A DNA stretch of 64,000 nt, taken from a virus. The notes beneath the pieces are model-generated. The model saw nothing but the letters and a program-made list of their open reading frames with translations, did not search any database and was not told where the DNA came from. A program made the translations under genes and the position numbers. Position 1 is the stretch's first letter; each line of letters opens with the position of its first letter. Where the stretch lies: positions 23,425-87,424 of IMG/VR virus record IMGVR_UViG_3300031972_001405; one strand, given 5' to 3'. Shown here piece by piece: positions 1 through 64,000 of this stretch.

Positions 1-273
1 TGCCTTGTGGACAGTAATATTCATCACAGATTTAGTACCACCCTTGGATCTAACGTGATCAAAGTCTTCAAACAATTCTGGACTAATGACAACGGTGAAG
101 TTGCATTCATCCAAGCGGCCGCGCTTACTATACTTGTAACGCCAGGATTTAAATTTATTACGAAAAGTGGTGTAGATATCTCCACACCTATTCACATAAT
201 AACCAGGAATAGTAATACTATATCGAGTGAGAGCTCTCCACTCTGAATTGGATTCAATGCTAGTAATGATCAT
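1..273 (-). CDS. HNH endonuclease, N-terminal part (runs off window)
   Basis: The first 91 codons are open from an ATG at 273 to the window edge, so the C-terminus is missing. The residues contain a start typical of phage HNH endonucleases: PGYYVNRCGDIYTT (about 23-36), then a basic stretch, and MNITVHKA at the edge, where these proteins have the His-Lys/Arg-Ala lead-in to the HNH fold. The catalytic HNH itself lies outside the window and is not seen. The family comprises free-standing mobile nucleases that are common in cyanomyoviruses. It lies 21 nt downstream of the VWA/peptidase gene on the same strand. Family assignment is from pattern recall. Confidence 0.65.
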   Translation of the reverse strand, partial: MIITSIESNSEWRALTRYSITIPGYYVNRCGDIYTTFRNKFKSWRYKYSKRGRLDECNFTVVISPELFEDFDHVRSKGGTKSVMNITVHKA

Positions 274-294
274 AATTTTTTAGATTAAAGTAGA

Positions 295-2463
295 TTATGC
301 AATTTGATCTACGAAGTCGTTAAGAATTTTACGATTCATAGAACTTGCTTTAAGTGATTTTTTGAATGCACTGCGAATCTGAGATTTGCTAGCAGCATCA
401 GGAACAACGAACTCACTGTCATCGTTCAGTTTATTGGAAGCAAGAATGAATAGTCTGGAGAAACCCAAGGCAGTCAGGGAAAGACTACGTTCTTTCTTCC
501 AAGTTCTTCTCATCTTTTCATCTTCAGACCCCCGAAGATCAAAGCTATTAAGCATTCGAGAGACATCAGAGTTAGTAACAATCCGAACACCAATGAAGTT
601 AACTGAGGGATTTTCGTCTGCGATACACCGTAGAAATCCTTGTGTCTGAGTCCACCAGTTACCAACATCGTAGGAACCACCAGTCTTACGATTACGAAGG
701 ATCGTACCGTAGCGACAAGCGTTCATACCAATTCTATCACCAATTTGCACAGTTCGCACAGATCCTTGTGCTTCTCCATCAGTCAGAATAACACACTGCA
801 CCTTTTGAACGCCAGTTTTTGATTTGAATTGAGGAATAATCTTCCTGAGACAAGCGATTGCCTCGTTGAGAGGAGTGCCAGATAGTGAGAAGGCATTACA
901 AATATTATAGTGCCATCTGTAACCGCGACGACCTTGACCATCTTGATGCCATGCCAAGCGATAAAGATTTTCACAATCCCTTTCAAAGTCCTTTGACTTT
1001 GCAGTGCTACTCAAGACATTCAACAAATGGAATTCTCTAGGAATAGCAATCTTATTCTCTTCATCTTCATGATGAAACCTAAGGTGTGAATTTAATTCAT
1101 TCTCACGAATTTCCTCAGGAACATATCGGAGATGAAAATCATTGGTGAAAGCATACACATCAAAAGGAATGTTGACTTTCTTACAGAATCGAACCAGATT
1201 CAAGAGTTGTTTGGTCGTATCTACAAGTTTATCGCTCATAGAACCAGACCAATCAAGAAGAAAGATTAGACCATGATTTTTACCGTCAGGAACAGTGGTA
1301 ATTTTCTTGAATAGATCTTCATTGTACTTATATGTGTGAAGCTTAGAGCAATCTAAGACACCAGTGCGAGCAATAGTAGACCGCGAATAAGCATCAGCAG
1401 ACTTACGACACTCAAACTCTTTAACCATGTAACTCACTTCTTTAGAAGAAGACTTCTTATGAGCATTATACTCAGAAGTTACAGTAGTGAAATCAAATTC
1501 ACAATTCTCGGGAGGATTACTCCACCAGAATTCATTGATTTTGCGAATATAGTCATTACCTATCATGATGGTGTCAAGATCCATGTCAGGAAACTCAACA
1601 TACACTGGGTCTCTACCATCTCTTGCAACATTAAGATCCTGAACAGATTCGCTTAGGTTAGTTTCAGTCTTAACTTCTAGGGGATTTACAGGATTGTAAT
1701 GACTACCACCCCCAGAAGGCATAGTAGTAGAAACGGAATCTTCAGAAACAACATCAGAATCAGAGTCGTCAGTCTGAGAAGAATTACCAGGAGTGGAATC
1801 CATAGAGGACTCAGAAGAACCAGAGTCAGAGCTAGAAGAACTTTGTTGCGACGAACTTTGCGGAACGCTTTCTTCATTCTTTTGGAGATTTTTTTCAAGA
1901 GTTTGTTCATACTGTTGCTGACGTTGGCAATATTCATAAAGATTTTCAGAGACAATTAAGACATCAGCAAAAGTTTCGCATTCGGAAATTTGATTGATCA
2001 GATCCATCTCTTCCCCACTCTTAATGGGGATGTCAGAAAAATTGCCAATCTTGAAGTGCAGATTAGCACGATCAGCAAGATTCATGCTATCAAGATCTTC
2101 TTCATCAATACCAAAGAAATCCTGGTCACTCAGATCACTATACCCCCGATAGAAGGTTTTGGCAAGACCTGCATACTTTCTCTTCATCAGTTTCTCGATG
2201 CGAGCATCTTCAACTACATTGATGAATTGGAAAGGAATATTTCTTGGGGGATCTTCATTAGGAGTGAAGAGAGCATGTCCGACTTCATGTGCGACCAGAA
2301 GATCATACACGATGTTAGAAGCACGTTGCCACATCGGAAGGACCAACAATCGGTTATTAACATCGAAGGATGCTGTGTCAACATGCTTGTTTTCAACGAT
2401 GAGATTCTCAGTCGCTAGCAGTTTGGCGAGTTGACCTTTGACCTCATAGTTGACGATTGCCAT
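295..2463 (-). CDS. Zinc-metallopeptidase / VWA-domain protein (CobT-like)
   Basis: 722 aa. Near the N-terminus is HEVGH (residues 59-63) followed by ALFTP and then NVVEDARIE, a gluzincin-type layout in which the two His and a downstream Glu would bind zinc. A low-complexity Ser/Asp/Glu-rich linker covers roughly residues 200-260. The C-terminal half is a von Willebrand A domain: a MIDAS motif DWSGS near residue 403, SGTPLNEA and LTDGEAQG further on. The architecture resembles CobT, the VWA partner of the AAA+ ATPase CobS/MoxR; cyanophages commonly encode both. No cobS is inside this window, but it could lie just beyond the left edge. The substrate is unknown. A -10-like TATACT (plus 2488-2493) lies just upstream, with only a poor -35. 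Confidence 0.85.
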   Translation of the reverse strand: MAIVNYEVKGQLAKLLATENLIVENKHVDTASFDVNNRLLVLPMWQRASNIVYDLLVAHEVGHALFTPNEDPPRNIPFQFINVVEDARIEKLMKRKYAGLAKTFYRGYSDLSDQDFFGIDEEDLDSMNLADRANLHFKIGNFSDIPIKSGEEMDLINQISECETFADVLIVSENLYEYCQRQQQYEQTLEKNLQKNEESVPQSSSQQSSSSSDSGSSESSMDSTPGNSSQTDDSDSDVVSEDSVSTTMPSGGGSHYNPVNPLEVKTETNLSESVQDLNVARDGRDPVYVEFPDMDLDTIMIGNDYIRKINEFWWSNPPENCEFDFTTVTSEYNAHKKSSSKEVSYMVKEFECRKSADAYSRSTIARTGVLDCSKLHTYKYNEDLFKKITTVPDGKNHGLIFLLDWSGSMSDKLVDTTKQLLNLVRFCKKVNIPFDVYAFTNDFHLRYVPEEIRENELNSHLRFHHEDEENKIAIPREFHLLNVLSSTAKSKDFERDCENLYRLAWHQDGQGRRGYRWHYNICNAFSLSGTPLNEAIACLRKIIPQFKSKTGVQKVQCVILTDGEAQGSVRTVQIGDRIGMNACRYGTILRNRKTGGSYDVGNWWTQTQGFLRCIADENPSVNFIGVRIVTNSDVSRMLNSFDLRGSEDEKMRRTWKKERSLSLTALGFSRLFILASNKLNDDSEFVVPDAASKSQIRSAFKKSLKASSMNRKILNDFVDQIA

Positions 2464-2492
2464 TGCTGTGTCCGTTTCGATGTCCTTAGTAT

Positions 2493-2524
2493 AGGGCAGA
2501 GTGGGGCAGAGTCAGGGGCAGAGT
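2493..2524. repeat. Three direct copies of a 10-bp GGGGCAGAGT unit
   Basis: Copies at 2493-2502 (first base A), 2503-2512 and 2515-2524 (exact). They fill the 85-bp gap between the VWA/peptidase gene and the sugar dehydrogenase. They partly overlap the hairpin at 2520-2549. No function is evident. Confidence 0.7.
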
Positions 2525-2549
2525 GGACACTTTCAGAACTGTCCACTCT
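2520..2549 (-). terminator. 9-bp hairpin at the end of the sugar-dehydrogenase gene
   Basis: AGAGTGGAC (2520-2528) and GTCCACTCT (2541-2549) are perfect inverted repeats around a 12-nt loop, overlapping the stop codon of the dehydrogenase gene. There is no T run on the minus-strand side, so this is a weak terminator, processing or mRNA-stability hairpin rather than a classical intrinsic terminator. Confidence 0.35.
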
Positions 2550-3319
2550 CAGGAACGATGCTCGTCGTTCAAATCATTGATGAACCTGATCAAAGAACTG
2601 TCAGAGAACTGCATGAACTCGTAGTTGTCCTTATCTAAGCAGTGGCCTCCCCATCCAAACTTACCATCCCATCCAGGAACTTGAGTGTGTGATCTGCCGA
2701 TCCTAGGATCAGAACCAACTAATGCAGCAAACGCTTCATAGGATGATTCGCACCCAAGATTTTTATGGATTTTATACAGTTCATTAAAGTAACTGACCTT
2801 TAAACCTAGGAAGAAGTTCTCTGCATACTTTACTAGGGCGGCAGTTTTAATATCTGTGGTATAGATCTTACCAGCATTCAACTTGTCCAGTCTGGTCCAG
2901 AAGATATCAGCAATAACTTCACATGCAGTTTCGTCACCACCGATAATACAGAAAGTTTGATTCTGAAACTTCTCAATATTGTTATTAGAACTCAGATACT
3001 CTGGACTATGGACAATTTTGATGTTCTGATATGTATCCTCAGCCCATGAATAAAAGTTAGGTGTTGCAGTTGACTTACAACATACAGGGGTCTTCTGTCC
3101 AATGTATGTGTTTAGTTCATCCAAGACTGGTTTGATAATCTTAGTGTTATCTTCCTTGGGAGTATCGACGCAAACAAAGACGGCATTAAATTCTTGCCCA
3201 GTAAAATCTTTGATCTTATTACTATTAATCTTTGGATCAATAATAACTTTTTCTTCATCAGTGAAGATAGATGCCACGGCAGAACCAACGTAACCATGAC
3301 CGACAATCATTACTTTCAT
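2549..3319 (-). CDS. UDP-glucose/GDP-mannose dehydrogenase family protein, short form
   Basis: 256 aa. The N-terminus MKVMIVGHGYVGSA is the GxGYVGS Rossmann motif of UDP-glucose 6-dehydrogenases; FVCVDTPKED follows where the family has its VxTP loop. Near the C-terminus GWGGHCLDKD matches the GFGGxCFPKD active-site motif, keeping the catalytic Cys. The usual third (UDP-binding) domain is absent: the family is normally about 390-450 aa. The likely role is NAD-dependent oxidation of a nucleotide sugar, perhaps for polysaccharide change in the infected cell; activity without the third domain is uncertain. Its ATG overlaps the gp46 stop (ATGA). Confidence 0.85.
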   Translation of the reverse strand: MKVMIVGHGYVGSAVASIFTDEEKVIIDPKINSNKIKDFTGQEFNAVFVCVDTPKEDNTKIIKPVLDELNTYIGQKTPVCCKSTATPNFYSWAEDTYQNIKIVHSPEYLSSNNNIEKFQNQTFCIIGGDETACEVIADIFWTRLDKLNAGKIYTTDIKTAALVKYAENFFLGLKVSYFNELYKIHKNLGCESSYEAFAALVGSDPRIGRSHTQVPGWDGKFGWGGHCLDKDNYEFMQFSDSSLIRFINDLNDEHRS

Positions 3320-5028
3320 AATACCTTTTGACTAAAACCTTTGACTTTTTCAAATTTGATAGAGTTGGGAAATCTATCGTAGAGTTCTGTCTTGTGAGAG
3401 ATCACAAATATATTAGCATCTCTGATAACAAATCGAATGATCTTCAAGAACTCTTCGGTTCCCATTCCATCGAGAGAACTATCAAACACTTCATCCAGGA
3501 CAAGGAGGTTGGTGTTTGTAGAGTTCTTATATTTAGCAACCTCTCTCCAAGTGAACAAGAGAGCAAGGTCAATACGCATCTTTTCTCCTTCGCTGAAGGA
3601 TGCGTAAGAAAAATTTTCGTGGATAGGAGACTGAACAGTCTCACTAAACTCTTCATCCAGAGTGAAGTTTATATAAAACTCCATCATCTGAAGGTAGCGA
3701 TTAACTTGTTGATTGATTAGGGGGAGATACTTTTTGATGATCTTAGTTTTTACTCCCCCATCCTTAAGTAAGGAATATACAAACTCGTTGAGATAAATTT
3801 GTTCTTTATCAGTAGCAAGTTCGTTGTAGGATGTCTTCAGTTTTTCGTTGAAATCTCTTAACTTGTCATGCTCAGTATTTCGGTTTGCAATTTGCTCGGT
3901 AATTCTTTGAACTTCCGATTCCAGATCTCGGCATTGGCGTTGCAACCCAGAAATCCGAACATTGTTTTGAGAAATGCCATGTGTTAGTGAAGATGCCTCC
4001 TTAGTGAGCTCAGTAAAACGAATCTGTTTGGACTCCTCATCTTGTAGTTTGGTTTCAAGTTCTGAGAGACCTGTTTCTAGTTTAGTTACAGAAGTATTCA
4101 GATTCGTAATTCTATTTAATCTAAAACTTTCTTCGATATCCTGAGTGCATGTTGGGCAAACCGTATTTTTGTCAAAAAAGTTACATTCTTCTTGTGTTGC
4201 AGTTACTTTTGTTTTTAATTGTACACGAATATTATTCATTTTTTTAATCGTGCTCTGAGGGTTAGTTGTCTTCTCCATCTCAGATCGAACTTTATTCAAT
4301 TCATTACCAAGTGTTTCATTATCAACCAGATAAAGATCAACTTCAGTATTCAGTTTGGTAATCTTTTCTTTATTAGCATCTATATTGTCATTGCTACGAG
4401 TCTCCAACTCATCAATAAAATTTTTCTGCATCTGAATTTTTTCCAGAAGAGTTTCTTTCTTGAGATCAAGAGTTCTGACACGATCTTTATTTTCACGTAT
4501 TCTATCTCTAACAATATTATTCATAGCAGAGAAGATCTTAATGTCAAGAATATCTTCAATGACTTCACGTCTTTGAGATGAACCAAGTTGCATGAATGGA
4601 GTAAATCCAGCAGATCCAAGAATTACAATCTGAGTGAAGGACTTATAGTTTAACTTAAGAATTTGCTGCTCAAGTTTCTTTTGTTGGTCATTCGCATTTG
4701 ATGATTGATCTTGCATCTTACCATCAATCCAAATCTCAAACTTATTCGGTTTGATGCCACGGACAATTCTATACTCCTTTCCTTTGATATCAAACTCAAT
4801 TTCAACTACACAATCCTTTTCGTTTACAGAGTTAACTAGTTGTGGTTTATTGATCTTTCGATATGGTTTTCCAAACAACGAAAAAGTTAGAGCATCAAGA
4901 ACTGTTGACTTACCAGCACCATTAGATCCAATAATGATCGTACCGTGAGCTTCATTCAGTTTAATTTCAGTCCAGTGATTTCCAGTGCTGAGGAAGTTTT
5001 TCCATTTAACGTTTTTAAAAACGATCAT
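3316..5028 (-). CDS. gp46: gp46 recombination endonuclease subunit (Rad50/SbcC-like)
   Basis: 570 aa, close to T4 gp46 (560). The Walker A motif GSNGAGKST is at residues 34-42. Long coiled coils flank a zinc hook CPTC near residues 291-294. The ABC signature SEGEKMR is near 477 and Walker B VLDEVFDSS near 515. With gp47 it forms the ATP-driven nuclease complex that resects DNA ends for recombination-dependent replication and for host DNA breakdown. It sits in the order gp47-DUF3110-gp46, with 4-nt ATGA overlaps on both sides, so the three are almost certainly translated together. Confidence 0.95.
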   Translation of the reverse strand: MIVFKNVKWKNFLSTGNHWTEIKLNEAHGTIIIGSNGAGKSTVLDALTFSLFGKPYRKINKPQLVNSVNEKDCVVEIEFDIKGKEYRIVRGIKPNKFEIWIDGKMQDQSSNANDQQKKLEQQILKLNYKSFTQIVILGSAGFTPFMQLGSSQRREVIEDILDIKIFSAMNNIVRDRIRENKDRVRTLDLKKETLLEKIQMQKNFIDELETRSNDNIDANKEKITKLNTEVDLYLVDNETLGNELNKVRSEMEKTTNPQSTIKKMNNIRVQLKTKVTATQEECNFFDKNTVCPTCTQDIEESFRLNRITNLNTSVTKLETGLSELETKLQDEESKQIRFTELTKEASSLTHGISQNNVRISGLQRQCRDLESEVQRITEQIANRNTEHDKLRDFNEKLKTSYNELATDKEQIYLNEFVYSLLKDGGVKTKIIKKYLPLINQQVNRYLQMMEFYINFTLDEEFSETVQSPIHENFSYASFSEGEKMRIDLALLFTWREVAKYKNSTNTNLLVLDEVFDSSLDGMGTEEFLKIIRFVIRDANIFVISHKTELYDRFPNSIKFEKVKGFSQKVL

Positions 5029-5288
5029 AATTCAGGGGGCACGACAATATCGTTGGGGGTGATGATAACGTATTTTAAATTCTGATGATGACAAGTTTTC
5101 TTTGCTAGATCCTCATCAACTTCAGTAACCTTGACAAGATTATACTTCTCACTATCTTGCAACATCATAGCATATCTTTCAGCGTCGTCCTCTTTTTCAA
5201 AGAACATTATAACCTTCTCTCCCCATCGATTATGGACAGCAAAAGCTCCAGAGTCTTCATTTTGAGCAACGCTGACCATATACATCAT
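5025..5288 (-). CDS. DUF3110-like small protein
   Basis: 87 aa. It has the DUF3110 pattern known from cyanobacteria: a short N-terminal strand region, then KVIMFFEKEDDAERYAMML (strand plus helix) and an acidic segment ending near a proline-rich VVPPEL. The biochemical role of DUF3110 is unknown. It lies between gp47 and gp46 with ATGA overlaps at both ends, so it is made in step with the recombination nuclease; an accessory role is a guess from position only. The ATG at 5288 overlaps the gp47 stop; a second Met follows directly. Confidence 0.75.
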   Translation of the reverse strand: MMYMVSVAQNEDSGAFAVHNRWGEKVIMFFEKEDDAERYAMMLQDSEKYNLVKVTEVDEDLAKKTCHHQNLKYVIITPNDIVVPPEL

Positions 5289-6325
5289 TCTACTTCACAA
5301 GCCTCTTTATAGATCAAACTGACAAGATTCTTTACAGCAGATTTATCAACCTGAGTATCAGACTCCTCAATGTATCTAGAAAGGATCGCAAGTGTATCTT
5401 CAGATTCAAATGCTTCAAAGTCATCATTTTCAATGACGTTAAAGTTCTCCACAATTTTTAGCTCTGCAGGATTAGCAGAGAAAATTTTGTCAATAAACTT
5501 TTCAAATGCAATGTCATTAGTCTTTTTACGGACAACAACTTTTAAAATTTTTCCAGAGCATTCAGTTGCATCGAATAATTGATATGGGGTGTCTTCATAA
5601 TAGACCGTATGAAAAATATGAAATGGATTATTAACTGGAGTATGCTCTAGGGTTTCAGTGTCAAAGATGTGAAATCCCCTAACGTCTCCAGCATCATTCC
5701 AATACATTTCATATGGATTGCCGAGATAGTGAACATTGGCTTGATTACTACGGTGATGATAATGCCCAGTGAACACTTTATCATAGCGAGAAAAAACACT
5801 CCTGTCCATACCATGCTCCATCCAGATTCCATGGTTTGCTTTGAACCCTTGCAATTCTAGATGTCCAAAGGCAACTTTAGACTTTGACTTTGAAATCTTT
5901 TTCAGAACTTCTGTTTTGGTATCTTCAGTAATCCAGGCAATCAATGATATATCTAAACCACCAACCTTAACTTCTTTAAAATTAGATACAGGAATAATAT
6001 TGTCGTACTCTCTGAGTAGCAATTCAATGGCATTAACATCGTTCGTGTTTTTATAGTATGCGGTATGATTACCGACAACTGTATACACTTTGATTCCCAT
6101 CTTTCGGAGACGATCATAATAATTTTTCTTAGCCCATGATAAAGCAGAAAAGTCGATGCCTTTACGGCTATCGAAAGTATCGCCCATGTCGATGACACAA
6201 GTGATATTCTGTACTTCCAGAGTTGGGAAGAAAACTTCATTATAGAATTTTAGAAAATAGTCATGGAACAGTTTTGAATTTTTACGAGCACCGAAGTGTT
6301 GGTCTGTAATTACTGCTACCTTCAT
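5285..6325 (-). CDS. gp47: gp47 recombination endonuclease subunit (Mre11/SbcD-like)
   Basis: 346 aa, as T4 gp47 (339). It is a calcineurin-type metallophosphoesterase: motif I TDQHFG (D8, H10), motif II DMGDTFDSRK, motif III VVGNHT, then FGHLELQG and FTGHYHHR carrying the remaining metal-binding His residues. It is the nuclease partner of gp46. Its start overlaps the end of the gp55 gene (ATGA), linking recombination and late transcription in one message. Confidence 0.95.
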   Translation of the reverse strand: MKVAVITDQHFGARKNSKLFHDYFLKFYNEVFFPTLEVQNITCVIDMGDTFDSRKGIDFSALSWAKKNYYDRLRKMGIKVYTVVGNHTAYYKNTNDVNAIELLLREYDNIIPVSNFKEVKVGGLDISLIAWITEDTKTEVLKKISKSKSKVAFGHLELQGFKANHGIWMEHGMDRSVFSRYDKVFTGHYHHRSNQANVHYLGNPYEMYWNDAGDVRGFHIFDTETLEHTPVNNPFHIFHTVYYEDTPYQLFDATECSGKILKVVVRKKTNDIAFEKFIDKIFSANPAELKIVENFNVIENDDFEAFESEDTLAILSRYIEESDTQVDKSAVKNLVSLIYKEACEVE

Positions 6326-6819
6326 TGATTCTTCAACTTGTGATAAACGTTGTCTTTGATTGAATTATAACTGGAATAGTTATTTCCGCCAAGGGTGTTA
6401 TCATCTACAAACACTTCGTCATAACCAGACTTAGTGAGAATTTTATTTTTGATTTCTAATTGCTTCTTCTCTTTTTGAATGCGACGGAGGAAAGCGTAGT
6501 GAATAATCTGAGTGAAGTATGCAAAAGGATTGGTTGATTTTGCTGGATCAAAATTGTTGATGTACTGCACACAATTTTCAATACCATCACAAACCATGTC
6601 ATCCTTGAACATGTAGTTCACGAAGTTTGGTTTGAATGAAAGGTGAGTGGCAATCTTCAAGAAACATTCCCCAATGTAATTTGGGATTCTTGGTTTCTGT
6701 TCTCCCAGTTCTACTGCTGCTTTGACTTTCTTTTTGTAGATAACCAAAGCTTCGAGAAACTCCTTGTTATTTACATAGTGTTCGGACCTCTTTCTCCCTC
6801 TTGGCATAATCGCATTCAT
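6322..6819 (-). CDS. gp55: gp55 late sigma factor
   Basis: 165 aa, slightly shorter than T4 gp55 (185). The segment GIENCVQYINNFDPAKSTNPFAYFTQIIHYAFLRRIQKEKK is split over the core of sigma region 2, where RNA polymerase binding and -10 recognition occur. It should direct host RNA polymerase to the TATAAATA-type late promoters seen in this window. The C-terminus ends in VYHKLKNQ and shows no hydrophobic-acidic sliding-clamp motif like that of T4 gp55. Two starts are possible: ATG 6819 (used here) or ATG 6807 (MPRGRKR); neither has a clear Shine-Dalgarno. Both an early-type and a late-type promoter lie just upstream. Confidence 0.9.
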   Translation of the reverse strand: MNAIMPRGRKRSEHYVNNKEFLEALVIYKKKVKAAVELGEQKPRIPNYIGECFLKIATHLSFKPNFVNYMFKDDMVCDGIENCVQYINNFDPAKSTNPFAYFTQIIHYAFLRRIQKEKKQLEIKNKILTKSGYDEVFVDDNTLGGNNYSSYNSIKDNVYHKLKNQ

Positions 6820-6830
6820 TTTATGAAGTA

Positions 6831-6838
6831 TATTTATA
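6831..6838 (-). promoter_or_regulatory. gp55: Late promoter box TATAAATA upstream of gp55
   Basis: Exact match to the T4 late -10 consensus on the minus strand, ending 11 nt before the ATG at 6819. The expected transcript start is so close to 6819 that late transcripts might use the downstream ATG at 6807. This would give gp55 autoregulation. Confidence 0.5.
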
Positions 6839-6850
6839 TATTGTATTTAA

Positions 6851-6879
6851 ACTATAACAAAATCCACTGCATTTGTCAA
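6851..6879 (-). promoter_or_regulatory. Sigma-70-type promoter reading into gp55
   Basis: On the minus strand TTGACA (6879-6874), a 17-nt spacer and TATAGT (6856-6851). This is a near-consensus host-type early promoter and the likely source of the gp55-gp47-DUF3110-gp46 transcript before gp55 is present. Its -35 box is one arm of a palindrome shared with the divergent promoter. Confidence 0.75.
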
Positions 6880-6883
6880 GAGC

Positions 6884-6912
6884 TTGACAAGACTTTGAAA
6901 TACGTGTACAAT
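6884..6912 (+). promoter_or_regulatory. Divergent sigma-70-type promoter reading rightward (antisense)
   Basis: On the plus strand TTGACA (6884-6889), a 17-nt spacer and TACAAT (6907-6912). No gene lies in this direction; a transcript from about 6919 would be antisense to the gene at 6954-7364. The two -35 boxes form the palindrome TTGTCAAG-AG-CTTGACAA (6873-6890). Confidence 0.6.
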
Positions 6913-6953
6913 TACCTTTGTGGAGGTTCAAAAGGATCAGTAGCTTAGATACT

Positions 6954-7364
6954 TTAAGTCTCCTGTTCTAAACGAAAGATCTTTTCAAGTAATTGTTTAG
7001 CGTCATCTACAGTAGAGATATATCCCATTCCTCTATCAATATCATTTCTATCAGAAGGAAGTTTATCTAACTCCTGTTCCATAACAAATCGACAATGCAT
7101 AGTAATCATATCCATATTGTTATTTTCTGTCATCGTAAGAATATTCTTTATATCAATGATATAGAGAGTATCATCTGTGGTCTTTAACCATGGTTCAACT
7201 TTATATCCAATAGCCATACCATTGTGAGGTAGTTTTACTTCCTCAACAATTACTGGGTCAGACAACAACAAAAGAGTTCTGTCATCTTCATCAGAAGCAG
7301 AGACTTTAGCAAAGATCTCTTCTCCAGATAATAATTTTATTGTTGCATAGAAATCATCTTCCAT
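6954..7364 (-). CDS. Conserved hypothetical protein, possible Sm-like beta barrel
   Basis: 136 aa. Acidic. The first half, ATIKLLSGEEIFAKVS through VEEVKLPHNG, looks like a small strongly twisted beta barrel with the G-E-x-x-x-A/G-x-V pattern of Sm/LSm-type folds; the second half is mostly helical (DDAKQLLEKIFRLEQE at the end). I do not recognise a specific family. It is encoded between UvsW (1-nt gap) and gp55, after the gap holding divergent promoters. A role in RNA binding or transcription would be a guess from the fold impression. Confidence 0.7.
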   Translation of the reverse strand: MEDDFYATIKLLSGEEIFAKVSASDEDDRTLLLLSDPVIVEEVKLPHNGMAIGYKVEPWLKTTDDTLYIIDIKNILTMTENNNMDMITMHCRFVMEQELDKLPSDRNDIDRGMGYISTVDDAKQLLEKIFRLEQET

Positions 7365-7365
7365 A

Positions 7366-8829
7366 TTATTTTGATAGATTGACTGAAATAATATCGTAAT
7401 TAAAGTTTTCCTCGTTATAAATTCTGATCCTCTCTATTAAATGATTTAGTGTGTAGTTCTTTCTTGATCCTTTTGTGCAGTCATCGGATATATCATATAG
7501 CACTGCTTTATCTTTGTTAGTCCCCTTCCTCAATACTCGTCCGATGGATTGTAGATTCCGTATTCTCGATTTAGAAGGAGAAGCAAAAATAACGTTATGT
7601 AGATTTTTAATGTTAATTCCTGTGGAGAAGGTTCCATAAGATGCTACGATAATTGCATTGTTTTCAATGTCAACGATCTCTCTAACTTTCTCTCTTTCTA
7701 GGGAATTAACCCCACCATGAACGTAAAAGACCTTTCGGTTTTCTTTTACGGAACTATTTATTAGTTCAAATAACGGCTGTCCGTGAGACTCTACTCTATT
7801 AAATAGAACAAGAGTATTTCCATCCAAGTCTACTGTTAGATTTTTGATGAAATTATTTCTTCTTTCGTGTGTTATAATGTATTGAACTTCATCTTCATAT
7901 GTTTCAAATATTTGAGGATCATGTTTGAGGATGATACAATTAATATCAAGTTTAGATACATGACCCTTTCTCATCAGTTCTTCTGTTCTGATAATTTTAT
8001 ATGAAGGACCAAACAATCCTTCCAAAACCCACTTATGAGTTTGTGTCCCATCTAATGTTCCAGTAAAACCATAACGATACTTTGCAGTATGCATCTTCGT
8101 CATGATATTGATTAAAGACTTAGACTTAAATAAGTGTGCCTCATCTCCAATCACAACATCAAACTTCTCAAACCACTTACGTTCTAGCTTGTAAACTGAT
8201 TGCCAAGTTGTAATTGTGATTGCTTTGTTACTCTCCTTCTCCTTCCCCGAATATATTTTGTGACAATATGTCTCAGGATCCCATCCATATTCCTCAAAGT
8301 CCTTATACATCTGCTCTACTAGAGATGTCGTTGGAACAACTACCAGGATTTTTCTGTTGTAGTCAGTATGATATCTTGAAAGAGCATACACCATCAAAGA
8401 TTTGCCAGATGCAGTGGGACTTATCAATAACCTTCTATTGTGTCTTAGAGCATCGTATACTCCCTCTACTTGGTATTCGCGTGGTTTATGACAAGCAATC
8501 TTAGTCATATAATCCTTTACGCCCTCCTTTGAAATCATTTCATTGACTTCAAATGGTGTGCCAAAAAATTTATTATCTACAAATTTGTAATCATAATCAT
8601 ATTGTTTGCAGAAAGAAATGACCTTATCAAGGAGACCAACATAGATCTCTCCTGTATGCGTAGAGAATAATCGTATCTTTCCATCCCAATACTTACTTCT
8701 GTATTGGGGCATAAATTTTGCACCAGGAACTTCAAATGTGAAGTGATCTGATAGTTCCTGATATACGTGTGGCTCAGCAGATATTTTTAGATAAACTTCA
8801 TTCTTCTTTTGGATTTCGAGATTAACCAT
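7366..8829 (-). CDS. uvsW: UvsW RNA/DNA helicase
   Basis: About 487 aa from the ATG at 8829. Superfamily 2 helicase: motif I SPTASGKS, motif II GDEAH, motif III GFTGTLDG, and C-terminal motif VI SIGRVLRKG. In T4 this enzyme unwinds branched DNA and R-loops, shifting replication from origin to recombination mode. The open frame extends to an ATG at 8862, but the start at 8829 gives MVNLEIQKKNEVY, typical of the family, and an 8-nt overlap (ATGGTTAA) with the UvsY stop. Confidence 0.93.
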   Translation of the reverse strand: MVNLEIQKKNEVYLKISAEPHVYQELSDHFTFEVPGAKFMPQYRSKYWDGKIRLFSTHTGEIYVGLLDKVISFCKQYDYDYKFVDNKFFGTPFEVNEMISKEGVKDYMTKIACHKPREYQVEGVYDALRHNRRLLISPTASGKSLMVYALSRYHTDYNRKILVVVPTTSLVEQMYKDFEEYGWDPETYCHKIYSGKEKESNKAITITTWQSVYKLERKWFEKFDVVIGDEAHLFKSKSLINIMTKMHTAKYRYGFTGTLDGTQTHKWVLEGLFGPSYKIIRTEELMRKGHVSKLDINCIILKHDPQIFETYEDEVQYIITHERRNNFIKNLTVDLDGNTLVLFNRVESHGQPLFELINSSVKENRKVFYVHGGVNSLEREKVREIVDIENNAIIVASYGTFSTGINIKNLHNVIFASPSKSRIRNLQSIGRVLRKGTNKDKAVLYDISDDCTKGSRKNYTLNHLIERIRIYNEENFNYDIISVNLSK

Positions 8830-9253
8830 ATCCACTAATAAATTTTTGCCATTCAATTGCATTCTTAATTTGATAAGTTCGATTACCTATCTGCTTGAGA
8901 ATGCTCTCAATATAATTTAGTTGAGTTTCATAGTAGTCAATTTTTAAATTGACCTGACTAAGTTTTTCATCAGCACTTAAATATCTTTCCATATCGCTCT
9001 TGTCCCTAACTTTTCTGGGGAAAGGATTTTCAATATAAACATCTGGATCTGCTTTGCCAGAGTAATACTGATACCGTTCGTGACGAATATTTCTTTTTTG
9101 TTGTTCTGCCTTCTTCCTCAAGAGGAGAAGATTGTTAAAAATATCATGATACTTTGCATGTAGTGCTGGTATCTTTAGTGATTCTGTGTGAAGATTATCT
9201 TGATCAATCTGTGAGTCTTTTTCCCACATACTTTGTATAGTATCAAGATTCAT
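8822..9253 (-). CDS. uvsY: UvsY recombination mediator
   Basis: 143 aa (T4 137). The N-terminus MNLDTIQSMWEKDSQID followed by a long helical, charged body is typical of UvsY, which loads UvsX recombinase onto gp32-coated single-stranded DNA. Its start overlaps the upstream tail gene (ATGA) and its stop overlaps the UvsW start, as in other cyanomyoviruses where uvsY and uvsW are adjacent. Confidence 0.9.
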   Translation of the reverse strand: MNLDTIQSMWEKDSQIDQDNLHTESLKIPALHAKYHDIFNNLLLLRKKAEQQKRNIRHERYQYYSGKADPDVYIENPFPRKVRDKSDMERYLSADEKLSQVNLKIDYYETQLNYIESILKQIGNRTYQIKNAIEWQKFISGYG

Positions 9254-9819
9254 AAAAGTTTCCCGCTCAAGTCTGTTACTTCATAGTAAGTATACTTGAA
9301 AGTAACGTCTGCTGTAAAGTAGTCTATATCAGTTGGTGTAGCATCAAACTGAACTGTAGATAAATTTACTGGAAACAATCCATAGAACTTTAGATAGAAC
9401 TGCGGAGTCATATTATTACTCAGAATTTGTAGAGTTCCATCTGAAAATAATTCCTCCTCTCCCATTTCAGATGCATTCTTATAAAGAGAAGCACCCTTTG
9501 CTCTTTCATCATATATTTGCTGCAAAGATTCTGGAAATCCAAGACCACGCATCCAGTTCTGAATCTGCATATAATTTTCCAAGTCCTCATCAATTAAGAA
9601 TCTCAGAGAGAAATCCTCAAACTGTAGTACATCACCAGGTCTGTCTATCTCTTTAAGATATGTTGGTTGAATAGCAACTCCAAGAGTTACTGCTGGTAAA
9701 TTGCAAGAGTTGGCAAAGAAACTTGCTTGTGGACATCTCTGCAGGGAAAATTTAAATCCTGTTGGAGATAGGAAGTTTCTATTTTGTACCTGTCTTTTAT
9801 ATGGGTTTGAATTGGTCAT
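9250..9819 (-). CDS. Tail-tube-like tail completion protein (gp3 slot)
   Basis: 189 aa. The sequence resembles phage tail-tube proteins: FKFSLQRCP, PAVTLGVA, a beta hairpin LQFEDFSLRFLIDEDLENY followed by a W-M-R-G-L-G-F-P motif, and a C-terminal strand DVTFKYTYYEV. It is distinct from gp19 at 16138-16770. In cyanomyoviruses the gene beside uvsY is usually called gp3, the tail completion and sheath stabiliser, but a gp54-like tube initiator would fit the fold equally well. AAGGA lies about 8 nt before the ATG. Confidence 0.75.
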   Translation of the reverse strand: MTNSNPYKRQVQNRNFLSPTGFKFSLQRCPQASFFANSCNLPAVTLGVAIQPTYLKEIDRPGDVLQFEDFSLRFLIDEDLENYMQIQNWMRGLGFPESLQQIYDERAKGASLYKNASEMGEEELFSDGTLQILSNNMTPQFYLKFYGLFPVNLSTVQFDATPTDIDYFTADVTFKYTYYEVTDLSGKLL

Positions 9820-10271
9820 ACAAACATTCCTTTCTTATCCATGTACTGGAGAGCTTCTTTGAGATTACCAATATGCTTGGCACCAATAGCAACTTGAGGA
9901 TACGTTGCTCCTGCACCAAACTCTTGATTAAATGCCCTTTGTGTAAAATGTTCATTGAGACGATACTCATGAAACTTGACATCAATATGAGATAGTAGGG
10001 AGCAGATTCGTTCACACTCCTGACTACCATCGCTATAGACTACGCAAAGATTGTCGAGCATTTTGTTTCTAGCAAGTCTTTGGTTTTCTTTTTCCCACAT
10101 ATCAGCAACCATATCAACAGTATGTCTTACTGGTTGAGGTATAGGAGTGGCATTTTGCCATTCATCAATTGCTTCTTGTGTGGGAATAGCAATTCTGAAT
10201 GGGATGTCATCATCAATGAACTCTTGGTTCATATCAATATATGTTTGAGGAGTAATTTTAATTTCAGTCAC
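9816..10271 (-). CDS. Glutaredoxin-like domain protein
   Basis: About 151 aa from a GTG at 10271. GGAGG lies 4 nt before this GTG, which overlaps the stop of the preceding gene by 8 nt; an in-frame ATG at 10286 and the frame limit at 10334 are less likely. The N-terminal half is unfamiliar. The C-terminal half has a glutaredoxin layout: VVYSDGSQECERICSLL at the active-site position, then TYPQVAIGAKHIGNLKEAL, matching the cis-Pro strand and the glutathione-side helix. The CxxC pair is not intact; the spacing is CxxxC, with the first Cys at the usual place, so redox activity is doubtful. Confidence 0.7.
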   Translation of the reverse strand: MTEIKITPQTYIDMNQEFIDDDIPFRIAIPTQEAIDEWQNATPIPQPVRHTVDMVADMWEKENQRLARNKMLDNLCVVYSDGSQECERICSLLSHIDVKFHEYRLNEHFTQRAFNQEFGAGATYPQVAIGAKHIGNLKEALQYMDKKGMFV

Positions 10272-10578
10272 GTTGCCTCCAGTCATCAGGTTTATCTTGC
10301 TGAAACCAATTTTTAATGTCTTCAGGACTATCAAATCCAGTTTTATGATTGGATGGATCTGGATCTCCTAAACCCATCCTATTCATAAAATCATCTATAC
10401 TTCCCTCTTCAATGTTTTGTGATGCTTGGCGTCTTGCCATCTTTAACATCTCATTAGCAGATGTATTTGCTTTAGCAAGTTTCTGTGCCCAAACCATATC
10501 GTCTAGTTTGACTTCTTCATTATTTGCAATACATTTGCAAATAAATTCTAATCGCAGTCTATATTGGGTAGATAGCAT
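10264..10578 (-). CDS. Conserved cyanophage protein in the gp33 slot
   Basis: 104 aa. An N-terminal helical part (YRLRLEFICKCIANNEEVKLDDMVWAQ is split across two helices), a helix rich in Ala/Arg, and a tail with FDSPEDIKNWFQQDKPDDW. Proteins of this type lie beside gp23 in cyanomyoviruses and I recall one being listed as the late-transcription accessory factor gp33, but there is no convincing similarity to T4 gp33 and no hydrophobic clamp-binding C-terminus. Treat it as unknown. Its stop overlaps the GTG of the glutaredoxin-like gene. Confidence 0.6.
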   Translation of the reverse strand: MLSTQYRLRLEFICKCIANNEEVKLDDMVWAQKLAKANTSANEMLKMARRQASQNIEEGSIDDFMNRMGLGDPDPSNHKTGFDSPEDIKNWFQQDKPDDWRQRD

Positions 10579-10608
10579 GTAGATTCAACTCGTCATCTCT
10601 ATTTAGAC

Positions 10609-10635
10609 AAAAAAAGAGGGGTCCGAAGACCCCTC
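10609..10635 (-). terminator. Intrinsic terminator after gp23
   Basis: On the minus strand, an 8-bp perfect stem GAGGGGTC/GACCCCTC (10616-10623 and 10628-10635) with a TTCG tetraloop, followed by seven T (10615-10609). This is a textbook rho-independent terminator, 34 nt past the gp23 stop. It insulates the highly expressed head genes from the recombination operon. Confidence 0.92.
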
Positions 10636-10660
10636 AGCACTATCCTTCACACGGTGAGGA

Positions 10661-10668
10661 TATTTATA
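10661..10668 (-). promoter_or_regulatory. Late-type box TATAAATA directly after gp23
   Basis: Exact TATAAATA on the minus strand between the gp23 stop and the terminator. Transcripts starting about 10 nt downstream would meet the terminator within some 20-40 nt, so it is either attenuated read-in to the 10578 gene or a chance match in AT-rich spacer. Confidence 0.3.
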
Positions 10669-12078
10669 TCACATCAAGTTCGTGACCTTGACGCGACGAT
10701 AGTAACGGTTTGCGTTTACACGCAGTCTGCCAAGACCCTGGGTGGTGCCTTCTGCGAATGGGTTAGCGACCAGACCATAACGGGTCTTGAAGCCAATCTT
10801 CGGCTGGAAGGAGTTCTCACCAACTGCACGAACCATCTGAAGAGGAACGTAAGGGCAGTAGAAGATGCCAGCATCATAAGGGGAAGTACCCTTATAACCA
10901 ACAACATAGTACTGGTTAGCACTATTGTTAGCAGCGTAAGGATCGATGTATACGCGATACTTACCATTAATAGTACCAGCAAATGTGTTGCCAGTGTCAT
11001 CAACGCTCAGGTTAGCGTTAAGAGCAGGGGTGTAATCCAGGATGCCTGCCATCGTGAGTGCGGAAGCAACGTCTGCAGAACACAGAACAATGTTGCCTTT
11101 GCCTCTACGAGTTCTTTGTGCAATCTGGTTCGCATCTCTTTCGATTTGGAACAGAAGACCCTTGAACTTCTCAACAGACCAGCGACCATTGGAGTCAACG
11201 TCCAGGTTGAACTCACCAGCAGTTGCAGTGTTGAGGGTAGCGCCTTGCTCGGCAACCTTGTAGATGGTTCTGATCACTTCTCTGTTGATTTCCGCAAGGA
11301 TTTCAGTAGAGAGGATGTTAGCAAGTTCTGCTTCAGCGTTAAGACCGTGAATTGCCTTAAGGTCTTGTGCCAGTTCCAGAGAGTACTCTGCTTTCAGCGC
11401 ACGAGACTTAGCAGTAACGGTGACTTTCTCGATCGAGAATGCCATCTCGTTGAAGGCATCCGAACCAGTGCCGTCCAGAGCTTCAGCATCGCCAGTTGCC
11501 ATGCCCTGACCCACGGTATAACCGAGGGAAGATGCAGAACCAACAGGGTTGAGTGCAGATGGGTTGCTACCAGTCTGTGAGGTAGTACCCAAACCAGCAA
11601 CGTTATCGCTACCAGTAAGATCGAAACCATGATCCTGACCAGAGAAGGCAGTATCTGCTTCGTCGAAGAATGCTTCAGTACCGCCTTGACCTGGGGTGCC
11701 AGGACCAGCATAACGTGAACGCATTGCGAAGATCAGTCCAGTAGGACCGCTCATCGGTTGAACGCCTGCAAGGTCATATGCGACCAAGTTAGGCATAGAG
11801 CGTCTGATCAAGGAGATCAGAACGGGGTCGAAACCAGCAGTAGGACCAGCAGCGGCAGAACTGCCACTGAAAGCACCAGACCCACCAGCGGCATTACCAG
11901 CGTTGGTAGGCGTTTCCATCAGGTTGAAACCTGACTGGAAAGACTGCTCTTCTTGTAAAAACTTTTCTTGATTTTCTAGCAGAACAGCGGTAACTGCTCT
12001 ACGGTGTGAGTCGGAGATTCCTCCGTCGTGGTCGAGAAGTGGCTTCCACTTTTCAACCAGATGCTCTGATTGGAACAT
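10669..12078 (-). CDS. gp23: gp23 major capsid protein
   Basis: 469 aa (T4 521). The N-terminal delta region ends around FNLME (near residue 54), a plausible cleavage site for the gp21 protease, which cuts after x-x-E. The body contains DPVLISLIRRSMPNLVAYDLAGVQPM and GLIFAMRSRY, the diagnostic gp23 core, and it ends in NANRYYRRVKVTNLM. It builds the hexameric lattice of the head. It lies directly after gp22 and is followed by a strong terminator. No late box or clear Shine-Dalgarno was found before its ATG, so the main signal may be the one before gp22 or one I cannot recognise. Confidence 0.97.
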   Translation of the reverse strand: MFQSEHLVEKWKPLLDHDGGISDSHRRAVTAVLLENQEKFLQEEQSFQSGFNLMETPTNAGNAAGGSGAFSGSSAAAGPTAGFDPVLISLIRRSMPNLVAYDLAGVQPMSGPTGLIFAMRSRYAGPGTPGQGGTEAFFDEADTAFSGQDHGFDLTGSDNVAGLGTTSQTGSNPSALNPVGSASSLGYTVGQGMATGDAEALDGTGSDAFNEMAFSIEKVTVTAKSRALKAEYSLELAQDLKAIHGLNAEAELANILSTEILAEINREVIRTIYKVAEQGATLNTATAGEFNLDVDSNGRWSVEKFKGLLFQIERDANQIAQRTRRGKGNIVLCSADVASALTMAGILDYTPALNANLSVDDTGNTFAGTINGKYRVYIDPYAANNSANQYYVVGYKGTSPYDAGIFYCPYVPLQMVRAVGENSFQPKIGFKTRYGLVANPFAEGTTQGLGRLRVNANRYYRRVKVTNLM

Positions 12079-12118
12079 TTCTTTATAAGGTTAGTGTTTG
12101 CTTTAATAAAAAATTCAA

Positions 12119-13204
12119 CTAGTTGCCAGCTGCGTCTAGGAACTTAAGGTAATGAGACATTCTGCCTTCCGAAGAAGCGCCTGCATCATCTACACCTTCC
12201 GAGAGTGACTCAGCTTGAGCAGATTGGGAAGTGGTTTTGCCGCTAGTGAAGTACGACTCCTTAAGCGTTTCCAGTCTTCCTCTATAAGATTCTTCACTTT
12301 CAAACTCTACACCTTCTGCGAGAGAAGCGAGTTTCTCTTTCTGAGTGGAAGCAAGTCCATCAGAAACGTTCTCCAGAATACCATCAGCAACCGACTCTGC
12401 GAGGCGCTTGTTGAGTGTAATATTTCTATCGATTTGCTCGTTGAGTTTAGTCTCCATGTCATCTAGTTTCTCTACCATATTGGAGAGAACATCATACTTA
12501 TCTTCAGGGATGGTTACATAATGTTCTTCAAAAAGACTCTTCATTCCGCCGAGGAATGATTCGGTCATTTCGGACTTAAGTCCGTTTTCAACAGCGAGTT
12601 GATTCTCGGATAGCCACTCATCAGCGACATATTCCAAGTAAGAGTCAACACGCTCTTGGAGTTCGACTTTCATAGAGTCGATCTCTTCGGCAACACGCTC
12701 TTGATATTGAGCTTCTAGTGCCTCTTTGATTTCTGCAGCCTTAGCGGTCAAAGCAGCTTCAAAGATAGTCTTTGCTTTCTCTCTGAATTCTTCAGAAAGT
12801 TCTTCGCCACCGAGAAGAGCATTAACGTCTTCATCAACGTCATACTCTGCAGTTTCTTCGACAGTTTCCTCTTCGGTAACTTCGTCTTCGGCAACGATTT
12901 CTTGACCGTCCTCTAGCACTTCTTCTTCCTCTTCTTTGGACATCGATTGCATAGGATCGGCCTTCTTTGCGCCACGATTAACAACGTCAGCAACAGTACG
13001 AAGATTTGGTTCTTTCAGTTTTGCCGAGTCATCATCGGGTTTGTAGTTTTCGGGGGTAGGCCCACCGAGGTCTTCTACTGATGCGAGTTGAGTACCTGGA
13101 TCTGCCATTGTCGGCATTGGATCACCCGCCTTAGCACCGCGAGTAACTTGATCAGATACTTTCGTAGTCTTAGTTTCCATTTCTTGTAAGCGTCCAAGCG
13201 ACAT
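12119..13204 (-). CDS. gp22: gp22 prohead core scaffold protein
   Basis: 361 aa (T4 269). Very acidic, rich in Glu and Ala, with long predicted helices, as expected for an internal scaffold that the gp21 protease destroys during maturation. The N-terminal third has a twofold repeat of the type V-x-R-G-A-K-x-x-D-P-M-x-x-M (near residues 18-32 and 75-90) and a very acidic run EEEEEVLED. GGAG lies 10 nt before the ATG, and a late-type box is 36 nt upstream. Confidence 0.9.
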   Translation of the reverse strand: MSLGRLQEMETKTTKVSDQVTRGAKAGDPMPTMADPGTQLASVEDLGGPTPENYKPDDDSAKLKEPNLRTVADVVNRGAKKADPMQSMSKEEEEEVLEDGQEIVAEDEVTEEETVEETAEYDVDEDVNALLGGEELSEEFREKAKTIFEAALTAKAAEIKEALEAQYQERVAEEIDSMKVELQERVDSYLEYVADEWLSENQLAVENGLKSEMTESFLGGMKSLFEEHYVTIPEDKYDVLSNMVEKLDDMETKLNEQIDRNITLNKRLAESVADGILENVSDGLASTQKEKLASLAEGVEFESEESYRGRLETLKESYFTSGKTTSQSAQAESLSEGVDDAGASSEGRMSHYLKFLDAAGN

Positions 13205-13240
13205 TGAAGGTTTCTCCGATTAATCTACTTAATCTATATT

Positions 13241-13248
13241 TATTTATA
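13241..13248 (-). promoter_or_regulatory. Late promoter box TATAAATA before gp22
   Basis: Exact match on the minus strand in the 46-bp gap between gp21 and gp22; the expected start (about 13230) gives a short leader before the ATG at 13204. It probably also serves gp23. Confidence 0.6.
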
Positions 13249-13250
13249 AT

Positions 13251-13901
13251 CTAAAGATTTGCAAGGAAGTCGTTGAAAAGATCCAATTTCTTCTCGTCAA
13301 GTTGTTTTTGTGTTACCAATGTATTGATATGATTGTATGTCTTACGGGCAGCTGCCTCTCTAAGAATGCCTCCATCCCATACCCAATCCTTTCCTTCCAT
13401 GATTCCTGATACAAATGCATCAGGTGCAGAGGGGTCAGCAACAATGTCAGCAGCAGTTGCCAACGTGAAGTCTTCACCAACAACATTGGTGCCTTCACGA
13501 GTCATACTCAATGAACCAATACCACGAGAAGAAACGCCCAACTTAACACCTTCATCGATAAGATTTTGTGCAATCTTACCCATAGGGGTGCTGAGGATCT
13601 TTGCCTTACCAATAAAATTAGAACCACTTTCTCTAAGAGAAACGATCTTGTGTGAAACTCGATCTAGGTTAACGGTAGGACCCTCAGGATGTCCAAGTTC
13701 ACCCAAAGCACGACCACTTTGGATATGGTTTTCATTGTAACGAGACACTTCTTTACGAAGAGTTTCCATAGGATACATCCGACCATTACGGTTCTTGATA
13801 TCTCCTTGAAGAAATACTCCCTCAATGTACAGGGATTTTTTGCCGTTCTTTTGTTCGACAATGAAATCGACTGATTCGATTTCTTCTCTGATAAGTTTCA
13901 T
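13251..13901 (-). CDS. gp21: gp21 prohead maturation protease
   Basis: 216 aa from the ATG at 13901 (T4 212). The frame is open to 13958, but MKLIREEIESVDF is the usual family start and lies 5 nt after the preceding stop. Serine protease of the herpesvirus-assemblin-like clan: ALGELGHP with its His, VNLDRVSHKIVSL, and LGVSSRGIGSL with the Ser nucleophile. It cleaves the scaffold and gp23 inside the prohead. It is preceded in the same unit by gp67 and a small unknown. Confidence 0.93.
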   Translation of the reverse strand: MKLIREEIESVDFIVEQKNGKKSLYIEGVFLQGDIKNRNGRMYPMETLRKEVSRYNENHIQSGRALGELGHPEGPTVNLDRVSHKIVSLRESGSNFIGKAKILSTPMGKIAQNLIDEGVKLGVSSRGIGSLSMTREGTNVVGEDFTLATAADIVADPSAPDAFVSGIMEGKDWVWDGGILREAAARKTYNHINTLVTQKQLDEKKLDLFNDFLANL

Positions 13902-13906
13902 TTTGC

Positions 13907-14179
13907 TTAGTTTGTAAATCCTACTTTGGCGAACTTCACAGCAGCGTGACCAGCCCACATAACATCCTTATAGTCTTTATCAACAAATTCAACCGTTGCA
14001 GGAGCAACCGTAATTGAACCATAACCAACTACATCAGCAGTTGAGGTGGAAACAGCAACAAAGACAGCAGCACTATGTCCGTTGTAAACACGAACAAGTC
14101 TTGCATGACCGACCGAACTAGCGGTACTAACAACAGTTGTGGCGGCAATTTCTTTGCCAATCATACGAGTAAAACTCAT
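13907..14179 (-). CDS. Small beta-rich protein of unknown function, head-gene cluster
   Basis: 90 aa. Short alternating hydrophobic segments (ARLVRVYNG, SAAVFVAVS, YGSITVAPATVEFVDKD, AAVKFAKVGFTN) suggest a compact beta sandwich. GAGGAAG precedes the ATG and the start overlaps the gp67 stop (ATGA). It takes the place that gp68 has in T4 (between gp67 and gp21) but does not look like gp68. A minor virion or decoration protein is possible. Confidence 0.7.
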   Translation of the reverse strand: MSFTRMIGKEIAATTVVSTASSVGHARLVRVYNGHSAAVFVAVSTSTADVVGYGSITVAPATVEFVDKDYKDVMWAGHAAVKFAKVGFTN

Positions 14180-14373
14180 TCTTCTTCCTCAGGATCTTCT
14201 GTGATTTCATCTTCAATTTCCCCTAACTCATCTTCGCCAAACAAAGTTGTAGCTACGACTGGTTTAAGATTTTCAATCCTCTCTGCTGATTTAGAAAACA
14301 GAGCGTCTTTAATTTGGTCACTGATTTGCGACGGTGATTCCGCAGAAATCATCAAATCCATAAGATCATCCAT
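14176..14373 (-). CDS. gp67: gp67-like prohead core protein
   Basis: 65 aa. A short helical N-terminus (MDDLMDLMISAESPSQISDQ) and a strongly acidic tail (ELGEIEDEITEDPEEEE), the layout of T4 gp67, a small internal core protein. It lies between gp20 and gp21, the T4 position. A late-type box is 28 nt upstream. Confidence 0.75.
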   Translation of the reverse strand: MDDLMDLMISAESPSQISDQIKDALFSKSAERIENLKPVVATTLFGEDELGEIEDEITEDPEEEE

Positions 14374-14400
14374 TGGAAATTAATATAAACATACTAAATA

Positions 14401-14408
14401 TATTTATA
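14401..14408 (-). promoter_or_regulatory. Late promoter box TATAAATA before gp67
   Basis: Exact match on the minus strand, at the very end of gp20. The expected start near 14390 leads into gp67, the 90-aa gene and gp21. Confidence 0.6.
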
Positions 14409-14409
14409 C

Positions 14410-16095
14410 TCAAATAATTCCACCGTCTGGGGATTCAGTTGACTTGCCCTGTTTTTCTAAATCTGGTTCAGTAACTGGTGCTCCAAGATCCATACCTGCA
14501 GCTGGTGCAGATTCTGATGGCTGTCCTGGTTCTGCACCCCCTAGACCATCAACTGCCATATCCATTTCATAAGGATCAGCAATCACACCTTGCTTAATTT
14601 CCTTCTGGATGATATCATCTTGTTCGATCATTTCATCATCACTCTGACGCAAGATCTTACGGCGAACATAATCTTGTGAGAAGTATCTTCCAACATAAGG
14701 TTCTGCAACCTGAATGAGGTTGAGTCTTTCTTGCATAAGTTCTGCTTCTTTGAGTTCTGAGAAATGATTGTCGTAGATAAAGTCAAACTGAATATGCTCA
14801 GACATTGACTCCCAGTCTTCAACTGTGACAATGTTCTTGAGAAGTAATTGTGTTCTCAGCATATCTAAGAACATATTACTAAAGCGTTTGCGGAGTCTAC
14901 CTACAAACTTACTAAACTTAAGTTCATCTCTCAGAATTTCTGAAGATCTGCCAAGATTAAATCCACCATCACCCTCTAGTCTAGAGACAGGGACGTTCAG
15001 TGCTCTATAAAGTTTCTTCTTAAAGTATTCAATATCTGTAATTTCTCCAAGGTTTTGTCCACCAGGGAGAGTTGTGATCTCTGTTCCTCTACCACCTTCG
15101 CGACGAGGCAACCAGAAATCCTCAAGCATACTCATATGCTTTTTCTCATCTCGCATCTCACCTGTGTTAGCATCATATACTAATTTGTTACGATAGCGAC
15201 CCATAACATCACGCAGATATTGTTCTGCTTTTTGCTTTGGCAAATTGCCAACATCAATATAGAAAATTCTACGTTCTGGAGCGCGAGAAATACGATAGAT
15301 TACCAAGGAGTCTTCAATCATCCGAAGTTGATTGAGTGCCTTGATTGCCTTATGCAAATATGATAGTGTCGTTCCTCTATTACGGTCAACTAAACCAGAC
15401 GTACAATATGAAATAGAATCTTTTGTAAATTTGATTCCTTTACCCTGACCTTGAGCACCATGTGGGATTCCAGGTTGCTTACTCAATTTGGGGGTGTATA
15501 CAAAATACTCTTCGATTGGTGGGAAAGCAGAACCAACCTCTTCGTTCTGTTGTAGATTTGCTCTCAGTCTATCTTCTTTAGGTTGAATAGCATGTCTCAC
15601 AAAACGCATTTTCATTGCGTCAATATACCGAAGTTCTTTAATACCTTCTTCTGGCTTCTTTACATCGATTACTTTGTGATAATATAGTCTACCATCCACA
15701 TACCAATTACGATAAATCTCATGAGATTTTTTATCAAAATCCATAAGGTCTTTAATAACTTTAAATTCTTCTCTTATTTTTTTCTTAATTCCTTCACTAG
15801 CATTGAGGTTTGATAGTTCAATTTCTACTGGACTATCGTTAGTATCTGTGACAATTGCTTCCTGGATAATATCTTCAATCGCACTATCGCACTCTGGGTG
15901 CAATGACATCTCACGATATCGTTTGATTAAATCAAACTCAGTTTTGAATACACCTTCTAAGTCAACATATGACCCAAAAAACCCACTAGTCAGATAGTTG
16001 TCATTCCCGTCCTCTTGTGAAGGAGGAACGGGAGACACTACTGTCTTAGCAGGTTCTTCGTTTGGTTGAATTGAAAAGCCAAATAATTTAGCCAT
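14410..16095 (-). CDS. gp20: gp20 portal vertex protein
   Basis: 561 aa (T4 524). Family marks include the N-terminal SGFFGSYVDLEG, HPECDSAIEDIIQEAIV, VYRISRAPERRIFYIDVGNLP (split here from its neighbours), LEDFWLPRREGGRGTEI and a Glu-rich/Pro-Ala-rich C-terminal tail. Twelve copies form the ring through which gp17 pumps DNA and to which the tail attaches. Confidence 0.97.
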   Translation of the reverse strand: MAKLFGFSIQPNEEPAKTVVSPVPPSQEDGNDNYLTSGFFGSYVDLEGVFKTEFDLIKRYREMSLHPECDSAIEDIIQEAIVTDTNDSPVEIELSNLNASEGIKKKIREEFKVIKDLMDFDKKSHEIYRNWYVDGRLYYHKVIDVKKPEEGIKELRYIDAMKMRFVRHAIQPKEDRLRANLQQNEEVGSAFPPIEEYFVYTPKLSKQPGIPHGAQGQGKGIKFTKDSISYCTSGLVDRNRGTTLSYLHKAIKALNQLRMIEDSLVIYRISRAPERRIFYIDVGNLPKQKAEQYLRDVMGRYRNKLVYDANTGEMRDEKKHMSMLEDFWLPRREGGRGTEITTLPGGQNLGEITDIEYFKKKLYRALNVPVSRLEGDGGFNLGRSSEILRDELKFSKFVGRLRKRFSNMFLDMLRTQLLLKNIVTVEDWESMSEHIQFDFIYDNHFSELKEAELMQERLNLIQVAEPYVGRYFSQDYVRRKILRQSDDEMIEQDDIIQKEIKQGVIADPYEMDMAVDGLGGAEPGQPSESAPAAGMDLGAPVTEPDLEKQGKSTESPDGGII

Positions 16096-16120
16096 TATGA
16101 TATAGTGGACTTACCAAATC

Positions 16121-16128
16121 TATTTATT
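16121..16128 (-). promoter_or_regulatory. Late promoter box AATAAATA before gp20
   Basis: One mismatch to TATAAATA on the minus strand, 26 nt before the gp20 ATG. Confidence 0.5.
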
Positions 16129-16137
16129 CAACCAGAA

Positions 16138-16770
16138 TTATGAGAGTGATCCAGGACCAGCACCGATCTCAAACCACTGAACTTGAAGTTCTACTGTGAA
16201 ATCTTCAAGAGTATCAGTAGTTTCATATGATAGATCGATAGCAGAGATGTTCGTTGGGAAAACATCGTAGAAACGATATGATCTCAGAACATTACTCTTA
16301 GTGCCCGTGCCTACTTTGCCAGATCCAGCATCTGGGACCGAATTAATGGTCTCTTTGCCTTTACCGCCTCTACCGAGTTGGTAGACATATGCATCTCTCA
16401 TATATGAAGTCGGGTTAGTAGCACCCGTATAGTTAGAGAGTTTTGCGATACCGTTCATCCACATTTCCATGGCATGACGAATTTTAAAGTCTTCGTCATT
16501 GATAACGGTAATAGTCCATGTCTCAAAGGTTCTGTCACCAGCGACCTTCAGGATTCGACCCCTGAAGGGAACGTCAACTGGAGCGACGTTCGATGCTGGA
16601 AGTTGCGCTGCTTTGCAAAGGAAAGTGAGATCCTTGAGGGTCTCTTGATCCTTTGTTACGAAAGCAGGGAACTCAGGAATCTGTACTTCAAACAGATTAG
16701 GTCTCGCACCACCACCTTTAAGTACGGACTTAAAGTTGGAAATAGTCTTAATTGTTGGTGATTCAGCCAT
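16138..16770 (-). CDS. gp19: gp19 tail tube protein
   Basis: 210 aa (T4 163). Typical tube segments: FKSVLKGGGARPNLFEVQIP, LCKAAQLPASNVAPVDVPFRGR, WTITVINDEDF, and the C-terminal FTVELQVQWFEI. It stacks as hexamers inside the sheath. It is encoded between the sheath and portal genes. A weak late-type box AGTAAATA (16792-16799) lies 22 nt before the ATG. Confidence 0.95.
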   Translation of the reverse strand: MAESPTIKTISNFKSVLKGGGARPNLFEVQIPEFPAFVTKDQETLKDLTFLCKAAQLPASNVAPVDVPFRGRILKVAGDRTFETWTITVINDEDFKIRHAMEMWMNGIAKLSNYTGATNPTSYMRDAYVYQLGRGGKGKETINSVPDAGSGKVGTGTKSNVLRSYRFYDVFPTNISAIDLSYETTDTLEDFTVELQVQWFEIGAGPGSLS

Positions 16771-16805
16771 TGCTCTTTAATCTCCTGTAGTTATTTACTA
16801 GTGGT

Positions 16806-19097
16806 TCAAACTCTGCCAGCGACTTCTTGGAAGTCAACTCCAGTTCTAGTAGCAACAAACGTCAGTGTAACGTAGTTGATAGACTTGGTGGGCTTCAGGA
16901 AGATGTCGGCGCGGAATTCATTATTGTCAATAATATCGGGGGTGTTGTTAGTCTCATCACAGATGACAAGATAATCATAAACACCTCGTTTCGCTTGAAC
17001 GTCACGGAGGTAAGGTTCAACAATGTTGATGAAGTTTGCTCTAGTCAGTTCATCATTCAGTTCAAACAGTTGAGCTTCGGCAGCACCTTGAAGTGCTTGT
17101 TCAACAGTCAGGAACAAACGACGGACGTTGATTCTGTCAAACGCAGAAGCATATCCGAGAGCAGTCTTATCACCAAAGAGCAGAACACCAAGACCAGGAG
17201 TGGAGACTACAGGGTTAATTCTGGCTTCATAGAGTTGATCTCTTTCTGCTTGGTTCGGGTTGTATGCCAGTTTAACGGCATTGTTCAGAATTCCTCTTTG
17301 CTGACCAGCAGGTGAATACCATGGGAAAGCATTAAGAGCAGTTCTTACACATAGACCAGCGATATCTCCATTGGTTGGAATATATCTAAACTGATTGTTA
17401 AATCTATCAAAAGTATACTTATATCCAGAATCAAAGATCGCATATGATGTGGATGGAATTCCATTGAAGTGCTTCAACAGAGAATCAGTCTGCGTATCAC
17501 TATCGGTTTTTCCAACCAAATCGGATCTATGTGGTCCAATTACAGCAATACAATCCTTTCTTTCATTAGCAACAGAGATTAGTCTACCAGCTTTTGCTTG
17601 AGACTCTTCATTTGTGGCACATCCAGGACCCATGATCAAGAAATCAACTGCTACATCCTTAGGTCTAAACAGATTATATGAAGTAATCAAGTCTCCGAGA
17701 CTTGCCTTCATTCCACCGTTATCATCATAATCTTGACCACCCTTAAGGGTAAATCCTTGGTTTCCAATTGAAGAGAACGTAATTCCCTGTGCATCTAGAC
17801 CCCAAAGACCGAGGTTCTGCGTAACCACGCTAGTAGTGATAGAAACATTACTAACATAGTTTGTTGTAAATCCAGTTGCGGTAGGAGCCCAGTTATACTC
17901 CTCATTGTTTTCACACAATTCGGATGGGTTACGACCAGCAAAGATGTACTCAGAGAAGTCTGCAAGATAATCTTTGTAGTAAATTCTTGTAGGTGCGTTA
18001 GCAGAACTTACAGCGTCCGCTGCCTTAGACAGTGACGGGTGAACTTCCAGGATATTTGCCTGGATACCAGTGATAGTACCGCTATCATCAACAACAGCAA
18101 CGTGAATGCCATCGTTCTTTCCTTGTCTATCAAGGACATATGCGTTAGAAACTGGCTTCGATGCAATAGATTTCCAGAAGATTGTTCCGTTGTCTAGTGG
18201 AAGTTTCTGTTGATCATACCAGTCAACGGCTGTGGTAGCAGCAAGACCTGTTGCACTAACAAGAGCTCCAGCGTTATCTCTGAAGTAAAGTCTGTTAGTG
18301 TTACCAACACCAGCAAAACCAGCAGTATTTGCTTGGAAAGCGTTAGTGCTGCTCTTCTTCTGATAATAGATCTTAGTTTCTGTCTCACCAGTTCCAACCG
18401 TCTCTACACGAGAAACGATCTTAACATCAATACTATTACCACCCATCGTGCCAGCAGCACCAGCGGTATTAATACCAGTGATGATTCCTTTCAGATAACC
18501 ATTGAACACTGAAGTCGCATTCGTGGTGAAACCAGATTGTGCAGGCAGTGTTACAGATTCTAGAGCAACGGTGACGCCATATCCGACATTAAGACCAAAA
18601 CCTGCAGGACCGAATGTTCCCATTCCAGCCACACCCAAGGTCTGGTCTGCAAGGTCGTCAATCATGCAAACTTTAAGTGTGTTTGCCCATTGACCTGGGT
18701 TTTGAGCAGCAAAATACCAACCACTATCGGTTTGGTAATTTAACTTATAATCATCATAGTTCTTAAGGTAAAGCGAAGTATCGCTAGATACGCCTGCTGA
18801 ACCTGCGTTTGCGTTGTTTAGTGTTCCCCCTCCAGTACGAACGACCTTGATAATACCACCGTATGTAAGATACGATGCTGCGGTCATCCAATATTCGTAC
18901 TGTGCGTCCGTGGAAAGTGGTTTACCGAATTTCTTGATGAGTTCCTGTTCCGTCTCAACTTGAATCGGATCGTCGATGGGGCCTTGAGAAAAGGGTCCAG
19001 CGATTGCTCCGATATTGTCAAGTACGTTTTCGGCTCTACCTACGGTAAGGTCAACTTCCCTGGTTAATACGCCAGGAGACAAAAGCTGTACTGCCAT
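16806..19097 (-). CDS. gp18: gp18 contractile tail sheath protein
   Basis: 763 aa (T4 659). The N-terminus AVQLLSPGVLTREVDLT and C-terminus with TKSINYVTLTFVATRTGVDF are diagnostic for phage sheath proteins, and KAGRLISVANERKDCIAVIG marks the conserved core. The extra length is in the variable middle (about residues 100-350). GGAG lies about 6 nt before the ATG, and a late-type box lies 34 nt upstream. Confidence 0.97.
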   Translation of the reverse strand: MAVQLLSPGVLTREVDLTVGRAENVLDNIGAIAGPFSQGPIDDPIQVETEQELIKKFGKPLSTDAQYEYWMTAASYLTYGGIIKVVRTGGGTLNNANAGSAGVSSDTSLYLKNYDDYKLNYQTDSGWYFAAQNPGQWANTLKVCMIDDLADQTLGVAGMGTFGPAGFGLNVGYGVTVALESVTLPAQSGFTTNATSVFNGYLKGIITGINTAGAAGTMGGNSIDVKIVSRVETVGTGETETKIYYQKKSSTNAFQANTAGFAGVGNTNRLYFRDNAGALVSATGLAATTAVDWYDQQKLPLDNGTIFWKSIASKPVSNAYVLDRQGKNDGIHVAVVDDSGTITGIQANILEVHPSLSKAADAVSSANAPTRIYYKDYLADFSEYIFAGRNPSELCENNEEYNWAPTATGFTTNYVSNVSITTSVVTQNLGLWGLDAQGITFSSIGNQGFTLKGGQDYDDNGGMKASLGDLITSYNLFRPKDVAVDFLIMGPGCATNEESQAKAGRLISVANERKDCIAVIGPHRSDLVGKTDSDTQTDSLLKHFNGIPSTSYAIFDSGYKYTFDRFNNQFRYIPTNGDIAGLCVRTALNAFPWYSPAGQQRGILNNAVKLAYNPNQAERDQLYEARINPVVSTPGLGVLLFGDKTALGYASAFDRINVRRLFLTVEQALQGAAEAQLFELNDELTRANFINIVEPYLRDVQAKRGVYDYLVICDETNNTPDIIDNNEFRADIFLKPTKSINYVTLTFVATRTGVDFQEVAGRV

Positions 19098-19130
19098 TAG
19101 TTTCTCCTACTAATATCATTTGTCTTCAAA

Positions 19131-19138
19131 TATTTATT
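19131..19138 (-). promoter_or_regulatory. Late promoter box AATAAATA before gp18
   Basis: One mismatch to the T4 late consensus on the minus strand in the gap between gp17.1-like gene and gp18. Confidence 0.5.
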
Positions 19139-19178
19139 ATTCGGAACTATTTCAACTGAGGAAACAATGCATGAACAA

Positions 19179-19409
19179 CTACCAATCAGGATATAGTTCT
19201 CCTTCTAATCTCTTCGTCTTTTCTCTTCTAGATCTAGATATCCTTTTCTTGGAACAGTCCTTACATTCATATGAATATGATGATGGTTGATACTTATTCT
19301 TTCGAGTTCTGTAGAAACCATCAATAAGATTTTTTGTTTTACCACACACCCTACACTTTCTATCGGTAAGATAGAGATGTTCTATCTGAAATTGTTCTTC
19401 AACATTCAT
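19179..19409 (-). CDS. Small zinc-ribbon-like protein between terminase and sheath
   Basis: 76 aa from the ATG at 19409, which overlaps the gp17 stop (TAATG); an in-frame start at 19424 is less likely. Two pairs of cysteines, CRVCG and CKDC, about 29 residues apart, suggest one zinc site; a basic stretch KKRISRSRREKTKR follows. A nucleic-acid-binding role is a reasonable guess; HNH catalytic residues are not seen. Confidence 0.7.
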   Translation of the reverse strand: MNVEEQFQIEHLYLTDRKCRVCGKTKNLIDGFYRTRKNKYQPSSYSYECKDCSKKRISRSRREKTKRLEGELYPDW

Positions 19410-21064
19410 TATTGATATTCCCACATGTGAGACATATCACCATATTCACCAACTGATGCATTAGACCAACGATCACCCTGAGCATCGACAAAGCTAGTAT
19501 CTTCTAGACCATCAGACATGAATCCAAATGGTGCCATATCCTGTTCAATCTGATTCTTCTGCTCGTCATATAATCTCTTTCTAATATCTTGATCCGTCAG
19601 TTCTTTGAAGTAGTCTTTTAAAACTAACCAGGCATAGATCACAAGACACATTGCCAGGTCATCATTACACCCCTCTTCTGCTTCAAAGGAATTGTGTTTT
19701 TGGATGAACGTTGTCAACTCTGAGATGATATCATAGTCATTGAAGATTAACTTATCTTCTTCAATCAAAGTCTTTAGATTCAAGCATCCTTCTTTCTTTA
19801 CGGTCTTGGACATCTTGACACCCAGTTGTGTCTTCTTGCCAGAAAATCCCTGACCAACAATTTGTCCTGCTCTACCTCTCATAGAGCACATTAAAATATT
19901 TTGATATTCGAGATCATACTGTAGGATTGATGCTACTTGATCTCCAATATCATTCACCTCACATAAAATATATGCGTTGTTATATCCTCTTACAGTATCG
20001 TAAATGATACTTGGGAATAGCATTGGTTTAATTTCATTATTTCTATATCTTGCTACAACTACATGTGGATATTGTGTGATGTCTATAACAATAAATGCAG
20101 AATAGTCGCACCCAACTCCTCTAGCTACGTCTACTGTACACACATAATCATGATCTGGTTTAGGATCTTCATAAACGTATAGTCCTGCATTCTGTTTGAT
20201 TGGGTCAGTATAGACCATTGTCCTAATCTTACTAGGAGATATCAGTGTATCAACTGATCCTAGGAATTCACATTCAAACTCAACCTTAAATTGTTGTTCT
20301 GAAGTGTTAGCAATAGTTTGCCTCTTCCACTCAGAATCTCTACCAGGAACTTCAGACCAGTGAACCTCGGTTGCAACATAATCATTTTTCTGTCTCTCTG
20401 CATCATGCCAATATCTGTAGAAATGGTTCATGCCGTGAGGCGTTGAAACCATAATTACTTTTGTGCTTTTACCAGAAGAAATAGTAGGATAAACAGATGC
20501 AAAGAATTGGTCTGCAATATGGTTTGGAATAAACGCAAATTCGTCGAGGAAGATGACATTATATGAACCGCCTCGGACAGCAGATGCAGATGTAGAAGCT
20601 GCCAGTATCTTACTGCCATTCTCCAACTCCATGGAACCTTTATTGTAAACCACAATACCTTGCTGCATCCATTGTGGTAACTTTTCATATGCAAATTGCA
20701 ATCTTCCAAGAAGATCTCTAGCAGTTGATGCTTTGTTTGCTAGAATTGCAATGTTTACATTGGCATTAAAGATGGCATAATGTAGTAGATATGATACACA
20801 CGTTGTAGACTTTCCAGTCTGACGTGGCATCTTGCAAATATTGAAACGGTGTTCGTGGAAGTTCCTCACCAATTTTTCCTGAAAAGGATACATCGAAAAA
20901 GGAACCTCACCCTCATCTAGTGAGACGATCTTAATATAATTCTTTGCAAAATATACTGGATCGGATTTACATTTCAAAAACTCTTGAATTTGATCACCAG
21001 TAAATTCAACCTGAACGTTTGCACGTTTTAGATTGGGATTACCGAGATATACTGCATCAGACAT
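19409..21064 (-). CDS. gp17: gp17 terminase large subunit
   Basis: 551 aa (T4 610). ATPase domain: MPRQTGKST (Walker A, residues 79-87), VIFLDEF (Walker B with catalytic Glu, about 170-176), VSTPHG (coupling motif). The nuclease domain begins with CTVDVARGVGCDYS. It packages DNA into proheads through gp20. AAGGA lies about 8 nt before the ATG, which overlaps the stop of a 40-codon gene upstream. The small terminase gp16 is 6 kb away at 26952-27398. Confidence 0.97.
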   Translation of the reverse strand: MSDAVYLGNPNLKRANVQVEFTGDQIQEFLKCKSDPVYFAKNYIKIVSLDEGEVPFSMYPFQEKLVRNFHEHRFNICKMPRQTGKSTTCVSYLLHYAIFNANVNIAILANKASTARDLLGRLQFAYEKLPQWMQQGIVVYNKGSMELENGSKILAASTSASAVRGGSYNVIFLDEFAFIPNHIADQFFASVYPTISSGKSTKVIMVSTPHGMNHFYRYWHDAERQKNDYVATEVHWSEVPGRDSEWKRQTIANTSEQQFKVEFECEFLGSVDTLISPSKIRTMVYTDPIKQNAGLYVYEDPKPDHDYVCTVDVARGVGCDYSAFIVIDITQYPHVVVARYRNNEIKPMLFPSIIYDTVRGYNNAYILCEVNDIGDQVASILQYDLEYQNILMCSMRGRAGQIVGQGFSGKKTQLGVKMSKTVKKEGCLNLKTLIEEDKLIFNDYDIISELTTFIQKHNSFEAEEGCNDDLAMCLVIYAWLVLKDYFKELTDQDIRKRLYDEQKNQIEQDMAPFGFMSDGLEDTSFVDAQGDRWSNASVGEYGDMSHMWEYQ

Positions 21065-21186
21065 TAGTCTTCCTTAAAGAAATTTGCAACTGCACTTAGC
21101 GCAGAATGGAAAGCAACATATAGAAAAAATTGGTCGGAAGATTCCTTCCTCATTTTTTTCTTATAAGTCATGGGAGTGCGAGCCAT
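21064..21186 (-). CDS. 40-aa basic small protein just ahead of gp17
   Basis: Reads MARTPMTYKKKMRKESS, then an aromatic/hydrophobic helix, and ends in NFFKED. GGAG lies 6 nt before the ATG and the stop overlaps the gp17 start (TAATG), so it is very likely translated. Unknown function. Confidence 0.7.
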   Translation of the reverse strand: MARTPMTYKKKMRKESSDQFFLYVAFHSALSAVANFFKED

Positions 21187-21217
21187 AATAATCTCCAAAA
21201 TTTCAACTATTTAACAA

Positions 21218-21239
21218 TTCTCATAGAATTCTCATAGAA
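21218..21239. repeat. Tandem 11-bp repeat TTCTCATAGAA
   Basis: Two exact adjacent copies (21218-21228, 21229-21239) followed by a partial third (TTCTTAGAA) that includes the stop codon of the 92-aa gene. Each unit is itself an inverted repeat (TTCT-CAT-AGAA). Confidence 0.7.
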
Positions 21240-21242
21240 TTC

Positions 21243-21521
21243 TTAGAAAGGAGCGATTCCCCCCGTCATTCCACCAGCAGGACTAGCAGGAGCAGGAATG
21301 ATACCACCAGTGGCACCAGGCATTTCTGGAATCTCTGGCATAAGTCCATCTAGCATACCAGGAAGAGCACCTGCAACTGCTTCTGTTGCTGCCTTAGTTG
21401 CTGCTTCTTTTGCTTGTTCGATAAGTGAATCTTTATTCACATAGACATAGGTTCCAGCACCTACGATAGTTGCAGTTCCTAGAAAGGATAGAACTGCCAG
21501 GACATTAATTAGTTTTTGCAT
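21243..21521 (-). CDS. Membrane-anchored small protein with Gly/Pro/Ala-rich tail
   Basis: 92 aa. One membrane helix at residues 5-28 (LINVLAVLSFLGTATIVGAG), an amphipathic Ala/Glu/Lys helix, then a low-complexity tail rich in Met, Pro and Gly. The type is frequent in cyanomyoviruses near the terminase gene. It follows a 29-codon gene after one nucleotide. Function unknown. Confidence 0.75.
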   Translation of the reverse strand: MQKLINVLAVLSFLGTATIVGAGTYVYVNKDSLIEQAKEAATKAATEAVAGALPGMLDGLMPEIPEMPGATGGIIPAPASPAGGMTGGIAPF

Positions 21522-21522
21522 C

Positions 21523-21612
21523 TTAACCTTTACCTTTTTTTATAGGCCATGTTATATGTAGTCCATAACAAAGTAGAGTTATAAATCCAAATACAAAAAT
21601 TCCACTTAACAT
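21523..21612 (-). CDS. 29-aa single-helix membrane peptide
   Basis: MLSGIFVFGFITLLCYGLHI then a Lys/Gly tail; almost entirely one membrane helix. It starts inside the end of the preceding 57-codon gene and stops one base before the next ATG. No strong Shine-Dalgarno, so support rests on tight packing and composition. Confidence 0.5.
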   Translation of the reverse strand: MLSGIFVFGFITLLCYGLHITWPIKKGKG

Positions 21613-21779
21613 GGTCCAGAATCGCGACTAGGTATTAGTTGGTATGCCATTTTATCTCTCAACTTATTGACACGATCTTCATTGTATTGTTTGAAGTTTC
21701 CACGTTTCTCTACTTTTTTATAGTAGTGTAATGCATTGAGGATGATCGCATAATCATCCATATCTAATTCAAAATTCAT
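21606..21779 (-). CDS. 57-aa charged protein of unknown function
   Basis: Begins MNFELDMDDYAIILNALHYY, followed by a Lys/Arg/Asn-rich helix (KKVEKRGNFK, EDRVNKLRDK) and a short tail ending in SGPC. The start overlaps the nuclease stop (ATGA) and the end overlaps the next small gene, so it fits the operon. No family recognised. Confidence 0.7.
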   Translation of the reverse strand: MNFELDMDDYAIILNALHYYKKVEKRGNFKQYNEDRVNKLRDKMAYQLIPSRDSGPC

Positions 21780-22237
21780 TCTACTAGTGTTCCATGTGCT
21801 CTACGAATTTCACGAAGTGCTTCAAGGTTCATGTCCTTTGTGCCACCATCATATGCGTGAGCATATCCTTCAGTAATCATTTGTTCGTTGAGGGACACTG
21901 ACTCGTCCCCAATGTATAACCAACCAAGAAGACGCCCATATTTCCCAGTGCCACCAACAAGTTCAGTCCTAACAGACAACTCATCATCACCAGCCAAAGT
22001 GCCTTCGAGTTTCTCTTTGAGCCAGTTGGTTGCGTCGATTCCAAGTGCCTTCTCCTCTAAGTTTCTGGTCCTCTTCTCTGGCGTATCAACGCCTGCAACT
22101 CTAACTCTTTCTTTCTTGTATAAATCAAACCCGAGGTCAATAGTGACATCGATAGTATCGCCATCAAGAACACGATTGATCTCCGTTACTCGGAAGTTGT
22201 AGCAGCTCTTCCTGCTTGGTGGTGTCAGTCCTGCCAT
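21776..22237 (-). CDS. Staphylococcal-nuclease-like (thermonuclease) protein
   Basis: 153 aa. SNase fold signature: NRVLDGDTIDVTID, VRVAGVDTPEKR with the catalytic Arg, EEKALGIDATNWLKEKL, then GKYGRLLGWLY with the second catalytic Arg, and EGYAHAY near the C-terminus. Calcium-dependent nuclease of DNA or RNA; in a phage it could help degrade host DNA. No signal peptide. Its N-terminus overlaps the upstream membrane-protein gene by about 70 nt. Confidence 0.9.
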   Translation of the reverse strand: MAGLTPPSRKSCYNFRVTEINRVLDGDTIDVTIDLGFDLYKKERVRVAGVDTPEKRTRNLEEKALGIDATNWLKEKLEGTLAGDDELSVRTELVGGTGKYGRLLGWLYIGDESVSLNEQMITEGYAHAYDGGTKDMNLEALREIRRAHGTLVE

Positions 22238-22373
22238 CTTCTAATTCTGCGAATGCCATTCTTAGTATGTATATGACTACAAACAAAGCACCTGCAACTG
22301 CAAGTATCACACATATAATCACTGACCATACAGGATCATCTAGATTTGTACTGGGACGTAATATAAGATTCAT
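22164..22373 (-). CDS. Small single-helix membrane protein
   Basis: 69 aa. A membrane helix VWSVIICVILAVAGALFVVI (residues 15-34) is followed by a polar acidic tail. ATGA overlap with the upstream gene and a long overlap into the nuclease gene. Unknown function. Confidence 0.65.
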   Translation of the reverse strand: MNLILRPSTNLDDPVWSVIICVILAVAGALFVVIYILRMAFAELEDGRTDTTKQEELLQLPSNGDQSCS

Positions 22374-22567
22374 AATTTATTAAATCGATAGTCTAAAATT
22401 ATTCTGTATAAAGAATCTCTTAGATGCCAAAGATGCTCTTGCTCCTCGTATGGACGTGCTGGTGCTCCAGGCCAAAATTTTATAGTCTCTTGAACTGAAT
22501 GATGCAATAGTCTAATGTCTTCTATTCTCAGACTAATCTCATAATCTGGAAGATTTGGGTCGTTCAT
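22370..22567 (-). CDS. 65-aa helical protein of unknown function
   Basis: Start chosen at ATG 22567 (MNDPNLPDYEISLRIEDIR), because it overlaps the previous stop as ATGA; the frame is open to 22639. Soluble, helical, with HHSVQETIKFWPGAPARPY in the middle. No family recognised. Confidence 0.7.
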   Translation of the reverse strand: MNDPNLPDYEISLRIEDIRLLHHSVQETIKFWPGAPARPYEEQEHLWHLRDSLYRIILDYRFNKL

Positions 22568-22743
22568 GGGTTGTTTGGATTTAAACCTAATCTGATTAGA
22601 TACTCTTGCCACCAATCTTGATCTTTCACATATCTCCAATTGGGAACTTCTTGCCCACGCTCTATAACATAATATTCATAAAGAGCATCATCTATAGTCT
22701 GTGCGATCTGTAAATTCTTCTTCCTCCTCGTCAACATCTTCAT
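22564..22743 (-). CDS. Small hypothetical protein with Trp/Tyr-rich end
   Basis: About 59 aa from ATG 22743; other in-frame ATGs at 22737 and 22794 are possible and none has a good Shine-Dalgarno. The end, VPNWRYVKDQDWWQEYLIRL, is conserved-looking. It overlaps the upstream membrane gene by about 55 nt or more depending on the start. Confidence 0.55.
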   Translation of the reverse strand: MKMLTRRKKNLQIAQTIDDALYEYYVIERGQEVPNWRYVKDQDWWQEYLIRLGLNPNNP

Positions 22744-22897
22744 ACGGATTGTCCACGTATGGTCCTCGTTTTCGTAGAGGTTCTTTTCCGACATAAGAGT
22801 TTTCTGTATTAACTGCAGATACCCACACCACAAGTTTCATTACTATGAAAATAATAACCAGTGGTGTAAAGCAACCGATTAAAATTACAGGATTCAT
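22688..22897 (-). CDS. Small membrane protein with acidic tail
   Basis: 69 aa. A strong N-terminal membrane helix (VILIGCFTPLVIIFIVMKLV, about residues 4-23), then a polar region ending in an acidic run EDVDEEEEEFTD. Lies 2 nt after the next small membrane gene. Unknown function. Confidence 0.65.
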   Translation of the reverse strand: MNPVILIGCFTPLVIIFIVMKLVVWVSAVNTENSYVGKEPLRKRGPYVDNPYEDVDEEEEEFTDRTDYR

Positions 22898-22899
22898 TC

Positions 22900-23055
22900 C
22901 TATTTCCCCTCAAACGGTTCCCAGTGCTCCCAACCATATTTATGAACTGCCCACATACCAAGAATGGGGACGAAGACTAGGCACCATGCCAAGACTCCAA
23001 CTCCCCAAGGGTTGTTTAATACTGTTCCGCAAAATCTAGCAAATTGTAACATCAT
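22900..23055 (-). CDS. 51-aa membrane protein
   Basis: Start at ATG 23055 (an adjacent ATG at 23052 is equivalent), overlapping the stop of the 31-codon gene. One membrane helix VGVLAWCLVFVPILGMWAV and an aromatic tail YGWEHWEPFEGK. Unknown function. Confidence 0.6.
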   Translation of the reverse strand: MMLQFARFCGTVLNNPWGVGVLAWCLVFVPILGMWAVHKYGWEHWEPFEGK

Positions 23056-23147
23056 TCTTGAAAAACCGATAGGATGAATAGAAATAATCCAAGGAAGCAA
23101 ACCAATCCTATTAAAACAAATGGAATATAATCAGGTAGGGTATGCAT
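23052..23147 (-). CDS. 31-aa single-helix membrane peptide
   Basis: MHTLPDY followed by a continuous hydrophobic stretch to the C-terminal SVFQE. GGGGG lies about 7-11 nt before the ATG; the stop overlaps the next start. Very short, so support comes from overlap and hydrophobicity. Confidence 0.5.
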   Translation of the reverse strand: MHTLPDYIPFVLIGLVCFLGLFLFILSVFQE

Positions 23148-23223
23148 GACTCAACCCCCAGACAACAAAAATCGCAATTGAAGATAATATAATTGTTGCT
23201 GAAAGACTAGTTTCTGGTTTCAT
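23131..23223 (-). CDS. 30-aa single-helix membrane peptide
   Basis: MKPETSLSATIILSSIAIFV is followed by VWGLSHAYPT; one membrane helix. It starts 3 nt after the preceding 51-codon gene stop and overlaps the next gene by 17 nt. No strong Shine-Dalgarno. Confidence 0.45.
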   Translation of the reverse strand: MKPETSLSATIILSSIAIFVVWGLSHAYPT

Positions 23224-23225
23224 TT

Positions 23226-23381
23226 TTATAGATTTGGCCAGGGATCCGAATTGTGGAGACATGACCTAGGATGTGTCCACTCTCTATTTAATTCTTGTAG
23301 TTCCATTTTTAACTTTAAATTTTCGAGTTTCAACATAATGTTTTCTTTCTCTAACTTTTTAAGTTTCTTCCTGAAATTCAT
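23226..23381 (-). CDS. 51-aa leucine-zipper-like coiled-coil protein
   Basis: The first 34 residues are a Leu/Lys/Glu heptad pattern (FRKKLKKLEKENIMLKLEN and onward), with Leu or Met at most a/d positions; the tail is polar. Overlaps the upstream gene end by 23 nt. A small dimerising protein of unknown role. Confidence 0.5.
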   Translation of the reverse strand: MNFRKKLKKLEKENIMLKLENLKLKMELQELNREWTHPRSCLHNSDPWPNL

Positions 23382-23670
23382 TTCTTGTTTTCCATAGTTC
23401 TAAAAAGTACCTATCAACCAGGTACAAATCACCAACTGGTGGTTGATCTTCAATCTGAGACCACTCTCTACATACATCTCTCATTTCTAAAGAGATGTGA
23501 TCTGGACGAAACATTCTACCAAAAGAAGACATGGCAAACGCAAATCGCATTCTAATGCGCTGTTCCATTTCCTCTGTAGGCGTCGGTTTCATAATAGTTA
23601 TTTTCACCTCTTCTGTGCCCGAAATATGCGGTGGCACATATAAAGGGTAGTGATCCGTAAAGTAGGACAT
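23359..23670 (-). CDS. Conserved hypothetical protein (103 aa)
   Basis: Soluble, with TEEVKITIMKPTPTEEMEQR (strand then helix), a Met/Phe/Arg-rich helix FAFAMSSFGRMFRPDHISLE, and a C-terminal helix. No motif recognised. No clear Shine-Dalgarno before the ATG. Part of the small-gene operon. Confidence 0.65.
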   Translation of the reverse strand: MSYFTDHYPLYVPPHISGTEEVKITIMKPTPTEEMEQRIRMRFAFAMSSFGRMFRPDHISLEMRDVCREWSQIEDQPPVGDLYLVDRYFLELWKTRNEFQEET

Positions 23671-23679
23671 GTGCTAAAG

Positions 23680-23913
23680 TCATACGCCTGGTTTAGGTTG
23701 TGGAAATATATTAGCAGGTCCCGTAGGTTCTGCAAGTTTTATTTCGATAACGCGACAAAGACGATTAACTTGCTTCTTGTCACATCCACATGGAGCATTT
23801 TGTAAGCACCTGAGCATTAGTAAGTCATCACTAATAGGAGGTTTGATTGTAAACCCCCATTTGTCAACCTTACCTTCTGTAGGTGCTTCGACGTAATCAA
23901 ATTCACTTGTCAT
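23680..23913 (-). CDS. Conserved hypothetical protein (77 aa) with Cys cluster
   Basis: KWGFTIKPP near the start, then CLQNAPCGCDKK and NRLCRV, so four Cys in about 22 residues, a possible metal site or disulphides. The start overlaps the previous stop (TAATG). Unknown function. Confidence 0.65.
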   Translation of the reverse strand: MTSEFDYVEAPTEGKVDKWGFTIKPPISDDLLMLRCLQNAPCGCDKKQVNRLCRVIEIKLAEPTGPANIFPQPKPGV

Positions 23914-24383
23914 TAGATAACATTACCTGGAGATAAGGATTGGAAAATTTTAGAACAAGCATTGATAGCATGACTTGCTCCGTATGTATTAGAGAAAATA
24001 TATGAGATTCCCAACTTAGAGCAATACTTTTCAAGCTCCTGACATTTTGATATGTCCCTATTGCTATGATCAATAATGATATCACCCTCCTCAAGTAAGG
24101 GTAGCAACTCATCAAGTATGTCTTCTACTTTTACTTCTGGGAGTGTAATCTGAAAAATACCAGGAATTCTACCAGCACTAGTGTATTGCTTACTATCAGA
24201 TTTAACTGCTTGAACAAGATACTCCAGTGAAGTTACACACCCACTAAGATGTCCTGCTTCATATTGTCCACAGGCATTCTCGTAGTTGGTACTACTGTAA
24301 CCCCAAACTTCAATTCCTTTTTCAATCATACGGCGGGACATACCTTCACCAGTACGACCTAGACCAATCATTCCAACTTTCAT
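23913..24383 (-). CDS. Isolated NAD(P)-binding domain of the 6-phosphogluconate/hydroxyisobutyrate dehydrogenase family
   Basis: 156 aa. GMIGLGRTGEGMSRRM is the GxGxxG motif of the family; GCVTSLEYLV and EEGDIIIDHSNRD match the conserved strands that end the Rossmann domain in 6-phosphogluconate dehydrogenases. The C-terminal catalytic domain (normally another 150-300 aa) is missing and no downstream frame carries it, so this is not a simple frameshift. Cyanophages carry full gnd genes for the pentose phosphate pathway; this may be a relic, or a domain used for cofactor sensing. ATGA and TAATG junctions on both sides show it is kept in the operon. Confidence 0.75.
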   Translation of the reverse strand: MKVGMIGLGRTGEGMSRRMIEKGIEVWGYSSTNYENACGQYEAGHLSGCVTSLEYLVQAVKSDSKQYTSAGRIPGIFQITLPEVKVEDILDELLPLLEEGDIIIDHSNRDISKCQELEKYCSKLGISYIFSNTYGASHAINACSKIFQSLSPGNVI

Positions 24384-24568
24384 TTTAATCTCTCTATAAT
24401 TCTGAGCATTCCATCAGCATAACCGATCAATGCTATTGATCCCAATATGATGCTAATCAATGTTGCTCTGCGATTGTGTTTGTCCATCGCATCATCAATC
24501 ATTTTTTGAACATCTTTTCTTACTAACCTCTCAGGAGGTTCAATGTCTTTCCCCCATTTTTCAAACAT
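24380..24568 (-). CDS. Small tail-anchored protein
   Basis: 62 aa. Charged N-terminal helix (ERLVRKDVQKMIDDAMDKHNR) and one membrane helix near the C-terminus (ATLISIILGSIALIGYADG). Its end overlaps the next start (ATGA). Unknown function. Confidence 0.65.
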   Translation of the reverse strand: MFEKWGKDIEPPERLVRKDVQKMIDDAMDKHNRRATLISIILGSIALIGYADGMLRIIERLK

Positions 24569-24572
24569 GTTA

Positions 24573-24869
24573 TTATGACCCCATCATATCATTAAGGTCA
24601 GTCATAGTCTTCTTTTTAGATTCAAATACACCATCAATATATCCTGATCTATACTCCCATGTTTGTCCACCATCAAGTCCTTTCGATGGATTGATACATT
24701 GATCATCGCCTAGTTTATTGCAAACAAGACCAGCAAGATCTAATTCACTTCTGTCATATGATGCAGCTGTGCCACTAAAGACATGCTTGCCGTTAATCCA
24801 AATAGCACCACATTTAGGACATTCTTTTCTCTCAAGTTTGAGATCAGACAGTTCCTTATCGTTGGTCAT
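24573..24869 (-). CDS. Small protein with N-terminal zinc-ribbon half and Cys pair
   Basis: 98 aa. ECPKCGAIWINGKHV near residue 16 is a rubredoxin/zinc-ribbon-type knuckle; a second, wider pair of Cys (LVCNKLGDDQC) follows. AAAGGA lies about 8 nt before the ATG, and the start overlaps the upstream gene by 14 nt. A metal-binding protein of unknown role. Confidence 0.65.
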   Translation of the reverse strand: MTNDKELSDLKLERKECPKCGAIWINGKHVFSGTAASYDRSELDLAGLVCNKLGDDQCINPSKGLDGGQTWEYRSGYIDGVFESKKKTMTDLNDMMGS

Positions 24870-25089
24870 TTTTCAATTCCTTTATGAGTTTGTTGTAATC
24901 TGGTAAATCCTTGATGAGTTGTTGTTCTAATTTACGACGCATCAAATACATCCTAAATCGAATCCAGGCATAACGCAACTGTAGATCGACGTAGGCGAAC
25001 AGTCTCCATGTATCTTCTATTCCCGCGTAAGATACGAGTAGAATAAAACAAACTAATAGTAGATAAAATCCTAGCATAAGTATCAACAT
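24856..25089 (-). CDS. Small N-terminally anchored membrane protein
   Basis: 77 aa. The first 22 residues are one membrane helix (MLILMLGFYLLLVCFILLVS), followed by an amphipathic basic helix. First gene after the large DUF5872-like gene; no clear ribosome site. Unknown function. Confidence 0.6.
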   Translation of the reverse strand: MLILMLGFYLLLVCFILLVSYAGIEDTWRLFAYVDLQLRYAWIRFRMYLMRRKLEQQLIKDLPDYNKLIKELKNDQR

Positions 25090-25140
25090 GATACTGTCTA
25101 GGATTATTTAGATGCCTCTAGCACCATTATTTTTAAATTG

Positions 25141-26682
25141 TCAGCAATTCCAAGCTCTAAGAGACTTATTGATTCTGCTATCGGGATCTCTAGCAGTCTT
25201 GGCAGAAGTTAGTTTTGCCTTCATACCTTTCATTCTTGCACAGAATGATGCTCTTCTCTTATTACCTTTCTTCTTAGAAGGTGCTTTCAGATCAGAACCA
25301 GGGTTATCTCTTTCATAAGACTTGCGTCCTTTTTCATTGAGACCACCTTCTTTATTCTTACCTGCACTACGAGTCCAAGCAGCTGCTTCCTGTTGCTGAA
25401 CCTGGGAATTATCACCCGTCTTCATAGAAGTGGAGAGACGCTTCTTTGCTTGCTGAGTCTTCTTCAGATTCAACATAATCTGTTGTTTTTGAAGTTGAAT
25501 ATCTTTAGGTTCCATACTCTCACCAACATTCATCATAAATGTTGGTTTTGTGGGATCCTTCATGGAAGGATAATACGTTTGCAGAAGTCCTCCAGGATAA
25601 ACTTTCTGAACTGCATCTTGAACTTCACTTCTTTTTGGAAGCTTCATTTGTGGGAAGAATACTTGCATCATAAGTGGCTTCCCACGGAAGTTCAAATATA
25701 CTACTATGGTTTGTCCATTCTGTGTGGGAATCCGAGTAGCAGCCTCATTGATAGATGAATTGTCCTGGTGTTCCAGATCCTGTCCATGATCGTTCTCCTT
25801 GACACAACGATTGTAGGTCTTACCGAAGAGTTTCTGCGTGCCTGCTTTCTTGTACCCTTTCCAACATTTTTTACCTGCTTCGTCAAGTTCAATCACACCA
25901 ATACTTTCCATAGCACGAATCTGTGCTGGACTGAAACCCTCTTTCTTAGTACTGTTGCCCCAATTCTTTGCACCCTTCTTACGGCACTTTACAAGGGCAC
26001 CTGAGGCGTATGCAGAAGGCCATACAGAATAGCGAGACTTGACCTTATGGTAGCAAGCATCCTTCTCTCCCTTACCTTCCAATTGCACTTCTTCTTTCTT
26101 TATACCAGCAACACGATCAATTGCGTTACCAAGTGCTCTGCCAATCTTGTCGCGCTTACGCTCTTTGGGTTTGATATTAGCACCCATCTTATTCAATCTA
26201 CTAGCAGCAGTGCCAGACTTTTGCTTTGATGCCTTCTGACGTTTGGAGTAGTCCATGTAGGACTCACCTGGTTTCAGTTTCTTAGGATCTGTCTTAGGTT
26301 TTGCTGCATCAGCACGATCTTCACGAGCACGAGCATTAGCACCAGGTCCACCCAGTTTCTTATCCTTCTCAGGATCGGGATGCCAGGTATCAGCACGTTC
26401 GATAACAGTTTCTTCAGTCTTCACGTTGATTGCCTTCCCTGAACGATTTGGATTTGGGTCTTTTGTATTCTTACGACGGAATGCTGACTCCTCCTCATCT
26501 TTGGAGAGAGCACGTTTCATTTTACTGGAACCACACTTAGGTTTGGTAGTTTGTCCTGGTTGCTTGGCACATGGCTTACCAGAATACTTTCCACCCAGTT
26601 GAACCCAACCAGGCTTGCCGTCAGATGACTTGCTTTTACCAAACCAGTCGCGTAGTGATGAGTCTCCAGACTTAGATGCCAT
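25141..26682 (-). CDS. Large basic multidomain protein with DUF5872- and DUF6321-like ends
   Basis: 513 aa, very basic. N-terminal module (residues 1-60) SLRDWFGKSKSSDGKPGW with two Cys resembles DUF5872. A second module near 204-245 has CYHKVKSRYSVWPSAYASGA and CRKKGAKNWG. A third near 266-294 has KKCWKGYKKAGTQKLFGKTY. The C-terminal 80 residues (AAAWTRSAGKNKEGGLNEKG and RDPDSRINKSLRAWNC) resemble DUF6321. These small Cys/Lys modules recur in different combinations in large viruses of bacteria and protists; their function is unknown. Composition suggests nucleic-acid contact. A late-type box is upstream. Confidence 0.75.
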   Translation of the reverse strand: MASKSGDSSLRDWFGKSKSSDGKPGWVQLGGKYSGKPCAKQPGQTTKPKCGSSKMKRALSKDEEESAFRRKNTKDPNPNRSGKAINVKTEETVIERADTWHPDPEKDKKLGGPGANARAREDRADAAKPKTDPKKLKPGESYMDYSKRQKASKQKSGTAASRLNKMGANIKPKERKRDKIGRALGNAIDRVAGIKKEEVQLEGKGEKDACYHKVKSRYSVWPSAYASGALVKCRKKGAKNWGNSTKKEGFSPAQIRAMESIGVIELDEAGKKCWKGYKKAGTQKLFGKTYNRCVKENDHGQDLEHQDNSSINEAATRIPTQNGQTIVVYLNFRGKPLMMQVFFPQMKLPKRSEVQDAVQKVYPGGLLQTYYPSMKDPTKPTFMMNVGESMEPKDIQLQKQQIMLNLKKTQQAKKRLSTSMKTGDNSQVQQQEAAAWTRSAGKNKEGGLNEKGRKSYERDNPGSDLKAPSKKKGNKRRASFCARMKGMKAKLTSAKTARDPDSRINKSLRAWNC

Positions 26683-26704
26683 ATCTAAAGTGTTATTCGT
26701 TTAG

Positions 26705-26986
26705 TTATTTATCTTTTTTCTCTTCGTTAACTGTGGGTTCTTCTTTCTTTTTAGACGCAACGACACCGAACGTCGCGAGCGTTCCAGTAAAAACGCTGGC
26801 GATAAAAGTTGGATCAATGTTTTTCTGGGGAATTCCAGGAACAGTTACATAATTAAGGGTGAGAATTGCTGCTGACCATCCAAGAATAATAACTCGGACG
26901 AGAGTTGATACACCCTCATCCGCCCACTCAAATTTGTTTGAGTTTGGTTTTTCAGGTTTCGCTACCTTTACCACCTTTTCTTCCAT
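26705..26986 (-). CDS. Two-helix membrane protein, holin-like
   Basis: 93 aa from ATG 26986, with AAGGAGA 5 nt upstream (the frame is open to 27043). Two membrane segments, STLVRVIILGWSAAILTLNY and TFIASVFTGTLATFGVVA, joined by a short loop, and a strongly charged C-terminal tail KKKEEPTVNEEKKDK. This is the topology of class II holins. No endolysin gene is seen nearby, so the lysis role is only suggested by architecture. It overlaps the gp16 end by about 35 nt. Confidence 0.55.
   Translation of the reverse strand: MEEKVVKVAKPEKPNSNKFEWADEGVSTLVRVIILGWSAAILTLNYVTVPGIPQKNIDPTFIASVFTGTLATFGVVASKKKEEPTVNEEKKDK
26706..26713 (-). promoter_or_regulatory. Late-type box GATAAATA before the 513-aa gene
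   Basis: One mismatch to TATAAATA on the minus strand, 24 nt before the ATG at 26682 and overlapping the end of the holin-like gene. Confidence 0.45.
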
Positions 26987-27398
26987 TGTCCATCTCCTTG
27001 AGCATTTTTTGTAAGTCTGCTGTTGATCCGACAAATAGTGCATTAGTAACGTTAGTTGGACCAGTTACCTTGTTATCATCATCTAAGTCTTTCACTTTCT
27101 TTTGTAAATCCATCAGTTTGTCTGTAGCATCAGACACATTTTTAATTAACTGACCAGCAACTTCATATGCTCTAGGCATCTCACTCTCACCTGCTAGTTC
27201 AAGAATACCATTGATAGCTTCTTGACCTTTTTCTATAATTGAATATAGATTGCCTCTAGTGTAATCATAATCTTTTTTAATGTGGTCAACATTATTTAAG
27301 TGCTTTTCGATTTTCACATCGACGTTCACTTTAGGTTCTGCTGGCATGATGTCAGCAGTAACGTCAAATGCATCACTCAAAGAATCAAAATCTGCCAT
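26952..27398 (-). CDS. gp16: gp16 terminase small subunit
   Basis: 148 aa (T4 164). DYDYTRGNLYSIIEKGQEAI and the motif TNALFVGSTADLQKMLKEM match T4 gp16 (YGVVRRNMHF and NATVFMGSPTELMDEI). The N-terminal part is acidic. It regulates packaging initiation with gp17, but is separated from it by the small-gene block rather than adjacent. Start and gp15 stop share bases (TGATG). Confidence 0.88.
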   Translation of the reverse strand: MADFDSLSDAFDVTADIMPAEPKVNVDVKIEKHLNNVDHIKKDYDYTRGNLYSIIEKGQEAINGILELAGESEMPRAYEVAGQLIKNVSDATDKLMDLQKKVKDLDDDNKVTGPTNVTNALFVGSTADLQKMLKEMDNGRKGGKGSET

Positions 27399-28432
27399 CA
27401 GATGTCACCTTCCTGAGTAGAATCTTTGAAATCCTGGAAGTATGATATTGACTCATTGAATCCGAAGTCATCTCCAATTTCAATAAGAGCATCGTCAGCA
27501 GTAGTAAGAACATTGACCGTTGCTCCATTGACATGTTCAGCAGCGATAGTTCCTTCATATCCTCTCTTAACGACTAATTGATTGTTATCGATCTTCTCGA
27601 TATACATCATCTCACTATCAACTACAAATCTACCATAGGCAGACAAGGAGGATGCATCGTTGACTGTGATATATCTTTCTTCCGCAGAAAGATCTTCTGC
27701 GATAGATGTAGTGGCATCATTATCATAATCTTGAGTAGCTCTTGGTGTAACAGTATATCTGACTTCTCTTGGACCTCTTGGTGCAATTGTGGTGACATCC
27801 ACTGTTGCAGATTTGATAAGACCTGTGTCGCGACCAACAGGACCGAACAGATATGTCTTAGCAGAAAATCTAACAGTATAGATCAATGCTCTTCTTGTGG
27901 TAAAATCTCCCTCGTATTGATCGTCCATGGAAATGTTTTCCAAAATAATTGGAACATCTCTCTTTTCTCCAATCTCATCAACTAGATTAATTGTAATATT
28001 ATATTGTGGTTGAAAGAATGGTAAGATTTGTTCAATAATCTCAAGAGCATCTTCATTCGTCTTCGACATAATGCTCAGTTCAAAATTCATACTATATGGA
28101 ACAGGCATGAATGTCTTACGTGCCTTAGTTTTTTCCGATAACTTTTGGCTGATAAATGTTTGAGTTGATGTGGTTTTTCTTGCTGGGTCATATGTCATTC
28201 CATTCATCTCAAAAGACATTCTCGGAAGAGATAGAGATGTCGGAGCATTAATATTGGGATTTTGATCTAACCTTGCTAAGAACTTTTGTGTAGGTCCATA
28301 TGCCAAAGGCACCTTCAGGATACTGATTACATCTCCCGAGGAATTGGTCTTCCTAATTGTAATATTGTTAAAGAGAGTTCCGAAACCGATTACGGTTTTT
28401 CTAAAGATCTCGTGATAAAAATATTCAAACAT
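27398..28432 (-). CDS. gp15: gp15 tail terminator / completion protein
   Basis: 344 aa (T4 272). MFEYFYHEIFRKTVIGFGTLFNNI and EIIEQILPFFQPQYNITI are diagnostic for gp15, which caps the tail and joins it to the neck. The C-terminal extension (about residues 240-344) carries a beta module (ITVNDASSLSAYGRFVVDSE, VVKRGYEGT) that also occurs in the giant tail proteins of this window. Confidence 0.92.
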   Translation of the reverse strand: MFEYFYHEIFRKTVIGFGTLFNNITIRKTNSSGDVISILKVPLAYGPTQKFLARLDQNPNINAPTSLSLPRMSFEMNGMTYDPARKTTSTQTFISQKLSEKTKARKTFMPVPYSMNFELSIMSKTNEDALEIIEQILPFFQPQYNITINLVDEIGEKRDVPIILENISMDDQYEGDFTTRRALIYTVRFSAKTYLFGPVGRDTGLIKSATVDVTTIAPRGPREVRYTVTPRATQDYDNDATTSIAEDLSAEERYITVNDASSLSAYGRFVVDSEMMYIEKIDNNQLVVKRGYEGTIAAEHVNGATVNVLTTADDALIEIGDDFGFNESISYFQDFKDSTQEGDI

Positions 28433-28466
28433 GGATCTAAATTGCCTTGTGTACTATTTAACTGTT

Positions 28467-29840
28467 TTAAACTTCACCAAATGGGTTTCTTTCTGTGAAG
28501 TCCAAGAGGTTATCTGCTTCAGTTTGTATGTTATCGTTATCAGCAAATGCTAGAGTAAGATCGTCAGAGTTTTGATCTCTCATCGAATATACAGAACCAG
28601 ACTCATTTCCAGTGATAGATTCGCCAACAATAAATGAACCATTGACAATAGAAACTGAAAGTTCTTTTGTGGATGCATTCCAAGTTTTAACTCTTCCAGT
28701 TGTTCCAGAAGTTCCACCAGTGACAATTTCATTGAAGATATAACTTCCAGAACCAACCAGTGGCGGCGCAGAGATTGTAATTATTGGAGATGTTGTGTAT
28801 CCAATACCAGCATTAGAAAGTCTGATTCCACTAATAGTTCCAGCAGCACTGACGATTGCAGTTCCGATTGCAGTACTTCCAGAAAGAGGTGCAGAGAAGG
28901 TAATAGTCGGTGGACTATCTGCAGAGTATGCAGCACCACCACTGGAGACAGTAATAATTCCAACACCACCAGTAGTGGCAAGTCCCACAGTAACAGCGAC
29001 TCCAGTTCCACCACCGCTTTGGAATACAACAGATGGAGGAACAGTATATCCAGCTCCAGGATTAGTTAACTCAACTCTATCAATTGACATTGAAGTAGAG
29101 AGTCCAGACCGATACGTTGTAATTCCAATCGCACTTGCTGTGATACCAGTAGATGTGCTGATAGCAATGGTTGGTGTGCTTGTAAATCCATATCCACTAT
29201 CAAGAATGGTGATGTTTCTGATACCACCATTGGTGAAAGTTGCACTAGCGGTAGCAGTTGATCCAATACCAAATAGTGACAGAGTTTGAATATAACCAGT
29301 CTCTACCAAATTATTATCAATCTCTTCAATATTAGTATCCAAGACCTCATCTTGTGGTCTGAACAGTTCACACTTCAGAGTGTATACATATGTCTTTTGA
29401 AGTTGGTAGAAAGGATTTTCATGCTCTACAAACTTAATCTCAAACAATCTATCTCCGAGTGGGAAATAAATTAGATCACCTTCTTTTGGTCTTGACGACA
29501 ATCTAATATTACTCTGGTTCCTAATAAGTGGAGAGATATACTCTTCAAACCGTTCTCTTGAAACTGTCAGAGTTAAATCATCTGAATTCTCAATACCAAA
29601 TTTAGAAAGCAGAGTTCCTTGACCCTCATATCCATCGTAGTTTTCTACATATGCTTCAATGGGATAAGCATCAGTAAACTGAGATTCAATAACCTCTCTA
29701 ATTACGGTATTGGTTGTAATATATTTTCTGGGAATATAATGCACCTCAACACCATACATCCGCAGTTGTTCATTGACCAACTGCTGAATGAGACTTTGTT
29801 CGCCTCTTGTTCCTTGCTTGAAAAAAGGATTTAAAGCCAT
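28467..29840 (-). CDS. gp14: gp14 neck protein, expanded
   Basis: 457 aa against 256 in T4. The N-terminal 150 residues are the gp14 core (MALNPFFKQGTRGEQSLIQQ, MYGVEVHYIPRKYI). Residues about 195-410 are an insertion of repeats of the form G-x-G-[YF]-T-x-x-P-x-I-x-I, for example SGYGFTSTPTIAIS, PGAGYTVPPSVVF and AGIGYTTSPIITIS. The core joins the portal to the tail. The repeats are probably an exposed beta-sheet decoration. The start overlaps the gp13 stop (TAATG). Confidence 0.92.
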   Translation of the reverse strand: MALNPFFKQGTRGEQSLIQQLVNEQLRMYGVEVHYIPRKYITTNTVIREVIESQFTDAYPIEAYVENYDGYEGQGTLLSKFGIENSDDLTLTVSRERFEEYISPLIRNQSNIRLSSRPKEGDLIYFPLGDRLFEIKFVEHENPFYQLQKTYVYTLKCELFRPQDEVLDTNIEEIDNNLVETGYIQTLSLFGIGSTATASATFTNGGIRNITILDSGYGFTSTPTIAISTSTGITASAIGITTYRSGLSTSMSIDRVELTNPGAGYTVPPSVVFQSGGGTGVAVTVGLATTGGVGIITVSSGGAAYSADSPPTITFSAPLSGSTAIGTAIVSAAGTISGIRLSNAGIGYTTSPIITISAPPLVGSGSYIFNEIVTGGTSGTTGRVKTWNASTKELSVSIVNGSFIVGESITGNESGSVYSMRDQNSDDLTLAFADNDNIQTEADNLLDFTERNPFGEV

Positions 29841-30679
29841 TACCCGATCATGTCAAGTGGTGGAAGTTCGTAAGTATTAGACATCTTTTCCATCAAAGTG
29901 TCTAATTCTTTTTGTGCGTCATCATAGATCTGTCTTCCATTCAGTTCAATGCCTCCTGGTAGTTTTACTCCATTGAACTTAATTAAATTCTGACCCCACT
30001 GTTTTTTGATCAGAATAGTTAGATATTGCTTTAAGAATGAATCATTATAAACTCTTGTGAAAGTATTTGGATCTAACAATCTCCAACAATCAATAATCAT
30101 GTAATCTCCAGCACTAACTTCACTCCAATCCATATCAATGTAAAGTCTGTCTTGTCTTTGATTAAATCTGAAATGCTTCAACGGATTAAGTAAAAAGTCA
30201 ATATCAGATAACTTTTGCTGAACCATCGAGAAGTTCAACAAATCAAGAGAGTCAAAGAAGTAAATATCATTTAGAAATAATTGATACTTTACACTAAACA
30301 TCGATCCTGAAATGGTGGATGAAGCTTGTAATCTGAATACTTTGTTTACTCCTAAAACAGAAGATGGGACTGGAATATAATTACTGTTCTCTTCAAAAAC
30401 AAAAGATGTACTTTCACCAACAGTTTGAGTTACGGTCTCTGTTGTTACACCCACTGGCGATGTAGATCTTGCCCTTCCTCGATTAATATCATCCTGAGTA
30501 AATTGATACTTCATATATGTCTGAATCACACCATCAAAATGTCTCTCATGAAAATATTGAACTGCATCATCAACTAGGTCAGAAATCTGTTCGTCAGCGA
30601 CGTTGATTTCCAACACTGGAGCGCCTAATCTCCTTAGACAATAGTCAATTAGTTGTTGTCTAGAAGCGGGTTGAGACAT
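29840..30679 (-). CDS. gp13: gp13 neck protein
   Basis: 279 aa (T4 309). MSQPASRQQLIDYCLRRLGA, EINVADEQISDLVDDAVQYF and LLDPNTFTRVYNDSFLKQYL are typical of gp13, the head-completion protein under the portal. It heads the gp13-gp14-gp15-gp16 unit with tightly overlapping ends. Confidence 0.95.
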   Translation of the reverse strand: MSQPASRQQLIDYCLRRLGAPVLEINVADEQISDLVDDAVQYFHERHFDGVIQTYMKYQFTQDDINRGRARSTSPVGVTTETVTQTVGESTSFVFEENSNYIPVPSSVLGVNKVFRLQASSTISGSMFSVKYQLFLNDIYFFDSLDLLNFSMVQQKLSDIDFLLNPLKHFRFNQRQDRLYIDMDWSEVSAGDYMIIDCWRLLDPNTFTRVYNDSFLKQYLTILIKKQWGQNLIKFNGVKLPGGIELNGRQIYDDAQKELDTLMEKMSNTYELPPLDMIG

Positions 30680-30701
30680 TTTTTTTATAGTTCTCCTGTC
30701 T

Positions 30702-30709
30702 TATTTATG
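30702..30709 (-). promoter_or_regulatory. Late-type box CATAAATA before gp13
   Basis: One mismatch to TATAAATA on the minus strand, 22 nt before the gp13 ATG. Confidence 0.45.
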
Positions 30710-31079
30710 GTGCAGATGAAATGCCCTGACGGACATCAATAGATCCCTCAACAATTCTATGAACCGTACTGCCAAGACTCACTAGTAAATCATAATAATA
30801 TCTGCCATCGCTTAAAGTTCTTGTATCTGTAGAAGACATAGAAACTTTAACCTTTCCATCATATGCACTTGTGAATCCTACAGTAAATGTTGCGGTAGCA
30901 GCTGCCCCAACATGTTTAGCAACCTGTGATGATCCATCATAACCTGTAAGGTCGAAAGCAGAACCAGCTGGAGTATTTACGGTAAAAACGTTTTCAAAAC
31001 TCGCACCAGTATTGATCACCAGGTTTGCATTTGGAACTGCATCGGATGCAGTGTCAAAAGTAATTGTTCTACTAGACAT
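30705..31079 (-). CDS. Small beta-sandwich virion protein (baseplate-upper-protein-like)
   Basis: 124 aa. Alternating strands typical of small phage Ig-like or BppU-like domains: GASFENVFTVN, SAFDLTGYDGSSQVAKH, ATFTVGFTSAYDGKVKVSMS, GRYYYDLLVSLGSTVHRIVEG. Proteins like it occur next to neck genes in cyanomyoviruses. The start overlaps the upstream coiled-coil gene by 8 nt. A structural accessory role is inferred from fold impression and position. Confidence 0.65.
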   Translation of the reverse strand: MSSRTITFDTASDAVPNANLVINTGASFENVFTVNTPAGSAFDLTGYDGSSQVAKHVGAAATATFTVGFTSAYDGKVKVSMSSTDTRTLSDGRYYYDLLVSLGSTVHRIVEGSIDVRQGISSAP

Positions 31080-31356
31080 CTTTCTTTAGTCCTTGTACTA
31101 GATCTTTAAGTAGGGATTTGATCTCACTAACATCATCTTTAAGACCGTCAACTTCGCTCTTCATTTTCTGCTGTTCTTTCTTTTGCTCCCTAACTCTATC
31201 ACCTCTTGCTATGGAAGATTTTTCCATAGCATCTCTCCATTCTCTATACTCTTGAATCGTATCTTCGTCAAAGTTGCATAAGAGACCCGTTCTTGGGTCT
31301 CTTCCCCAATTTTCTAGATTTTCAATGGGTTCGTATTCAAATGTGTCATTATGCAT
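31072..31356 (-). CDS. Small coiled-coil protein beside the fibre gene
   Basis: 94 aa. NLENWGRDPRTGLLCNFDED at the start, then a long charged helix (REWRDAMEKSS, REQKKEQQKMKSEVDGLKDD) with heptad repeats to the C-terminus. It lies 3 nt after the 2772-aa gene. It may trimerise or chaperone a fibre; unknown. Confidence 0.65.
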   Translation of the reverse strand: MHNDTFEYEPIENLENWGRDPRTGLLCNFDEDTIQEYREWRDAMEKSSIARGDRVREQKKEQQKMKSEVDGLKDDVSEIKSLLKDLVQGLKKDV

Positions 31357-31359
31357 ATG

Positions 31360-34300
31360 TTACACCAGAGCAATGATCTTCAAACCAGTGAGTCTTGGGG
31401 GATCTGCCTGATTTCTAGAAGCACACATAACCTTAATCTTAAACTGAGTGAATGGTGCTTGGTTGTCAATACTAAACTTCATCGCTTGGAATTCATCTTT
31501 TTCAGATCTAGGAACACGCTTGTCGGGCCGACCATCATTCCTCGCTTCGTCAATAATATTGCCCTTAGAATCAATATTCTTGTAACCAGGGAACAGAGTA
31601 TAAAGACCGTTGTCTTCATCACCAGGACTGATAATGTTATATGCCATTCTGATGTCTGCTCTTGATGGGAAGTATGCATCAAGTCTTACTTGAAGTGCAG
31701 TAGCAGAAGTTGGAAGATCAAGAACTTTGCTCACATAGATGAACTCATGATCATCGCGACCTTTTCCTTTGAAGACACGCTTATTACCAGCGTATCTACC
31801 GTTATAAGGTTTGTTGATGATGTTGTCAGTTATGACAACAGATGCTCTGTCAAGATCAATGACTGGAGACAGTTTGTCATCAGCACTTTCTAAAGTCACA
31901 TCCATTGTGAATGATCTCTTTCCTGGGAATTCGGTTGAGTCAAGTTTACGAACCTCATTTAGTCTAGAAGGAATCATTCTCAGAGTATCTAACTCGTTGA
32001 TAGATCCCCATTCAACTGGTTGATATCCAGCATCTTGGAATGAATTTTCATTGCCATCGATACTAGTTGCGGTAACAGATCTCATTCTTCCACTAATCTT
32101 AGTATTTGGGAATACAAGGTTATGGAAATTCGGAGTAATGGCAGAGTATGTCCAGTTCTGAGTCAGAACTCCATCTTCGCCGCCACATCTCTTACCTTTT
32201 CTAAAAGTAAGTCTTGGTAGACTAGCATTTCCACTTCTATCAACACCCTTCTTAGTAAGATCAATATCAATATCAAACCAGTTGTGATCTGATCTCATTT
32301 TAGTATTCTCACGCTGACTTCTTGAATATTGATTCGGAATGAAATCATGCAGAGTGTTAATTCTTCTCAGAGAGATGCCGTCAAGCTCATACCTGTTGAT
32401 TTCTTCACCTGCTTCATGATAGTCTCTTCTAGTATAGTCCTTACCACGAGCAGTAATACCAACTAGTTTTTGACCATCAACACCAGTGTATTCAATAACT
32501 TCATCACCAATGATTGCATAACCTGGATTGGTTGTGCTAACTCCAACTCTCTCAAATGTATTGAAGATGCCCATATTACCTTGTACGGTAATATCTTCAG
32601 TACCAATCGAGTCAACATCAAATTTGATCTTTCTTGGTCTACTATCAGGATCAAGTCCGCGTAGTCTCACTTGATTGTCTCTATCATACATGCCATGATT
32701 TCTGGCACGTATCCTGATAGTTTCTCCACCCCAGTATCTGTAATTGTTGAATGTGGAAACAGCAATTCCAGTAGCAAGAGCACTGGTGATACCAGTGGGA
32801 GTTCTGAATGAAAGAGAGGAAGCAGAACCAGTTGCACCCGTTTCTGGGATGCCATAGACATCTCCAACTCTAAGAACAATACCAGAACCAATTCCAGTTA
32901 CTCTACCTAAGAAGTCTCTACCAATCTGTCCATCACCAAGACCGCCGATAGAAGAAATACCAACTAGTTCATTTCTCTGCCAGTCTCTACCACCAGAAGT
33001 AATATCAATATTGGTAATAGAACCATCATTAACAGTCACATCACCGACAAGTTGTTCTCCTTGCCTATGTCTAATTCCCCATGCGTTAAGAGTCGTGAAT
33101 GCAACACCAACAAAAGTAGCAACACCTGATGTTGGGGTGAAACCAACACCTGCCTTGACAATGGTGACGGCAGCATCGCTTTCGATTACACCAGACTCAA
33201 CTCTATGGATAACCGCTCTGAAGTTTGGATTTGCAGGTTGTTTAATAACAACCCCCCTCTTCAAGAAACCAGTTTCAATTCCAGATAGAGGTTGTGATAG
33301 AGCAATCTTACCTGCTGCATGAAGAGTTCTGAGAGGATTCTTATCGAGAGAAACAATTCCTCTATTACCTCTGTTCAATGGAGTGTTATAGAACGTAGCA
33401 GTTCTAGGATTACTAGTATCAAACTGAGCTCTGTATAGAGTCCACTTCAGATCTTCAAGTCTGCTTGGTGTCCAGAATCCAGCTGCCTGTGATCTGAAGA
33501 GTTGACCTGTCAGTGGTTGTTGTGAAACCTTACGACGGTTTACACGACGGATCGCTCTGAGATAAACTCTTCTTCTACGTCCAGTACCTCTCTTCTCAAG
33601 TCTCAGTCTAAGACCTCTTCTGGTCTCAACAAGACGCCCACGGACACGGAACTCAGAACCTCTTGCAAGGTCTCTTCTACCAGCATCTTCAACAACTCTT
33701 GCTGTGACACCGCCAGGTCCGCGACGATTGCGAACTCTTCTGAGTCTATCTTGGAATTCTCCAGATTCCTGAACAGCAGCAGCACGAGAAGCACTAAGTC
33801 TTCTTCTTTCGCGCTTATTCAGTCTAGTGTAATCAACATAACCAGCAGTTCTTACGAATATAGACCTGCCTCTACGATCTCTGAGAACTTCATCATCTCT
33901 AATGGTAACGTCGATCTCACCCATTCTGGAGATCCAAACTCTATATCTTCTGGAGTCAGTATCGAGAACAAGAGCGTACTCTTTACCACCTTCCAGATAT
34001 ACTGGTTCTTCAAAGTCAACTTCAGTTTTATTTCTAGCATAACGAGATCTACGAATGTCATCTGGTGCAATCTCAACCCTTGTTCCAGGAACAATGGTAT
34101 CAGTTGGAATGCCATTCTCACAAGTGCGAAGTTCAGCAGTAACACTGAACCTCTTGTCCTTTCTCTGGAAGTAGAGATCGAACTTTGTTACAAAGATTCC
34201 TGGTTGCTCATCAATAGTAAATGTTTGTGCCAAAGGATCTCTGAGATAACCTCTCTTGATAAGTCTTCTACTGATAGCAAGTCTTCTTCTTTCCGCTCTA

Positions 34301-37300
34301 ATAGCAGAACGATAAAGAACTTGACCCGCTCTTCTTGCAATTCTTCGGGCAAGAATTCTATTTCTAATTTTTGCCTTTTGTCCTCTGCCACCGACTCCAA
34401 ATGTGTATGGGTTAGCAGCATTACCAGTCAGGAGGTTAATCTGTCTTCTAAGTTGCCTTCTAGCAATCTTGTATTGAGCTCTATGTCTACCAACGAAGAT
34501 TCCATTATACCATCTTGCACGGTGTCTAATGAAAGGATACAGACTAGTTCCTACTGGAGTAACCTTGTTCACTGCACCATCACACAGAACAGTATGTACT
34601 GCCTCTGTTCTTGGTCTCCTTCTCCACCTATTTCTTCTATTAGAAGAAAGTCTAAACTCAACTAGACCAGACTTGAACTTTCTGGGTTTCCATCTGGGGT
34701 TGGGAATAAAGACACTACAATCAATTACGCCGCCTCTTCTGACCTTGAGTCTTCTATGAACAACTTTGGCGATAGCACCAGAAGATTGTCCACGAAGAAC
34801 CATTCCAGCAGAAATATATCCATAGTATCTTGGATTTCTACTGCTTGCCAGAGTTCCAAGATCCACGTTCAGGAAACGAGAAGAAGAAGTATATCTCTTA
34901 GGAATAATTCTATTTCTTCCATAACCAGTTCTTCTGTAAGTAAGACCCAGTTTATACTTAGTTCCTCTGAAATTGGGATTGCGTCTCCATCTACGTGTTT
35001 GACCTGATCTGATGTTGCCATATCTATGTCTAGGATGTGCCACTCTGAACACAATCTTTGCATTTCTTCTAGGCCAACCCCACCGTCTTCTACGACGTGG
35101 CATGTAACCAACGACTCTTTCGCCAACTCTGAATACACCTCTTCTCATTCTGATTCTGAGGAGTTTCGGTGTTGTGAAACCAGTCATCTGTTTATCATTG
35201 AGATAGCACCAGACTCTTGCTCTAGGTCTCATACGAGATCCTCTCAAGCGGAAGTTTCTGCTTTGGATATATCTCGTACCTGATCCCGACGCCAAGTACT
35301 TATCCTCAATATTACTGAGGTTTCTTGCGACAGCACCTCGTAATGCTTTTCTTGCACGGAATGATGCGATTCCAGTTCTGATGATAGCTCTTTTACGTGC
35401 TCTACGAATTTGTTTTTTAGTAATTCTTCCAAGCCCACCTCTTCTTTCGTTCCACCACTTTGGAACTCTCTTTCTATAACCCTTTCTACCACCAATTGCT
35501 CTGATTCTTCTACCAAATCTCAAACGGCGACCAATCAGTTCAGTCAACCAAGATCCCCAAATAATTTCATTATAACCATACTGAGCACCAATTCCAATGG
35601 AGAGTCTCATTGCTCTGAAGTCACCATAGAGATCAGCATTTCTAACCTTAAATCTCTTTGTAGTAACCCAATTGTCGGTTCTAGGCCATACTCTCAATCT
35701 ACCAAACCAGTATGTAATCCTGAATGGATTAATTCTGACAGTTCTAGTAGCGAAAGGATTGCTCATATACTCAACTTCTTGATAGTCGAGTGTAAGAACA
35801 TCGCCAGTTCTTCTCAGACCCTCTGGAACATCTCCATCATCACTATCATCAAAGTCAACAACCTTGATATCATTCTTATCTGCTTCATCATCACTATCAT
35901 CCTCATCCAAGATAATGCCATCTTGTGACAACTGAAGGGGAAGAATTCTGGTGAAATGTTTTGGTCTCAATTCTCCTTCTTCTTTATCAATAGATGCTTT
36001 GAATTCTGGATCTTCCTGATCAGCAGTCGTGAAGTCTTGGAAAGAGTCTACAATGACACCAGCTTTTGGTCTTTCCACTTTAGGCACATCGACACCACCA
36101 CCGCCGCCAGCTGGATCATCTGCGTCTGCATTAATTAGTGCAGTGATTTTAATATTCATTGCATCCTGCTCTTCCATGAGCAGTTTGTAATAATACTCAA
36201 GATTTTTAATTCTCTTCTCAAGTTCAGCGATATCCTTCATCGTATAACGCTTATGCTCAGAAAGAGTGATCTTAGCGTCATCTACATCAAATAGATATGC
36301 TGGAAGACCAATGGCAGCAATTTCCATTGATCCGTCATCAAGACCCTCTGGCAATTCTGGATCTTCAGCAGACTGACCCTTAACAACTTGGAAGTCACCA
36401 TCTGGGGTAAGATACAATCTATCAATTCTAGACAGATAATAATCGTATGTAACTTGAATCTGCTCATCAGAAACAAGAATATTTGGAGCAGAAAGACCAG
36501 CAACAGCAAAGTTTCTGCTCTTCTGATCTAGAGGAGATAGAGTACTATTGAGATCATATGCACCAACTCTAGGACGATAATCAATAATATCACATTGTCT
36601 TACATCCTGAGTAAATCCAATTTCTTCTTTATAGAATTCTTCTGCATAACTGGAAGCAGTAATTAACTCTCCAGAATCGCCTTCTTGAATATCAAAAGTG
36701 GAGAAAATAATTGTGAGACGATTATCTGGAATGGACATTCCTCTCTGAGCCTGACCACCAGTTGCCTCAGCATCATCCGATCTAGATTCAATTCTCTCAA
36801 GAACTCCATAATTCATATAATCTCTTCTACGACCTTGATCAACTGAGTATTGATCTTTGATGTCTTTAACACCTTTAGTGAAGTCTTTGACTGCACCACG
36901 TACATCAGACTTGCTTCCTCTGATTTGCTCTCCATCACGGAGTTCTCCATCAGAGAGCATAATCACTCTAATCTCAGTTGAACTATCAATTCTAACAACA
37001 AGAGCAACTTCTTCACTAGTTTCGCCAAATAATTCTTCTCCAACGATTAGATCGCTTGTATCACTATTAGGTCCATTTAGACTATCGAATTCTAGTTTGG
37101 GTAGATCAGGATCATCTGCGTCGTTTGATTCCAAAACAGCATATACATCAACAATATCTGGTTTCAAAAGGCAGATTCTATCATCCTGAATTCTAGTTCC
37201 ATATGCATAGTTTGGATCATAAATCAAACCATCATTCAAAGTAGTGCTACCAATACCAGATGAAGGATTGCTAGATCTATTGATTGTGAGAATATTAACT

Positions 37301-39678
37301 GGGTTGAAAATCTTTTTCTTTGCCTTTACATTGAATTTTTTCTGAGTAGCATATGCGATAGCATTAGTATCCGTTGTCTTAGAAAGACCCACAAGAGTTG
37401 CATCCTTTCCATCAGTAGAAATAGCTACATTTCCTCGTGCCAGAGGTTGAATACTACCATCGGAATATGCAAGAACATATCTATCTTGCTGGAATGGTTC
37501 AAAGAAGAAATCATTTTCTGCCTGAGGTAAAGGCGCTGCATTCTCTGATACTGTTATCCCATTGAAGAATTTTCTGACAACGATATCAGAACCATTCAAT
37601 TCAATATTAGTTGCTGGAGACTTATGTAGAATCTCATAGAGGGTATTCTCATCCTTTGGTTCATACTCTGCTCTTGGAGCAATGAGTTCAGTAATTGTGG
37701 TTTGTACCTGAGGCAAACCACCCTCAAAGATTTTTCTAACAGTGCTAATACCAGCAACTTCAATCTTAAAGACACCAGACTCAGATTTGGCAACTCCGAC
37801 TACCTTGACAAGAGTTGGATCTGAGTTCCCCATAATTGGGAAAGCAAACATTTGACCTGGTGTTGCAATTCCAATTGGTTTGTTCGTAACAATTGTGGAA
37901 ATACCACCAGACTCTGCAGAAATAGTATAAGATTCGCCAACGAATAGTTTGGCGGCACCAAGAACAAGATCAGCGTTGAAAGTATTAATTCCAACTGAAG
38001 AACCTTGGAATATAGACTTTGCTTTATTAATACTGAGGTTTTCAAATCCAGAAACCGTCAGAGCATTATCTTCTCCATCAATCTCAATTGTCTCTCCTGC
38101 TTTGAAAATACCTTCAGCGTGTCTGATCGTAACAGTAGTGATGCCAGTTGTAGTTACGCCGACAGGTCCAACAATAAATCCATTAGCACCACTCTGCTCA
38201 CCCTCAATATGTGTTCCATCTTTAATTGCAAGATCTTCTAGAGTGCCCTGGAAAGTAATTTTGGCATAATTATCGATGTCATATAGACGCAGAGAATACT
38301 GAGTAGTCTGATCCTCATGAATTCCATCAAGGAGGTGGTAATCATATACACGCGCTTCACCGATAATGTTGCCAGAAGCAGTTGTGCTGATATTTCCAAC
38401 AAAATCATCACGGAACTGTACTGTAATAGTAGTTCCAAATCCTACTACTGGTGCTCCATAAACATTATGAACTTTCAGTACAGGTCCAACATCAATAGTA
38501 ACCTGCTCAGTTTCTACTGTAGAAGTATCTCTTGGCTTGTCAACGTCTATATTACTAGTGCTTAGTTTCTCAACTTCATATCCCTTCACATATGCTTTTC
38601 CTTGCCCGAGTTCATAGACCATAAGGTCATCGGTAGGAGTTGCTCCCTCATCAGTTTCTTCTGTAGGATCAAATACACCATCATTGCCTTTGAAATCATT
38701 CAAAGACTCTTCTACATCAAAGTCAAATGCCTTAACGTAATAGTTCCCACTTTCATCATAGGTTCTACGAGCCATCTCGTCCCGAATGTGCTTATACATC
38801 GGGTTTTCGGCTTGGAATTCTTGGACCTCGCCTTCTTTGATTCTAATTAATTCGACGAAATTAGCATCGTCGAAGTCATCAATATCTTTTCTTCCTAAAG
38901 TTGCTTCAATTCTAAGTCTATCTGCACCAGGAGCAGCATAGTTGTTAAATCCCTGAGCATTATCAAGTAAAGAGTCATCATCATATGCAGTGATAATCTC
39001 TTCTTCAATGAAGAGACCAACCCTATGAGACCCATCATTTGAATATTGCTCAAGAATAATCGACTGTTCGTCAACATCAACGAAATGTCCTCTAACAAAA
39101 TATACACCATCCTGGACTTCAACTGCTGAACCAGTTTCTACGGCATTGTTTGCAATCAATTTAGCAAACGCAGATCCGACTGGAATTACATTTCCAGCAT
39201 ATTCGATAGTATCTTCTACAAGAAGGAGATTTTCTCCATCTTTGAATGCCTGATTATTACCCTCGTCATCGTCACCATCATCCTCCATCTTAACATAAAG
39301 AGTCGTCACGCCCCTTTCAGACGACTCAGCAAAAAGAAAATCAACAACCTCAGCTTCAACAGTAGACGTAGCCCCCTTAATTTTAATCTCGTCTAACTGA
39401 TCAAGATAAGTTTCGACATCTACCCCATTAAAATCAGACTCGATTTGAATGGCAGTATAACCGTTATTATAAGAAACGTTTCCAGGAATGACCTTAGATC
39501 CTTCCTTAAAGAAGTGATTACCGAACTGCTCAATCTGATTTTGCAGCATAGACTGCACATTATTCAGTTCTCGCGCTTGAACTGGATGTGCAGGCTTGAA
39601 AAGAACCCGATAAAACTTATCATCAGGATCAAAATCATCAAAATATGGATTGTAGTTGAGGTTTGTTCTTAGGGGCAT
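31360..39678 (-). CDS. Giant tail/fibre protein with DUF4815-type N-terminus and Arg-rich middle
   Basis: 2772 aa. N-terminus NYNPYFDDFDPDDKFYRVLF, VQARELNNVQSMLQNQIEQF and FFKEGSKVIPG are the DUF4815 mark of phage tail proteins. A short coiled coil follows near 1148-1190 (MKDIAELEKRIKNLEYYYKL). Residues about 1380-2045 are extraordinarily rich in Arg: 1384-1453 hold 21 Arg and 7 Lys by my count. Inside it the usual DPLAQTF domain (about 1812) is kept. The C-terminal 700 residues are Gly/Ile/Thr-rich beta modules. It occupies the T4 gp9-gp12/wac slot, between gp8 and gp13, so a fibre or fibre-adaptor is likely. Confidence 0.85.
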   Translation of the reverse strand: MPLRTNLNYNPYFDDFDPDDKFYRVLFKPAHPVQARELNNVQSMLQNQIEQFGNHFFKEGSKVIPGNVSYNNGYTAIQIESDFNGVDVETYLDQLDEIKIKGATSTVEAEVVDFLFAESSERGVTTLYVKMEDDGDDDEGNNQAFKDGENLLLVEDTIEYAGNVIPVGSAFAKLIANNAVETGSAVEVQDGVYFVRGHFVDVDEQSIILEQYSNDGSHRVGLFIEEEIITAYDDDSLLDNAQGFNNYAAPGADRLRIEATLGRKDIDDFDDANFVELIRIKEGEVQEFQAENPMYKHIRDEMARRTYDESGNYYVKAFDFDVEESLNDFKGNDGVFDPTEETDEGATPTDDLMVYELGQGKAYVKGYEVEKLSTSNIDVDKPRDTSTVETEQVTIDVGPVLKVHNVYGAPVVGFGTTITVQFRDDFVGNISTTASGNIIGEARVYDYHLLDGIHEDQTTQYSLRLYDIDNYAKITFQGTLEDLAIKDGTHIEGEQSGANGFIVGPVGVTTTGITTVTIRHAEGIFKAGETIEIDGEDNALTVSGFENLSINKAKSIFQGSSVGINTFNADLVLGAAKLFVGESYTISAESGGISTIVTNKPIGIATPGQMFAFPIMGNSDPTLVKVVGVAKSESGVFKIEVAGISTVRKIFEGGLPQVQTTITELIAPRAEYEPKDENTLYEILHKSPATNIELNGSDIVVRKFFNGITVSENAAPLPQAENDFFFEPFQQDRYVLAYSDGSIQPLARGNVAISTDGKDATLVGLSKTTDTNAIAYATQKKFNVKAKKKIFNPVNILTINRSSNPSSGIGSTTLNDGLIYDPNYAYGTRIQDDRICLLKPDIVDVYAVLESNDADDPDLPKLEFDSLNGPNSDTSDLIVGEELFGETSEEVALVVRIDSSTEIRVIMLSDGELRDGEQIRGSKSDVRGAVKDFTKGVKDIKDQYSVDQGRRRDYMNYGVLERIESRSDDAEATGGQAQRGMSIPDNRLTIIFSTFDIQEGDSGELITASSYAEEFYKEEIGFTQDVRQCDIIDYRPRVGAYDLNSTLSPLDQKSRNFAVAGLSAPNILVSDEQIQVTYDYYLSRIDRLYLTPDGDFQVVKGQSAEDPELPEGLDDGSMEIAAIGLPAYLFDVDDAKITLSEHKRYTMKDIAELEKRIKNLEYYYKLLMEEQDAMNIKITALINADADDPAGGGGGVDVPKVERPKAGVIVDSFQDFTTADQEDPEFKASIDKEEGELRPKHFTRILPLQLSQDGIILDEDDSDDEADKNDIKVVDFDDSDDGDVPEGLRRTGDVLTLDYQEVEYMSNPFATRTVRINPFRITYWFGRLRVWPRTDNWVTTKRFKVRNADLYGDFRAMRLSIGIGAQYGYNEIIWGSWLTELIGRRLRFGRRIRAIGGRKGYRKRVPKWWNERRGGLGRITKKQIRRARKRAIIRTGIASFRARKALRGAVARNLSNIEDKYLASGSGTRYIQSRNFRLRGSRMRPRARVWCYLNDKQMTGFTTPKLLRIRMRRGVFRVGERVVGYMPRRRRRWGWPRRNAKIVFRVAHPRHRYGNIRSGQTRRWRRNPNFRGTKYKLGLTYRRTGYGRNRIIPKRYTSSSRFLNVDLGTLASSRNPRYYGYISAGMVLRGQSSGAIAKVVHRRLKVRRGGVIDCSVFIPNPRWKPRKFKSGLVEFRLSSNRRNRWRRRPRTEAVHTVLCDGAVNKVTPVGTSLYPFIRHRARWYNGIFVGRHRAQYKIARRQLRRQINLLTGNAANPYTFGVGGRGQKAKIRNRILARRIARRAGQVLYRSAIRAERRRLAISRRLIKRGYLRDPLAQTFTIDEQPGIFVTKFDLYFQRKDKRFSVTAELRTCENGIPTDTIVPGTRVEIAPDDIRRSRYARNKTEVDFEEPVYLEGGKEYALVLDTDSRRYRVWISRMGEIDVTIRDDEVLRDRRGRSIFVRTAGYVDYTRLNKRERRRLSASRAAAVQESGEFQDRLRRVRNRRGPGGVTARVVEDAGRRDLARGSEFRVRGRLVETRRGLRLRLEKRGTGRRRRVYLRAIRRVNRRKVSQQPLTGQLFRSQAAGFWTPSRLEDLKWTLYRAQFDTSNPRTATFYNTPLNRGNRGIVSLDKNPLRTLHAAGKIALSQPLSGIETGFLKRGVVIKQPANPNFRAVIHRVESGVIESDAAVTIVKAGVGFTPTSGVATFVGVAFTTLNAWGIRHRQGEQLVGDVTVNDGSITNIDITSGGRDWQRNELVGISSIGGLGDGQIGRDFLGRVTGIGSGIVLRVGDVYGIPETGATGSASSLSFRTPTGITSALATGIAVSTFNNYRYWGGETIRIRARNHGMYDRDNQVRLRGLDPDSRPRKIKFDVDSIGTEDITVQGNMGIFNTFERVGVSTTNPGYAIIGDEVIEYTGVDGQKLVGITARGKDYTRRDYHEAGEEINRYELDGISLRRINTLHDFIPNQYSRSQRENTKMRSDHNWFDIDIDLTKKGVDRSGNASLPRLTFRKGKRCGGEDGVLTQNWTYSAITPNFHNLVFPNTKISGRMRSVTATSIDGNENSFQDAGYQPVEWGSINELDTLRMIPSRLNEVRKLDSTEFPGKRSFTMDVTLESADDKLSPVIDLDRASVVITDNIINKPYNGRYAGNKRVFKGKGRDDHEFIYVSKVLDLPTSATALQVRLDAYFPSRADIRMAYNIISPGDEDNGLYTLFPGYKNIDSKGNIIDEARNDGRPDKRVPRSEKDEFQAMKFSIDNQAPFTQFKIKVMCASRNQADPPRLTGLKIIALV

Positions 39679-39682
39679 TGCT

Positions 39683-41230
39683 TTAGAATTCTAAAATGAC
39701 TTTGATGTCTTCTTTTTGGTTGACAGACCTAGTTACCTGGGGTCTGTTATCGATATAAATGATGTCGCCTGTGTACTTTCGTACTTCTGGATCAGATACT
39801 CCAAGTTCAAAAGTTTGTCCAAGATTGTAAGTACGATTATTTATTGTGGTTGTAATACCACTAAACGACGTGTCAATAGCAACTGTTGCCGTTCCACCAT
39901 TAAGAGCGAAATCTCCATTAGTATCATCAATAAGAGAATTCTGGAATCTTAGAAGTTTGTTTCCAAACTCAACAGTTTCTCCAACAGTTTGTGCGACACC
40001 CAAAGTTCTATCTTGCCAATATTTGATAACACCAGTAGTGCTATCCCAAGAAATGACTCTACCAACAGCAGTAGAACCAATACCAATAGTTTGAGTAATT
40101 ACAGAATCTGGTACAAAATTAATGTCAGCAACATTCTGTGCAGTTACTTTTAACGCTCCTACTGCAGTTGCTCTAGATGATGTAAGAATATCGATAGAAT
40201 CATAAGCAAGAGGATCTTTTACAACACCAACTCTGGCAAATTGATTTCCAGTAATGAAATCTGGATTAGTATCATCATTATCCATCCTCGCATAAAGCAT
40301 GACTCGATTTCCACCAAGCTCTCTGTAAATGTCAGCTCCATGATTTCCCTGGGGAGGGACAATTACATTGAAGTTTGCTGGAGAAATTGAATTTGTTAAA
40401 CCAGCATCATCAAGATCTAGTGTTCCGAATGTATAATTACTTCCACCCTTCTCAATATCAACTGCCTCAATCTTTCCATCTGCATTCACTGTTACAGTCG
40501 CTGTAGCACCGTCTCCATCGCCTCTAAGAGGGACATTTGAGTATGATGTAGCAGTTCCATATCCAGCACCTCTATCAGTGATTGTAACTACCTTAATTTG
40601 TCCGCTAGAGGCAGCATTTTCTCTGATAGATTCTGTGGAATTATTAGAAAACCAGTTTGATGGAAGAGGAATATAACTAGAAGACTCAAATTTTACAATT
40701 TCTGATGGAGAAATAGTAAAAAGATATTTCCAAATATAACCATCACCACTACTTCCCGCAGAGCGTGGTTCAAGATCTGTGAATGTCGGCTCATCGAGAG
40801 ATGGTCTTCCATCTGGATTTTCTGGTGATACGCCATTACTCAAACAGATATAAACTCTGTAATCAGAGTTCATGACATAAAAATCTGAATCATATAGGTT
40901 TGTGGCACCTGTAACAGGAGAAGGATTGTTTCTACTGTAGTCATGACGATACATTTCATATGTTGTACCACTAGACCAGGTTATTTTTCTAATGATTTGT
41001 CTGACATCACCACCCTCAATTTTTTTGAGAGCGATCATAGTATCCCAGATATCATTCTCTTCGTCGAAAGAATCTATCGGAGCTGGTGGTTCAGTGTCCC
41101 AATCGGAAAGAATTTCCGTTGGGTTTGGAAGACCAATGAATGCATAGTAATTATTTGTAGTGGTGCCGACGCCAGCTACAAAATTACCAGCATTCAAGAT
41201 CCTTAATTGATCAGTGATGATTGCGGACAT
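39683..41230 (-). CDS. gp8: gp8 baseplate wedge protein
   Basis: 515 aa against 334 in T4. Family marks: SAIITDQLRILNAGNFV, GTTYEMYRHDYSRNN, FYVMNSDYRVYICLSNG, LDEPTFTDLEP and GDGYIWKYLFTISPSE. The C-terminal half adds beta repeats such as DRGAGYGTATSYSNVPL like those of gp14. It lies between the gp7-slot giant and the fibre gene, the T4 order. Confidence 0.92.
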   Translation of the reverse strand: MSAIITDQLRILNAGNFVAGVGTTTNNYYAFIGLPNPTEILSDWDTEPPAPIDSFDEENDIWDTMIALKKIEGGDVRQIIRKITWSSGTTYEMYRHDYSRNNPSPVTGATNLYDSDFYVMNSDYRVYICLSNGVSPENPDGRPSLDEPTFTDLEPRSAGSSGDGYIWKYLFTISPSEIVKFESSSYIPLPSNWFSNNSTESIRENAASSGQIKVVTITDRGAGYGTATSYSNVPLRGDGDGATATVTVNADGKIEAVDIEKGGSNYTFGTLDLDDAGLTNSISPANFNVIVPPQGNHGADIYRELGGNRVMLYARMDNDDTNPDFITGNQFARVGVVKDPLAYDSIDILTSSRATAVGALKVTAQNVADINFVPDSVITQTIGIGSTAVGRVISWDSTTGVIKYWQDRTLGVAQTVGETVEFGNKLLRFQNSLIDDTNGDFALNGGTATVAIDTSFSGITTTINNRTYNLGQTFELGVSDPEVRKYTGDIIYIDNRPQVTRSVNQKEDIKVILEF

Positions 41231-41268
41231 TATGCTAATGCGAAGAAGAGCAGTTCTTGTTGTTTTAT

Positions 41269-44200
41269 TTAGGTTAGATAATTGGATGATTTAAGTGGTT
41301 CCACTCTCTGGATTCTTGGTCCAGTAGATAGACCCGTCACACCATTATCAAGATGTGCTATAAATGCCTGTTCCTCTGGTCTAGTGAAGTTTGTAATCGC
41401 TCCCCAAGAGAACTTACCAAACATGGCAGAGGAACCGAATCCAATAACACCATCGTAAGTATTTACACTAACGGTGATTCGTCTAAAGTATGTAGATCCA
41501 ACACCAACGCCAGATCCAAACCCAACAGCATAACCAAACACATCGGTATAATCAATAACTTGATATACATTATCAAGACCAATGGTTCCTATGGCAACTC
41601 TTCCACCTTCTCTATCGTAAGAAGTATAACCAAATCCAGTAATATCTGTGCTAGAGGTTCCAGTAATTACAATGTATTGACCTGTGGTAATACCAGAGAT
41701 TGTTGTAATGCCAGAAGGACCTGTTACATCAGATTGTCTAAGAACAGAACCATGAGAGATAAGAAGATCAAATGTGATGCCAGTCGTAGCAACTCCAACA
41801 GATGCTGAACCAATGCCAGATACGATACCAAAATCACCTTGATATTCCACAGAAGTAAACGTTTCTCTCTTCAAATTATCCTTTTCAATAAGAATTGGGG
41901 GAAGTTGTTGGAATGTATATCCAGTTCCAGGAGATGTCATTGTAACAGAAGTAACAACTCCATTGGTAATAGATGAAGTTGCTTGAGCACGAGTTGTAGT
42001 TCCTAGACCTGCAGCAGCTGCGATGCTGACAGAAGGTGCTGTCACATAACCAAATCCACCATCTGTAATATCAAGAGAAAGAACTGTACCAAATCCAGAG
42101 ATAATAGCGGTAGCAGCTGCAGAGACCTTAGCGTCCTGCTCTACAATGAAAATATCTTGTTTTTCTCCAGCGAGATTTTCATTATAGTCATCAAAGATTG
42201 TATGCACACTATCAACATAAACGATAGTTGTATTTCCTATACCAACATTTTTCAGGAGATGTGCAGCTGGTTGAATTCTAGATTTGTATAGAGCTCTATC
42301 CTTAGTAACATAAGAACCATTTACAAACAAATCTTGTTGCTGCTTACACCATGTGATAGGTCTTTCAAATCTATTATCAGTAGAAATACCAACTCCGCTA
42401 TATGGAGTGGTGTTGATAGTATCAACAGTTTGAATACCAGTAACAATTCTTTGATCTTGATCAAAGATTCTGACACGATCAATTGTTGGTCTATTGAGTA
42501 ATTGAATAGAGTCCCCAACTTTTACAGTTTCCTCAATATCTCTGTTTACAACATCAACAGCACCAGTTCCCTTGTAGAAGAGAATTCTGCAAGTATCTCC
42601 AGGTATAGGAGCTTCAGTAAATCTGACTTGAGATCCACCGTTAAAGATATACGCTGCGTTTGGTTCTTGAAGAATATCATTAATAAAGATAATCAAGGTT
42701 TGTCTAACATCAATTAGAGAACCTCTCTTGGCAATAATTGAGAATGGAACATCATCCTTGGAGAGATTAAATACCTGAGTAGTTCCATTAAAGAGATCTT
42801 CAATATTGTCAAGTCCTTCTAACTGACCAAAGTGCCATCCAGTAAATGAATCGGATTCAACATTCTCAATAGTAACCTGGAACTCTCTAAAGTTGTTTCC
42901 AGCACTAGGATCTGTATTAACACCAGCAATAGATGAAGTATCAACAGTGAGAACTTCATCAACGTCATATCCATATCCATTATTAGTAATCTCAAATTCA
43001 ATGATTGAAGAACCTTGTCCAACAACAATAGTTGCAGTAGCATTAGTACCAATATTTCTACCAGTGCTCTCAGAACTATAGATTAGTGGCAAGTTAGAAT
43101 AACTTTGAGCATCATCAATAATTACAATTGGTGGGTTTGTAAATGTATATGCTGTTCCAGCATTATAAGTAGAATTAAATGTTACAGTAGAAATAGATCC
43201 ACCAGCAAGTGTAGCAGTACCAATTGATAGAACCTCTGCTGTATCAAGATCAGTAGTTCTTACGCCAACATTCACAGTAACTTCAACAAAATCTGAGTTA
43301 TAGAATGTTTGAATACCACTTCTATATCCAGATCCACTATTTCCAATAGAGATAGAATAGACTGTTCCAAATCCAGAAACAAGGGCTGTTCCTCCAGCAC
43401 TAATCAGAGGTTGATATCCAAATCCTCTGGTGGACCCAACAGCAGCGATAACACCACCAACGGGAATTGCACTAACGTTTGGATCGTATCCAACAGACGC
43501 TCCGTATCCAGAGAATGTAATACTTGTAATTCCTGAACTCTCTTCCAAAGTATAATCATTCAAAATTCCTGGTTTTTGGAAAATTTGATTAACAACAATC
43601 GCTGCATTGTTTGTAGAGATTCCAGATACATTCTCGGTTTCAGAAGTGAGAGTAAATTGTCTAGTAACACCATCAAAACTACGAGTCAAACTATCGAAGA
43701 TATAGTTGTCTTGATAAGTATGATCTCCAGATCCAGTGACGCCACTTCTAATGAATGATCTTCCAGTAAATGTAGATGATGTTTGAATTCCAGAGTAGTC
43801 AGTTTGATTGGGATCATCTGGAACTTCTTGAGGAGTCTGTCCAATCGGTGCTTCAACAAAGTTGAGCGTGTTTCCAACAATATTGAAGTCTCCAATCAGT
43901 TTTTCGATTGTCGATCCAGTTCCATGAACTTGGTTAGTAGTTCCCATCCAAGCACGGGTTACGAGGAAGATGTTTGTACTGCCAACACCAACAGAGTTAA
44001 CTCTAACAATTTCATCATCAATTCTAATAAGATCAGCACCAAAGATTGATGTGATACCAGACAACTTCATTTGAGATTGTGTCAGGTTCATGTTCTCAAT
44101 AAGAACATTAGTAACACCAGTTGCAACAATTGGTGATTGAATATTGTTATCTAAAGTTAGAAGCACTCTAGAGTTTTGATTTGAAGTTAAGAACGTATGA

Positions 44201-47200
44201 GATGTTCCAATACCAACACTAGTAAAGTTCAAATAGTTTGGAGTTGGTGCAAGAGCATCAGTAGCAGAACCAGCAACTCTGATTGAACGATCATCAACTT
44301 TAACAACAAATACTTCGGATGGTAATATGTCTGTCGAGACACCAGAAATAGTGGTTGTTACGATTCCAATGGAAGCAGTATTACCAACACCAGTCGGATC
44401 ATATGTTAGTTTCTCTCCAGTCACATAGAAGTGATCTGGGATAACGATTGAATCATTATCTACATCTACAATAGTATTTTCTGCACCGTTGAAAGTTCTA
44501 ACAAAAATTGGTCTTCCACCATTAAATAAACCAAATGATCTCTTAACGTCAGCAAGAGTTCCTGTATATGTTCCGTTAAGAGAAACAAACCTAGCAGTTC
44601 CATAATCTAGTTCTGGATTTCCCTCACCAGTTTGTGAAACGACTCCATGTTGAAGAACTTGAACTTCGTACTCATGAGTTTGATCATCAGGATCAAACGA
44701 CAAATCAATTCTATTCAAATCATCATTTCTTATCAAACTAACTGTTCCTAATCCAGAAACAGAGTCAACACTAACCATTTTGCCAAACTGAGTCAAATAC
44801 TCTTCACCACTATCAGTAATAGCCAATGCTTCTTCAAATTCAATATGATTAAATGTCTTATCTTTGATTCTCATTACATAATATGCACCCTTATAATTTG
44901 AAGGGAAAGAATGAATTGTAGAGATACCAGAACCTGCTGGGATTTGAACACTTCCAGCACCAAATTCAATTTGGTCAATAGCTTGAGTTGAGTATCCAAC
45001 AGTAGAAACACCTATCTTAAGTCTAGTCTCAAGGATGTTGACCACAATATCTTTTGTTTGATCTGGATGGTACACTAGGTTCATATTTCCATTAGAAATA
45101 TTACTAGAGAAAGTTCCTATACCAGAATCAATAGTGTACTTTTGAGGACTGAGATTGTTTATTCTACCAAACTCAAGTTCATACACATCAGTGCCATCAT
45201 GCATCAGAGAAATCTGATTAGTTTCATACTGAGATTCACCACTCTTTTCAGAAGTTGAAACAAAAACCTTAACGGCACTGAACATTGTTGTAGCAATGCC
45301 AACAATAATGTCACCATCTGTGGTTCCTGCTCCAATACGTCTTGTAGAATGTACGAACTCTGCAATATCACCAATTGTAGTGATTCCAGATACATTCAAG
45401 TTATTAACAGCTGGGATGAAGTCTTGAAGTTGCTGAGAGAATCCAAAGATCTCATAGTTATTCTCAGCAAACTTGGTAGGATAGAACTGAATTTGACCAG
45501 TAGATGCACTAAGACCGAAATCAAAAGCACCAAGATCAAGAACAGAACTAGTCAGAGCATACTGTGCTAGATATCCTCTAACATCATCATGTATGAAGTC
45601 AAAGACCATCGCTTGAACTTCATCGCTATAGCGAGTATCACGAATGAATGCATAATATCTTGCTGATCTAGTATCACCGATCAAGAAATCATCGGTTACA
45701 CTAAATGGAGTTTGTCTTGGAGTATTGCTAAACAGAGTGCTAATGTTATCAATAGCTAGAACTCTGTTACCAATTGATTCAACATAGTCAGTGATAATTC
45801 TATTATTGAAAATTACTTCATTTGATAGATTTCTTGGTCCAAACGAAATAGTTTTCTCAACACCAAGATCAAAATCATACTTACAATAAGTCTGAGCACT
45901 ATTTTCTAATGACAGACTAACTTCAACATCAGCAATTTCTGGTGTAGATACGGTAGCTGTACTCTCCTCAGATTCTGAGATGATTTGCATGTCGCCAAAT
46001 TTCTTAAATCCTAGCGCATGATTGAGAGAACTTACAGCATCACTCCATCTATCATATTCAATCTCAGACTTAATAACATATGAGAAGTTTTGATAGTAGA
46101 AGTTGTCATGAAGTCTTTGAGTATTCTCCGATAAGAATCCTCTTTGATCTATCCACTCTGCTCTCGGTGAACTTACAGCATCAACTACAAAATCAGAATC
46201 ATAATCTACTTTAGTACGAACAATTGCTTGTGCCTTAGATGATAATCCCCGAACCTTTTCTTTTTTAGAGAAGTTATCTTGAGATTGAACTTTGATAATC
46301 TTAGATACAGAATCCCAATAATCAACTTTACCAGATTTACCAGAGTTGGTTACAATAGTCTCACCAACTTTAAATTGAGTTGGAATTAACTCTGCATTAA
46401 ACTTGGGAAGATCCTGTGGGGGAATAGCTCTTCCATAAGATCTACTCGTAACATAGAGTCCAGGATATGTGACATCTCTGGGTAACTTATACGCAATAGA
46501 ACCAATTCCACCAAAGTTTTCATCAACTCCAATTACTTCAAATCTCTTGTAATTGTAGTCAGAAGAGTTATAACCACTTCCAGTAGAAGCGATACCAACG
46601 TTTTCTACAAGAACTCTATCTCCTAACTTGAATGGGAATGTATTAGATGTAGTAAATCCAACGTCAAATTTAAGAGTTACAATCCTTTCATTTGAATTAT
46701 ATTCTACTGTCTTAATTCCAACTCCATTTGAATTGTTGAGTGGTATAATAGTGGGATTAGCATTAGATAATCTAGTGCTATTTGACAAAATTCTAACGTT
46801 ACCAATAGAGGATCCAGTCAAACTAAACTTGAGTTGAATCTCTGGTATAAATTCTCCACTAGATCCATCAAATACTACAAACTCTGTTGGTGTAATGACA
46901 TAATTTCTTCCCCCAGTTTGAATACCAAGACTCTTAATGGTAAAGAGGCTGTCAACAGAAAGAAGTTCTGGGATATTACCTTTCGGTTTGAGAGTTGAAT
47001 CACTTGGATACCCCCAACCAACATCAATTAGTTTTTGACCCCTGATTTTACCAATACTTTTACTATTGGGTTTAATGATAGCACCAATTCCTTCAGAAGA
47101 AGCAATAGAAGTAATTCCAGGAAGTCTATTATATGAGAAACCACCGCTCTTTAGTTTGATATCTCTAATAGGACCTAGAGTATATTTTGAGTTGGTTATG

Positions 47201-50200
47201 TATGAGAAAATAGATTGAGACTCTTCGTATCCAGCCCCTTCAAGATCTCTAAATGCATTTACTTTGAATGAAGTTGATGCAATTCCAACAACAGAGTAAC
47301 TTCCGTTGAAACCAGATGAATCAAAATTGATAGTATTGAAGTCTAGTACGCTATCATCCTCAACAAAATTGAGAGAGTCAAATCTTCTCTGCTTTCTTCC
47401 CTTTCTTGATGGAATTCTATTAGTGTATGCAGGTTCAAACTTATAGAAAAGTTTCTCTGGGAAATCTCTATTAGTGTAGAGAGTAGTGCTACTTGCTGTA
47501 GACGGATCTCCAATCCTACCTCTAGTTATGATTGGGAAGTTGACAGAATCGCCAGCAGAGAAAAATTCATTCTCATAATTCTTGTCAGTAAAGAATTTGA
47601 TGCTGAATGCAGGGAAAATTCTATTGCCCTGAGAGAAAGCGAGAGACGAGTCGGTGGTGGCAAAAGAAATTCTATTGCCAAGAATCTGATTGATGGGTGG
47701 ATTAATTAGAGAAATTAACTGATTTCCGCTACCAGCATCACTAAAGTTAATATATAAAGGTCTATCGAGTTCAGATTCTCTCTTTGTTCTAGTAATTCTG
47801 AATCTATTGTCGTCATCTTTAACGACATAATACATTCCATTATCTGAAATTACTGAAGGAACTGTACTAGCAGACTCCTTAGTCCAAATAATCTTATCAC
47901 CAGTTCTGTAACCATGATTATTGATTATAATTAAATTGTTATTAACATCGATATTAGATGTACTCAATCCAACTCTATTAAATACAATTCTTCGGTTGTA
48001 GTTGTTAAACTGTACAAAGATTGAAGAAGTGATTCCAGGAAGGACATCAAGTTGAACCTGATCTTCAATTCCTAGATGATGGAAGATATCCGTATATACT
48101 TCAAAGTCAGAAACATTTAAATTTCCTTTAATTACATGTTCTCCGATCCTGTCATAAACTGATTGGAAGCTATGTGTGACACCAGACCCAACGTTAAGGA
48201 ATCTGAGTTGATGTGCTGTGGATCCAACACCAACTACTAGGGTGTCTGTTCCAATTGCCACTTTTGTCGTAGAAAGACCAATCGCATTTTTTCCCACATT
48301 GATGGCATAAACAAATCCACCATCAGGAAGTGTGAAAGTTCCGCCAACTCCTGTGTTTGAAACGGAAACTCCTATACCACCATTGGTTAGATACTTAAGT
48401 TTTTGTCCCGTTCTCAATCCATGATTGGAGATGAAGATAGATCCTGTGGGAATTTCTCCATATACAGTTGTAGTTCCAATACCAACATCAGAAGGAATGC
48501 TGGATACGATACCAACACCAATTGAAGTTCCTACTCCAACTTGATCCTGAGGATTGAAATAAAGTTCAAAATTAGATTGAGTAACAAAACCAGATGAAAT
48601 ACCCGAGACATTAAATGTAAACTGTCTTGGGAAACTGATTATCTTAGCAAAGAAAGAATGTGCAACACCGATAGTTCCTTCAGATTGCCTTTGTACTCTA
48701 ACTCTGCTATGCTGTGGCTCAATGTTCAGAACTTTGAACTTCTCAAATGAATTGATGCCAACAGATGTCGTGTATGCAATACCGATAATATCGTTTTCGT
48801 CAATCCCAGTTGGTGTCAAGTCACCAGAGATTGATAGGTACGTCGTCAGACCCGTTATAGACGGTGTAGAAGCAGCGGAAACCAGTCTCCATGACGTTGT
48901 ATTAATACCAATGGTGTGACGCCCTGCAACGGCAGGAACTACGTCTGTGGAGAGTCCACTGATTACAACACTATCGTTATTTCTCAGTCCATGTGGAATG
49001 GTACAGAAACCAACGGCAGCGCCTGTTCCTGCCTTAACAAGAACTTCTACATCTGGTAAAGTATAAGTTGAAGCGGCAATAGAAGTAATGCTTCTTCCAT
49101 CCAACCAACTTACGACTGCTTGAGCATCATCGCCCAAGTTGTTATCATTATCTACTTCTAATCTATCGCCAACCCTGTAGCTAGATCCAGCAGAAACAAT
49201 AGTGAAAGATTCGACTTTGCCAGTAGTTGCTCTCTCAACATTTACATATTGTCTCTCATCGTTAGTTGGGTTAATAATATATTCATTAGATCCATAATAA
49301 CTATTGATTTTGTATGGTCTAGAATTTCTAATAAACTCAGATTCATTGAGGTCAATGTCCTGGGTGTTTGAAGAAGAAAGTAAATTAAAATCAAGTGGTT
49401 TGCTTCTATATGAATCACCAATCAGATATGGGAATCTAGGAGGGAAGAAACCTTTGAAAGGTCCATCATTAGAAATTCTGTTACCAATCGTAGCAAAATA
49501 GCAGTATCTTCCTTGAGGAAAATCTGGTGTTTTACAGAATCTTCCATTGTGCTCATCAAGATCTCCAGCGTTAGACCAAACATAGTCATTGACAAAATAA
49601 CCGAGTGGGTACTTATCTACCGATGGTCTGCTATCAGATGTAGTTCTTCTATATCCTGAACGCATTCTTTTAATCGTACCGCCCTGTGGGTTAGAATAAC
49701 CATATGGACCATAGATTGGATTGCCATCATATGCCCATCCAATAATGGGAGAGTGCCTAGTTGCCTTTTCCTCAATGAATGAGAAATTCAAATCATTGGA
49801 ACCATAGTTCTTGGTTCCATTAATATTCAAGGCATATAGAACTCTTCTAAGATTTCTAGGAGCATATAAGTGAACATACTGAGATCCAAACTCTCTTCTA
49901 GATGGTGCTGCTAAAATAGAGTCGTCAGTTCCAAAATTATTTTCAAATCTAGCAACATTGTTGATATTCCATTGTCCAATGTTTGCTCTAAATTTTGCTT
50001 CAATGCCTCTTTCTTCAATTTCAACGAAGGTTTTTGCAGTAGTGAACCCAACACCCCCATTATTGACAATAACGTCAATAATCTTGCCACCACCAACAAC
50101 GGCAGTCACTTCAGCATAATCACCATCACCCTGAACTGTAAGAATGGGTGGAGAGTTGTATCCAGTACCACCATTAGTTACAATTACAGATTGAAGTCTT

Positions 50201-53200
50201 TCTCCGACAATTACAGGTCGTAGTTGAGCTCTGCTTCCAACATCTAAGGTAATTAACGGTTGCTTCTCGTAATTGGAAATATCAGAGTTTCCGTAACCAG
50301 TTCCGCCAGAGATAATATTTACTTTCTCAATAGAACCAATAACAATTGGTTGAATAATTGCTGGGAACAATGACTCAGCATTAGTTGTTCCAATTCCAAT
50401 GTTTTGTTGATCTGTGAGAAGAAGTTTTGAAGTATCAATTCCAACATCACCATCAATCTCAACTTTAATATCAGGATACTTAAAGATATGAGTTCCTAAA
50501 CCAACACTCTTAATATCTGCATAATCTCTATTGAGGTAATTTGCATTTGTGGTAGTTGTTCCAATTCCAGCAGCTGCTAGTCTAAAACTATTTTCATCAA
50601 GTTTTAAAACGTAATACTGTTGAGTTGTTGAAGTATCCAGTCCAGAGATAGGAGTATCGAGATACTTATACTCAATTATCTCTCCATCCTCAAATCCATG
50701 ATCAATGTAACTAACAATGTCTGCAGATGTATTGATACCTGACGGCTGAACATGAATATCATTAGTTGCATATCCTTCACCTGGATCAACAATATCAATT
50801 CTAGCAATTACACTTCTAGGAAGATCTGCTCTGAAAGTTTGTCTACCCTGACCAAAATCAGTGATGTTTACCGTGTTAACACCAGAAATAGCATCGTCAC
50901 TATTGTTGTGAAACTTGATAGTGTATAAATCTGGAGTGCTGACAAAGAATCCACTATTTTCGTCAATATCGTAAATTCTAATTACATCACCTTCAGTAGA
51001 ACCAATACCAATAGCAGTTTGATCATTGTTATCAACAAAGACTAGTTCTCCATTAATAAATCCATGATATGTTGAGAAAGCAACAGTATTTGACGTTGTG
51101 CTGATTGTTCCAGCACCTTTATTGACAATAATCGTTCTCTCATGAATTTTTTCTTTGAGCAGGGTCTCTGCTCTTGCGCCTTCTCCGTTACCACCAGAAA
51201 TAGTCACCGTTGGTGGATTGATGTAACTAAAACCACCATCTACGACTTGAATTTGTGAGAAAGAACCTCTAACAGTTAAGGTAGCAGTTGCTCCAGTTCC
51301 AACGCTATCGTTAATTACGAATACTGGAGGATTTACAACATCATATCCTCTTCCACCACTAATTACATCAACAGTTTCAACTTCTCCATAATAGATAAAA
51401 TTCTCGGACTTATAGTTCAGAACTTCAACACCATTTACCAAAATACCAGTTCTTGTATCAGGATTAGTAGTAAATTCTAATGCCTCATTATCAGTGGCAG
51501 GTGGAATTGCTCTAATGATCTTTTGAGCATCTAAAGGTTTAAGATAATGTCTGGATGGATGTAAATATTGACTTGTAGCAATTCCACTGACATCTTGGAA
51601 GACACCAGCAGCAATATCAGCCCTACTATTTGCAAGTTTTATATTATCAACATCAATCACATGAACATAGTATTCTCTCTCATTCAAATCTCCAAGATTG
51701 TTAATTATAACGTCTTCAATAGATTCATTAAATTCTTCAATGATATTATCATCATCTACTTCACTAGAATCGATGACTTCTTTATCTGGAACGTAGTTTA
51801 CTGATTCCCCACTGATGAATCCATGATTGGGAATTGTTATAACATCGCCAACGTAAATTTTTGGTGGAATTTGTACAGATCTATCAGAAAGCTCTAGTTT
51901 TGTTCTATAACTCGGAATACTATTAGAAACAATATAGACATTGTTATCAGAATCTTTGTATGAATTAATAACATCCGTGTAAAACTTGTTTGCTACAGGG
52001 AAGTTTACAGAATCAGCAGTTTTTGGTTTTCTACGAGCTTCAAACGTATAATTTAAACCACGAGTATTCTGTAAAGATGTTAAATCGTTGAGTTCATCTA
52101 CGACAAAGTTAAATCTACTAGAAAGATCTACAACTCTACCAGAAGATACTTGACCAAGTTCAATATTGATTATTTCAACTCTATCATCAAGATCGAGTGC
52201 ATGTTCCTCAAAACTAACAAATTCAAATTTGCCAATATCTAAATTATTAGAACTTTTTATTTTAAATCTGTTGTGAGTATTGTAAATTAGTGATTCACTT
52301 ACACTATCACTAAAATCTTCGCCCAGAGAACTTACATAGACTCTATCATCCTCCTCATAATTTGAAACTTCACTTTCATTAAAGGATAACTCATTGAGGA
52401 CACCAGTAATGCCAAATGTAATAATTTCATTATTAGGAGTTATGGAATAGATATTGGTATTCTCAATAATTGTCTCGCCAATAGAAATTTCGTCAAGAAC
52501 TCCGTTACAATTTAAAAATTGATTGACTGTAGTATTTGTATAAGTTACAACTCCACTTGTTCCATTGTTGAAAGGAACAAATATCTCTCCTGCAGTAGAA
52601 AAACCAACAGTAGAGTCAACGTTAACAAATGTACCACCTGCAGCAACATTATCAATTGCTTTTGACTTTCCTGTAACTTTAAACTCACCAAAAAGCGTTC
52701 CAAAAATTTCAGTATCTCTGCTGAAATCATAATCAATACCAACCTTTACATAATCTACTCCTTCTCTTCTAAGTTTCTCAATTTTTGTAATAGAACCGTA
52801 AGCCTTATTAACATTTGTATTAAAAGTGCTTGTATCTTGATATAATGTTTGTCCAATAAGATCTTCTACGTCACCTTCAGATTCAATGACCTCCAAGACC
52901 ATTTCAAGTTGTCTTCTGTAAGTTGCATCAGACAGTTTGAAGACATTATCTTGTGGTTTTTTAATTTCTACGTCAACACCAAACAAAGCACGAAAGAGAA
53001 TTTCAAAAGAACGATCAGTTCCTTTTGAGGTATAAAAATCTTTTGCTTGTTTGATGAAAACTTCTTGATTCAGTCCATCTGCAAGATCTCTTCCTTCAAA
53101 ACCAGGAGAGAATTGTGATTTTAATTTTTCAAGAAATATTTTTTTATACTCTGATGTTAAATTGAATACAACAGTTCTATTAATGTGCTCATCTTCTTCA

Positions 53201-53616
53201 GATTTCTCAAAAACTAACTGATCTGCAGTACTTGGATCTCTATATGAGGTAATTCCAGAAAATCCTCTAACACAGTTAGTGAAAGATGTTTCTGTTTTGT
53301 GAACATATGTAATAATCTCATCATCAATCTTTAACAGACCATATGTTTTTGGAAATCCTTCTGTAGAATCAACAAAAATTGTTTCATCACCAAACTCAAC
53401 GTCTGCACTGAGCAGTGTCGTGCTAACAATAGAACTATATGTTCCTACTTTAACATATTGGTCAATATTTTGACTGATATCAAGAGTACCACCCTCAATT
53501 TCTTGAGAGGTGTAATAAGTTTCTAGAAACTCTGTGAATAATGGAGATTCTAATTTAATATTGGCAGGTATCTGATCACCAACAACAGTTTTTGTTTGAA
53601 CTCTAGTTTCGATCAT
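41269..53616 (-). CDS. Giant baseplate wedge protein in the gp7 slot, with YHYH domain
   Basis: 4115 aa; T4 gp7, which holds the same place between gp6 and gp8, has about 1030. The first 300 residues look like a specific wedge domain (SPLFTEFLETYY, EVFIKQAKDFYTSKGTDRSF, FEILFRALFGVDVEIKKP). Near residue 1285 is a YHYH-type domain: GWAYDGNPIYGPYGYS, RSGYRRTT, CYFATIGN. The rest is a long array of beta modules of two kinds, G-G-x-G-[YF] repeats and HGF-x-x-G-E repeats ending in YYV-x-x-x-D. The start overlaps the gp6 stop (TAATG). Most likely a structural baseplate component; function of individual modules unknown. Confidence 0.85.
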   Translation of the reverse strand: MIETRVQTKTVVGDQIPANIKLESPLFTEFLETYYTSQEIEGGTLDISQNIDQYVKVGTYSSIVSTTLLSADVEFGDETIFVDSTEGFPKTYGLLKIDDEIITYVHKTETSFTNCVRGFSGITSYRDPSTADQLVFEKSEEDEHINRTVVFNLTSEYKKIFLEKLKSQFSPGFEGRDLADGLNQEVFIKQAKDFYTSKGTDRSFEILFRALFGVDVEIKKPQDNVFKLSDATYRRQLEMVLEVIESEGDVEDLIGQTLYQDTSTFNTNVNKAYGSITKIEKLRREGVDYVKVGIDYDFSRDTEIFGTLFGEFKVTGKSKAIDNVAAGGTFVNVDSTVGFSTAGEIFVPFNNGTSGVVTYTNTTVNQFLNCNGVLDEISIGETIIENTNIYSITPNNEIITFGITGVLNELSFNESEVSNYEEDDRVYVSSLGEDFSDSVSESLIYNTHNRFKIKSSNNLDIGKFEFVSFEEHALDLDDRVEIINIELGQVSSGRVVDLSSRFNFVVDELNDLTSLQNTRGLNYTFEARRKPKTADSVNFPVANKFYTDVINSYKDSDNNVYIVSNSIPSYRTKLELSDRSVQIPPKIYVGDVITIPNHGFISGESVNYVPDKEVIDSSEVDDDNIIEEFNESIEDVIINNLGDLNEREYYVHVIDVDNIKLANSRADIAAGVFQDVSGIATSQYLHPSRHYLKPLDAQKIIRAIPPATDNEALEFTTNPDTRTGILVNGVEVLNYKSENFIYYGEVETVDVISGGRGYDVVNPPVFVINDSVGTGATATLTVRGSFSQIQVVDGGFSYINPPTVTISGGNGEGARAETLLKEKIHERTIIVNKGAGTISTTSNTVAFSTYHGFINGELVFVDNNDQTAIGIGSTEGDVIRIYDIDENSGFFVSTPDLYTIKFHNNSDDAISGVNTVNITDFGQGRQTFRADLPRSVIARIDIVDPGEGYATNDIHVQPSGINTSADIVSYIDHGFEDGEIIEYKYLDTPISGLDTSTTQQYYVLKLDENSFRLAAAGIGTTTTNANYLNRDYADIKSVGLGTHIFKYPDIKVEIDGDVGIDTSKLLLTDQQNIGIGTTNAESLFPAIIQPIVIGSIEKVNIISGGTGYGNSDISNYEKQPLITLDVGSRAQLRPVIVGERLQSVIVTNGGTGYNSPPILTVQGDGDYAEVTAVVGGGKIIDVIVNNGGVGFTTAKTFVEIEERGIEAKFRANIGQWNINNVARFENNFGTDDSILAAPSRREFGSQYVHLYAPRNLRRVLYALNINGTKNYGSNDLNFSFIEEKATRHSPIIGWAYDGNPIYGPYGYSNPQGGTIKRMRSGYRRTTSDSRPSVDKYPLGYFVNDYVWSNAGDLDEHNGRFCKTPDFPQGRYCYFATIGNRISNDGPFKGFFPPRFPYLIGDSYRSKPLDFNLLSSSNTQDIDLNESEFIRNSRPYKINSYYGSNEYIINPTNDERQYVNVERATTGKVESFTIVSAGSSYRVGDRLEVDNDNNLGDDAQAVVSWLDGRSITSIAASTYTLPDVEVLVKAGTGAAVGFCTIPHGLRNNDSVVISGLSTDVVPAVAGRHTIGINTTSWRLVSAASTPSITGLTTYLSISGDLTPTGIDENDIIGIAYTTSVGINSFEKFKVLNIEPQHSRVRVQRQSEGTIGVAHSFFAKIISFPRQFTFNVSGISSGFVTQSNFELYFNPQDQVGVGTSIGVGIVSSIPSDVGIGTTTVYGEIPTGSIFISNHGLRTGQKLKYLTNGGIGVSVSNTGVGGTFTLPDGGFVYAINVGKNAIGLSTTKVAIGTDTLVVGVGSTAHQLRFLNVGSGVTHSFQSVYDRIGEHVIKGNLNVSDFEVYTDIFHHLGIEDQVQLDVLPGITSSIFVQFNNYNRRIVFNRVGLSTSNIDVNNNLIIINNHGYRTGDKIIWTKESASTVPSVISDNGMYYVVKDDDNRFRITRTKRESELDRPLYINFSDAGSGNQLISLINPPINQILGNRISFATTDSSLAFSQGNRIFPAFSIKFFTDKNYENEFFSAGDSVNFPIITRGRIGDPSTASSTTLYTNRDFPEKLFYKFEPAYTNRIPSRKGRKQRRFDSLNFVEDDSVLDFNTINFDSSGFNGSYSVVGIASTSFKVNAFRDLEGAGYEESQSIFSYITNSKYTLGPIRDIKLKSGGFSYNRLPGITSIASSEGIGAIIKPNSKSIGKIRGQKLIDVGWGYPSDSTLKPKGNIPELLSVDSLFTIKSLGIQTGGRNYVITPTEFVVFDGSSGEFIPEIQLKFSLTGSSIGNVRILSNSTRLSNANPTIIPLNNSNGVGIKTVEYNSNERIVTLKFDVGFTTSNTFPFKLGDRVLVENVGIASTGSGYNSSDYNYKRFEVIGVDENFGGIGSIAYKLPRDVTYPGLYVTSRSYGRAIPPQDLPKFNAELIPTQFKVGETIVTNSGKSGKVDYWDSVSKIIKVQSQDNFSKKEKVRGLSSKAQAIVRTKVDYDSDFVVDAVSSPRAEWIDQRGFLSENTQRLHDNFYYQNFSYVIKSEIEYDRWSDAVSSLNHALGFKKFGDMQIISESEESTATVSTPEIADVEVSLSLENSAQTYCKYDFDLGVEKTISFGPRNLSNEVIFNNRIITDYVESIGNRVLAIDNISTLFSNTPRQTPFSVTDDFLIGDTRSARYYAFIRDTRYSDEVQAMVFDFIHDDVRGYLAQYALTSSVLDLGAFDFGLSASTGQIQFYPTKFAENNYEIFGFSQQLQDFIPAVNNLNVSGITTIGDIAEFVHSTRRIGAGTTDGDIIVGIATTMFSAVKVFVSTSEKSGESQYETNQISLMHDGTDVYELEFGRINNLSPQKYTIDSGIGTFSSNISNGNMNLVYHPDQTKDIVVNILETRLKIGVSTVGYSTQAIDQIEFGAGSVQIPAGSGISTIHSFPSNYKGAYYVMRIKDKTFNHIEFEEALAITDSGEEYLTQFGKMVSVDSVSGLGTVSLIRNDDLNRIDLSFDPDDQTHEYEVQVLQHGVVSQTGEGNPELDYGTARFVSLNGTYTGTLADVKRSFGLFNGGRPIFVRTFNGAENTIVDVDNDSIVIPDHFYVTGEKLTYDPTGVGNTASIGIVTTTISGVSTDILPSEVFVVKVDDRSIRVAGSATDALAPTPNYLNFTSVGIGTSHTFLTSNQNSRVLLTLDNNIQSPIVATGVTNVLIENMNLTQSQMKLSGITSIFGADLIRIDDEIVRVNSVGVGSTNIFLVTRAWMGTTNQVHGTGSTIEKLIGDFNIVGNTLNFVEAPIGQTPQEVPDDPNQTDYSGIQTSSTFTGRSFIRSGVTGSGDHTYQDNYIFDSLTRSFDGVTRQFTLTSETENVSGISTNNAAIVVNQIFQKPGILNDYTLEESSGITSITFSGYGASVGYDPNVSAIPVGGVIAAVGSTRGFGYQPLISAGGTALVSGFGTVYSISIGNSGSGYRSGIQTFYNSDFVEVTVNVGVRTTDLDTAEVLSIGTATLAGGSISTVTFNSTYNAGTAYTFTNPPIVIIDDAQSYSNLPLIYSSESTGRNIGTNATATIVVGQGSSIIEFEITNNGYGYDVDEVLTVDTSSIAGVNTDPSAGNNFREFQVTIENVESDSFTGWHFGQLEGLDNIEDLFNGTTQVFNLSKDDVPFSIIAKRGSLIDVRQTLIIFINDILQEPNAAYIFNGGSQVRFTEAPIPGDTCRILFYKGTGAVDVVNRDIEETVKVGDSIQLLNRPTIDRVRIFDQDQRIVTGIQTVDTINTTPYSGVGISTDNRFERPITWCKQQQDLFVNGSYVTKDRALYKSRIQPAAHLLKNVGIGNTTIVYVDSVHTIFDDYNENLAGEKQDIFIVEQDAKVSAAATAIISGFGTVLSLDITDGGFGYVTAPSVSIAAAAGLGTTTRAQATSSITNGVVTSVTMTSPGTGYTFQQLPPILIEKDNLKRETFTSVEYQGDFGIVSGIGSASVGVATTGITFDLLISHGSVLRQSDVTGPSGITTISGITTGQYIVITGTSSTDITGFGYTSYDREGGRVAIGTIGLDNVYQVIDYTDVFGYAVGFGSGVGVGSTYFRRITVSVNTYDGVIGFGSSAMFGKFSWGAITNFTRPEEQAFIAHLDNGVTGLSTGPRIQRVEPLKSSNYLT

Positions 53617-55883
53617 TAGTAACCGCCGCCTCCGCCTGAAGAACCTGAACTTGAAGATGTAGCTGATGTGGATGATGTAGTAGTGTCACCAGATGTGACA
53701 TTATCATCAGACCTGTTGACAGTGCTAGTCAAAGTAACGCTAGCGTCTCTTTGAACAACTCTCTGTTGTGGTACATTTGTGACTGATGGCGCTGGTTGAG
53801 CATCCTTAGCCTTAGTGATGACTTTTGCGTTGTCTGAGTGCCTTGCACCAGTCATTAATGTACCGTTTGGCATAGTGTGGAATGGACCATAATATGGTTT
53901 TCCATTTACAAACCCAATATATGTATCTGAGGAGGAAGCAGTCACTAAAATAGCTCCTCTCACAATTTGATCAACATCATGATATGAAGAAATTGGTTTG
54001 AAATAACTTCCAGCAGCATCTTCTCCAGAAGAGATCCTATCTGGTATCATCGTTACCTCACTAGACTCTGTATCAAACAAAGTATAAAGATCTTGTTTTC
54101 CGATTACGTCATTTGATTCTGGAATTGCATCAAATTCAATAATTGGTTGATCTTCATTGACAATCGTTGATGTAATAATCATCGGATTGATTTTAATCTC
54201 TCCTGACAAGTAATCAATGGTGCCCATATCATCTCTCACAACCTGAGATTCATTAGCACTCTTTAGAGTGAAAAGAATCATCCTACCAATTGCATCAGTT
54301 TGGTCATCATCATCAATAGCACCTTGACCTGGAACATCTCCAAGATAACACCAACCTTCTACACCACTTACTTTGAATGCTGTAGATCTGACGTTGTAAC
54401 CAGTGTCACTATTAACTCTGATAGAGTTACCAAAGCATATCTCATAGTCTGCAGGAGCATTCTCTACAGGTCTCAAGTTCCTCCGCATTCTAATTAGAGC
54501 ATATGAACTTGTAACGGAAGGATCTGACTGATCAAGTGCCGCTAAGAATCTACTATACTTAAACCTACCAGCAAACTTGTTTAATTCCGTAGAATCTGCA
54601 TATTGCTCAAGTGCTTTCATCACATTTGTTTTAGATGTGCTTGTTCCACTAGATCTAGATGTGTTATAATAAGCTCCAACCTGTGCTTCAATATACAAAT
54701 ACTTTAGATCAGTAATAGTTGGAATAATTCCAGCAATTGAATAGTTTTTTAATTTACGTTGAATCTCAGACTTCAAGAAGTTAGAAATATAATTTGCATT
54801 CTTTGGTTTAATACTAATAAAGACCTTTCCATATTGTGGGGGGTCTAGATCTTCTCCACCATAAACGGAAACGGAATCTGTTTCTGGAAATAGCTCTGGA
54901 ATGACCGCAGCATAGTCATTTGCAGTAACGCAACGATTTTGAGCAGAATAATTTCTTGGAGCATATTTTCTAATCGAATCGATGGATTCAATATTATCTC
55001 CACCAAGAGATCTTTCTGATGAAGTAATTGCACTTACTCCAGATGTTACAACTCTATCACTATTATCTCTCAATCTACCAGCAAAGGTAAAATTATTAAC
55101 TCCATTACCATTCTTGCCATTTGTAATGATATAGGTTGCTTCTACAATATTTCCAGTTTCTAGAGCCGAACCAAAAATACCATCTCCAAAGAGAAGTTCA
55201 TATCTTTCATCTTCAATTTCTTGAATTAAGTACAGATCAGTGTTTTCTGTTGCATCAATAATAGATTCTACAAGATTAAACTTTTTACCAAAGTTTGATT
55301 GCTCATATTCTTTAACCACAACTCTCAAAGTTGAGGTATCAATGTTGGAATTAGGTAAAATGAACCTTTGTTCTGTTAATTGTGAATCATATTCAAAAGT
55401 TTTTGTAATAAAAGTACCTTCATAAACTTCTAAACCAACAAAAGTAGCAATTCCATCAACTACCTGTACTGTAACTGGTTCTGGAATCGAAAATACAAAG
55501 TTATTTCCACTAAAACTTTCAGAAATAGCAACAACACCTGCTTGAAGTGTTAATGTTAGTGGAACTACGCTTGCTCTTGTTATATCTACGCTAAAATTTA
55601 TGCTTACTTTTGACGCTCTTCTTGATCTTGGGACATATCCTATGTTTCTTGCTAAAGATACGACATTTTCTCTTAAAGTCGCACTATCAATAAATCCCTC
55701 ATTCGCCACCATGTTGGTGTTATATGAGTTAATGTAAGTATTGTATGCTAGAATGTCAATAAGAACCGAGAAATTAGATCCCTCAAAATCAAAATCAGTA
55801 AAATTACTGTTTGATCTAAGATAAGACTTAATCTGCTCTTTGATCTGATCAAAGTCTAGATTTGAAAACTTTGCTAGTGGCAT
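53616..55883 (-). CDS. gp6: gp6 baseplate wedge protein
   Basis: 755 aa (T4 660). N-terminus LDFDQIKEQIKSYLRSNSNF, NFSVLIDILAYNTYINSYN and FIDSATLRENVVSLARNIGY are diagnostic of gp6/J-like wedge proteins. Central LLFGDGIFGSALETGN and AVIPELFPETDSVSVYGGED also match. The C-terminal 60 residues are Ser/Thr/Gly-rich and end in SGGGGGY. TAATG overlaps join it to gp25 upstream and the giant downstream. Confidence 0.95.
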   Translation of the reverse strand: MPLAKFSNLDFDQIKEQIKSYLRSNSNFTDFDFEGSNFSVLIDILAYNTYINSYNTNMVANEGFIDSATLRENVVSLARNIGYVPRSRRASKVSINFSVDITRASVVPLTLTLQAGVVAISESFSGNNFVFSIPEPVTVQVVDGIATFVGLEVYEGTFITKTFEYDSQLTEQRFILPNSNIDTSTLRVVVKEYEQSNFGKKFNLVESIIDATENTDLYLIQEIEDERYELLFGDGIFGSALETGNIVEATYIITNGKNGNGVNNFTFAGRLRDNSDRVVTSGVSAITSSERSLGGDNIESIDSIRKYAPRNYSAQNRCVTANDYAAVIPELFPETDSVSVYGGEDLDPPQYGKVFISIKPKNANYISNFLKSEIQRKLKNYSIAGIIPTITDLKYLYIEAQVGAYYNTSRSSGTSTSKTNVMKALEQYADSTELNKFAGRFKYSRFLAALDQSDPSVTSSYALIRMRRNLRPVENAPADYEICFGNSIRVNSDTGYNVRSTAFKVSGVEGWCYLGDVPGQGAIDDDDQTDAIGRMILFTLKSANESQVVRDDMGTIDYLSGEIKINPMIITSTIVNEDQPIIEFDAIPESNDVIGKQDLYTLFDTESSEVTMIPDRISSGEDAAGSYFKPISSYHDVDQIVRGAILVTASSSDTYIGFVNGKPYYGPFHTMPNGTLMTGARHSDNAKVITKAKDAQPAPSVTNVPQQRVVQRDASVTLTSTVNRSDDNVTSGDTTTSSTSATSSSSGSSGGGGGY

Positions 55884-56281
55884 TACCTTACTGACTTAGC
55901 GATAAATGAGAGATTCTGCAGACCGACATCCAGTCCAATAATTTTATACTCAATTACAAAGTCAATTGCATTAGCTTCAAAAGATGCTACAGCACGAATA
56001 TTTGTCACATCTACTCTAGGTTCATTTTTTTGGATCGCATCTTTGATTGATCCTTCATAAGAAGCAACAATTCGGGGATCAACTACATCAAACATTGATC
56101 TTGCAATTACAGAACCAAAATTTGGTGTAAAGAATCTCTCCCCGAGTGCTGTTGAAGCAATATTACGAATAGATTTGGCAATTGCCGTCTCATCTTTCAA
56201 GACTAATAGGTCGTTGGTGATAGGATGTCTCCTAAACGACAACGAAATATCCTTAAATCCTCTTGAAATCCGATTAGGCAC
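55883..56281 (-). CDS. gp25: gp25 baseplate wedge protein (lysozyme-like fold)
   Basis: 132 aa, as in T4. PNRISRGFKDISLSFRRHPI, AIAKSIRNIASTALGERFFTPNFG and PRVDVTNI are gp25 family segments. It joins wedges and triggers sheath contraction. The start is a GTG at 56281; there is no in-frame ATG further up and the family sequence begins here. Shine-Dalgarno is weak. The stop overlaps the gp6 start. Confidence 0.95.
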   Translation of the reverse strand: MPNRISRGFKDISLSFRRHPITNDLLVLKDETAIAKSIRNIASTALGERFFTPNFGSVIARSMFDVVDPRIVASYEGSIKDAIQKNEPRVDVTNIRAVASFEANAIDFVIEYKIIGLDVGLQNLSFIAKSVR

Positions 56282-56305
56282 CGTTTTTATAAGTATAATC
56301 TTTCT

Positions 56306-56482
56306 TTATTTAGCGCCCTTTTCACGACGTTGTGCTTCATCAAGCATTTCTTCGTGCGTCATTTCATCCTTTTTCTGTTTTTCTGATTTATTTAAGTAAT
56401 AATCAGACTTTGGGTCTGTAATTAGGACCATTCCAGACTTTTTAAACTCGTCACTTTGATCGGGCACTGGTTGAATTGCCAT
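56306..56482 (-). CDS. 58-aa charged protein ahead of gp25
   Basis: MAIQPVPDQSDEFKKSGM, then a Lys/Asp/Glu-rich helix ending in QRREKGAK. GGAG lies 6 nt before the ATG. The stop codon overlaps CTAAATAA, a possible weak late-type box for gp25. It was likely missed by length filters. Unknown function. Confidence 0.7.
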   Translation of the reverse strand: MAIQPVPDQSDEFKKSGMVLITDPKSDYYLNKSEKQKKDEMTHEEMLDEAQRREKGAK

Positions 56483-56494
56483 TTTTGCTCCAAA

Positions 56495-57175
56495 TTAGGT
56501 TAGATTAGAATTTTTTTTGGGTTTTCCATCCCTTTCCGACTCTGTTTCCCAAAAATATTCATCAGTATGGCCCAATCTACCCCATTCAATACCATTTTCA
56601 ACTTGAAAGTATTCGGTAGAAACCTTAAAGTCAGGAATTTTTGGTGTTTCGGGTGTCAGACTGTTATCATAGATCCTACATCTGTTGTTTGGGTACAGAG
56701 CAAACTGCCCATTCTCCAATTCGATGAGGTTAAATGACTTGTGTTCTTCTGGAGTTTCACTTGTAGAGTAGTCAACTGTATCTGGATCACTGTGATAGTT
56801 GTCTAGAGTGCATTCATACTGCCCTCTAAGCGTCCCGAAGTGCCTTGATCTTACTTCCCAGTCCATTGACGCAACGAACTGTTTACAGATGCTTACAACC
56901 CCATAATCCATACAGTTCCAGAACTGAAGATTTGGAAGATCTAAATCAGGAGCTGGTGTCTTTGGTTCTGAAACAAATGCAGATATCGGCAACTTATCAA
57001 ACATTGCCGCATATTCTGGTAAATACGTTTCAAAATAAAAAGCGCGTCCAGGTATCGATTTTGCCGATACCCAAACGCCCTCTACAAATTCACCAAACCC
57101 ATCTTTAAAATCTCGTAAGTATTCTTTACGAACCCAGACTTTACGTGCAGGAAGATTGGTGATCAAACGACTCAT
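56495..57175 (-). CDS. Conserved cyanophage protein of unknown function (226 aa)
   Basis: Soluble, aromatic-rich: RKVWVRKEYLRDFKDGFGEF, GRAFYFETYLPEYAAMFDKL, LQFWNCMDYGVVSICKQFV, QFALYPNNRCRIYDNSLTP, and a Trp-rich end. Proteins of this kind stand next to gp25 in cyanomyoviruses. No domain or catalytic motif recognised; virion or assembly role possible. It follows the 48-codon basic gene by 2 nt. Confidence 0.8.
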   Translation of the reverse strand: MSRLITNLPARKVWVRKEYLRDFKDGFGEFVEGVWVSAKSIPGRAFYFETYLPEYAAMFDKLPISAFVSEPKTPAPDLDLPNLQFWNCMDYGVVSICKQFVASMDWEVRSRHFGTLRGQYECTLDNYHSDPDTVDYSTSETPEEHKSFNLIELENGQFALYPNNRCRIYDNSLTPETPKIPDFKVSTEYFQVENGIEWGRLGHTDEYFWETESERDGKPKKNSNLT

Positions 57176-57177
57176 AA

Positions 57178-57324
57178 TTACCTACCTTGTCCACGATAAC
57201 GTTTCTTAGCATCATTACGACTGCTAGCGGAATATTTAGTATGCTGACCACTACCCTGACGAGTTTTCTTCGGAGTTGGTTCGATAAATGATCCACCCAT
57301 CAGGGACTTTTTGACTTTTGCCAT
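57178..57324 (-). CDS. 48-aa very basic small protein
   Basis: Begins MAKVKKSLMGGSFIEPTPKK and ends KKRYRGQGR; rich in Lys, Arg, Ser and Gly, and probably disordered. I recall closely similar short proteins in other cyanomyoviruses. Consensus-like promoter 28 nt upstream. Might bind nucleic acid. Confidence 0.75.
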   Translation of the reverse strand: MAKVKKSLMGGSFIEPTPKKTRQGSGQHTKYSASSRNDAKKRYRGQGR

Positions 57325-57351
57325 CGAGTAAAGCGATTGATTTACTTGAAT

Positions 57352-57379
57352 AGTATAGCACAGATCATATATGTGTCAA
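57352..57379 (-). promoter_or_regulatory. Sigma-70-type promoter before the 48-aa gene
   Basis: On the minus strand TTGACA (57379-57374), a 16-nt spacer and TATACT (57357-57352). It overlaps the 3' end of the Cys-rich secreted-protein gene and reads into the 48-aa gene and on to gp25. Confidence 0.6.
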
Positions 57380-57594
57380 CGCCGTTGTTTGCCAAAGTTG
57401 ATGGGGCGTCCACCCTGACAGAGATTACATTTCTTTGGGATACGAACCTTGGGTTGGCATAGGTTACATTTCCTAGGTCTTCTAACTGAAACTCCAGGTC
57501 GTCCGCTAAGTCTATTTGGTTTCGCTTCGACTGGCGAGCTTCCAATGATGCTAACAAGAGAAAGCATGATAGGAAGTACGATTAATTTTTTCAT
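57376..57594 (-). CDS. Exported small protein with two CNLC repeats
   Basis: 72 aa. Clear signal peptide: MKKLIVLPIMLSLVSIIG then SSPVEA with likely cleavage before KPNR. The mature 45 residues are basic and contain the repeat PKKCNLCQ twice (RKCNLCQPKVRIPKKCNLCQ spans both). Two CxxC pairs could bind one metal ion or form disulphides in the periplasm. Follows the terminator of the glycosyltransferase gene. Unknown function. Confidence 0.7.
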   Translation of the reverse strand: MKKLIVLPIMLSLVSIIGSSPVEAKPNRLSGRPGVSVRRPRKCNLCQPKVRIPKKCNLCQGGRPINFGKQRR

Positions 57595-57617
57595 GATAGT
57601 AAATAAAAAAAGTGCTT

Positions 57618-57647
57618 AAAAAACCCCCGAGACACGAGACGCGGGGG
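57618..57647 (-). terminator. Intrinsic terminator after the glycosyltransferase gene
   Basis: On the minus strand CCCCCG (57647-57642) pairs with CGGGGG (57629-57624), followed by six T (57623-57618). Stem short but GC-only; it lies 12 nt past the gene. Confidence 0.8.
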
Positions 57648-57658
57648 GTAATTAGTTA

Positions 57659-58432
57659 TTAGATGATACGAGTTTTTTCGTGACCGACGCGGATACGAGG
57701 ATCACACCAGATCTCATAACCCATTTCCTTGGCATCGAGACAGAATGATACATCCTCTCCACACATGTCCTGAACCTCTCCAGATTCAAACTGCTGCATC
57801 TTCGGAGCAAACCATGGATACTCCATGTTCTCAAAGACGCCTTTCTTAATCATGACCCAACCAAACCCAGTGTAATCAACTGTGAATGGCTTGCGACGTT
57901 TGCTGATTGATTCGAGATTTTCATGATTCATGACTCCACCATTCTTACGGAAGTCATCTTCTTCTAACCAGTGTGCAACAGATGTGGTATGACCATCTTC
58001 GGTACAATACCATCCAGCAACGATTTCTTTCTCATCACCTTCAGCAGGAAACGCAAGATCGCACAACTGCCAAAACTTACCTGTGTCAAATACAATGTCA
58101 CTATCAATCCACAACTGATAGTCATATTCGAGTTTACCATCCCAGGGAATCTGCTTCGGTCCACGTAGTACATTAGCACCCAAAACCTTGCAACGTGCAA
58201 AGTTTACCATGGAAGAATAGTCCTGAGAGATCTGAATGCTCAGACCACTTTGTACCAAATCAAAACAGAGTTGTACAAAGTTCTTCATGAAAATGTAAGA
58301 ACATCCACGTCCAGGAAGACAGAATACAATCTGCTTCCCACGCATACGCTCTTTGATAGCATCGATATCCCACTCTTCACCTGTCTTCTTTACAGGAGGG
58401 GTCTTTGCTTTTACTGTAAATCCTTTAGCCAT
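57659..58432 (-). CDS. Glycosyltransferase, GT-A fold
   Basis: 257 aa. QIVFCLPGRGCSYIFMKNFV at the N-terminal nucleotide-sugar strand, then YQLWIDSDIVFD with a DxD metal-binding motif near residue 115, GEDVSFCLDAKEMGYEIWCD with the acidic catalytic region, and a closing VGHEK, all typical of GT-A glycosyltransferases. The acceptor could be a virion protein, DNA base or cell-surface sugar. A weak late-like ACTAAATA lies about 70 nt upstream; a terminator follows. Confidence 0.85.
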   Translation of the reverse strand: MAKGFTVKAKTPPVKKTGEEWDIDAIKERMRGKQIVFCLPGRGCSYIFMKNFVQLCFDLVQSGLSIQISQDYSSMVNFARCKVLGANVLRGPKQIPWDGKLEYDYQLWIDSDIVFDTGKFWQLCDLAFPAEGDEKEIVAGWYCTEDGHTTSVAHWLEEDDFRKNGGVMNHENLESISKRRKPFTVDYTGFGWVMIKKGVFENMEYPWFAPKMQQFESGEVQDMCGEDVSFCLDAKEMGYEIWCDPRIRVGHEKTRII

Positions 58433-58505
58433 AAGATGTTCAAAAATGTTTTAACAAGCTTGTCAGTTCATTGGAATGATGAACACTTCAATGATACTCC
58501 ATTAT

Positions 58506-58679
58506 TTAGTCCTTGTCAAGCAATATCTTTTCATATGTTAGATCATTCTCATTGTAATCTGTCTTCATTAATCCTACCATTCCTTTCAATACTGTCCAAG
58601 TATGCTTGAACTCATTCTCAGGAACATTCTTATACAAACAAGTTTTCTTTGCATAGATGTTGTAACTATACTCTGCCAT
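58506..58679 (-). CDS. 57-aa conserved hypothetical protein
   Basis: Start at ATG 58679 with GGAGG 7 nt upstream (the frame is open to 58739). MAEYSYNIYAKKTCLYKNVP and a C-terminal helix with MKTDYNENDLTYEKILL. It overlaps the cupin gene by 14 nt. Small cyanophage protein without known function. Confidence 0.75.
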   Translation of the reverse strand: MAEYSYNIYAKKTCLYKNVPENEFKHTWTVLKGMVGLMKTDYNENDLTYEKILLDKD

Positions 58680-59058
58680 AATCGTCCTCCAGACGTTCGA
58701 TGTCTTCTTCAATACACATATCACCATACTGTACTTCAACGATCAATATACCGTCTCTGCCTCCCCTTAGACGGTGAATCTCTTCAATACCAATATGGTG
58801 GACATCACTCACAGTTGTTTCTTTACCACCTGGACAATCACTGAGATAGATTGTACCATTACCCTTGACTACAACCCACTGCTCATTTCGATGAAAATGT
58901 CTTTGTAGTGAAATTGATTTACCAGGATCTACGAATAACCTCTTTACTTTATATGTGGCATTACTATAAAGGTTCTCGTACCAACCCCATGGACGGGAAA
59001 TTTTTTGGGGCAATAATTTTTCCATGTCGCCAATGAACGGTTTGTCTAGGTCAGTCAT
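58666..59058 (-). CDS. Mannose-6-phosphate isomerase type II-like cupin
   Basis: 130 aa from ATG 59058 (a GTG at 59076 lies almost at the expected transcript start and is less likely). RPWGWYENLY, YKVKRLFVDPGKSISLQRHF, RNEQWVVVKG and the C-terminal VEVQYGD match the cupin half of ManC/AlgA. His residues in LQRHFHR and the Glu of EQW are the metal ligands. It probably interconverts mannose-6-P and fructose-6-P or acts as a related sugar-phosphate cupin. A late-type box precedes it. Confidence 0.85.
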   Translation of the reverse strand: MTDLDKPFIGDMEKLLPQKISRPWGWYENLYSNATYKVKRLFVDPGKSISLQRHFHRNEQWVVVKGNGTIYLSDCPGGKETTVSDVHHIGIEEIHRLRGGRDGILIVEVQYGDMCIEEDIERLEDDYGRV

Positions 59059-59079
59059 GATATGATATCCATTCACATG

Positions 59080-59087
59080 TATTTATG
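59080..59087 (-). promoter_or_regulatory. Late-type box CATAAATA before the cupin gene
   Basis: One mismatch to TATAAATA on the minus strand, directly after the T run of the terminator at 59088-59111; start expected near 59072. Confidence 0.5.
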
Positions 59088-59111
59088 AAAAAAGGTCCCA
59101 TCACTGAGACC
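59088..59111 (-). terminator. Intrinsic terminator, possibly bidirectional
   Basis: Minus strand: GGTCTC (59111-59106), 6-nt loop, GGGACC (59099-59094), then six T (59093-59088). Six base pairs with one G-T. On the plus strand a CTGAG/CTCGG hairpin is followed by eight T (59121-59128), so leftward and rightward transcripts may both stop here. Confidence 0.65.
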
Positions 59112-59241
59112 CCCTCGGAGTTTTTTTTATACCCGCGTTTTTTTTATTTCTCTCGCTCTTTGTCACCTCTGTAGGTTAGGGTAGTTAGTCGTTTTTAACC
59201 GCGACCCGCCCCTAAGAACACAAACGCCCCCTAAGTGTGTC
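59088..59241 (-). ncRNA. Candidate ~150-nt noncoding transcript
   Basis: The stretch from the expected start of the promoter at 59248-59276 to the terminator T run has no open frame of note; the only ATG is in the terminator loop region. It contains two copies of CTTAGGGG, an A-rich segment and the terminator hairpin. Either a small RNA or a leader that is normally attenuated before the cupin gene. Confidence 0.35.
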
Positions 59242-59247
59242 CAAGTC

Positions 59248-59276
59248 ACTATAACAAACCTCCGAGGGATTGTCAA
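59248..59276 (-). promoter_or_regulatory. Sigma-70-type promoter in the 59.2 kb gap
   Basis: On the minus strand TTGACA (59276-59271), 17-nt spacer, TATAGT (59253-59248), near consensus. The same TTGACA/TATAGT pair and spacing as the gp55 promoter at 6851-6879. No gene lies between it and the terminator. Confidence 0.72.
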
Positions 59277-59304
59277 GTCTATCTGTTATAAACTGTCACA
59301 TGCC

Positions 59305-59502
59305 CTATCTGATAGCCTCATGATATGATTGCCAGTCCTGATCAACACGTTCTGTGTGGTCCTTGATTGATACTGTCACTGTCTCATTTGATTGAATACT
59401 AAAAATATCCTCCCAGTCAATTTGATAGGGGTCGAAGTCATCATGAACCTCGAAATCTAAAGTCACACTGAAGCGTTGCAATTGTCCTGGCAGGGTGTTC
59501 AT
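59305..59502 (-). CDS. 65-aa acidic hypothetical protein
   Basis: LQRFSVTLDFEVHDDFDPYQIDWED and ETVTVSIKDHTERVDQDWQS: strands with alternating hydrophobics and many Asp/Glu. An early-type promoter lies 32 nt upstream of the ATG. Unknown function. Confidence 0.7.
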   Translation of the reverse strand: MNTLPGQLQRFSVTLDFEVHDDFDPYQIDWEDIFSIQSNETVTVSIKDHTERVDQDWQSYHEAIR

Positions 59503-59533
59503 AACTGTCAGTGCTCCTGTGTGTTACTCTCTA

Positions 59534-59563
59534 ATTATACTCTGAGATTGGCAGAATTGTCAA
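59534..59563 (-). promoter_or_regulatory. Sigma-70-type promoter before the 65-aa gene
   Basis: On the minus strand TTGACA (59563-59558), 18-nt spacer, TATAAT (59539-59534), both boxes perfect. Start expected near 59527, giving a 25-nt leader. Confidence 0.75.
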
Positions 59564-59688
59564 CCCCTTATAAGTCTGTGAGGATTTATGAACTTTCTGC
59601 GGGGGTGTTGTTGACAAACTCGGCGTCTTATGATACGCTCGCTAAGATCACTAAACCTCAGCACCTTTCAAAGAACAATAACACTTAG

Positions 59689-59762
59689 TTTTCCACAATA
59701 ACAGTGCTTATATGAGTCTTTTCCCACATAATAACCAAGGTTTTCAACAGGGTTGTGGAAAA
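59689..59762. other. Cluster of DnaA-box-like sequences; candidate origin or control region
   Basis: The 300-bp gap 59503-59808 holds no leftward gene. It contains TTTTCCACA at 59689-59697 and its reverse complement TGTGGAAAA at 59754-59762, with near matches TTTTCCCACA (59719-59728) and TTTTCAACA (59741-59749). TTTTCCACA is the DnaA-box form I recall for cyanobacteria. The surrounding DNA is AT-rich toward 59820. Function unproven. Confidence 0.35.
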
Positions 59763-59808
59763 CATTTACATCACCCATATACATTTAATAACACATTAAT
59801 AAACGTTT

Positions 59809-59970
59809 TTAACCACCAAATACAGGAATTACGTCTATTTTAGGCGAATCTTTGGCAAGTGTGTGCATAACATACTCTGCCGCATCTTCACCGAATACAA
59901 CAACACTTTGATTCTTATAAAACCCGTTAACTTGTTGCTTACCCTGCCAGATCACGCGATACTTATTCAT
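59809..59970 (-). CDS. 53-aa hypothetical protein
   Basis: Start at ATG 59970 (MNKYRVIWQGKQQVNGFYKN), overlapping the previous stop by 8 nt; an alternative ATG is at 59994. VVVFGEDAAEYVMHTLAK suggests a strand-helix unit. Unknown function. Confidence 0.6.
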   Translation of the reverse strand: MNKYRVIWQGKQQVNGFYKNQSVVVFGEDAAEYVMHTLAKDSPKIDVIPVFGG

Positions 59971-60217
59971 GGACAGATTGCCTGGATTTGACATAAGTGA
60001 GTTCACAGAATTGATGAGGAAAGCATAGAATACAAACACGATTATTCTTATGTAAGTGACAATCTTTCAGACTTTGTTGAGACTTAGGAATTGTTCTGAT
60101 TTCGATTGTTACATACAGGTCATCTACAAAGTACACCCAACCTTCTAAGTTTCGATCTTTCCATAACACATAATCGTTTAATTTCGGGCGGTAACACTCG
60201 GAATGGGTATCAGACAT
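59963..60217 (-). CDS. 84-aa hypothetical protein
   Basis: Start at ATG 60217, six bases past the previous stop; a GTG at 60226 is possible. RPKLNDYVLWKDRNLEGWVYFVDDLYVTIEI looks like an SH3-like small barrel. C-terminal Cys-rich part CILCFPHQFC. Unknown function. Confidence 0.6.
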   Translation of the reverse strand: MSDTHSECYRPKLNDYVLWKDRNLEGWVYFVDDLYVTIEIRTIPKSQQSLKDCHLHKNNRVCILCFPHQFCELTYVKSRQSVHE

Positions 60218-60222
60218 AAGTA

Positions 60223-60603
60223 TCACTCTTTCAAGAATCTGTCAGGATAGTGAGGACTATCGACATGATAATCTTGGATAGTTGCTGATGCTGTATGACC
60301 GCTGTTCGCTGGTCCTTTGATGATAATGTTCTCTGCACGTTGATTCATTCCGCTGAGGTAAGATTGCACACGAGTTAAACAATCAGTCATAAGGAGATGT
60401 GCATCAGGTCCGATATAAAGGGAAATATCAGATAAGATTTCAGACAAATGTTCAGGAGTTGATTCTTCCTCTTGAATCATTTCAAACATGAAACCTTCTA
60501 CATTAGCGATCACATCTTCATCATTAAAGTTTTCTGCTTCTGAAAGAATGATCCTAATCTGTTCTTTACAATGCCAGGACCAACGATCTACGGGTTCAAT
60601 CAT
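60223..60603 (-). CDS. 126-aa helical hypothetical protein
   Basis: Helical, acidic N-terminal two thirds (CKEQIRIILSEAENFNDEDV, HLSEILSDISLYIG), then a polar end with HVDSPHYPDRFLKE. No family recognised. Overlaps the upstream gene by 8 nt. Confidence 0.65.
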   Translation of the reverse strand: MIEPVDRWSWHCKEQIRIILSEAENFNDEDVIANVEGFMFEMIQEEESTPEHLSEILSDISLYIGPDAHLLMTDCLTRVQSYLSGMNQRAENIIIKGPANSGHTASATIQDYHVDSPHYPDRFLKE

Positions 60604-60781
60604 TTGTTAAATCTTGAATAAAAGTCCACACGTATTTACCATCGTTTGGATCTACTTTATCAACGACGAATTCAGAGAAGATAGCATCAGCATCCTCGAA
60701 ACGATCTTGATCAATTAAGCGTTCTAATTGCTCTGCATATTGTTCAGTACAGAGATCCACTGATTGTTGATGAGCTGTCAT
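60596..60781 (-). CDS. 61-aa helical hypothetical protein
   Basis: QYAEQLERLIDQDRFEDADAIFSEF resembles one helical hairpin repeat. A copy of the repeated leader element stands just upstream (60790-60814). Unknown function. Confidence 0.65.
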   Translation of the reverse strand: MTAHQQSVDLCTEQYAEQLERLIDQDRFEDADAIFSEFVVDKVDPNDGKYVWTFIQDLTND

Positions 60782-60789
60782 AAGATTGG

Positions 60790-60814
60790 AGTGAAGTGAG
60801 TGTTAGATAGTGAG
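60790..60814. repeat. Leader repeat copy A
   Basis: Minus strand TCACTATCTAACACTCACTT followed by CACT, immediately before the ATG at 60781. Shares CACTCACTTCACT and the CTAACA part with copies at 61602, 61993, 63724 and 63948. Confidence 0.6.
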
Positions 60815-60819
60815 AGAAA

Positions 60820-60927
60820 TTAACGCACCAAAGACTTATTCACAACTGTAATCCATTCGGATGGTGTAGACAGTTGATTTGATACTTTGACCCAACGTCC
60901 TTTGAATTTGACAATTGTGTACTTCAT
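60820..60927 (-). CDS. 35-aa basic small protein
   Basis: MKYTIVKFKGRWVKVSNQLS and TPSEWITVVNKSLVR: two or three short strands with Trp and Lys. No strong ribosome site; a TATACT-like box is upstream. Coding status plausible from composition and spacing only. Confidence 0.45.
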   Translation of the reverse strand: MKYTIVKFKGRWVKVSNQLSTPSEWITVVNKSLVR

Positions 60928-60997
60928 AAAATGATTAATAGGAGAACAAGAGTATAGAATTGAGAGTAGACTTTTGCCCACTCTTTCTTAGTTTTGA

Positions 60998-61339
60998 TCA
61001 CGAAAAGACGAAACCATTGGTGAATTCAAAAGTGTTGAAGACTTTACTTTGTCCCGCCATTCCGACGAGTTTGTCAACATACCACTGAAAGTTTTTCTGA
61101 TAAACACGCTCACCAGCAACACAGAAATAATCACATAGTGCGTTCAATCGTGATTTGGTTGTATTAGACTGCCAACCGCCATCATAGATTGTCATGCTAT
61201 CTTCGTCGATAGTTGCAATTTGATTGCCGTGGAGATAGACAAAACTAACGCCCTCAATCGTGATCACTTGAGTGTTACCAGATTTCCAATCTTTGTTGGA
61301 TTGGATTGCCTGACACATTTGGGTTTCGATTTTACGCAT
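60998..61339 (-). CDS. Conserved cyanophage hypothetical protein (113 aa)
   Basis: MRKIETQMCQAI at the start, VSFVYLHGNQIA, DGGWQSNTTKSRLNALCDYF and YQKNFQWYV. Proteins with this DGGW-x-T-x-x-TKSRLNA pattern occur in cyanophages of more than one tail type. Function unknown; probably an early protein. Confidence 0.8.
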   Translation of the reverse strand: MRKIETQMCQAIQSNKDWKSGNTQVITIEGVSFVYLHGNQIATIDEDSMTIYDGGWQSNTTKSRLNALCDYFCVAGERVYQKNFQWYVDKLVGMAGQSKVFNTFEFTNGFVFS

Positions 61340-61452
61340 GATGAAAGAAGAAGAAGATTTAAGAGGCGGGAGTGGTTGGTGTCCCCTCCACTTCTATAAG
61401 ATAGAACGGATCAGGGCATTTTGCAAGCGGGGTTGTGCCACTTTGCCGACCG

Positions 61453-61584
61453 TCACATGGCATCGATCTGGCGTTGGATCGTTTCGTTCCTTTCTTTAAT
61501 AACATCAACCATGGATGAATCTAACAACTCAATGAGTAGATTAGCACCAAACAAAATGATAATCGCGGCAAGAGCAATACGCAT
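61453..61584 (-). CDS. 43-aa membrane-anchored small protein
   Basis: N-terminal membrane helix MRIALAAIIILFGANLLIEL, then a charged helix with KERNETIQRQIDAM. GGAGG lies 8 nt before the ATG. A leader repeat copy is just upstream. Unknown function. Confidence 0.7.
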   Translation of the reverse strand: MRIALAAIIILFGANLLIELLDSSMVDVIKERNETIQRQIDAM

Positions 61585-61601
61585 CAATTAACCTCCGAAC
61601 A

Positions 61602-61629
61602 TGTTAGTTAGTGAAGTGAGTGGGTGAAG
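61602..61629. repeat. Leader repeat copy B
   Basis: Minus strand TTCACCCACTCACTTCACTA then ACTAACA, followed by the ribosome site and ATG of the 43-aa gene. Confidence 0.6.
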
Positions 61630-61631
61630 TT

Positions 61632-61654
61632 TTAATAAGAATAATCCTTATTAA
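61632..61654. terminator. AT-rich hairpin after the 54-aa gene
   Basis: TTAATAAG (61632-61639) and CTTATTAA (61647-61654) form a perfect 8-bp stem with a 7-nt loop, directly after the stop at 61658. AT-only pairs and only four A/T after it make it weak as a terminator. Confidence 0.35.
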
Positions 61655-61657
61655 AGG

Positions 61658-61822
61658 TTATTTTTCGGTGGTGATAGATTGAATGACAAAGTTAGGATTA
61701 AGGCGATTACATGTAGCAATCGCTTCTTCTTTTGTTGATTTGATGTAACCTAGACAGTCACTCATAATCCAACCATTAGCACGATGAAATTGACCGTGAA
61801 GAAGGAATTTAGTCTCTTGCAT
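61658..61822 (-). CDS. 54-aa hypothetical protein
   Basis: MQETKFLLHGQFHRANGWIM, SDCLGYIKSTKEEAIATCNR and NPNFVIQSITTEK. GGAGG lies 10 nt before the ATG. The strand-helix-strand pattern suggests a small alpha/beta fold. Unknown function. Confidence 0.7.
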   Translation of the reverse strand: MQETKFLLHGQFHRANGWIMSDCLGYIKSTKEEAIATCNRLNPNFVIQSITTEK

Positions 61823-61827
61823 TGTTA

Positions 61828-61980
61828 TCAACCTCCAAACATGTCATCGAATAATTGTTGCCCAGAACGCTCATCTTGTTCTGCTTTCTTTGAATATTCT
61901 TCCATACGTTGAATTGCTTCTTCGCGTGTGATGTTGTAAGGTAAAATGTACTCTTTGCCTGATGGAGTTGTGTAACGCAT
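61828..61980 (-). CDS. 50-aa hypothetical protein
   Basis: Start at ATG 61980 (MRYTTPSGKEYILPYNITRE), because a copy of the leader repeat stands just before it; the frame is open to ATG 62025, which would overlap the previous stop (ATGA). A charged helix EEAIQRMEEYSKKAEQDERS follows. Unknown function. Confidence 0.6.
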   Translation of the reverse strand: MRYTTPSGKEYILPYNITREEAIQRMEEYSKKAEQDERSGQQLFDDMFGG

Positions 61981-61992
61981 AGTTTTGAAAAT

Positions 61993-62001
61993 AGTGAGTG
62001 A
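61993..62001. repeat. Leader repeat copy C (partial)
   Basis: Minus strand TTCACTCACT, then TTTTCAAAACT and the ATG at 61980; the core of the leader element only. Confidence 0.4.
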
Positions 62002-62021
62002 ATTAAGTTGGTTTTGAATGT

Positions 62022-62225
62022 TCATGCTGCCTGATCAAATGTTTCGTTGTAAACATCATAAAAGAGATCAAATGCAGCAAGATCGTTAACAAACGGGGCA
62101 GACATTTCGCAGACCCAATCATACGCCATATCTAAATCTGCATCGGTGCTGAGAAGAAAGGCAGGCAGGTCGCGCAGTGCTTGGATGAAAGCGGGATCGG
62201 TAAGGCGAAAGTTTGTTTTGTTCAT
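62022..62225 (-). CDS. 67-aa acidic hypothetical protein
   Basis: FRLTDPAFIQALRDLPAFLL, DLDMAYDWVCEMSAPFVNDL: helical, acidic, aromatic. A -10-like CATACT lies 7 nt upstream of the ATG but with no good -35. Unknown function. Confidence 0.65.
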   Translation of the reverse strand: MNKTNFRLTDPAFIQALRDLPAFLLSTDADLDMAYDWVCEMSAPFVNDLAAFDLFYDVYNETFDQAA

Positions 62226-62271
62226 ACTGATAGTATGGCAGATTTTGGGGGGAATTGCTAGGGGTCTTGTG

Positions 62272-62293
62272 CCAGTTCTCCAACTGGTTTTTT
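62272..62293 (+). terminator. Intrinsic-terminator-like hairpin on the plus strand
   Basis: CCAGTT (62272-62277), loop CTCC, AACTGG (62282-62287), then six T (62288-62293). Perfect stem plus T run in the rightward direction only, just past the end of a leftward gene. Confidence 0.5.
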
Positions 62294-62295
62294 GG

Positions 62296-62583
62296 TCAGA
62301 GCTCTGCCATCATTTCATTCATCTCATCGCGGTTAATTGCAGGATCATTCCATGCAAGACCGTCACCATTCTTCCGAAGAAACTTACCAATAGTGCCAGT
62401 CATCATGCAACGTTCAAATTTATCGTAAGGCGTCTCATTTGCATCGCAATATGTTACACATGCCTTTGCAGTATTGTATAGAAACTCATCATTACTAATC
62501 CACAATGATGCACTCCAAGTCTCCCAATTTTGCCAACCGTTGTAAGTTTCGTTCATTTGGTTTGTGTTAAGATCGTTGGTCAT
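62296..62583 (-). CDS. DUF7249-like conserved hypothetical protein
   Basis: About 95 aa from ATG 62583; the frame is open to ATG 62613. NETYNGWQNWETWSASLWIS is a pattern shared by small proteins of many phages (YNGWxNxETWxxALWI). YDKFERCMMTGTIGKFLRKN follows. Function unknown; expected to be early. Confidence 0.7.
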   Translation of the reverse strand: MTNDLNTNQMNETYNGWQNWETWSASLWISNDEFLYNTAKACVTYCDANETPYDKFERCMMTGTIGKFLRKNGDGLAWNDPAINRDEMNEMMAEL

Positions 62584-62620
62584 GTTGTGAAGATGTTGTT
62601 TAATAAGTGACATAATCGTT

Positions 62621-62803
62621 TCAGAAAGGGTTTGACCAAGTTTCGTACTTCTTCATGGTGATATAACCCTCACGGCAAAGTTCATCAGTGAAGATACCCC
62701 ATGCCTCACGTTTTGCGACCTTATCTGTTGATCCACTTGTCATCCAATTGTAGCGAAACTGTTGGAGTGCTTGTGCTTTGGTGATTGTTCCCATCGGTTG
62801 CAT
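62621..62803 (-). CDS. Conserved small protein (60 aa)
   Basis: TKAQALQQFRYNW, KVAKREAWGIFTDELCREGY and the end KKYETWSNPF. The same pattern occurs in small proteins of other cyanophages. Ends 8 nt before the next frame. Starts MQPMG; the second Met may be the true start. Unknown function. The 220-bp gap upstream (62804-63024) shows no gene or clear promoter. Confidence 0.75.
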   Translation of the reverse strand: MQPMGTITKAQALQQFRYNWMTSGSTDKVAKREAWGIFTDELCREGYITMKKYETWSNPF

Positions 62804-63024
62804 TGCTTTAACTCTTTAATAATACACGATTTTGACCCCTGTGCCGTCACCTTGTGACACTTTGGCAACTGGTTCGGGTCGGTTGGTGGTATGCTGCCAT
62901 CCTGTCGCTGCCATGCTTTGAGAACCCTTGCCACCACTAGAGCAAAGACCTGTTTTTTGCATAATTCTATCCGTCAGGTGTGTTTGGTCATGCCTGCCGC
63001 TCTCGTTATGGAAAAAAGACTAAA

Positions 63025-63291
63025 TCATAGCTTCCCCGACACGATTGCAGGTCCGACAACTGTAGTATATTGATCAAGTGTGCCATCTTGTTCACATTTA
63101 AGGTGCCAGCGTGTCATAACAACAACGCCATCTTTGGTAGCGCCACTCATCATTTTTCGACCCTGTTTTGTCATTGTTGAGTATAGTCCAAACCGAGACT
63201 TCCAAACATAAAATACATCATCAATGAGTTCAGCATTGTCAGGGAGTTGAGAAAGTGTTTCGTTTGATTGATCGTTTGTGATTGTATTCAT
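63025..63291 (-). CDS. Conserved cyanophage hypothetical protein (88 aa)
   Basis: LPDNAELIDDVFYVWKSRFG, LYSTMTKQGRKMMSGATKDG, then VVGPAIVSGKL. I recall the ELI-x-x-x-FYVWKSRFGLYSTMTK pattern in several cyanophage groups. Function unknown. Its start overlaps the previous stop (ATGA). Confidence 0.8.
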   Translation of the reverse strand: MNTITNDQSNETLSQLPDNAELIDDVFYVWKSRFGLYSTMTKQGRKMMSGATKDGVVVMTRWHLKCEQDGTLDQYTTVVGPAIVSGKL

Positions 63292-63419
63292 CGTTCTTTT
63301 TGAATAGTTGAATCGTAGTAATTCATCATCTTACTATCACGCTCCGCAAGGAATAGTAGGTAGCAAGTAAGACCAACTATGACAAAGATGCCGCTGAGTA
63401 AGTATTGCGTAACTCTCAT
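63288..63419 (-). CDS. 43-aa single-helix membrane protein
   Basis: MRVTQYLLSGIFVIVGLTCY and LLFLAERD form one membrane helix, then a polar tail MMNYYDSTIQKER. ATGA overlaps at both ends (with 63416-63706 upstream and 63025-63291 downstream) strongly support translation. Confidence 0.75.
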   Translation of the reverse strand: MRVTQYLLSGIFVIVGLTCYLLFLAERDSKMMNYYDSTIQKER

Positions 63420-63706
63420 GCTGCCTCCACTAATTCTTGCTGATACTGCACCAATTGCTCCTCTACAACCTCATCCACTGCCTCTTGAATCACCTGATAG
63501 ATGTAATCAATGTTGCCTACATCATCAAAGATACGTGCAATCAGTGCAGGATCTTCTACAACATTATCATAATCAACCTCACCATCTTCATCCTTTAAGT
63601 GACAATCATTCTTAGTATAAATCCACGCGGCACATTCTGCATCCTCTCCCTGTTCTTTGATCATAGATGATACTCGGTCTTGAAGTTGCTTGAGAGTGTA
63701 ATTCAT
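63416..63706 (-). CDS. 96-aa acidic hypothetical protein
   Basis: TLKQLQDRVSSMIKEQGEDA, AAWIYTKNDC, YDNVVEDPALIARIFDDVGN and a C-terminal acidic helix EAVDEVVEEQLVQYQQELVE. Leader repeat copy D precedes it. Resembles small acidic early proteins of cyanophages; unknown function. Confidence 0.75.
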   Translation of the reverse strand: MNYTLKQLQDRVSSMIKEQGEDAECAAWIYTKNDCHLKDEDGEVDYDNVVEDPALIARIFDDVGNIDYIYQVIQEAVDEVVEEQLVQYQQELVEAA

Positions 63707-63723
63707 GATTTGAATGAAATGAT

Positions 63724-63739
63724 GGTTGAGTAAGTGTTA
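63724..63739. repeat. Leader repeat copy D (partial)
   Basis: Minus strand TAACACTTACTCAACC, identical over 13 nt to the first half of copy E, just before the ATG at 63706. Confidence 0.5.
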
Positions 63740-63740
63740 C

Positions 63741-63938
63741 TTATGAATTCATATCAGTCCAAGTTTCTTCACCATAACAATCGATAATCTCTTCTTTTAG
63801 ATCTTCCATATCATAATCTTTCAGATTCTGTTCAATACTTTCAACAGCAAATGTAATCAAAGATTTCATATCCATTCCATCCACAATCATCTCTGCATAA
63901 GCATTCTTGAGTTGATCGATTTGATTGATAGTCATCAT
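63741..63938 (-). CDS. 65-aa acidic helical hypothetical protein
   Basis: NQIDQLKNAYAEMIVDGMDM, SLITFAVESIEQNLKDYDME, DLKEEIIDCYGEETW. All helical and acidic. Leader repeat copy E stands 10 nt upstream of the ATG. Common small protein type in cyanophages; function unknown. Confidence 0.75.
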   Translation of the reverse strand: MMTINQIDQLKNAYAEMIVDGMDMKSLITFAVESIEQNLKDYDMEDLKEEIIDCYGEETWTDMNS

Positions 63939-63947
63939 TTGAAAAAA

Positions 63948-63975
63948 GTGTTAGTTAGTGAGGTGAGTAAGTGTT
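63948..63975. repeat. Leader repeat copy E
   Basis: Minus strand TAACACTTACTCACCTCACT then AACTAACA; the longest copy of the leader element. Confidence 0.6.
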
Positions 63976-64000
63976 ATCTAAGAGTTAAAATACGTTGGTC

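Follow-up and report, generated by a model that had tools for sequence, protein, structure and literature searches.

A candidate replication origin with host-type DnaA boxes in the T4-like cyanophages

Analysis of an intergenic region in a 64-kb stretch of viral DNA (the window) suggested, with a probability of about 0.6, that T4-like cyanophages (Kyanoviridae) start replicating their DNA there, at an origin that by analogy follows a T4-style plan and incorporates a module for the host initiator DnaA. The relatives of the source contig were T4-like cyanophages of this family. An earlier note on the same DNA had drawn attention to a cluster of DnaA boxes and had missed the promoter, the AT-rich block, the conserved neighbourhood and the other repeats that occupy the same slot in relatives. 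As judged from their sequence context, the boxes are part of a larger conserved element that comprises a predicted promoter, an initiator-site module and an AT-rich block. The parts of this element, their order, their conservation and their non-randomness were directly evident in the genomes compared.

The element lies in a gap of 306 bp (59503-59808), in agreement with the earlier estimate of about 300 bp, and the gap is flanked by leftward ORFs at 59305-59502 (phrog_12516) and 59809-60039 (phrog_1078). The two exact, opposite-strand copies of TTTTCCACA and the two near matches that had been claimed within 75 bp were all confirmed. Box 1 (TTTTCCACA, 59689-59697, + strand) matched the cyanobacterial consensus exactly (PMC4674748); it was followed by two DnaA-like boxes with one mismatch each, box 2 (TTTCCCACA, 59720-59728, +) 31 bp past box 1 and box 3 (TTTTCAACA, 59741-59749, +) 21 bp past box 2, and then by box 4 (TTTTCCACA, 59754-59762, -), which was exact, inverted and 13 bp from box 3. 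By these matches, the four boxes on both strands make up the putative initiator-site module (59689-59762). The two exact copies, 65 bp apart with the one-mismatch boxes between them, were the only ones in the window, and the 9-mer was not found at equal density elsewhere; the whole 87-kb contig contained one more, at contig position 12028. The number of exact copies in the window was ordinary (2 found versus 1.3 expected), and the unusual feature was their clustering. Four exact or one-mismatch boxes within 75 bp were found in none of 600 simulated windows (first-order Markov, 64 kb each), in which the maximum was three boxes, reached in six.

Clusters, defined as at least two exact TTTTCCACA copies within 100 bp, were then scored in 12 records, namely the window's own contig and 11 complete genomes of T4-like cyanophages. 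They were present in 7 of the 12 (S-SM2, Syn9, S-PM2, S-RIM32, P-TIM68, S-CAM8 and the window's contig). Most of the genomes compared had entered the sample through similarity to the region, with a possible bias toward clusters; among the five genomes chosen by name (Syn9, S-PM2, P-SSM2, P-SSM4 and P-HM2), two had a cluster. The cluster comprised three boxes in S-PM2 and three plus a second pair in S-RIM32, and in Syn9 it was located at 52565-52597. For 1,260 permutations of the TTTTCCACA letters, the mean was 0.10 records with a cluster and the next best word reached four; when all 9-mers were compared, the seven-record level was matched only by simple codon-type repeats. No exact-box cluster was found in this 12-record test in P-SSM2, P-SSM4, P-HM2, S-BM3 or SynMITS9220M01; S-BM3 had a single exact box next to TTATCCACA and two TTTTCAACA sites.

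To avoid circularity, elements were also sampled independently of the boxes, by a scan whose pattern comprised only the promoter and the start site and had been taken from boxed elements. Among the matches listed, an exact TTTTCCACA lay within 230 bp downstream in 62% of the 89 elements that had a -35 and in the upstream flank in 4.5% of the same 89. When near-duplicates were removed, the matches listed comprised 79 promoter-defined elements; an exact box was present in 48 of these, and 30 (about 38%) had no box even with one mismatch. Successive boxes in the promoter-defined elements listed were most often 21 bp apart on the same strand (15 cases) or 13 bp apart and inverted (15), followed by 12 bp (9) and 42 bp (7). 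The spacings in the window were 31, 21 and 13 bp, and the 13-bp inverted pair was thus one of the two commonest arrangements among the relatives listed. One lineage (L032, L054 and L077) carried about six exact boxes over 300 bp and, beyond the first, a second inverted pair, TTTTCCACA and TGTGGAAAA, 34 bp apart.

Upstream of the boxes, a sigma70-like extended -10 promoter was predicted from the sequence at 59611-59639 (+), consisting of TTGACA (59611-59616), a 17-bp spacer and TGA-TACGCT (-10 at 59634-59639). It scored highest of all promoter-motif matches in the contig (39.5 versus 20.6 for the runner-up); it was not among the matches of a stricter consensus promoter scan. Most relatives had the same promoter, in the same polarity, ahead of the element. 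Variant promoters were seen in Syn9, S-PM2, S-RIM32 and S-CAM8, and by reading took the form TTGACA-17-TAAGNN in S-PM2 and S-CAM8. The promoter is followed directly by the block CGCTAAGATCAC (59640-59651, +), which was conserved nearly letter for letter in phages of many genera and is likely to be the start of the predicted rightward transcript. On the opposite strand, a leftward promoter with 12 of 12 consensus matches (TTGACA-18-TATAAT, 59534-59563, -) probably serves the genes to the left of the gap. Since this promoter (59563-59534) points away from the rightward promoter of the element, the gap is divergent. A second strong leftward promoter-like site, with 11 of 12 consensus matches, was located at 59248-59276 (-) of the window.

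Downstream of the boxes lies an AT-rich block, CACCCATATACATTTAATAACACATTAATAAACG (59772-59805, +), which its conserved motif and low stability mark as a candidate DNA unwinding element. The motif, with the consensus AACTCATATATATTTATTAAAACATTTATAAT across elements, passed the threshold in 130 of the 135 non-redundant elements but in 0 of 135 shuffled ones, and the least stable 40-bp stretch at the block fell within the lowest 0.85% of window stability. When viral contigs were scanned with the inner inverted box pair and isolate genomes were read, one order recurred: in the orientation of the window, a rightward promoter ending in CGCTAAGATCAC, boxes about 50-115 bp further on, and then the AT-rich block. 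The geometry was loose, since the boxes lay beyond the AT-rich block in 12 of 92 boxed elements and upstream of the promoter in P-TIM68. In some relatives (L029, L095 and L099), the AT-rich block was seen by eye to contain TATAAATA, a T4-type late promoter directed back over the boxes, which might switch the element off late.

The gene for Kyano_Gp96 (PF23790, phrog_554), identified by family match at 60998-61339 (-), was a conserved neighbour of the element in different genera, and the two were separated by 0.1-2.3 kb in nine isolate genomes. Among the matches listed, the gene was present on the fetched stretch in 48 of the 79 promoter-defined elements, and in each of these 48 it ran counter to the promoter of the element. 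P-SSM2, P-SSM4 and P-HM2 had neither a Kyano_Gp96 gene, as determined by tblastn, nor a box cluster. Kyano_Gp96 is a possible partner in initiation.

The word TTTTCCACA is the published DnaA box of Synechococcus elongatus, Anabaena and Cyanothece (PMC4674748). In 112 of 146 cyanobacterial genomes it occurred as close pairs on one strand, and the reversed control word gave almost none. In small cyanobacterial genomes, which were placed by inference in the size class of Prochlorococcus and marine Synechococcus, the region upstream of dnaN contained TTTTCCACA, TTTTCAACA and ATTTCCACA boxes and CTACTACTA trios; the TTTTCAACA variant, which is the sequence of box 3, was present there in four of the five such genomes examined. 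Cyanobacterial TTTTCCACA arrays were dominated by distances of 21/22 and 11/12 bp between boxes on the same strand; other bacteria had these distances too, and the phage spacings (21, 12 and 42 bp) matched them in part. The 21-bp spacing was also found in TTTTCCACA arrays of other bacteria and therefore speaks for DnaA generally and not for cyanobacteria. DnaA domain IV was encoded in all 21 cyanobacterial genomes tested. There was no match to PF08299 (DnaA) in any of the 12 phage records, of which the window's own contig is partial, and a phage-encoded DnaA was rejected on these grounds. Since the boxes match the host box, the hosts encode DnaA and the tested phage records do not, it is likely, more so than the origin reading itself, that host DnaA binds the phage boxes, a prediction that is well supported by the sequence, spacing and recurrence of the boxes.

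T4 is thought to initiate replication from transcripts without host DnaA, and the earlier note had regarded a DnaA-dependent start as a departure from this. The contrast proved to be less sharp than claimed, as the layout resembles that of the T4 origins, with a promoter and an AT-rich unwinding element. In T4 oriF and oriG, a middle promoter reads into an AT-rich unwinding element and an R-loop transcript primes the leading strand, and oriE combines an early promoter with 12-nt iterons of unknown role (PMC3016281). As in oriF/ori(uvsY), oriG/ori(34) and oriE, the predicted cyanophage promoter reads into an AT-rich block. The middle promoters of oriF and oriG depend on MotA, whereas the sigma70-like TTGACA -35 of the cyanophage promoter suits an early promoter of the oriE type; oriE likewise has a repeat cluster, with iterons where the cyanophage has DnaA boxes. 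The cyanophage differs from the T4 origins in that its repeats are mostly host DnaA boxes and in that one conserved element was found per genome; only scattered E. coli-type DnaA boxes were found in the T4 genome.

The element also resembles the cyanobacterial oriC beside dnaN, which has a cluster of TTTTCCACA and variant boxes, spacings of 21/22 and 11/12 bp and adjoining AT-rich DNA (PMC4674748). It differs in having no dnaN and an upstream promoter that reads in, in its 13-bp inverted box pair, which is rare in the hosts, and in the DnaA-trio CTACTACTA, which was found upstream of dnaN in most hosts examined and was absent, by reading, from 59680-59830. For Syn9, which also has a box cluster, a review reports a single predicted theta origin and gives no location (PMC2984593); a single origin predicted in this T4-like cyanophage would agree with the present reading.

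By analogy with the T4 origins and bacterial oriC, we infer origin activity and the loading of a primosome or formation of an R-loop as follows. Host RNA polymerase would start early in infection at the promoter (59611-59639) and read through the boxes into the AT-rich block. Host DnaA, occupying the two strong and the two weaker boxes, would help to open this block or would keep it open. The transcript would then anneal as an R-loop and become the leading-strand primer; alternatively, the phage helicase-primase (homologues of T4 gp41/gp59/gp61) would gain entry. GC skew gave this reading no support. Neither raw nor third-codon-position skew switched at the element, a comparison confounded by the one-sided gene strand and by gene class, and the maximum of the raw detrended skew lay about 8-10 kb from the element in S-SM2, Syn9 and S-CAM8, with a sign opposite to the bacterial rule.

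The boxless elements retained the promoter and the AT-rich block, and many held other repeats between them. Among the matches listed, TTGAGAAT/ATTCTCAA repeats were found in 10 of 30 boxless and 0 of 49 boxed promoter-defined elements, GATACGAAT/TTATCATTATC repeats in three boxless elements, and arrays of TGTGTTACA, ATGTGCCCCACAT and GATCTAGAACAGG in one boxless element each; 11 boxless elements listed fitted none of these patterns. Examples of the TGTGTTACA, ATGTGCCCCACAT, GATCTAGAACAGG, TTGAGAAT and GATACGAAT sets are L442, L470, L533, L510, L515, L536 and L519, and the phages with other repeats include Bellamy and SynMITS9220M01. Among the elements listed, these sets never co-occurred with DnaA boxes. 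Such mutual exclusion would be expected if binding sites were exchanged within an otherwise fixed machine, and nothing argues more strongly that the slot is occupied by sites for an initiator or a regulator. A tentative extension, to which we give rather less than even odds, is that the origin is modular: the early promoter and the unwinding block would be fixed, and the initiator-binding cassette that they enclose would be exchangeable. About 60% of these phages would recruit host DnaA, the others would use unrelated repeats for other initiators, and specificity would have been swapped within the family. Since relatives hold other repeats in the same slot, DnaA is not a universal requirement; it would be optional, given that 30 of the 79 listed elements were boxless and that P-SSM2, P-SSM4 and P-HM2 had no cluster. 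The DnaA-dependent start suggested in the earlier note was supported in part, and a DnaA-linked start of replication accounts best for the anatomy seen in the genomes compared.

Loci of the datA type carry DnaA boxes outside the chromosomal origin, with an accessory site (IHF in E. coli) and a large DnaA load. The phage boxes likewise lie away from the chromosomal origin, and they might bind host DnaA for titration, which would halt host replication, or for modulation of the rightward early promoter. Such a role, which we consider unlikely, would suit the presence of boxes in phages that have no DnaA gene, their position just downstream of a promoter and the multiplication of the sites as phage genomes replicate. 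However, unlike datA-like loci the boxes are few (2-6) and lie in a single place, next to a promoter and a conserved block of AT-rich DNA, and neither that block, nor the order of promoter, boxes and AT-rich DNA, nor the unrelated repeats in the same slot of other phages would be explained.

Somewhat less likely again, the element might act as a strong early promoter that drives a non-coding or antisense RNA, with the boxes and repeats serving as operators for other phage or host DNA-binding proteins and no involvement of DnaA. No part of the element is shared more widely than the promoter, its transcript would be antisense to the leftward genes, and other repeat families occupy the same slot, all of which would fit. 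Against this, the putative transcript was unstructured (z 0.13), the repeats lie about 50-115 bp beyond the start site, an unusual position for operators, and the word is the exact cyanobacterial DnaA box with the 21-bp and 12-bp spacings common to host arrays. A structured RNA was rejected, as Rfam gave no match in the window and the transcript folded no better than shuffles. A DNA or RNA hairpin formed by the inverted pair (59741-59762) was also rejected, since its arms, TTTTCAACA and TGTGGAAAA, are mismatched; among the promoter-defined relatives listed, the arms were mismatched in six of eight such pairs as well, and arm pairing is therefore not the conserved feature. That an AT-rich word merely happened to cluster in a gap that is itself AT-rich, with which the exact-word number on its own would agree, has a negligible probability and is already refuted by the comparative data, given the 0 of 600 simulated windows, the clusters in 7 of 12 records where 0.10 would be expected and the layout repeated across genera.

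Among the viruses that infect marine Synechococcus and Prochlorococcus, the T4-like cyanophages rank with the most abundant, and we found no experimentally mapped origin for them in the accessible literature. The element provides a precise, testable site in the cultured phages Syn9, S-PM2, S-SM2 and S-CAM8. If the origin reading is true, recruitment of the host initiator would tie phage replication to host replication control, a link of interest in cells where the growth of both host and phage follows light, and an origin in which one repeat set replaces another within a single slot would be modular in a new way.

Annotated genes overlapped the element in two isolates. In S-SM2 (GU071095.1, 57997-58101; L086), the annotated SSM2_086, which is probably not a real gene, overlaps the boxes and the AT-rich block. 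In S-PM2 (AJ630128.1, 19177-19333; L580), two annotated tRNA genes (Asn and Leu) span the box cluster at 19231-19264. Other viral contigs (L006, L012, L022 and L049) contained dense intergenic clusters of TTCCACA / GTGTGGAAA repeats that were unlike the cyanophage element, and these contigs possibly represent another phage group with DnaA-like sites.
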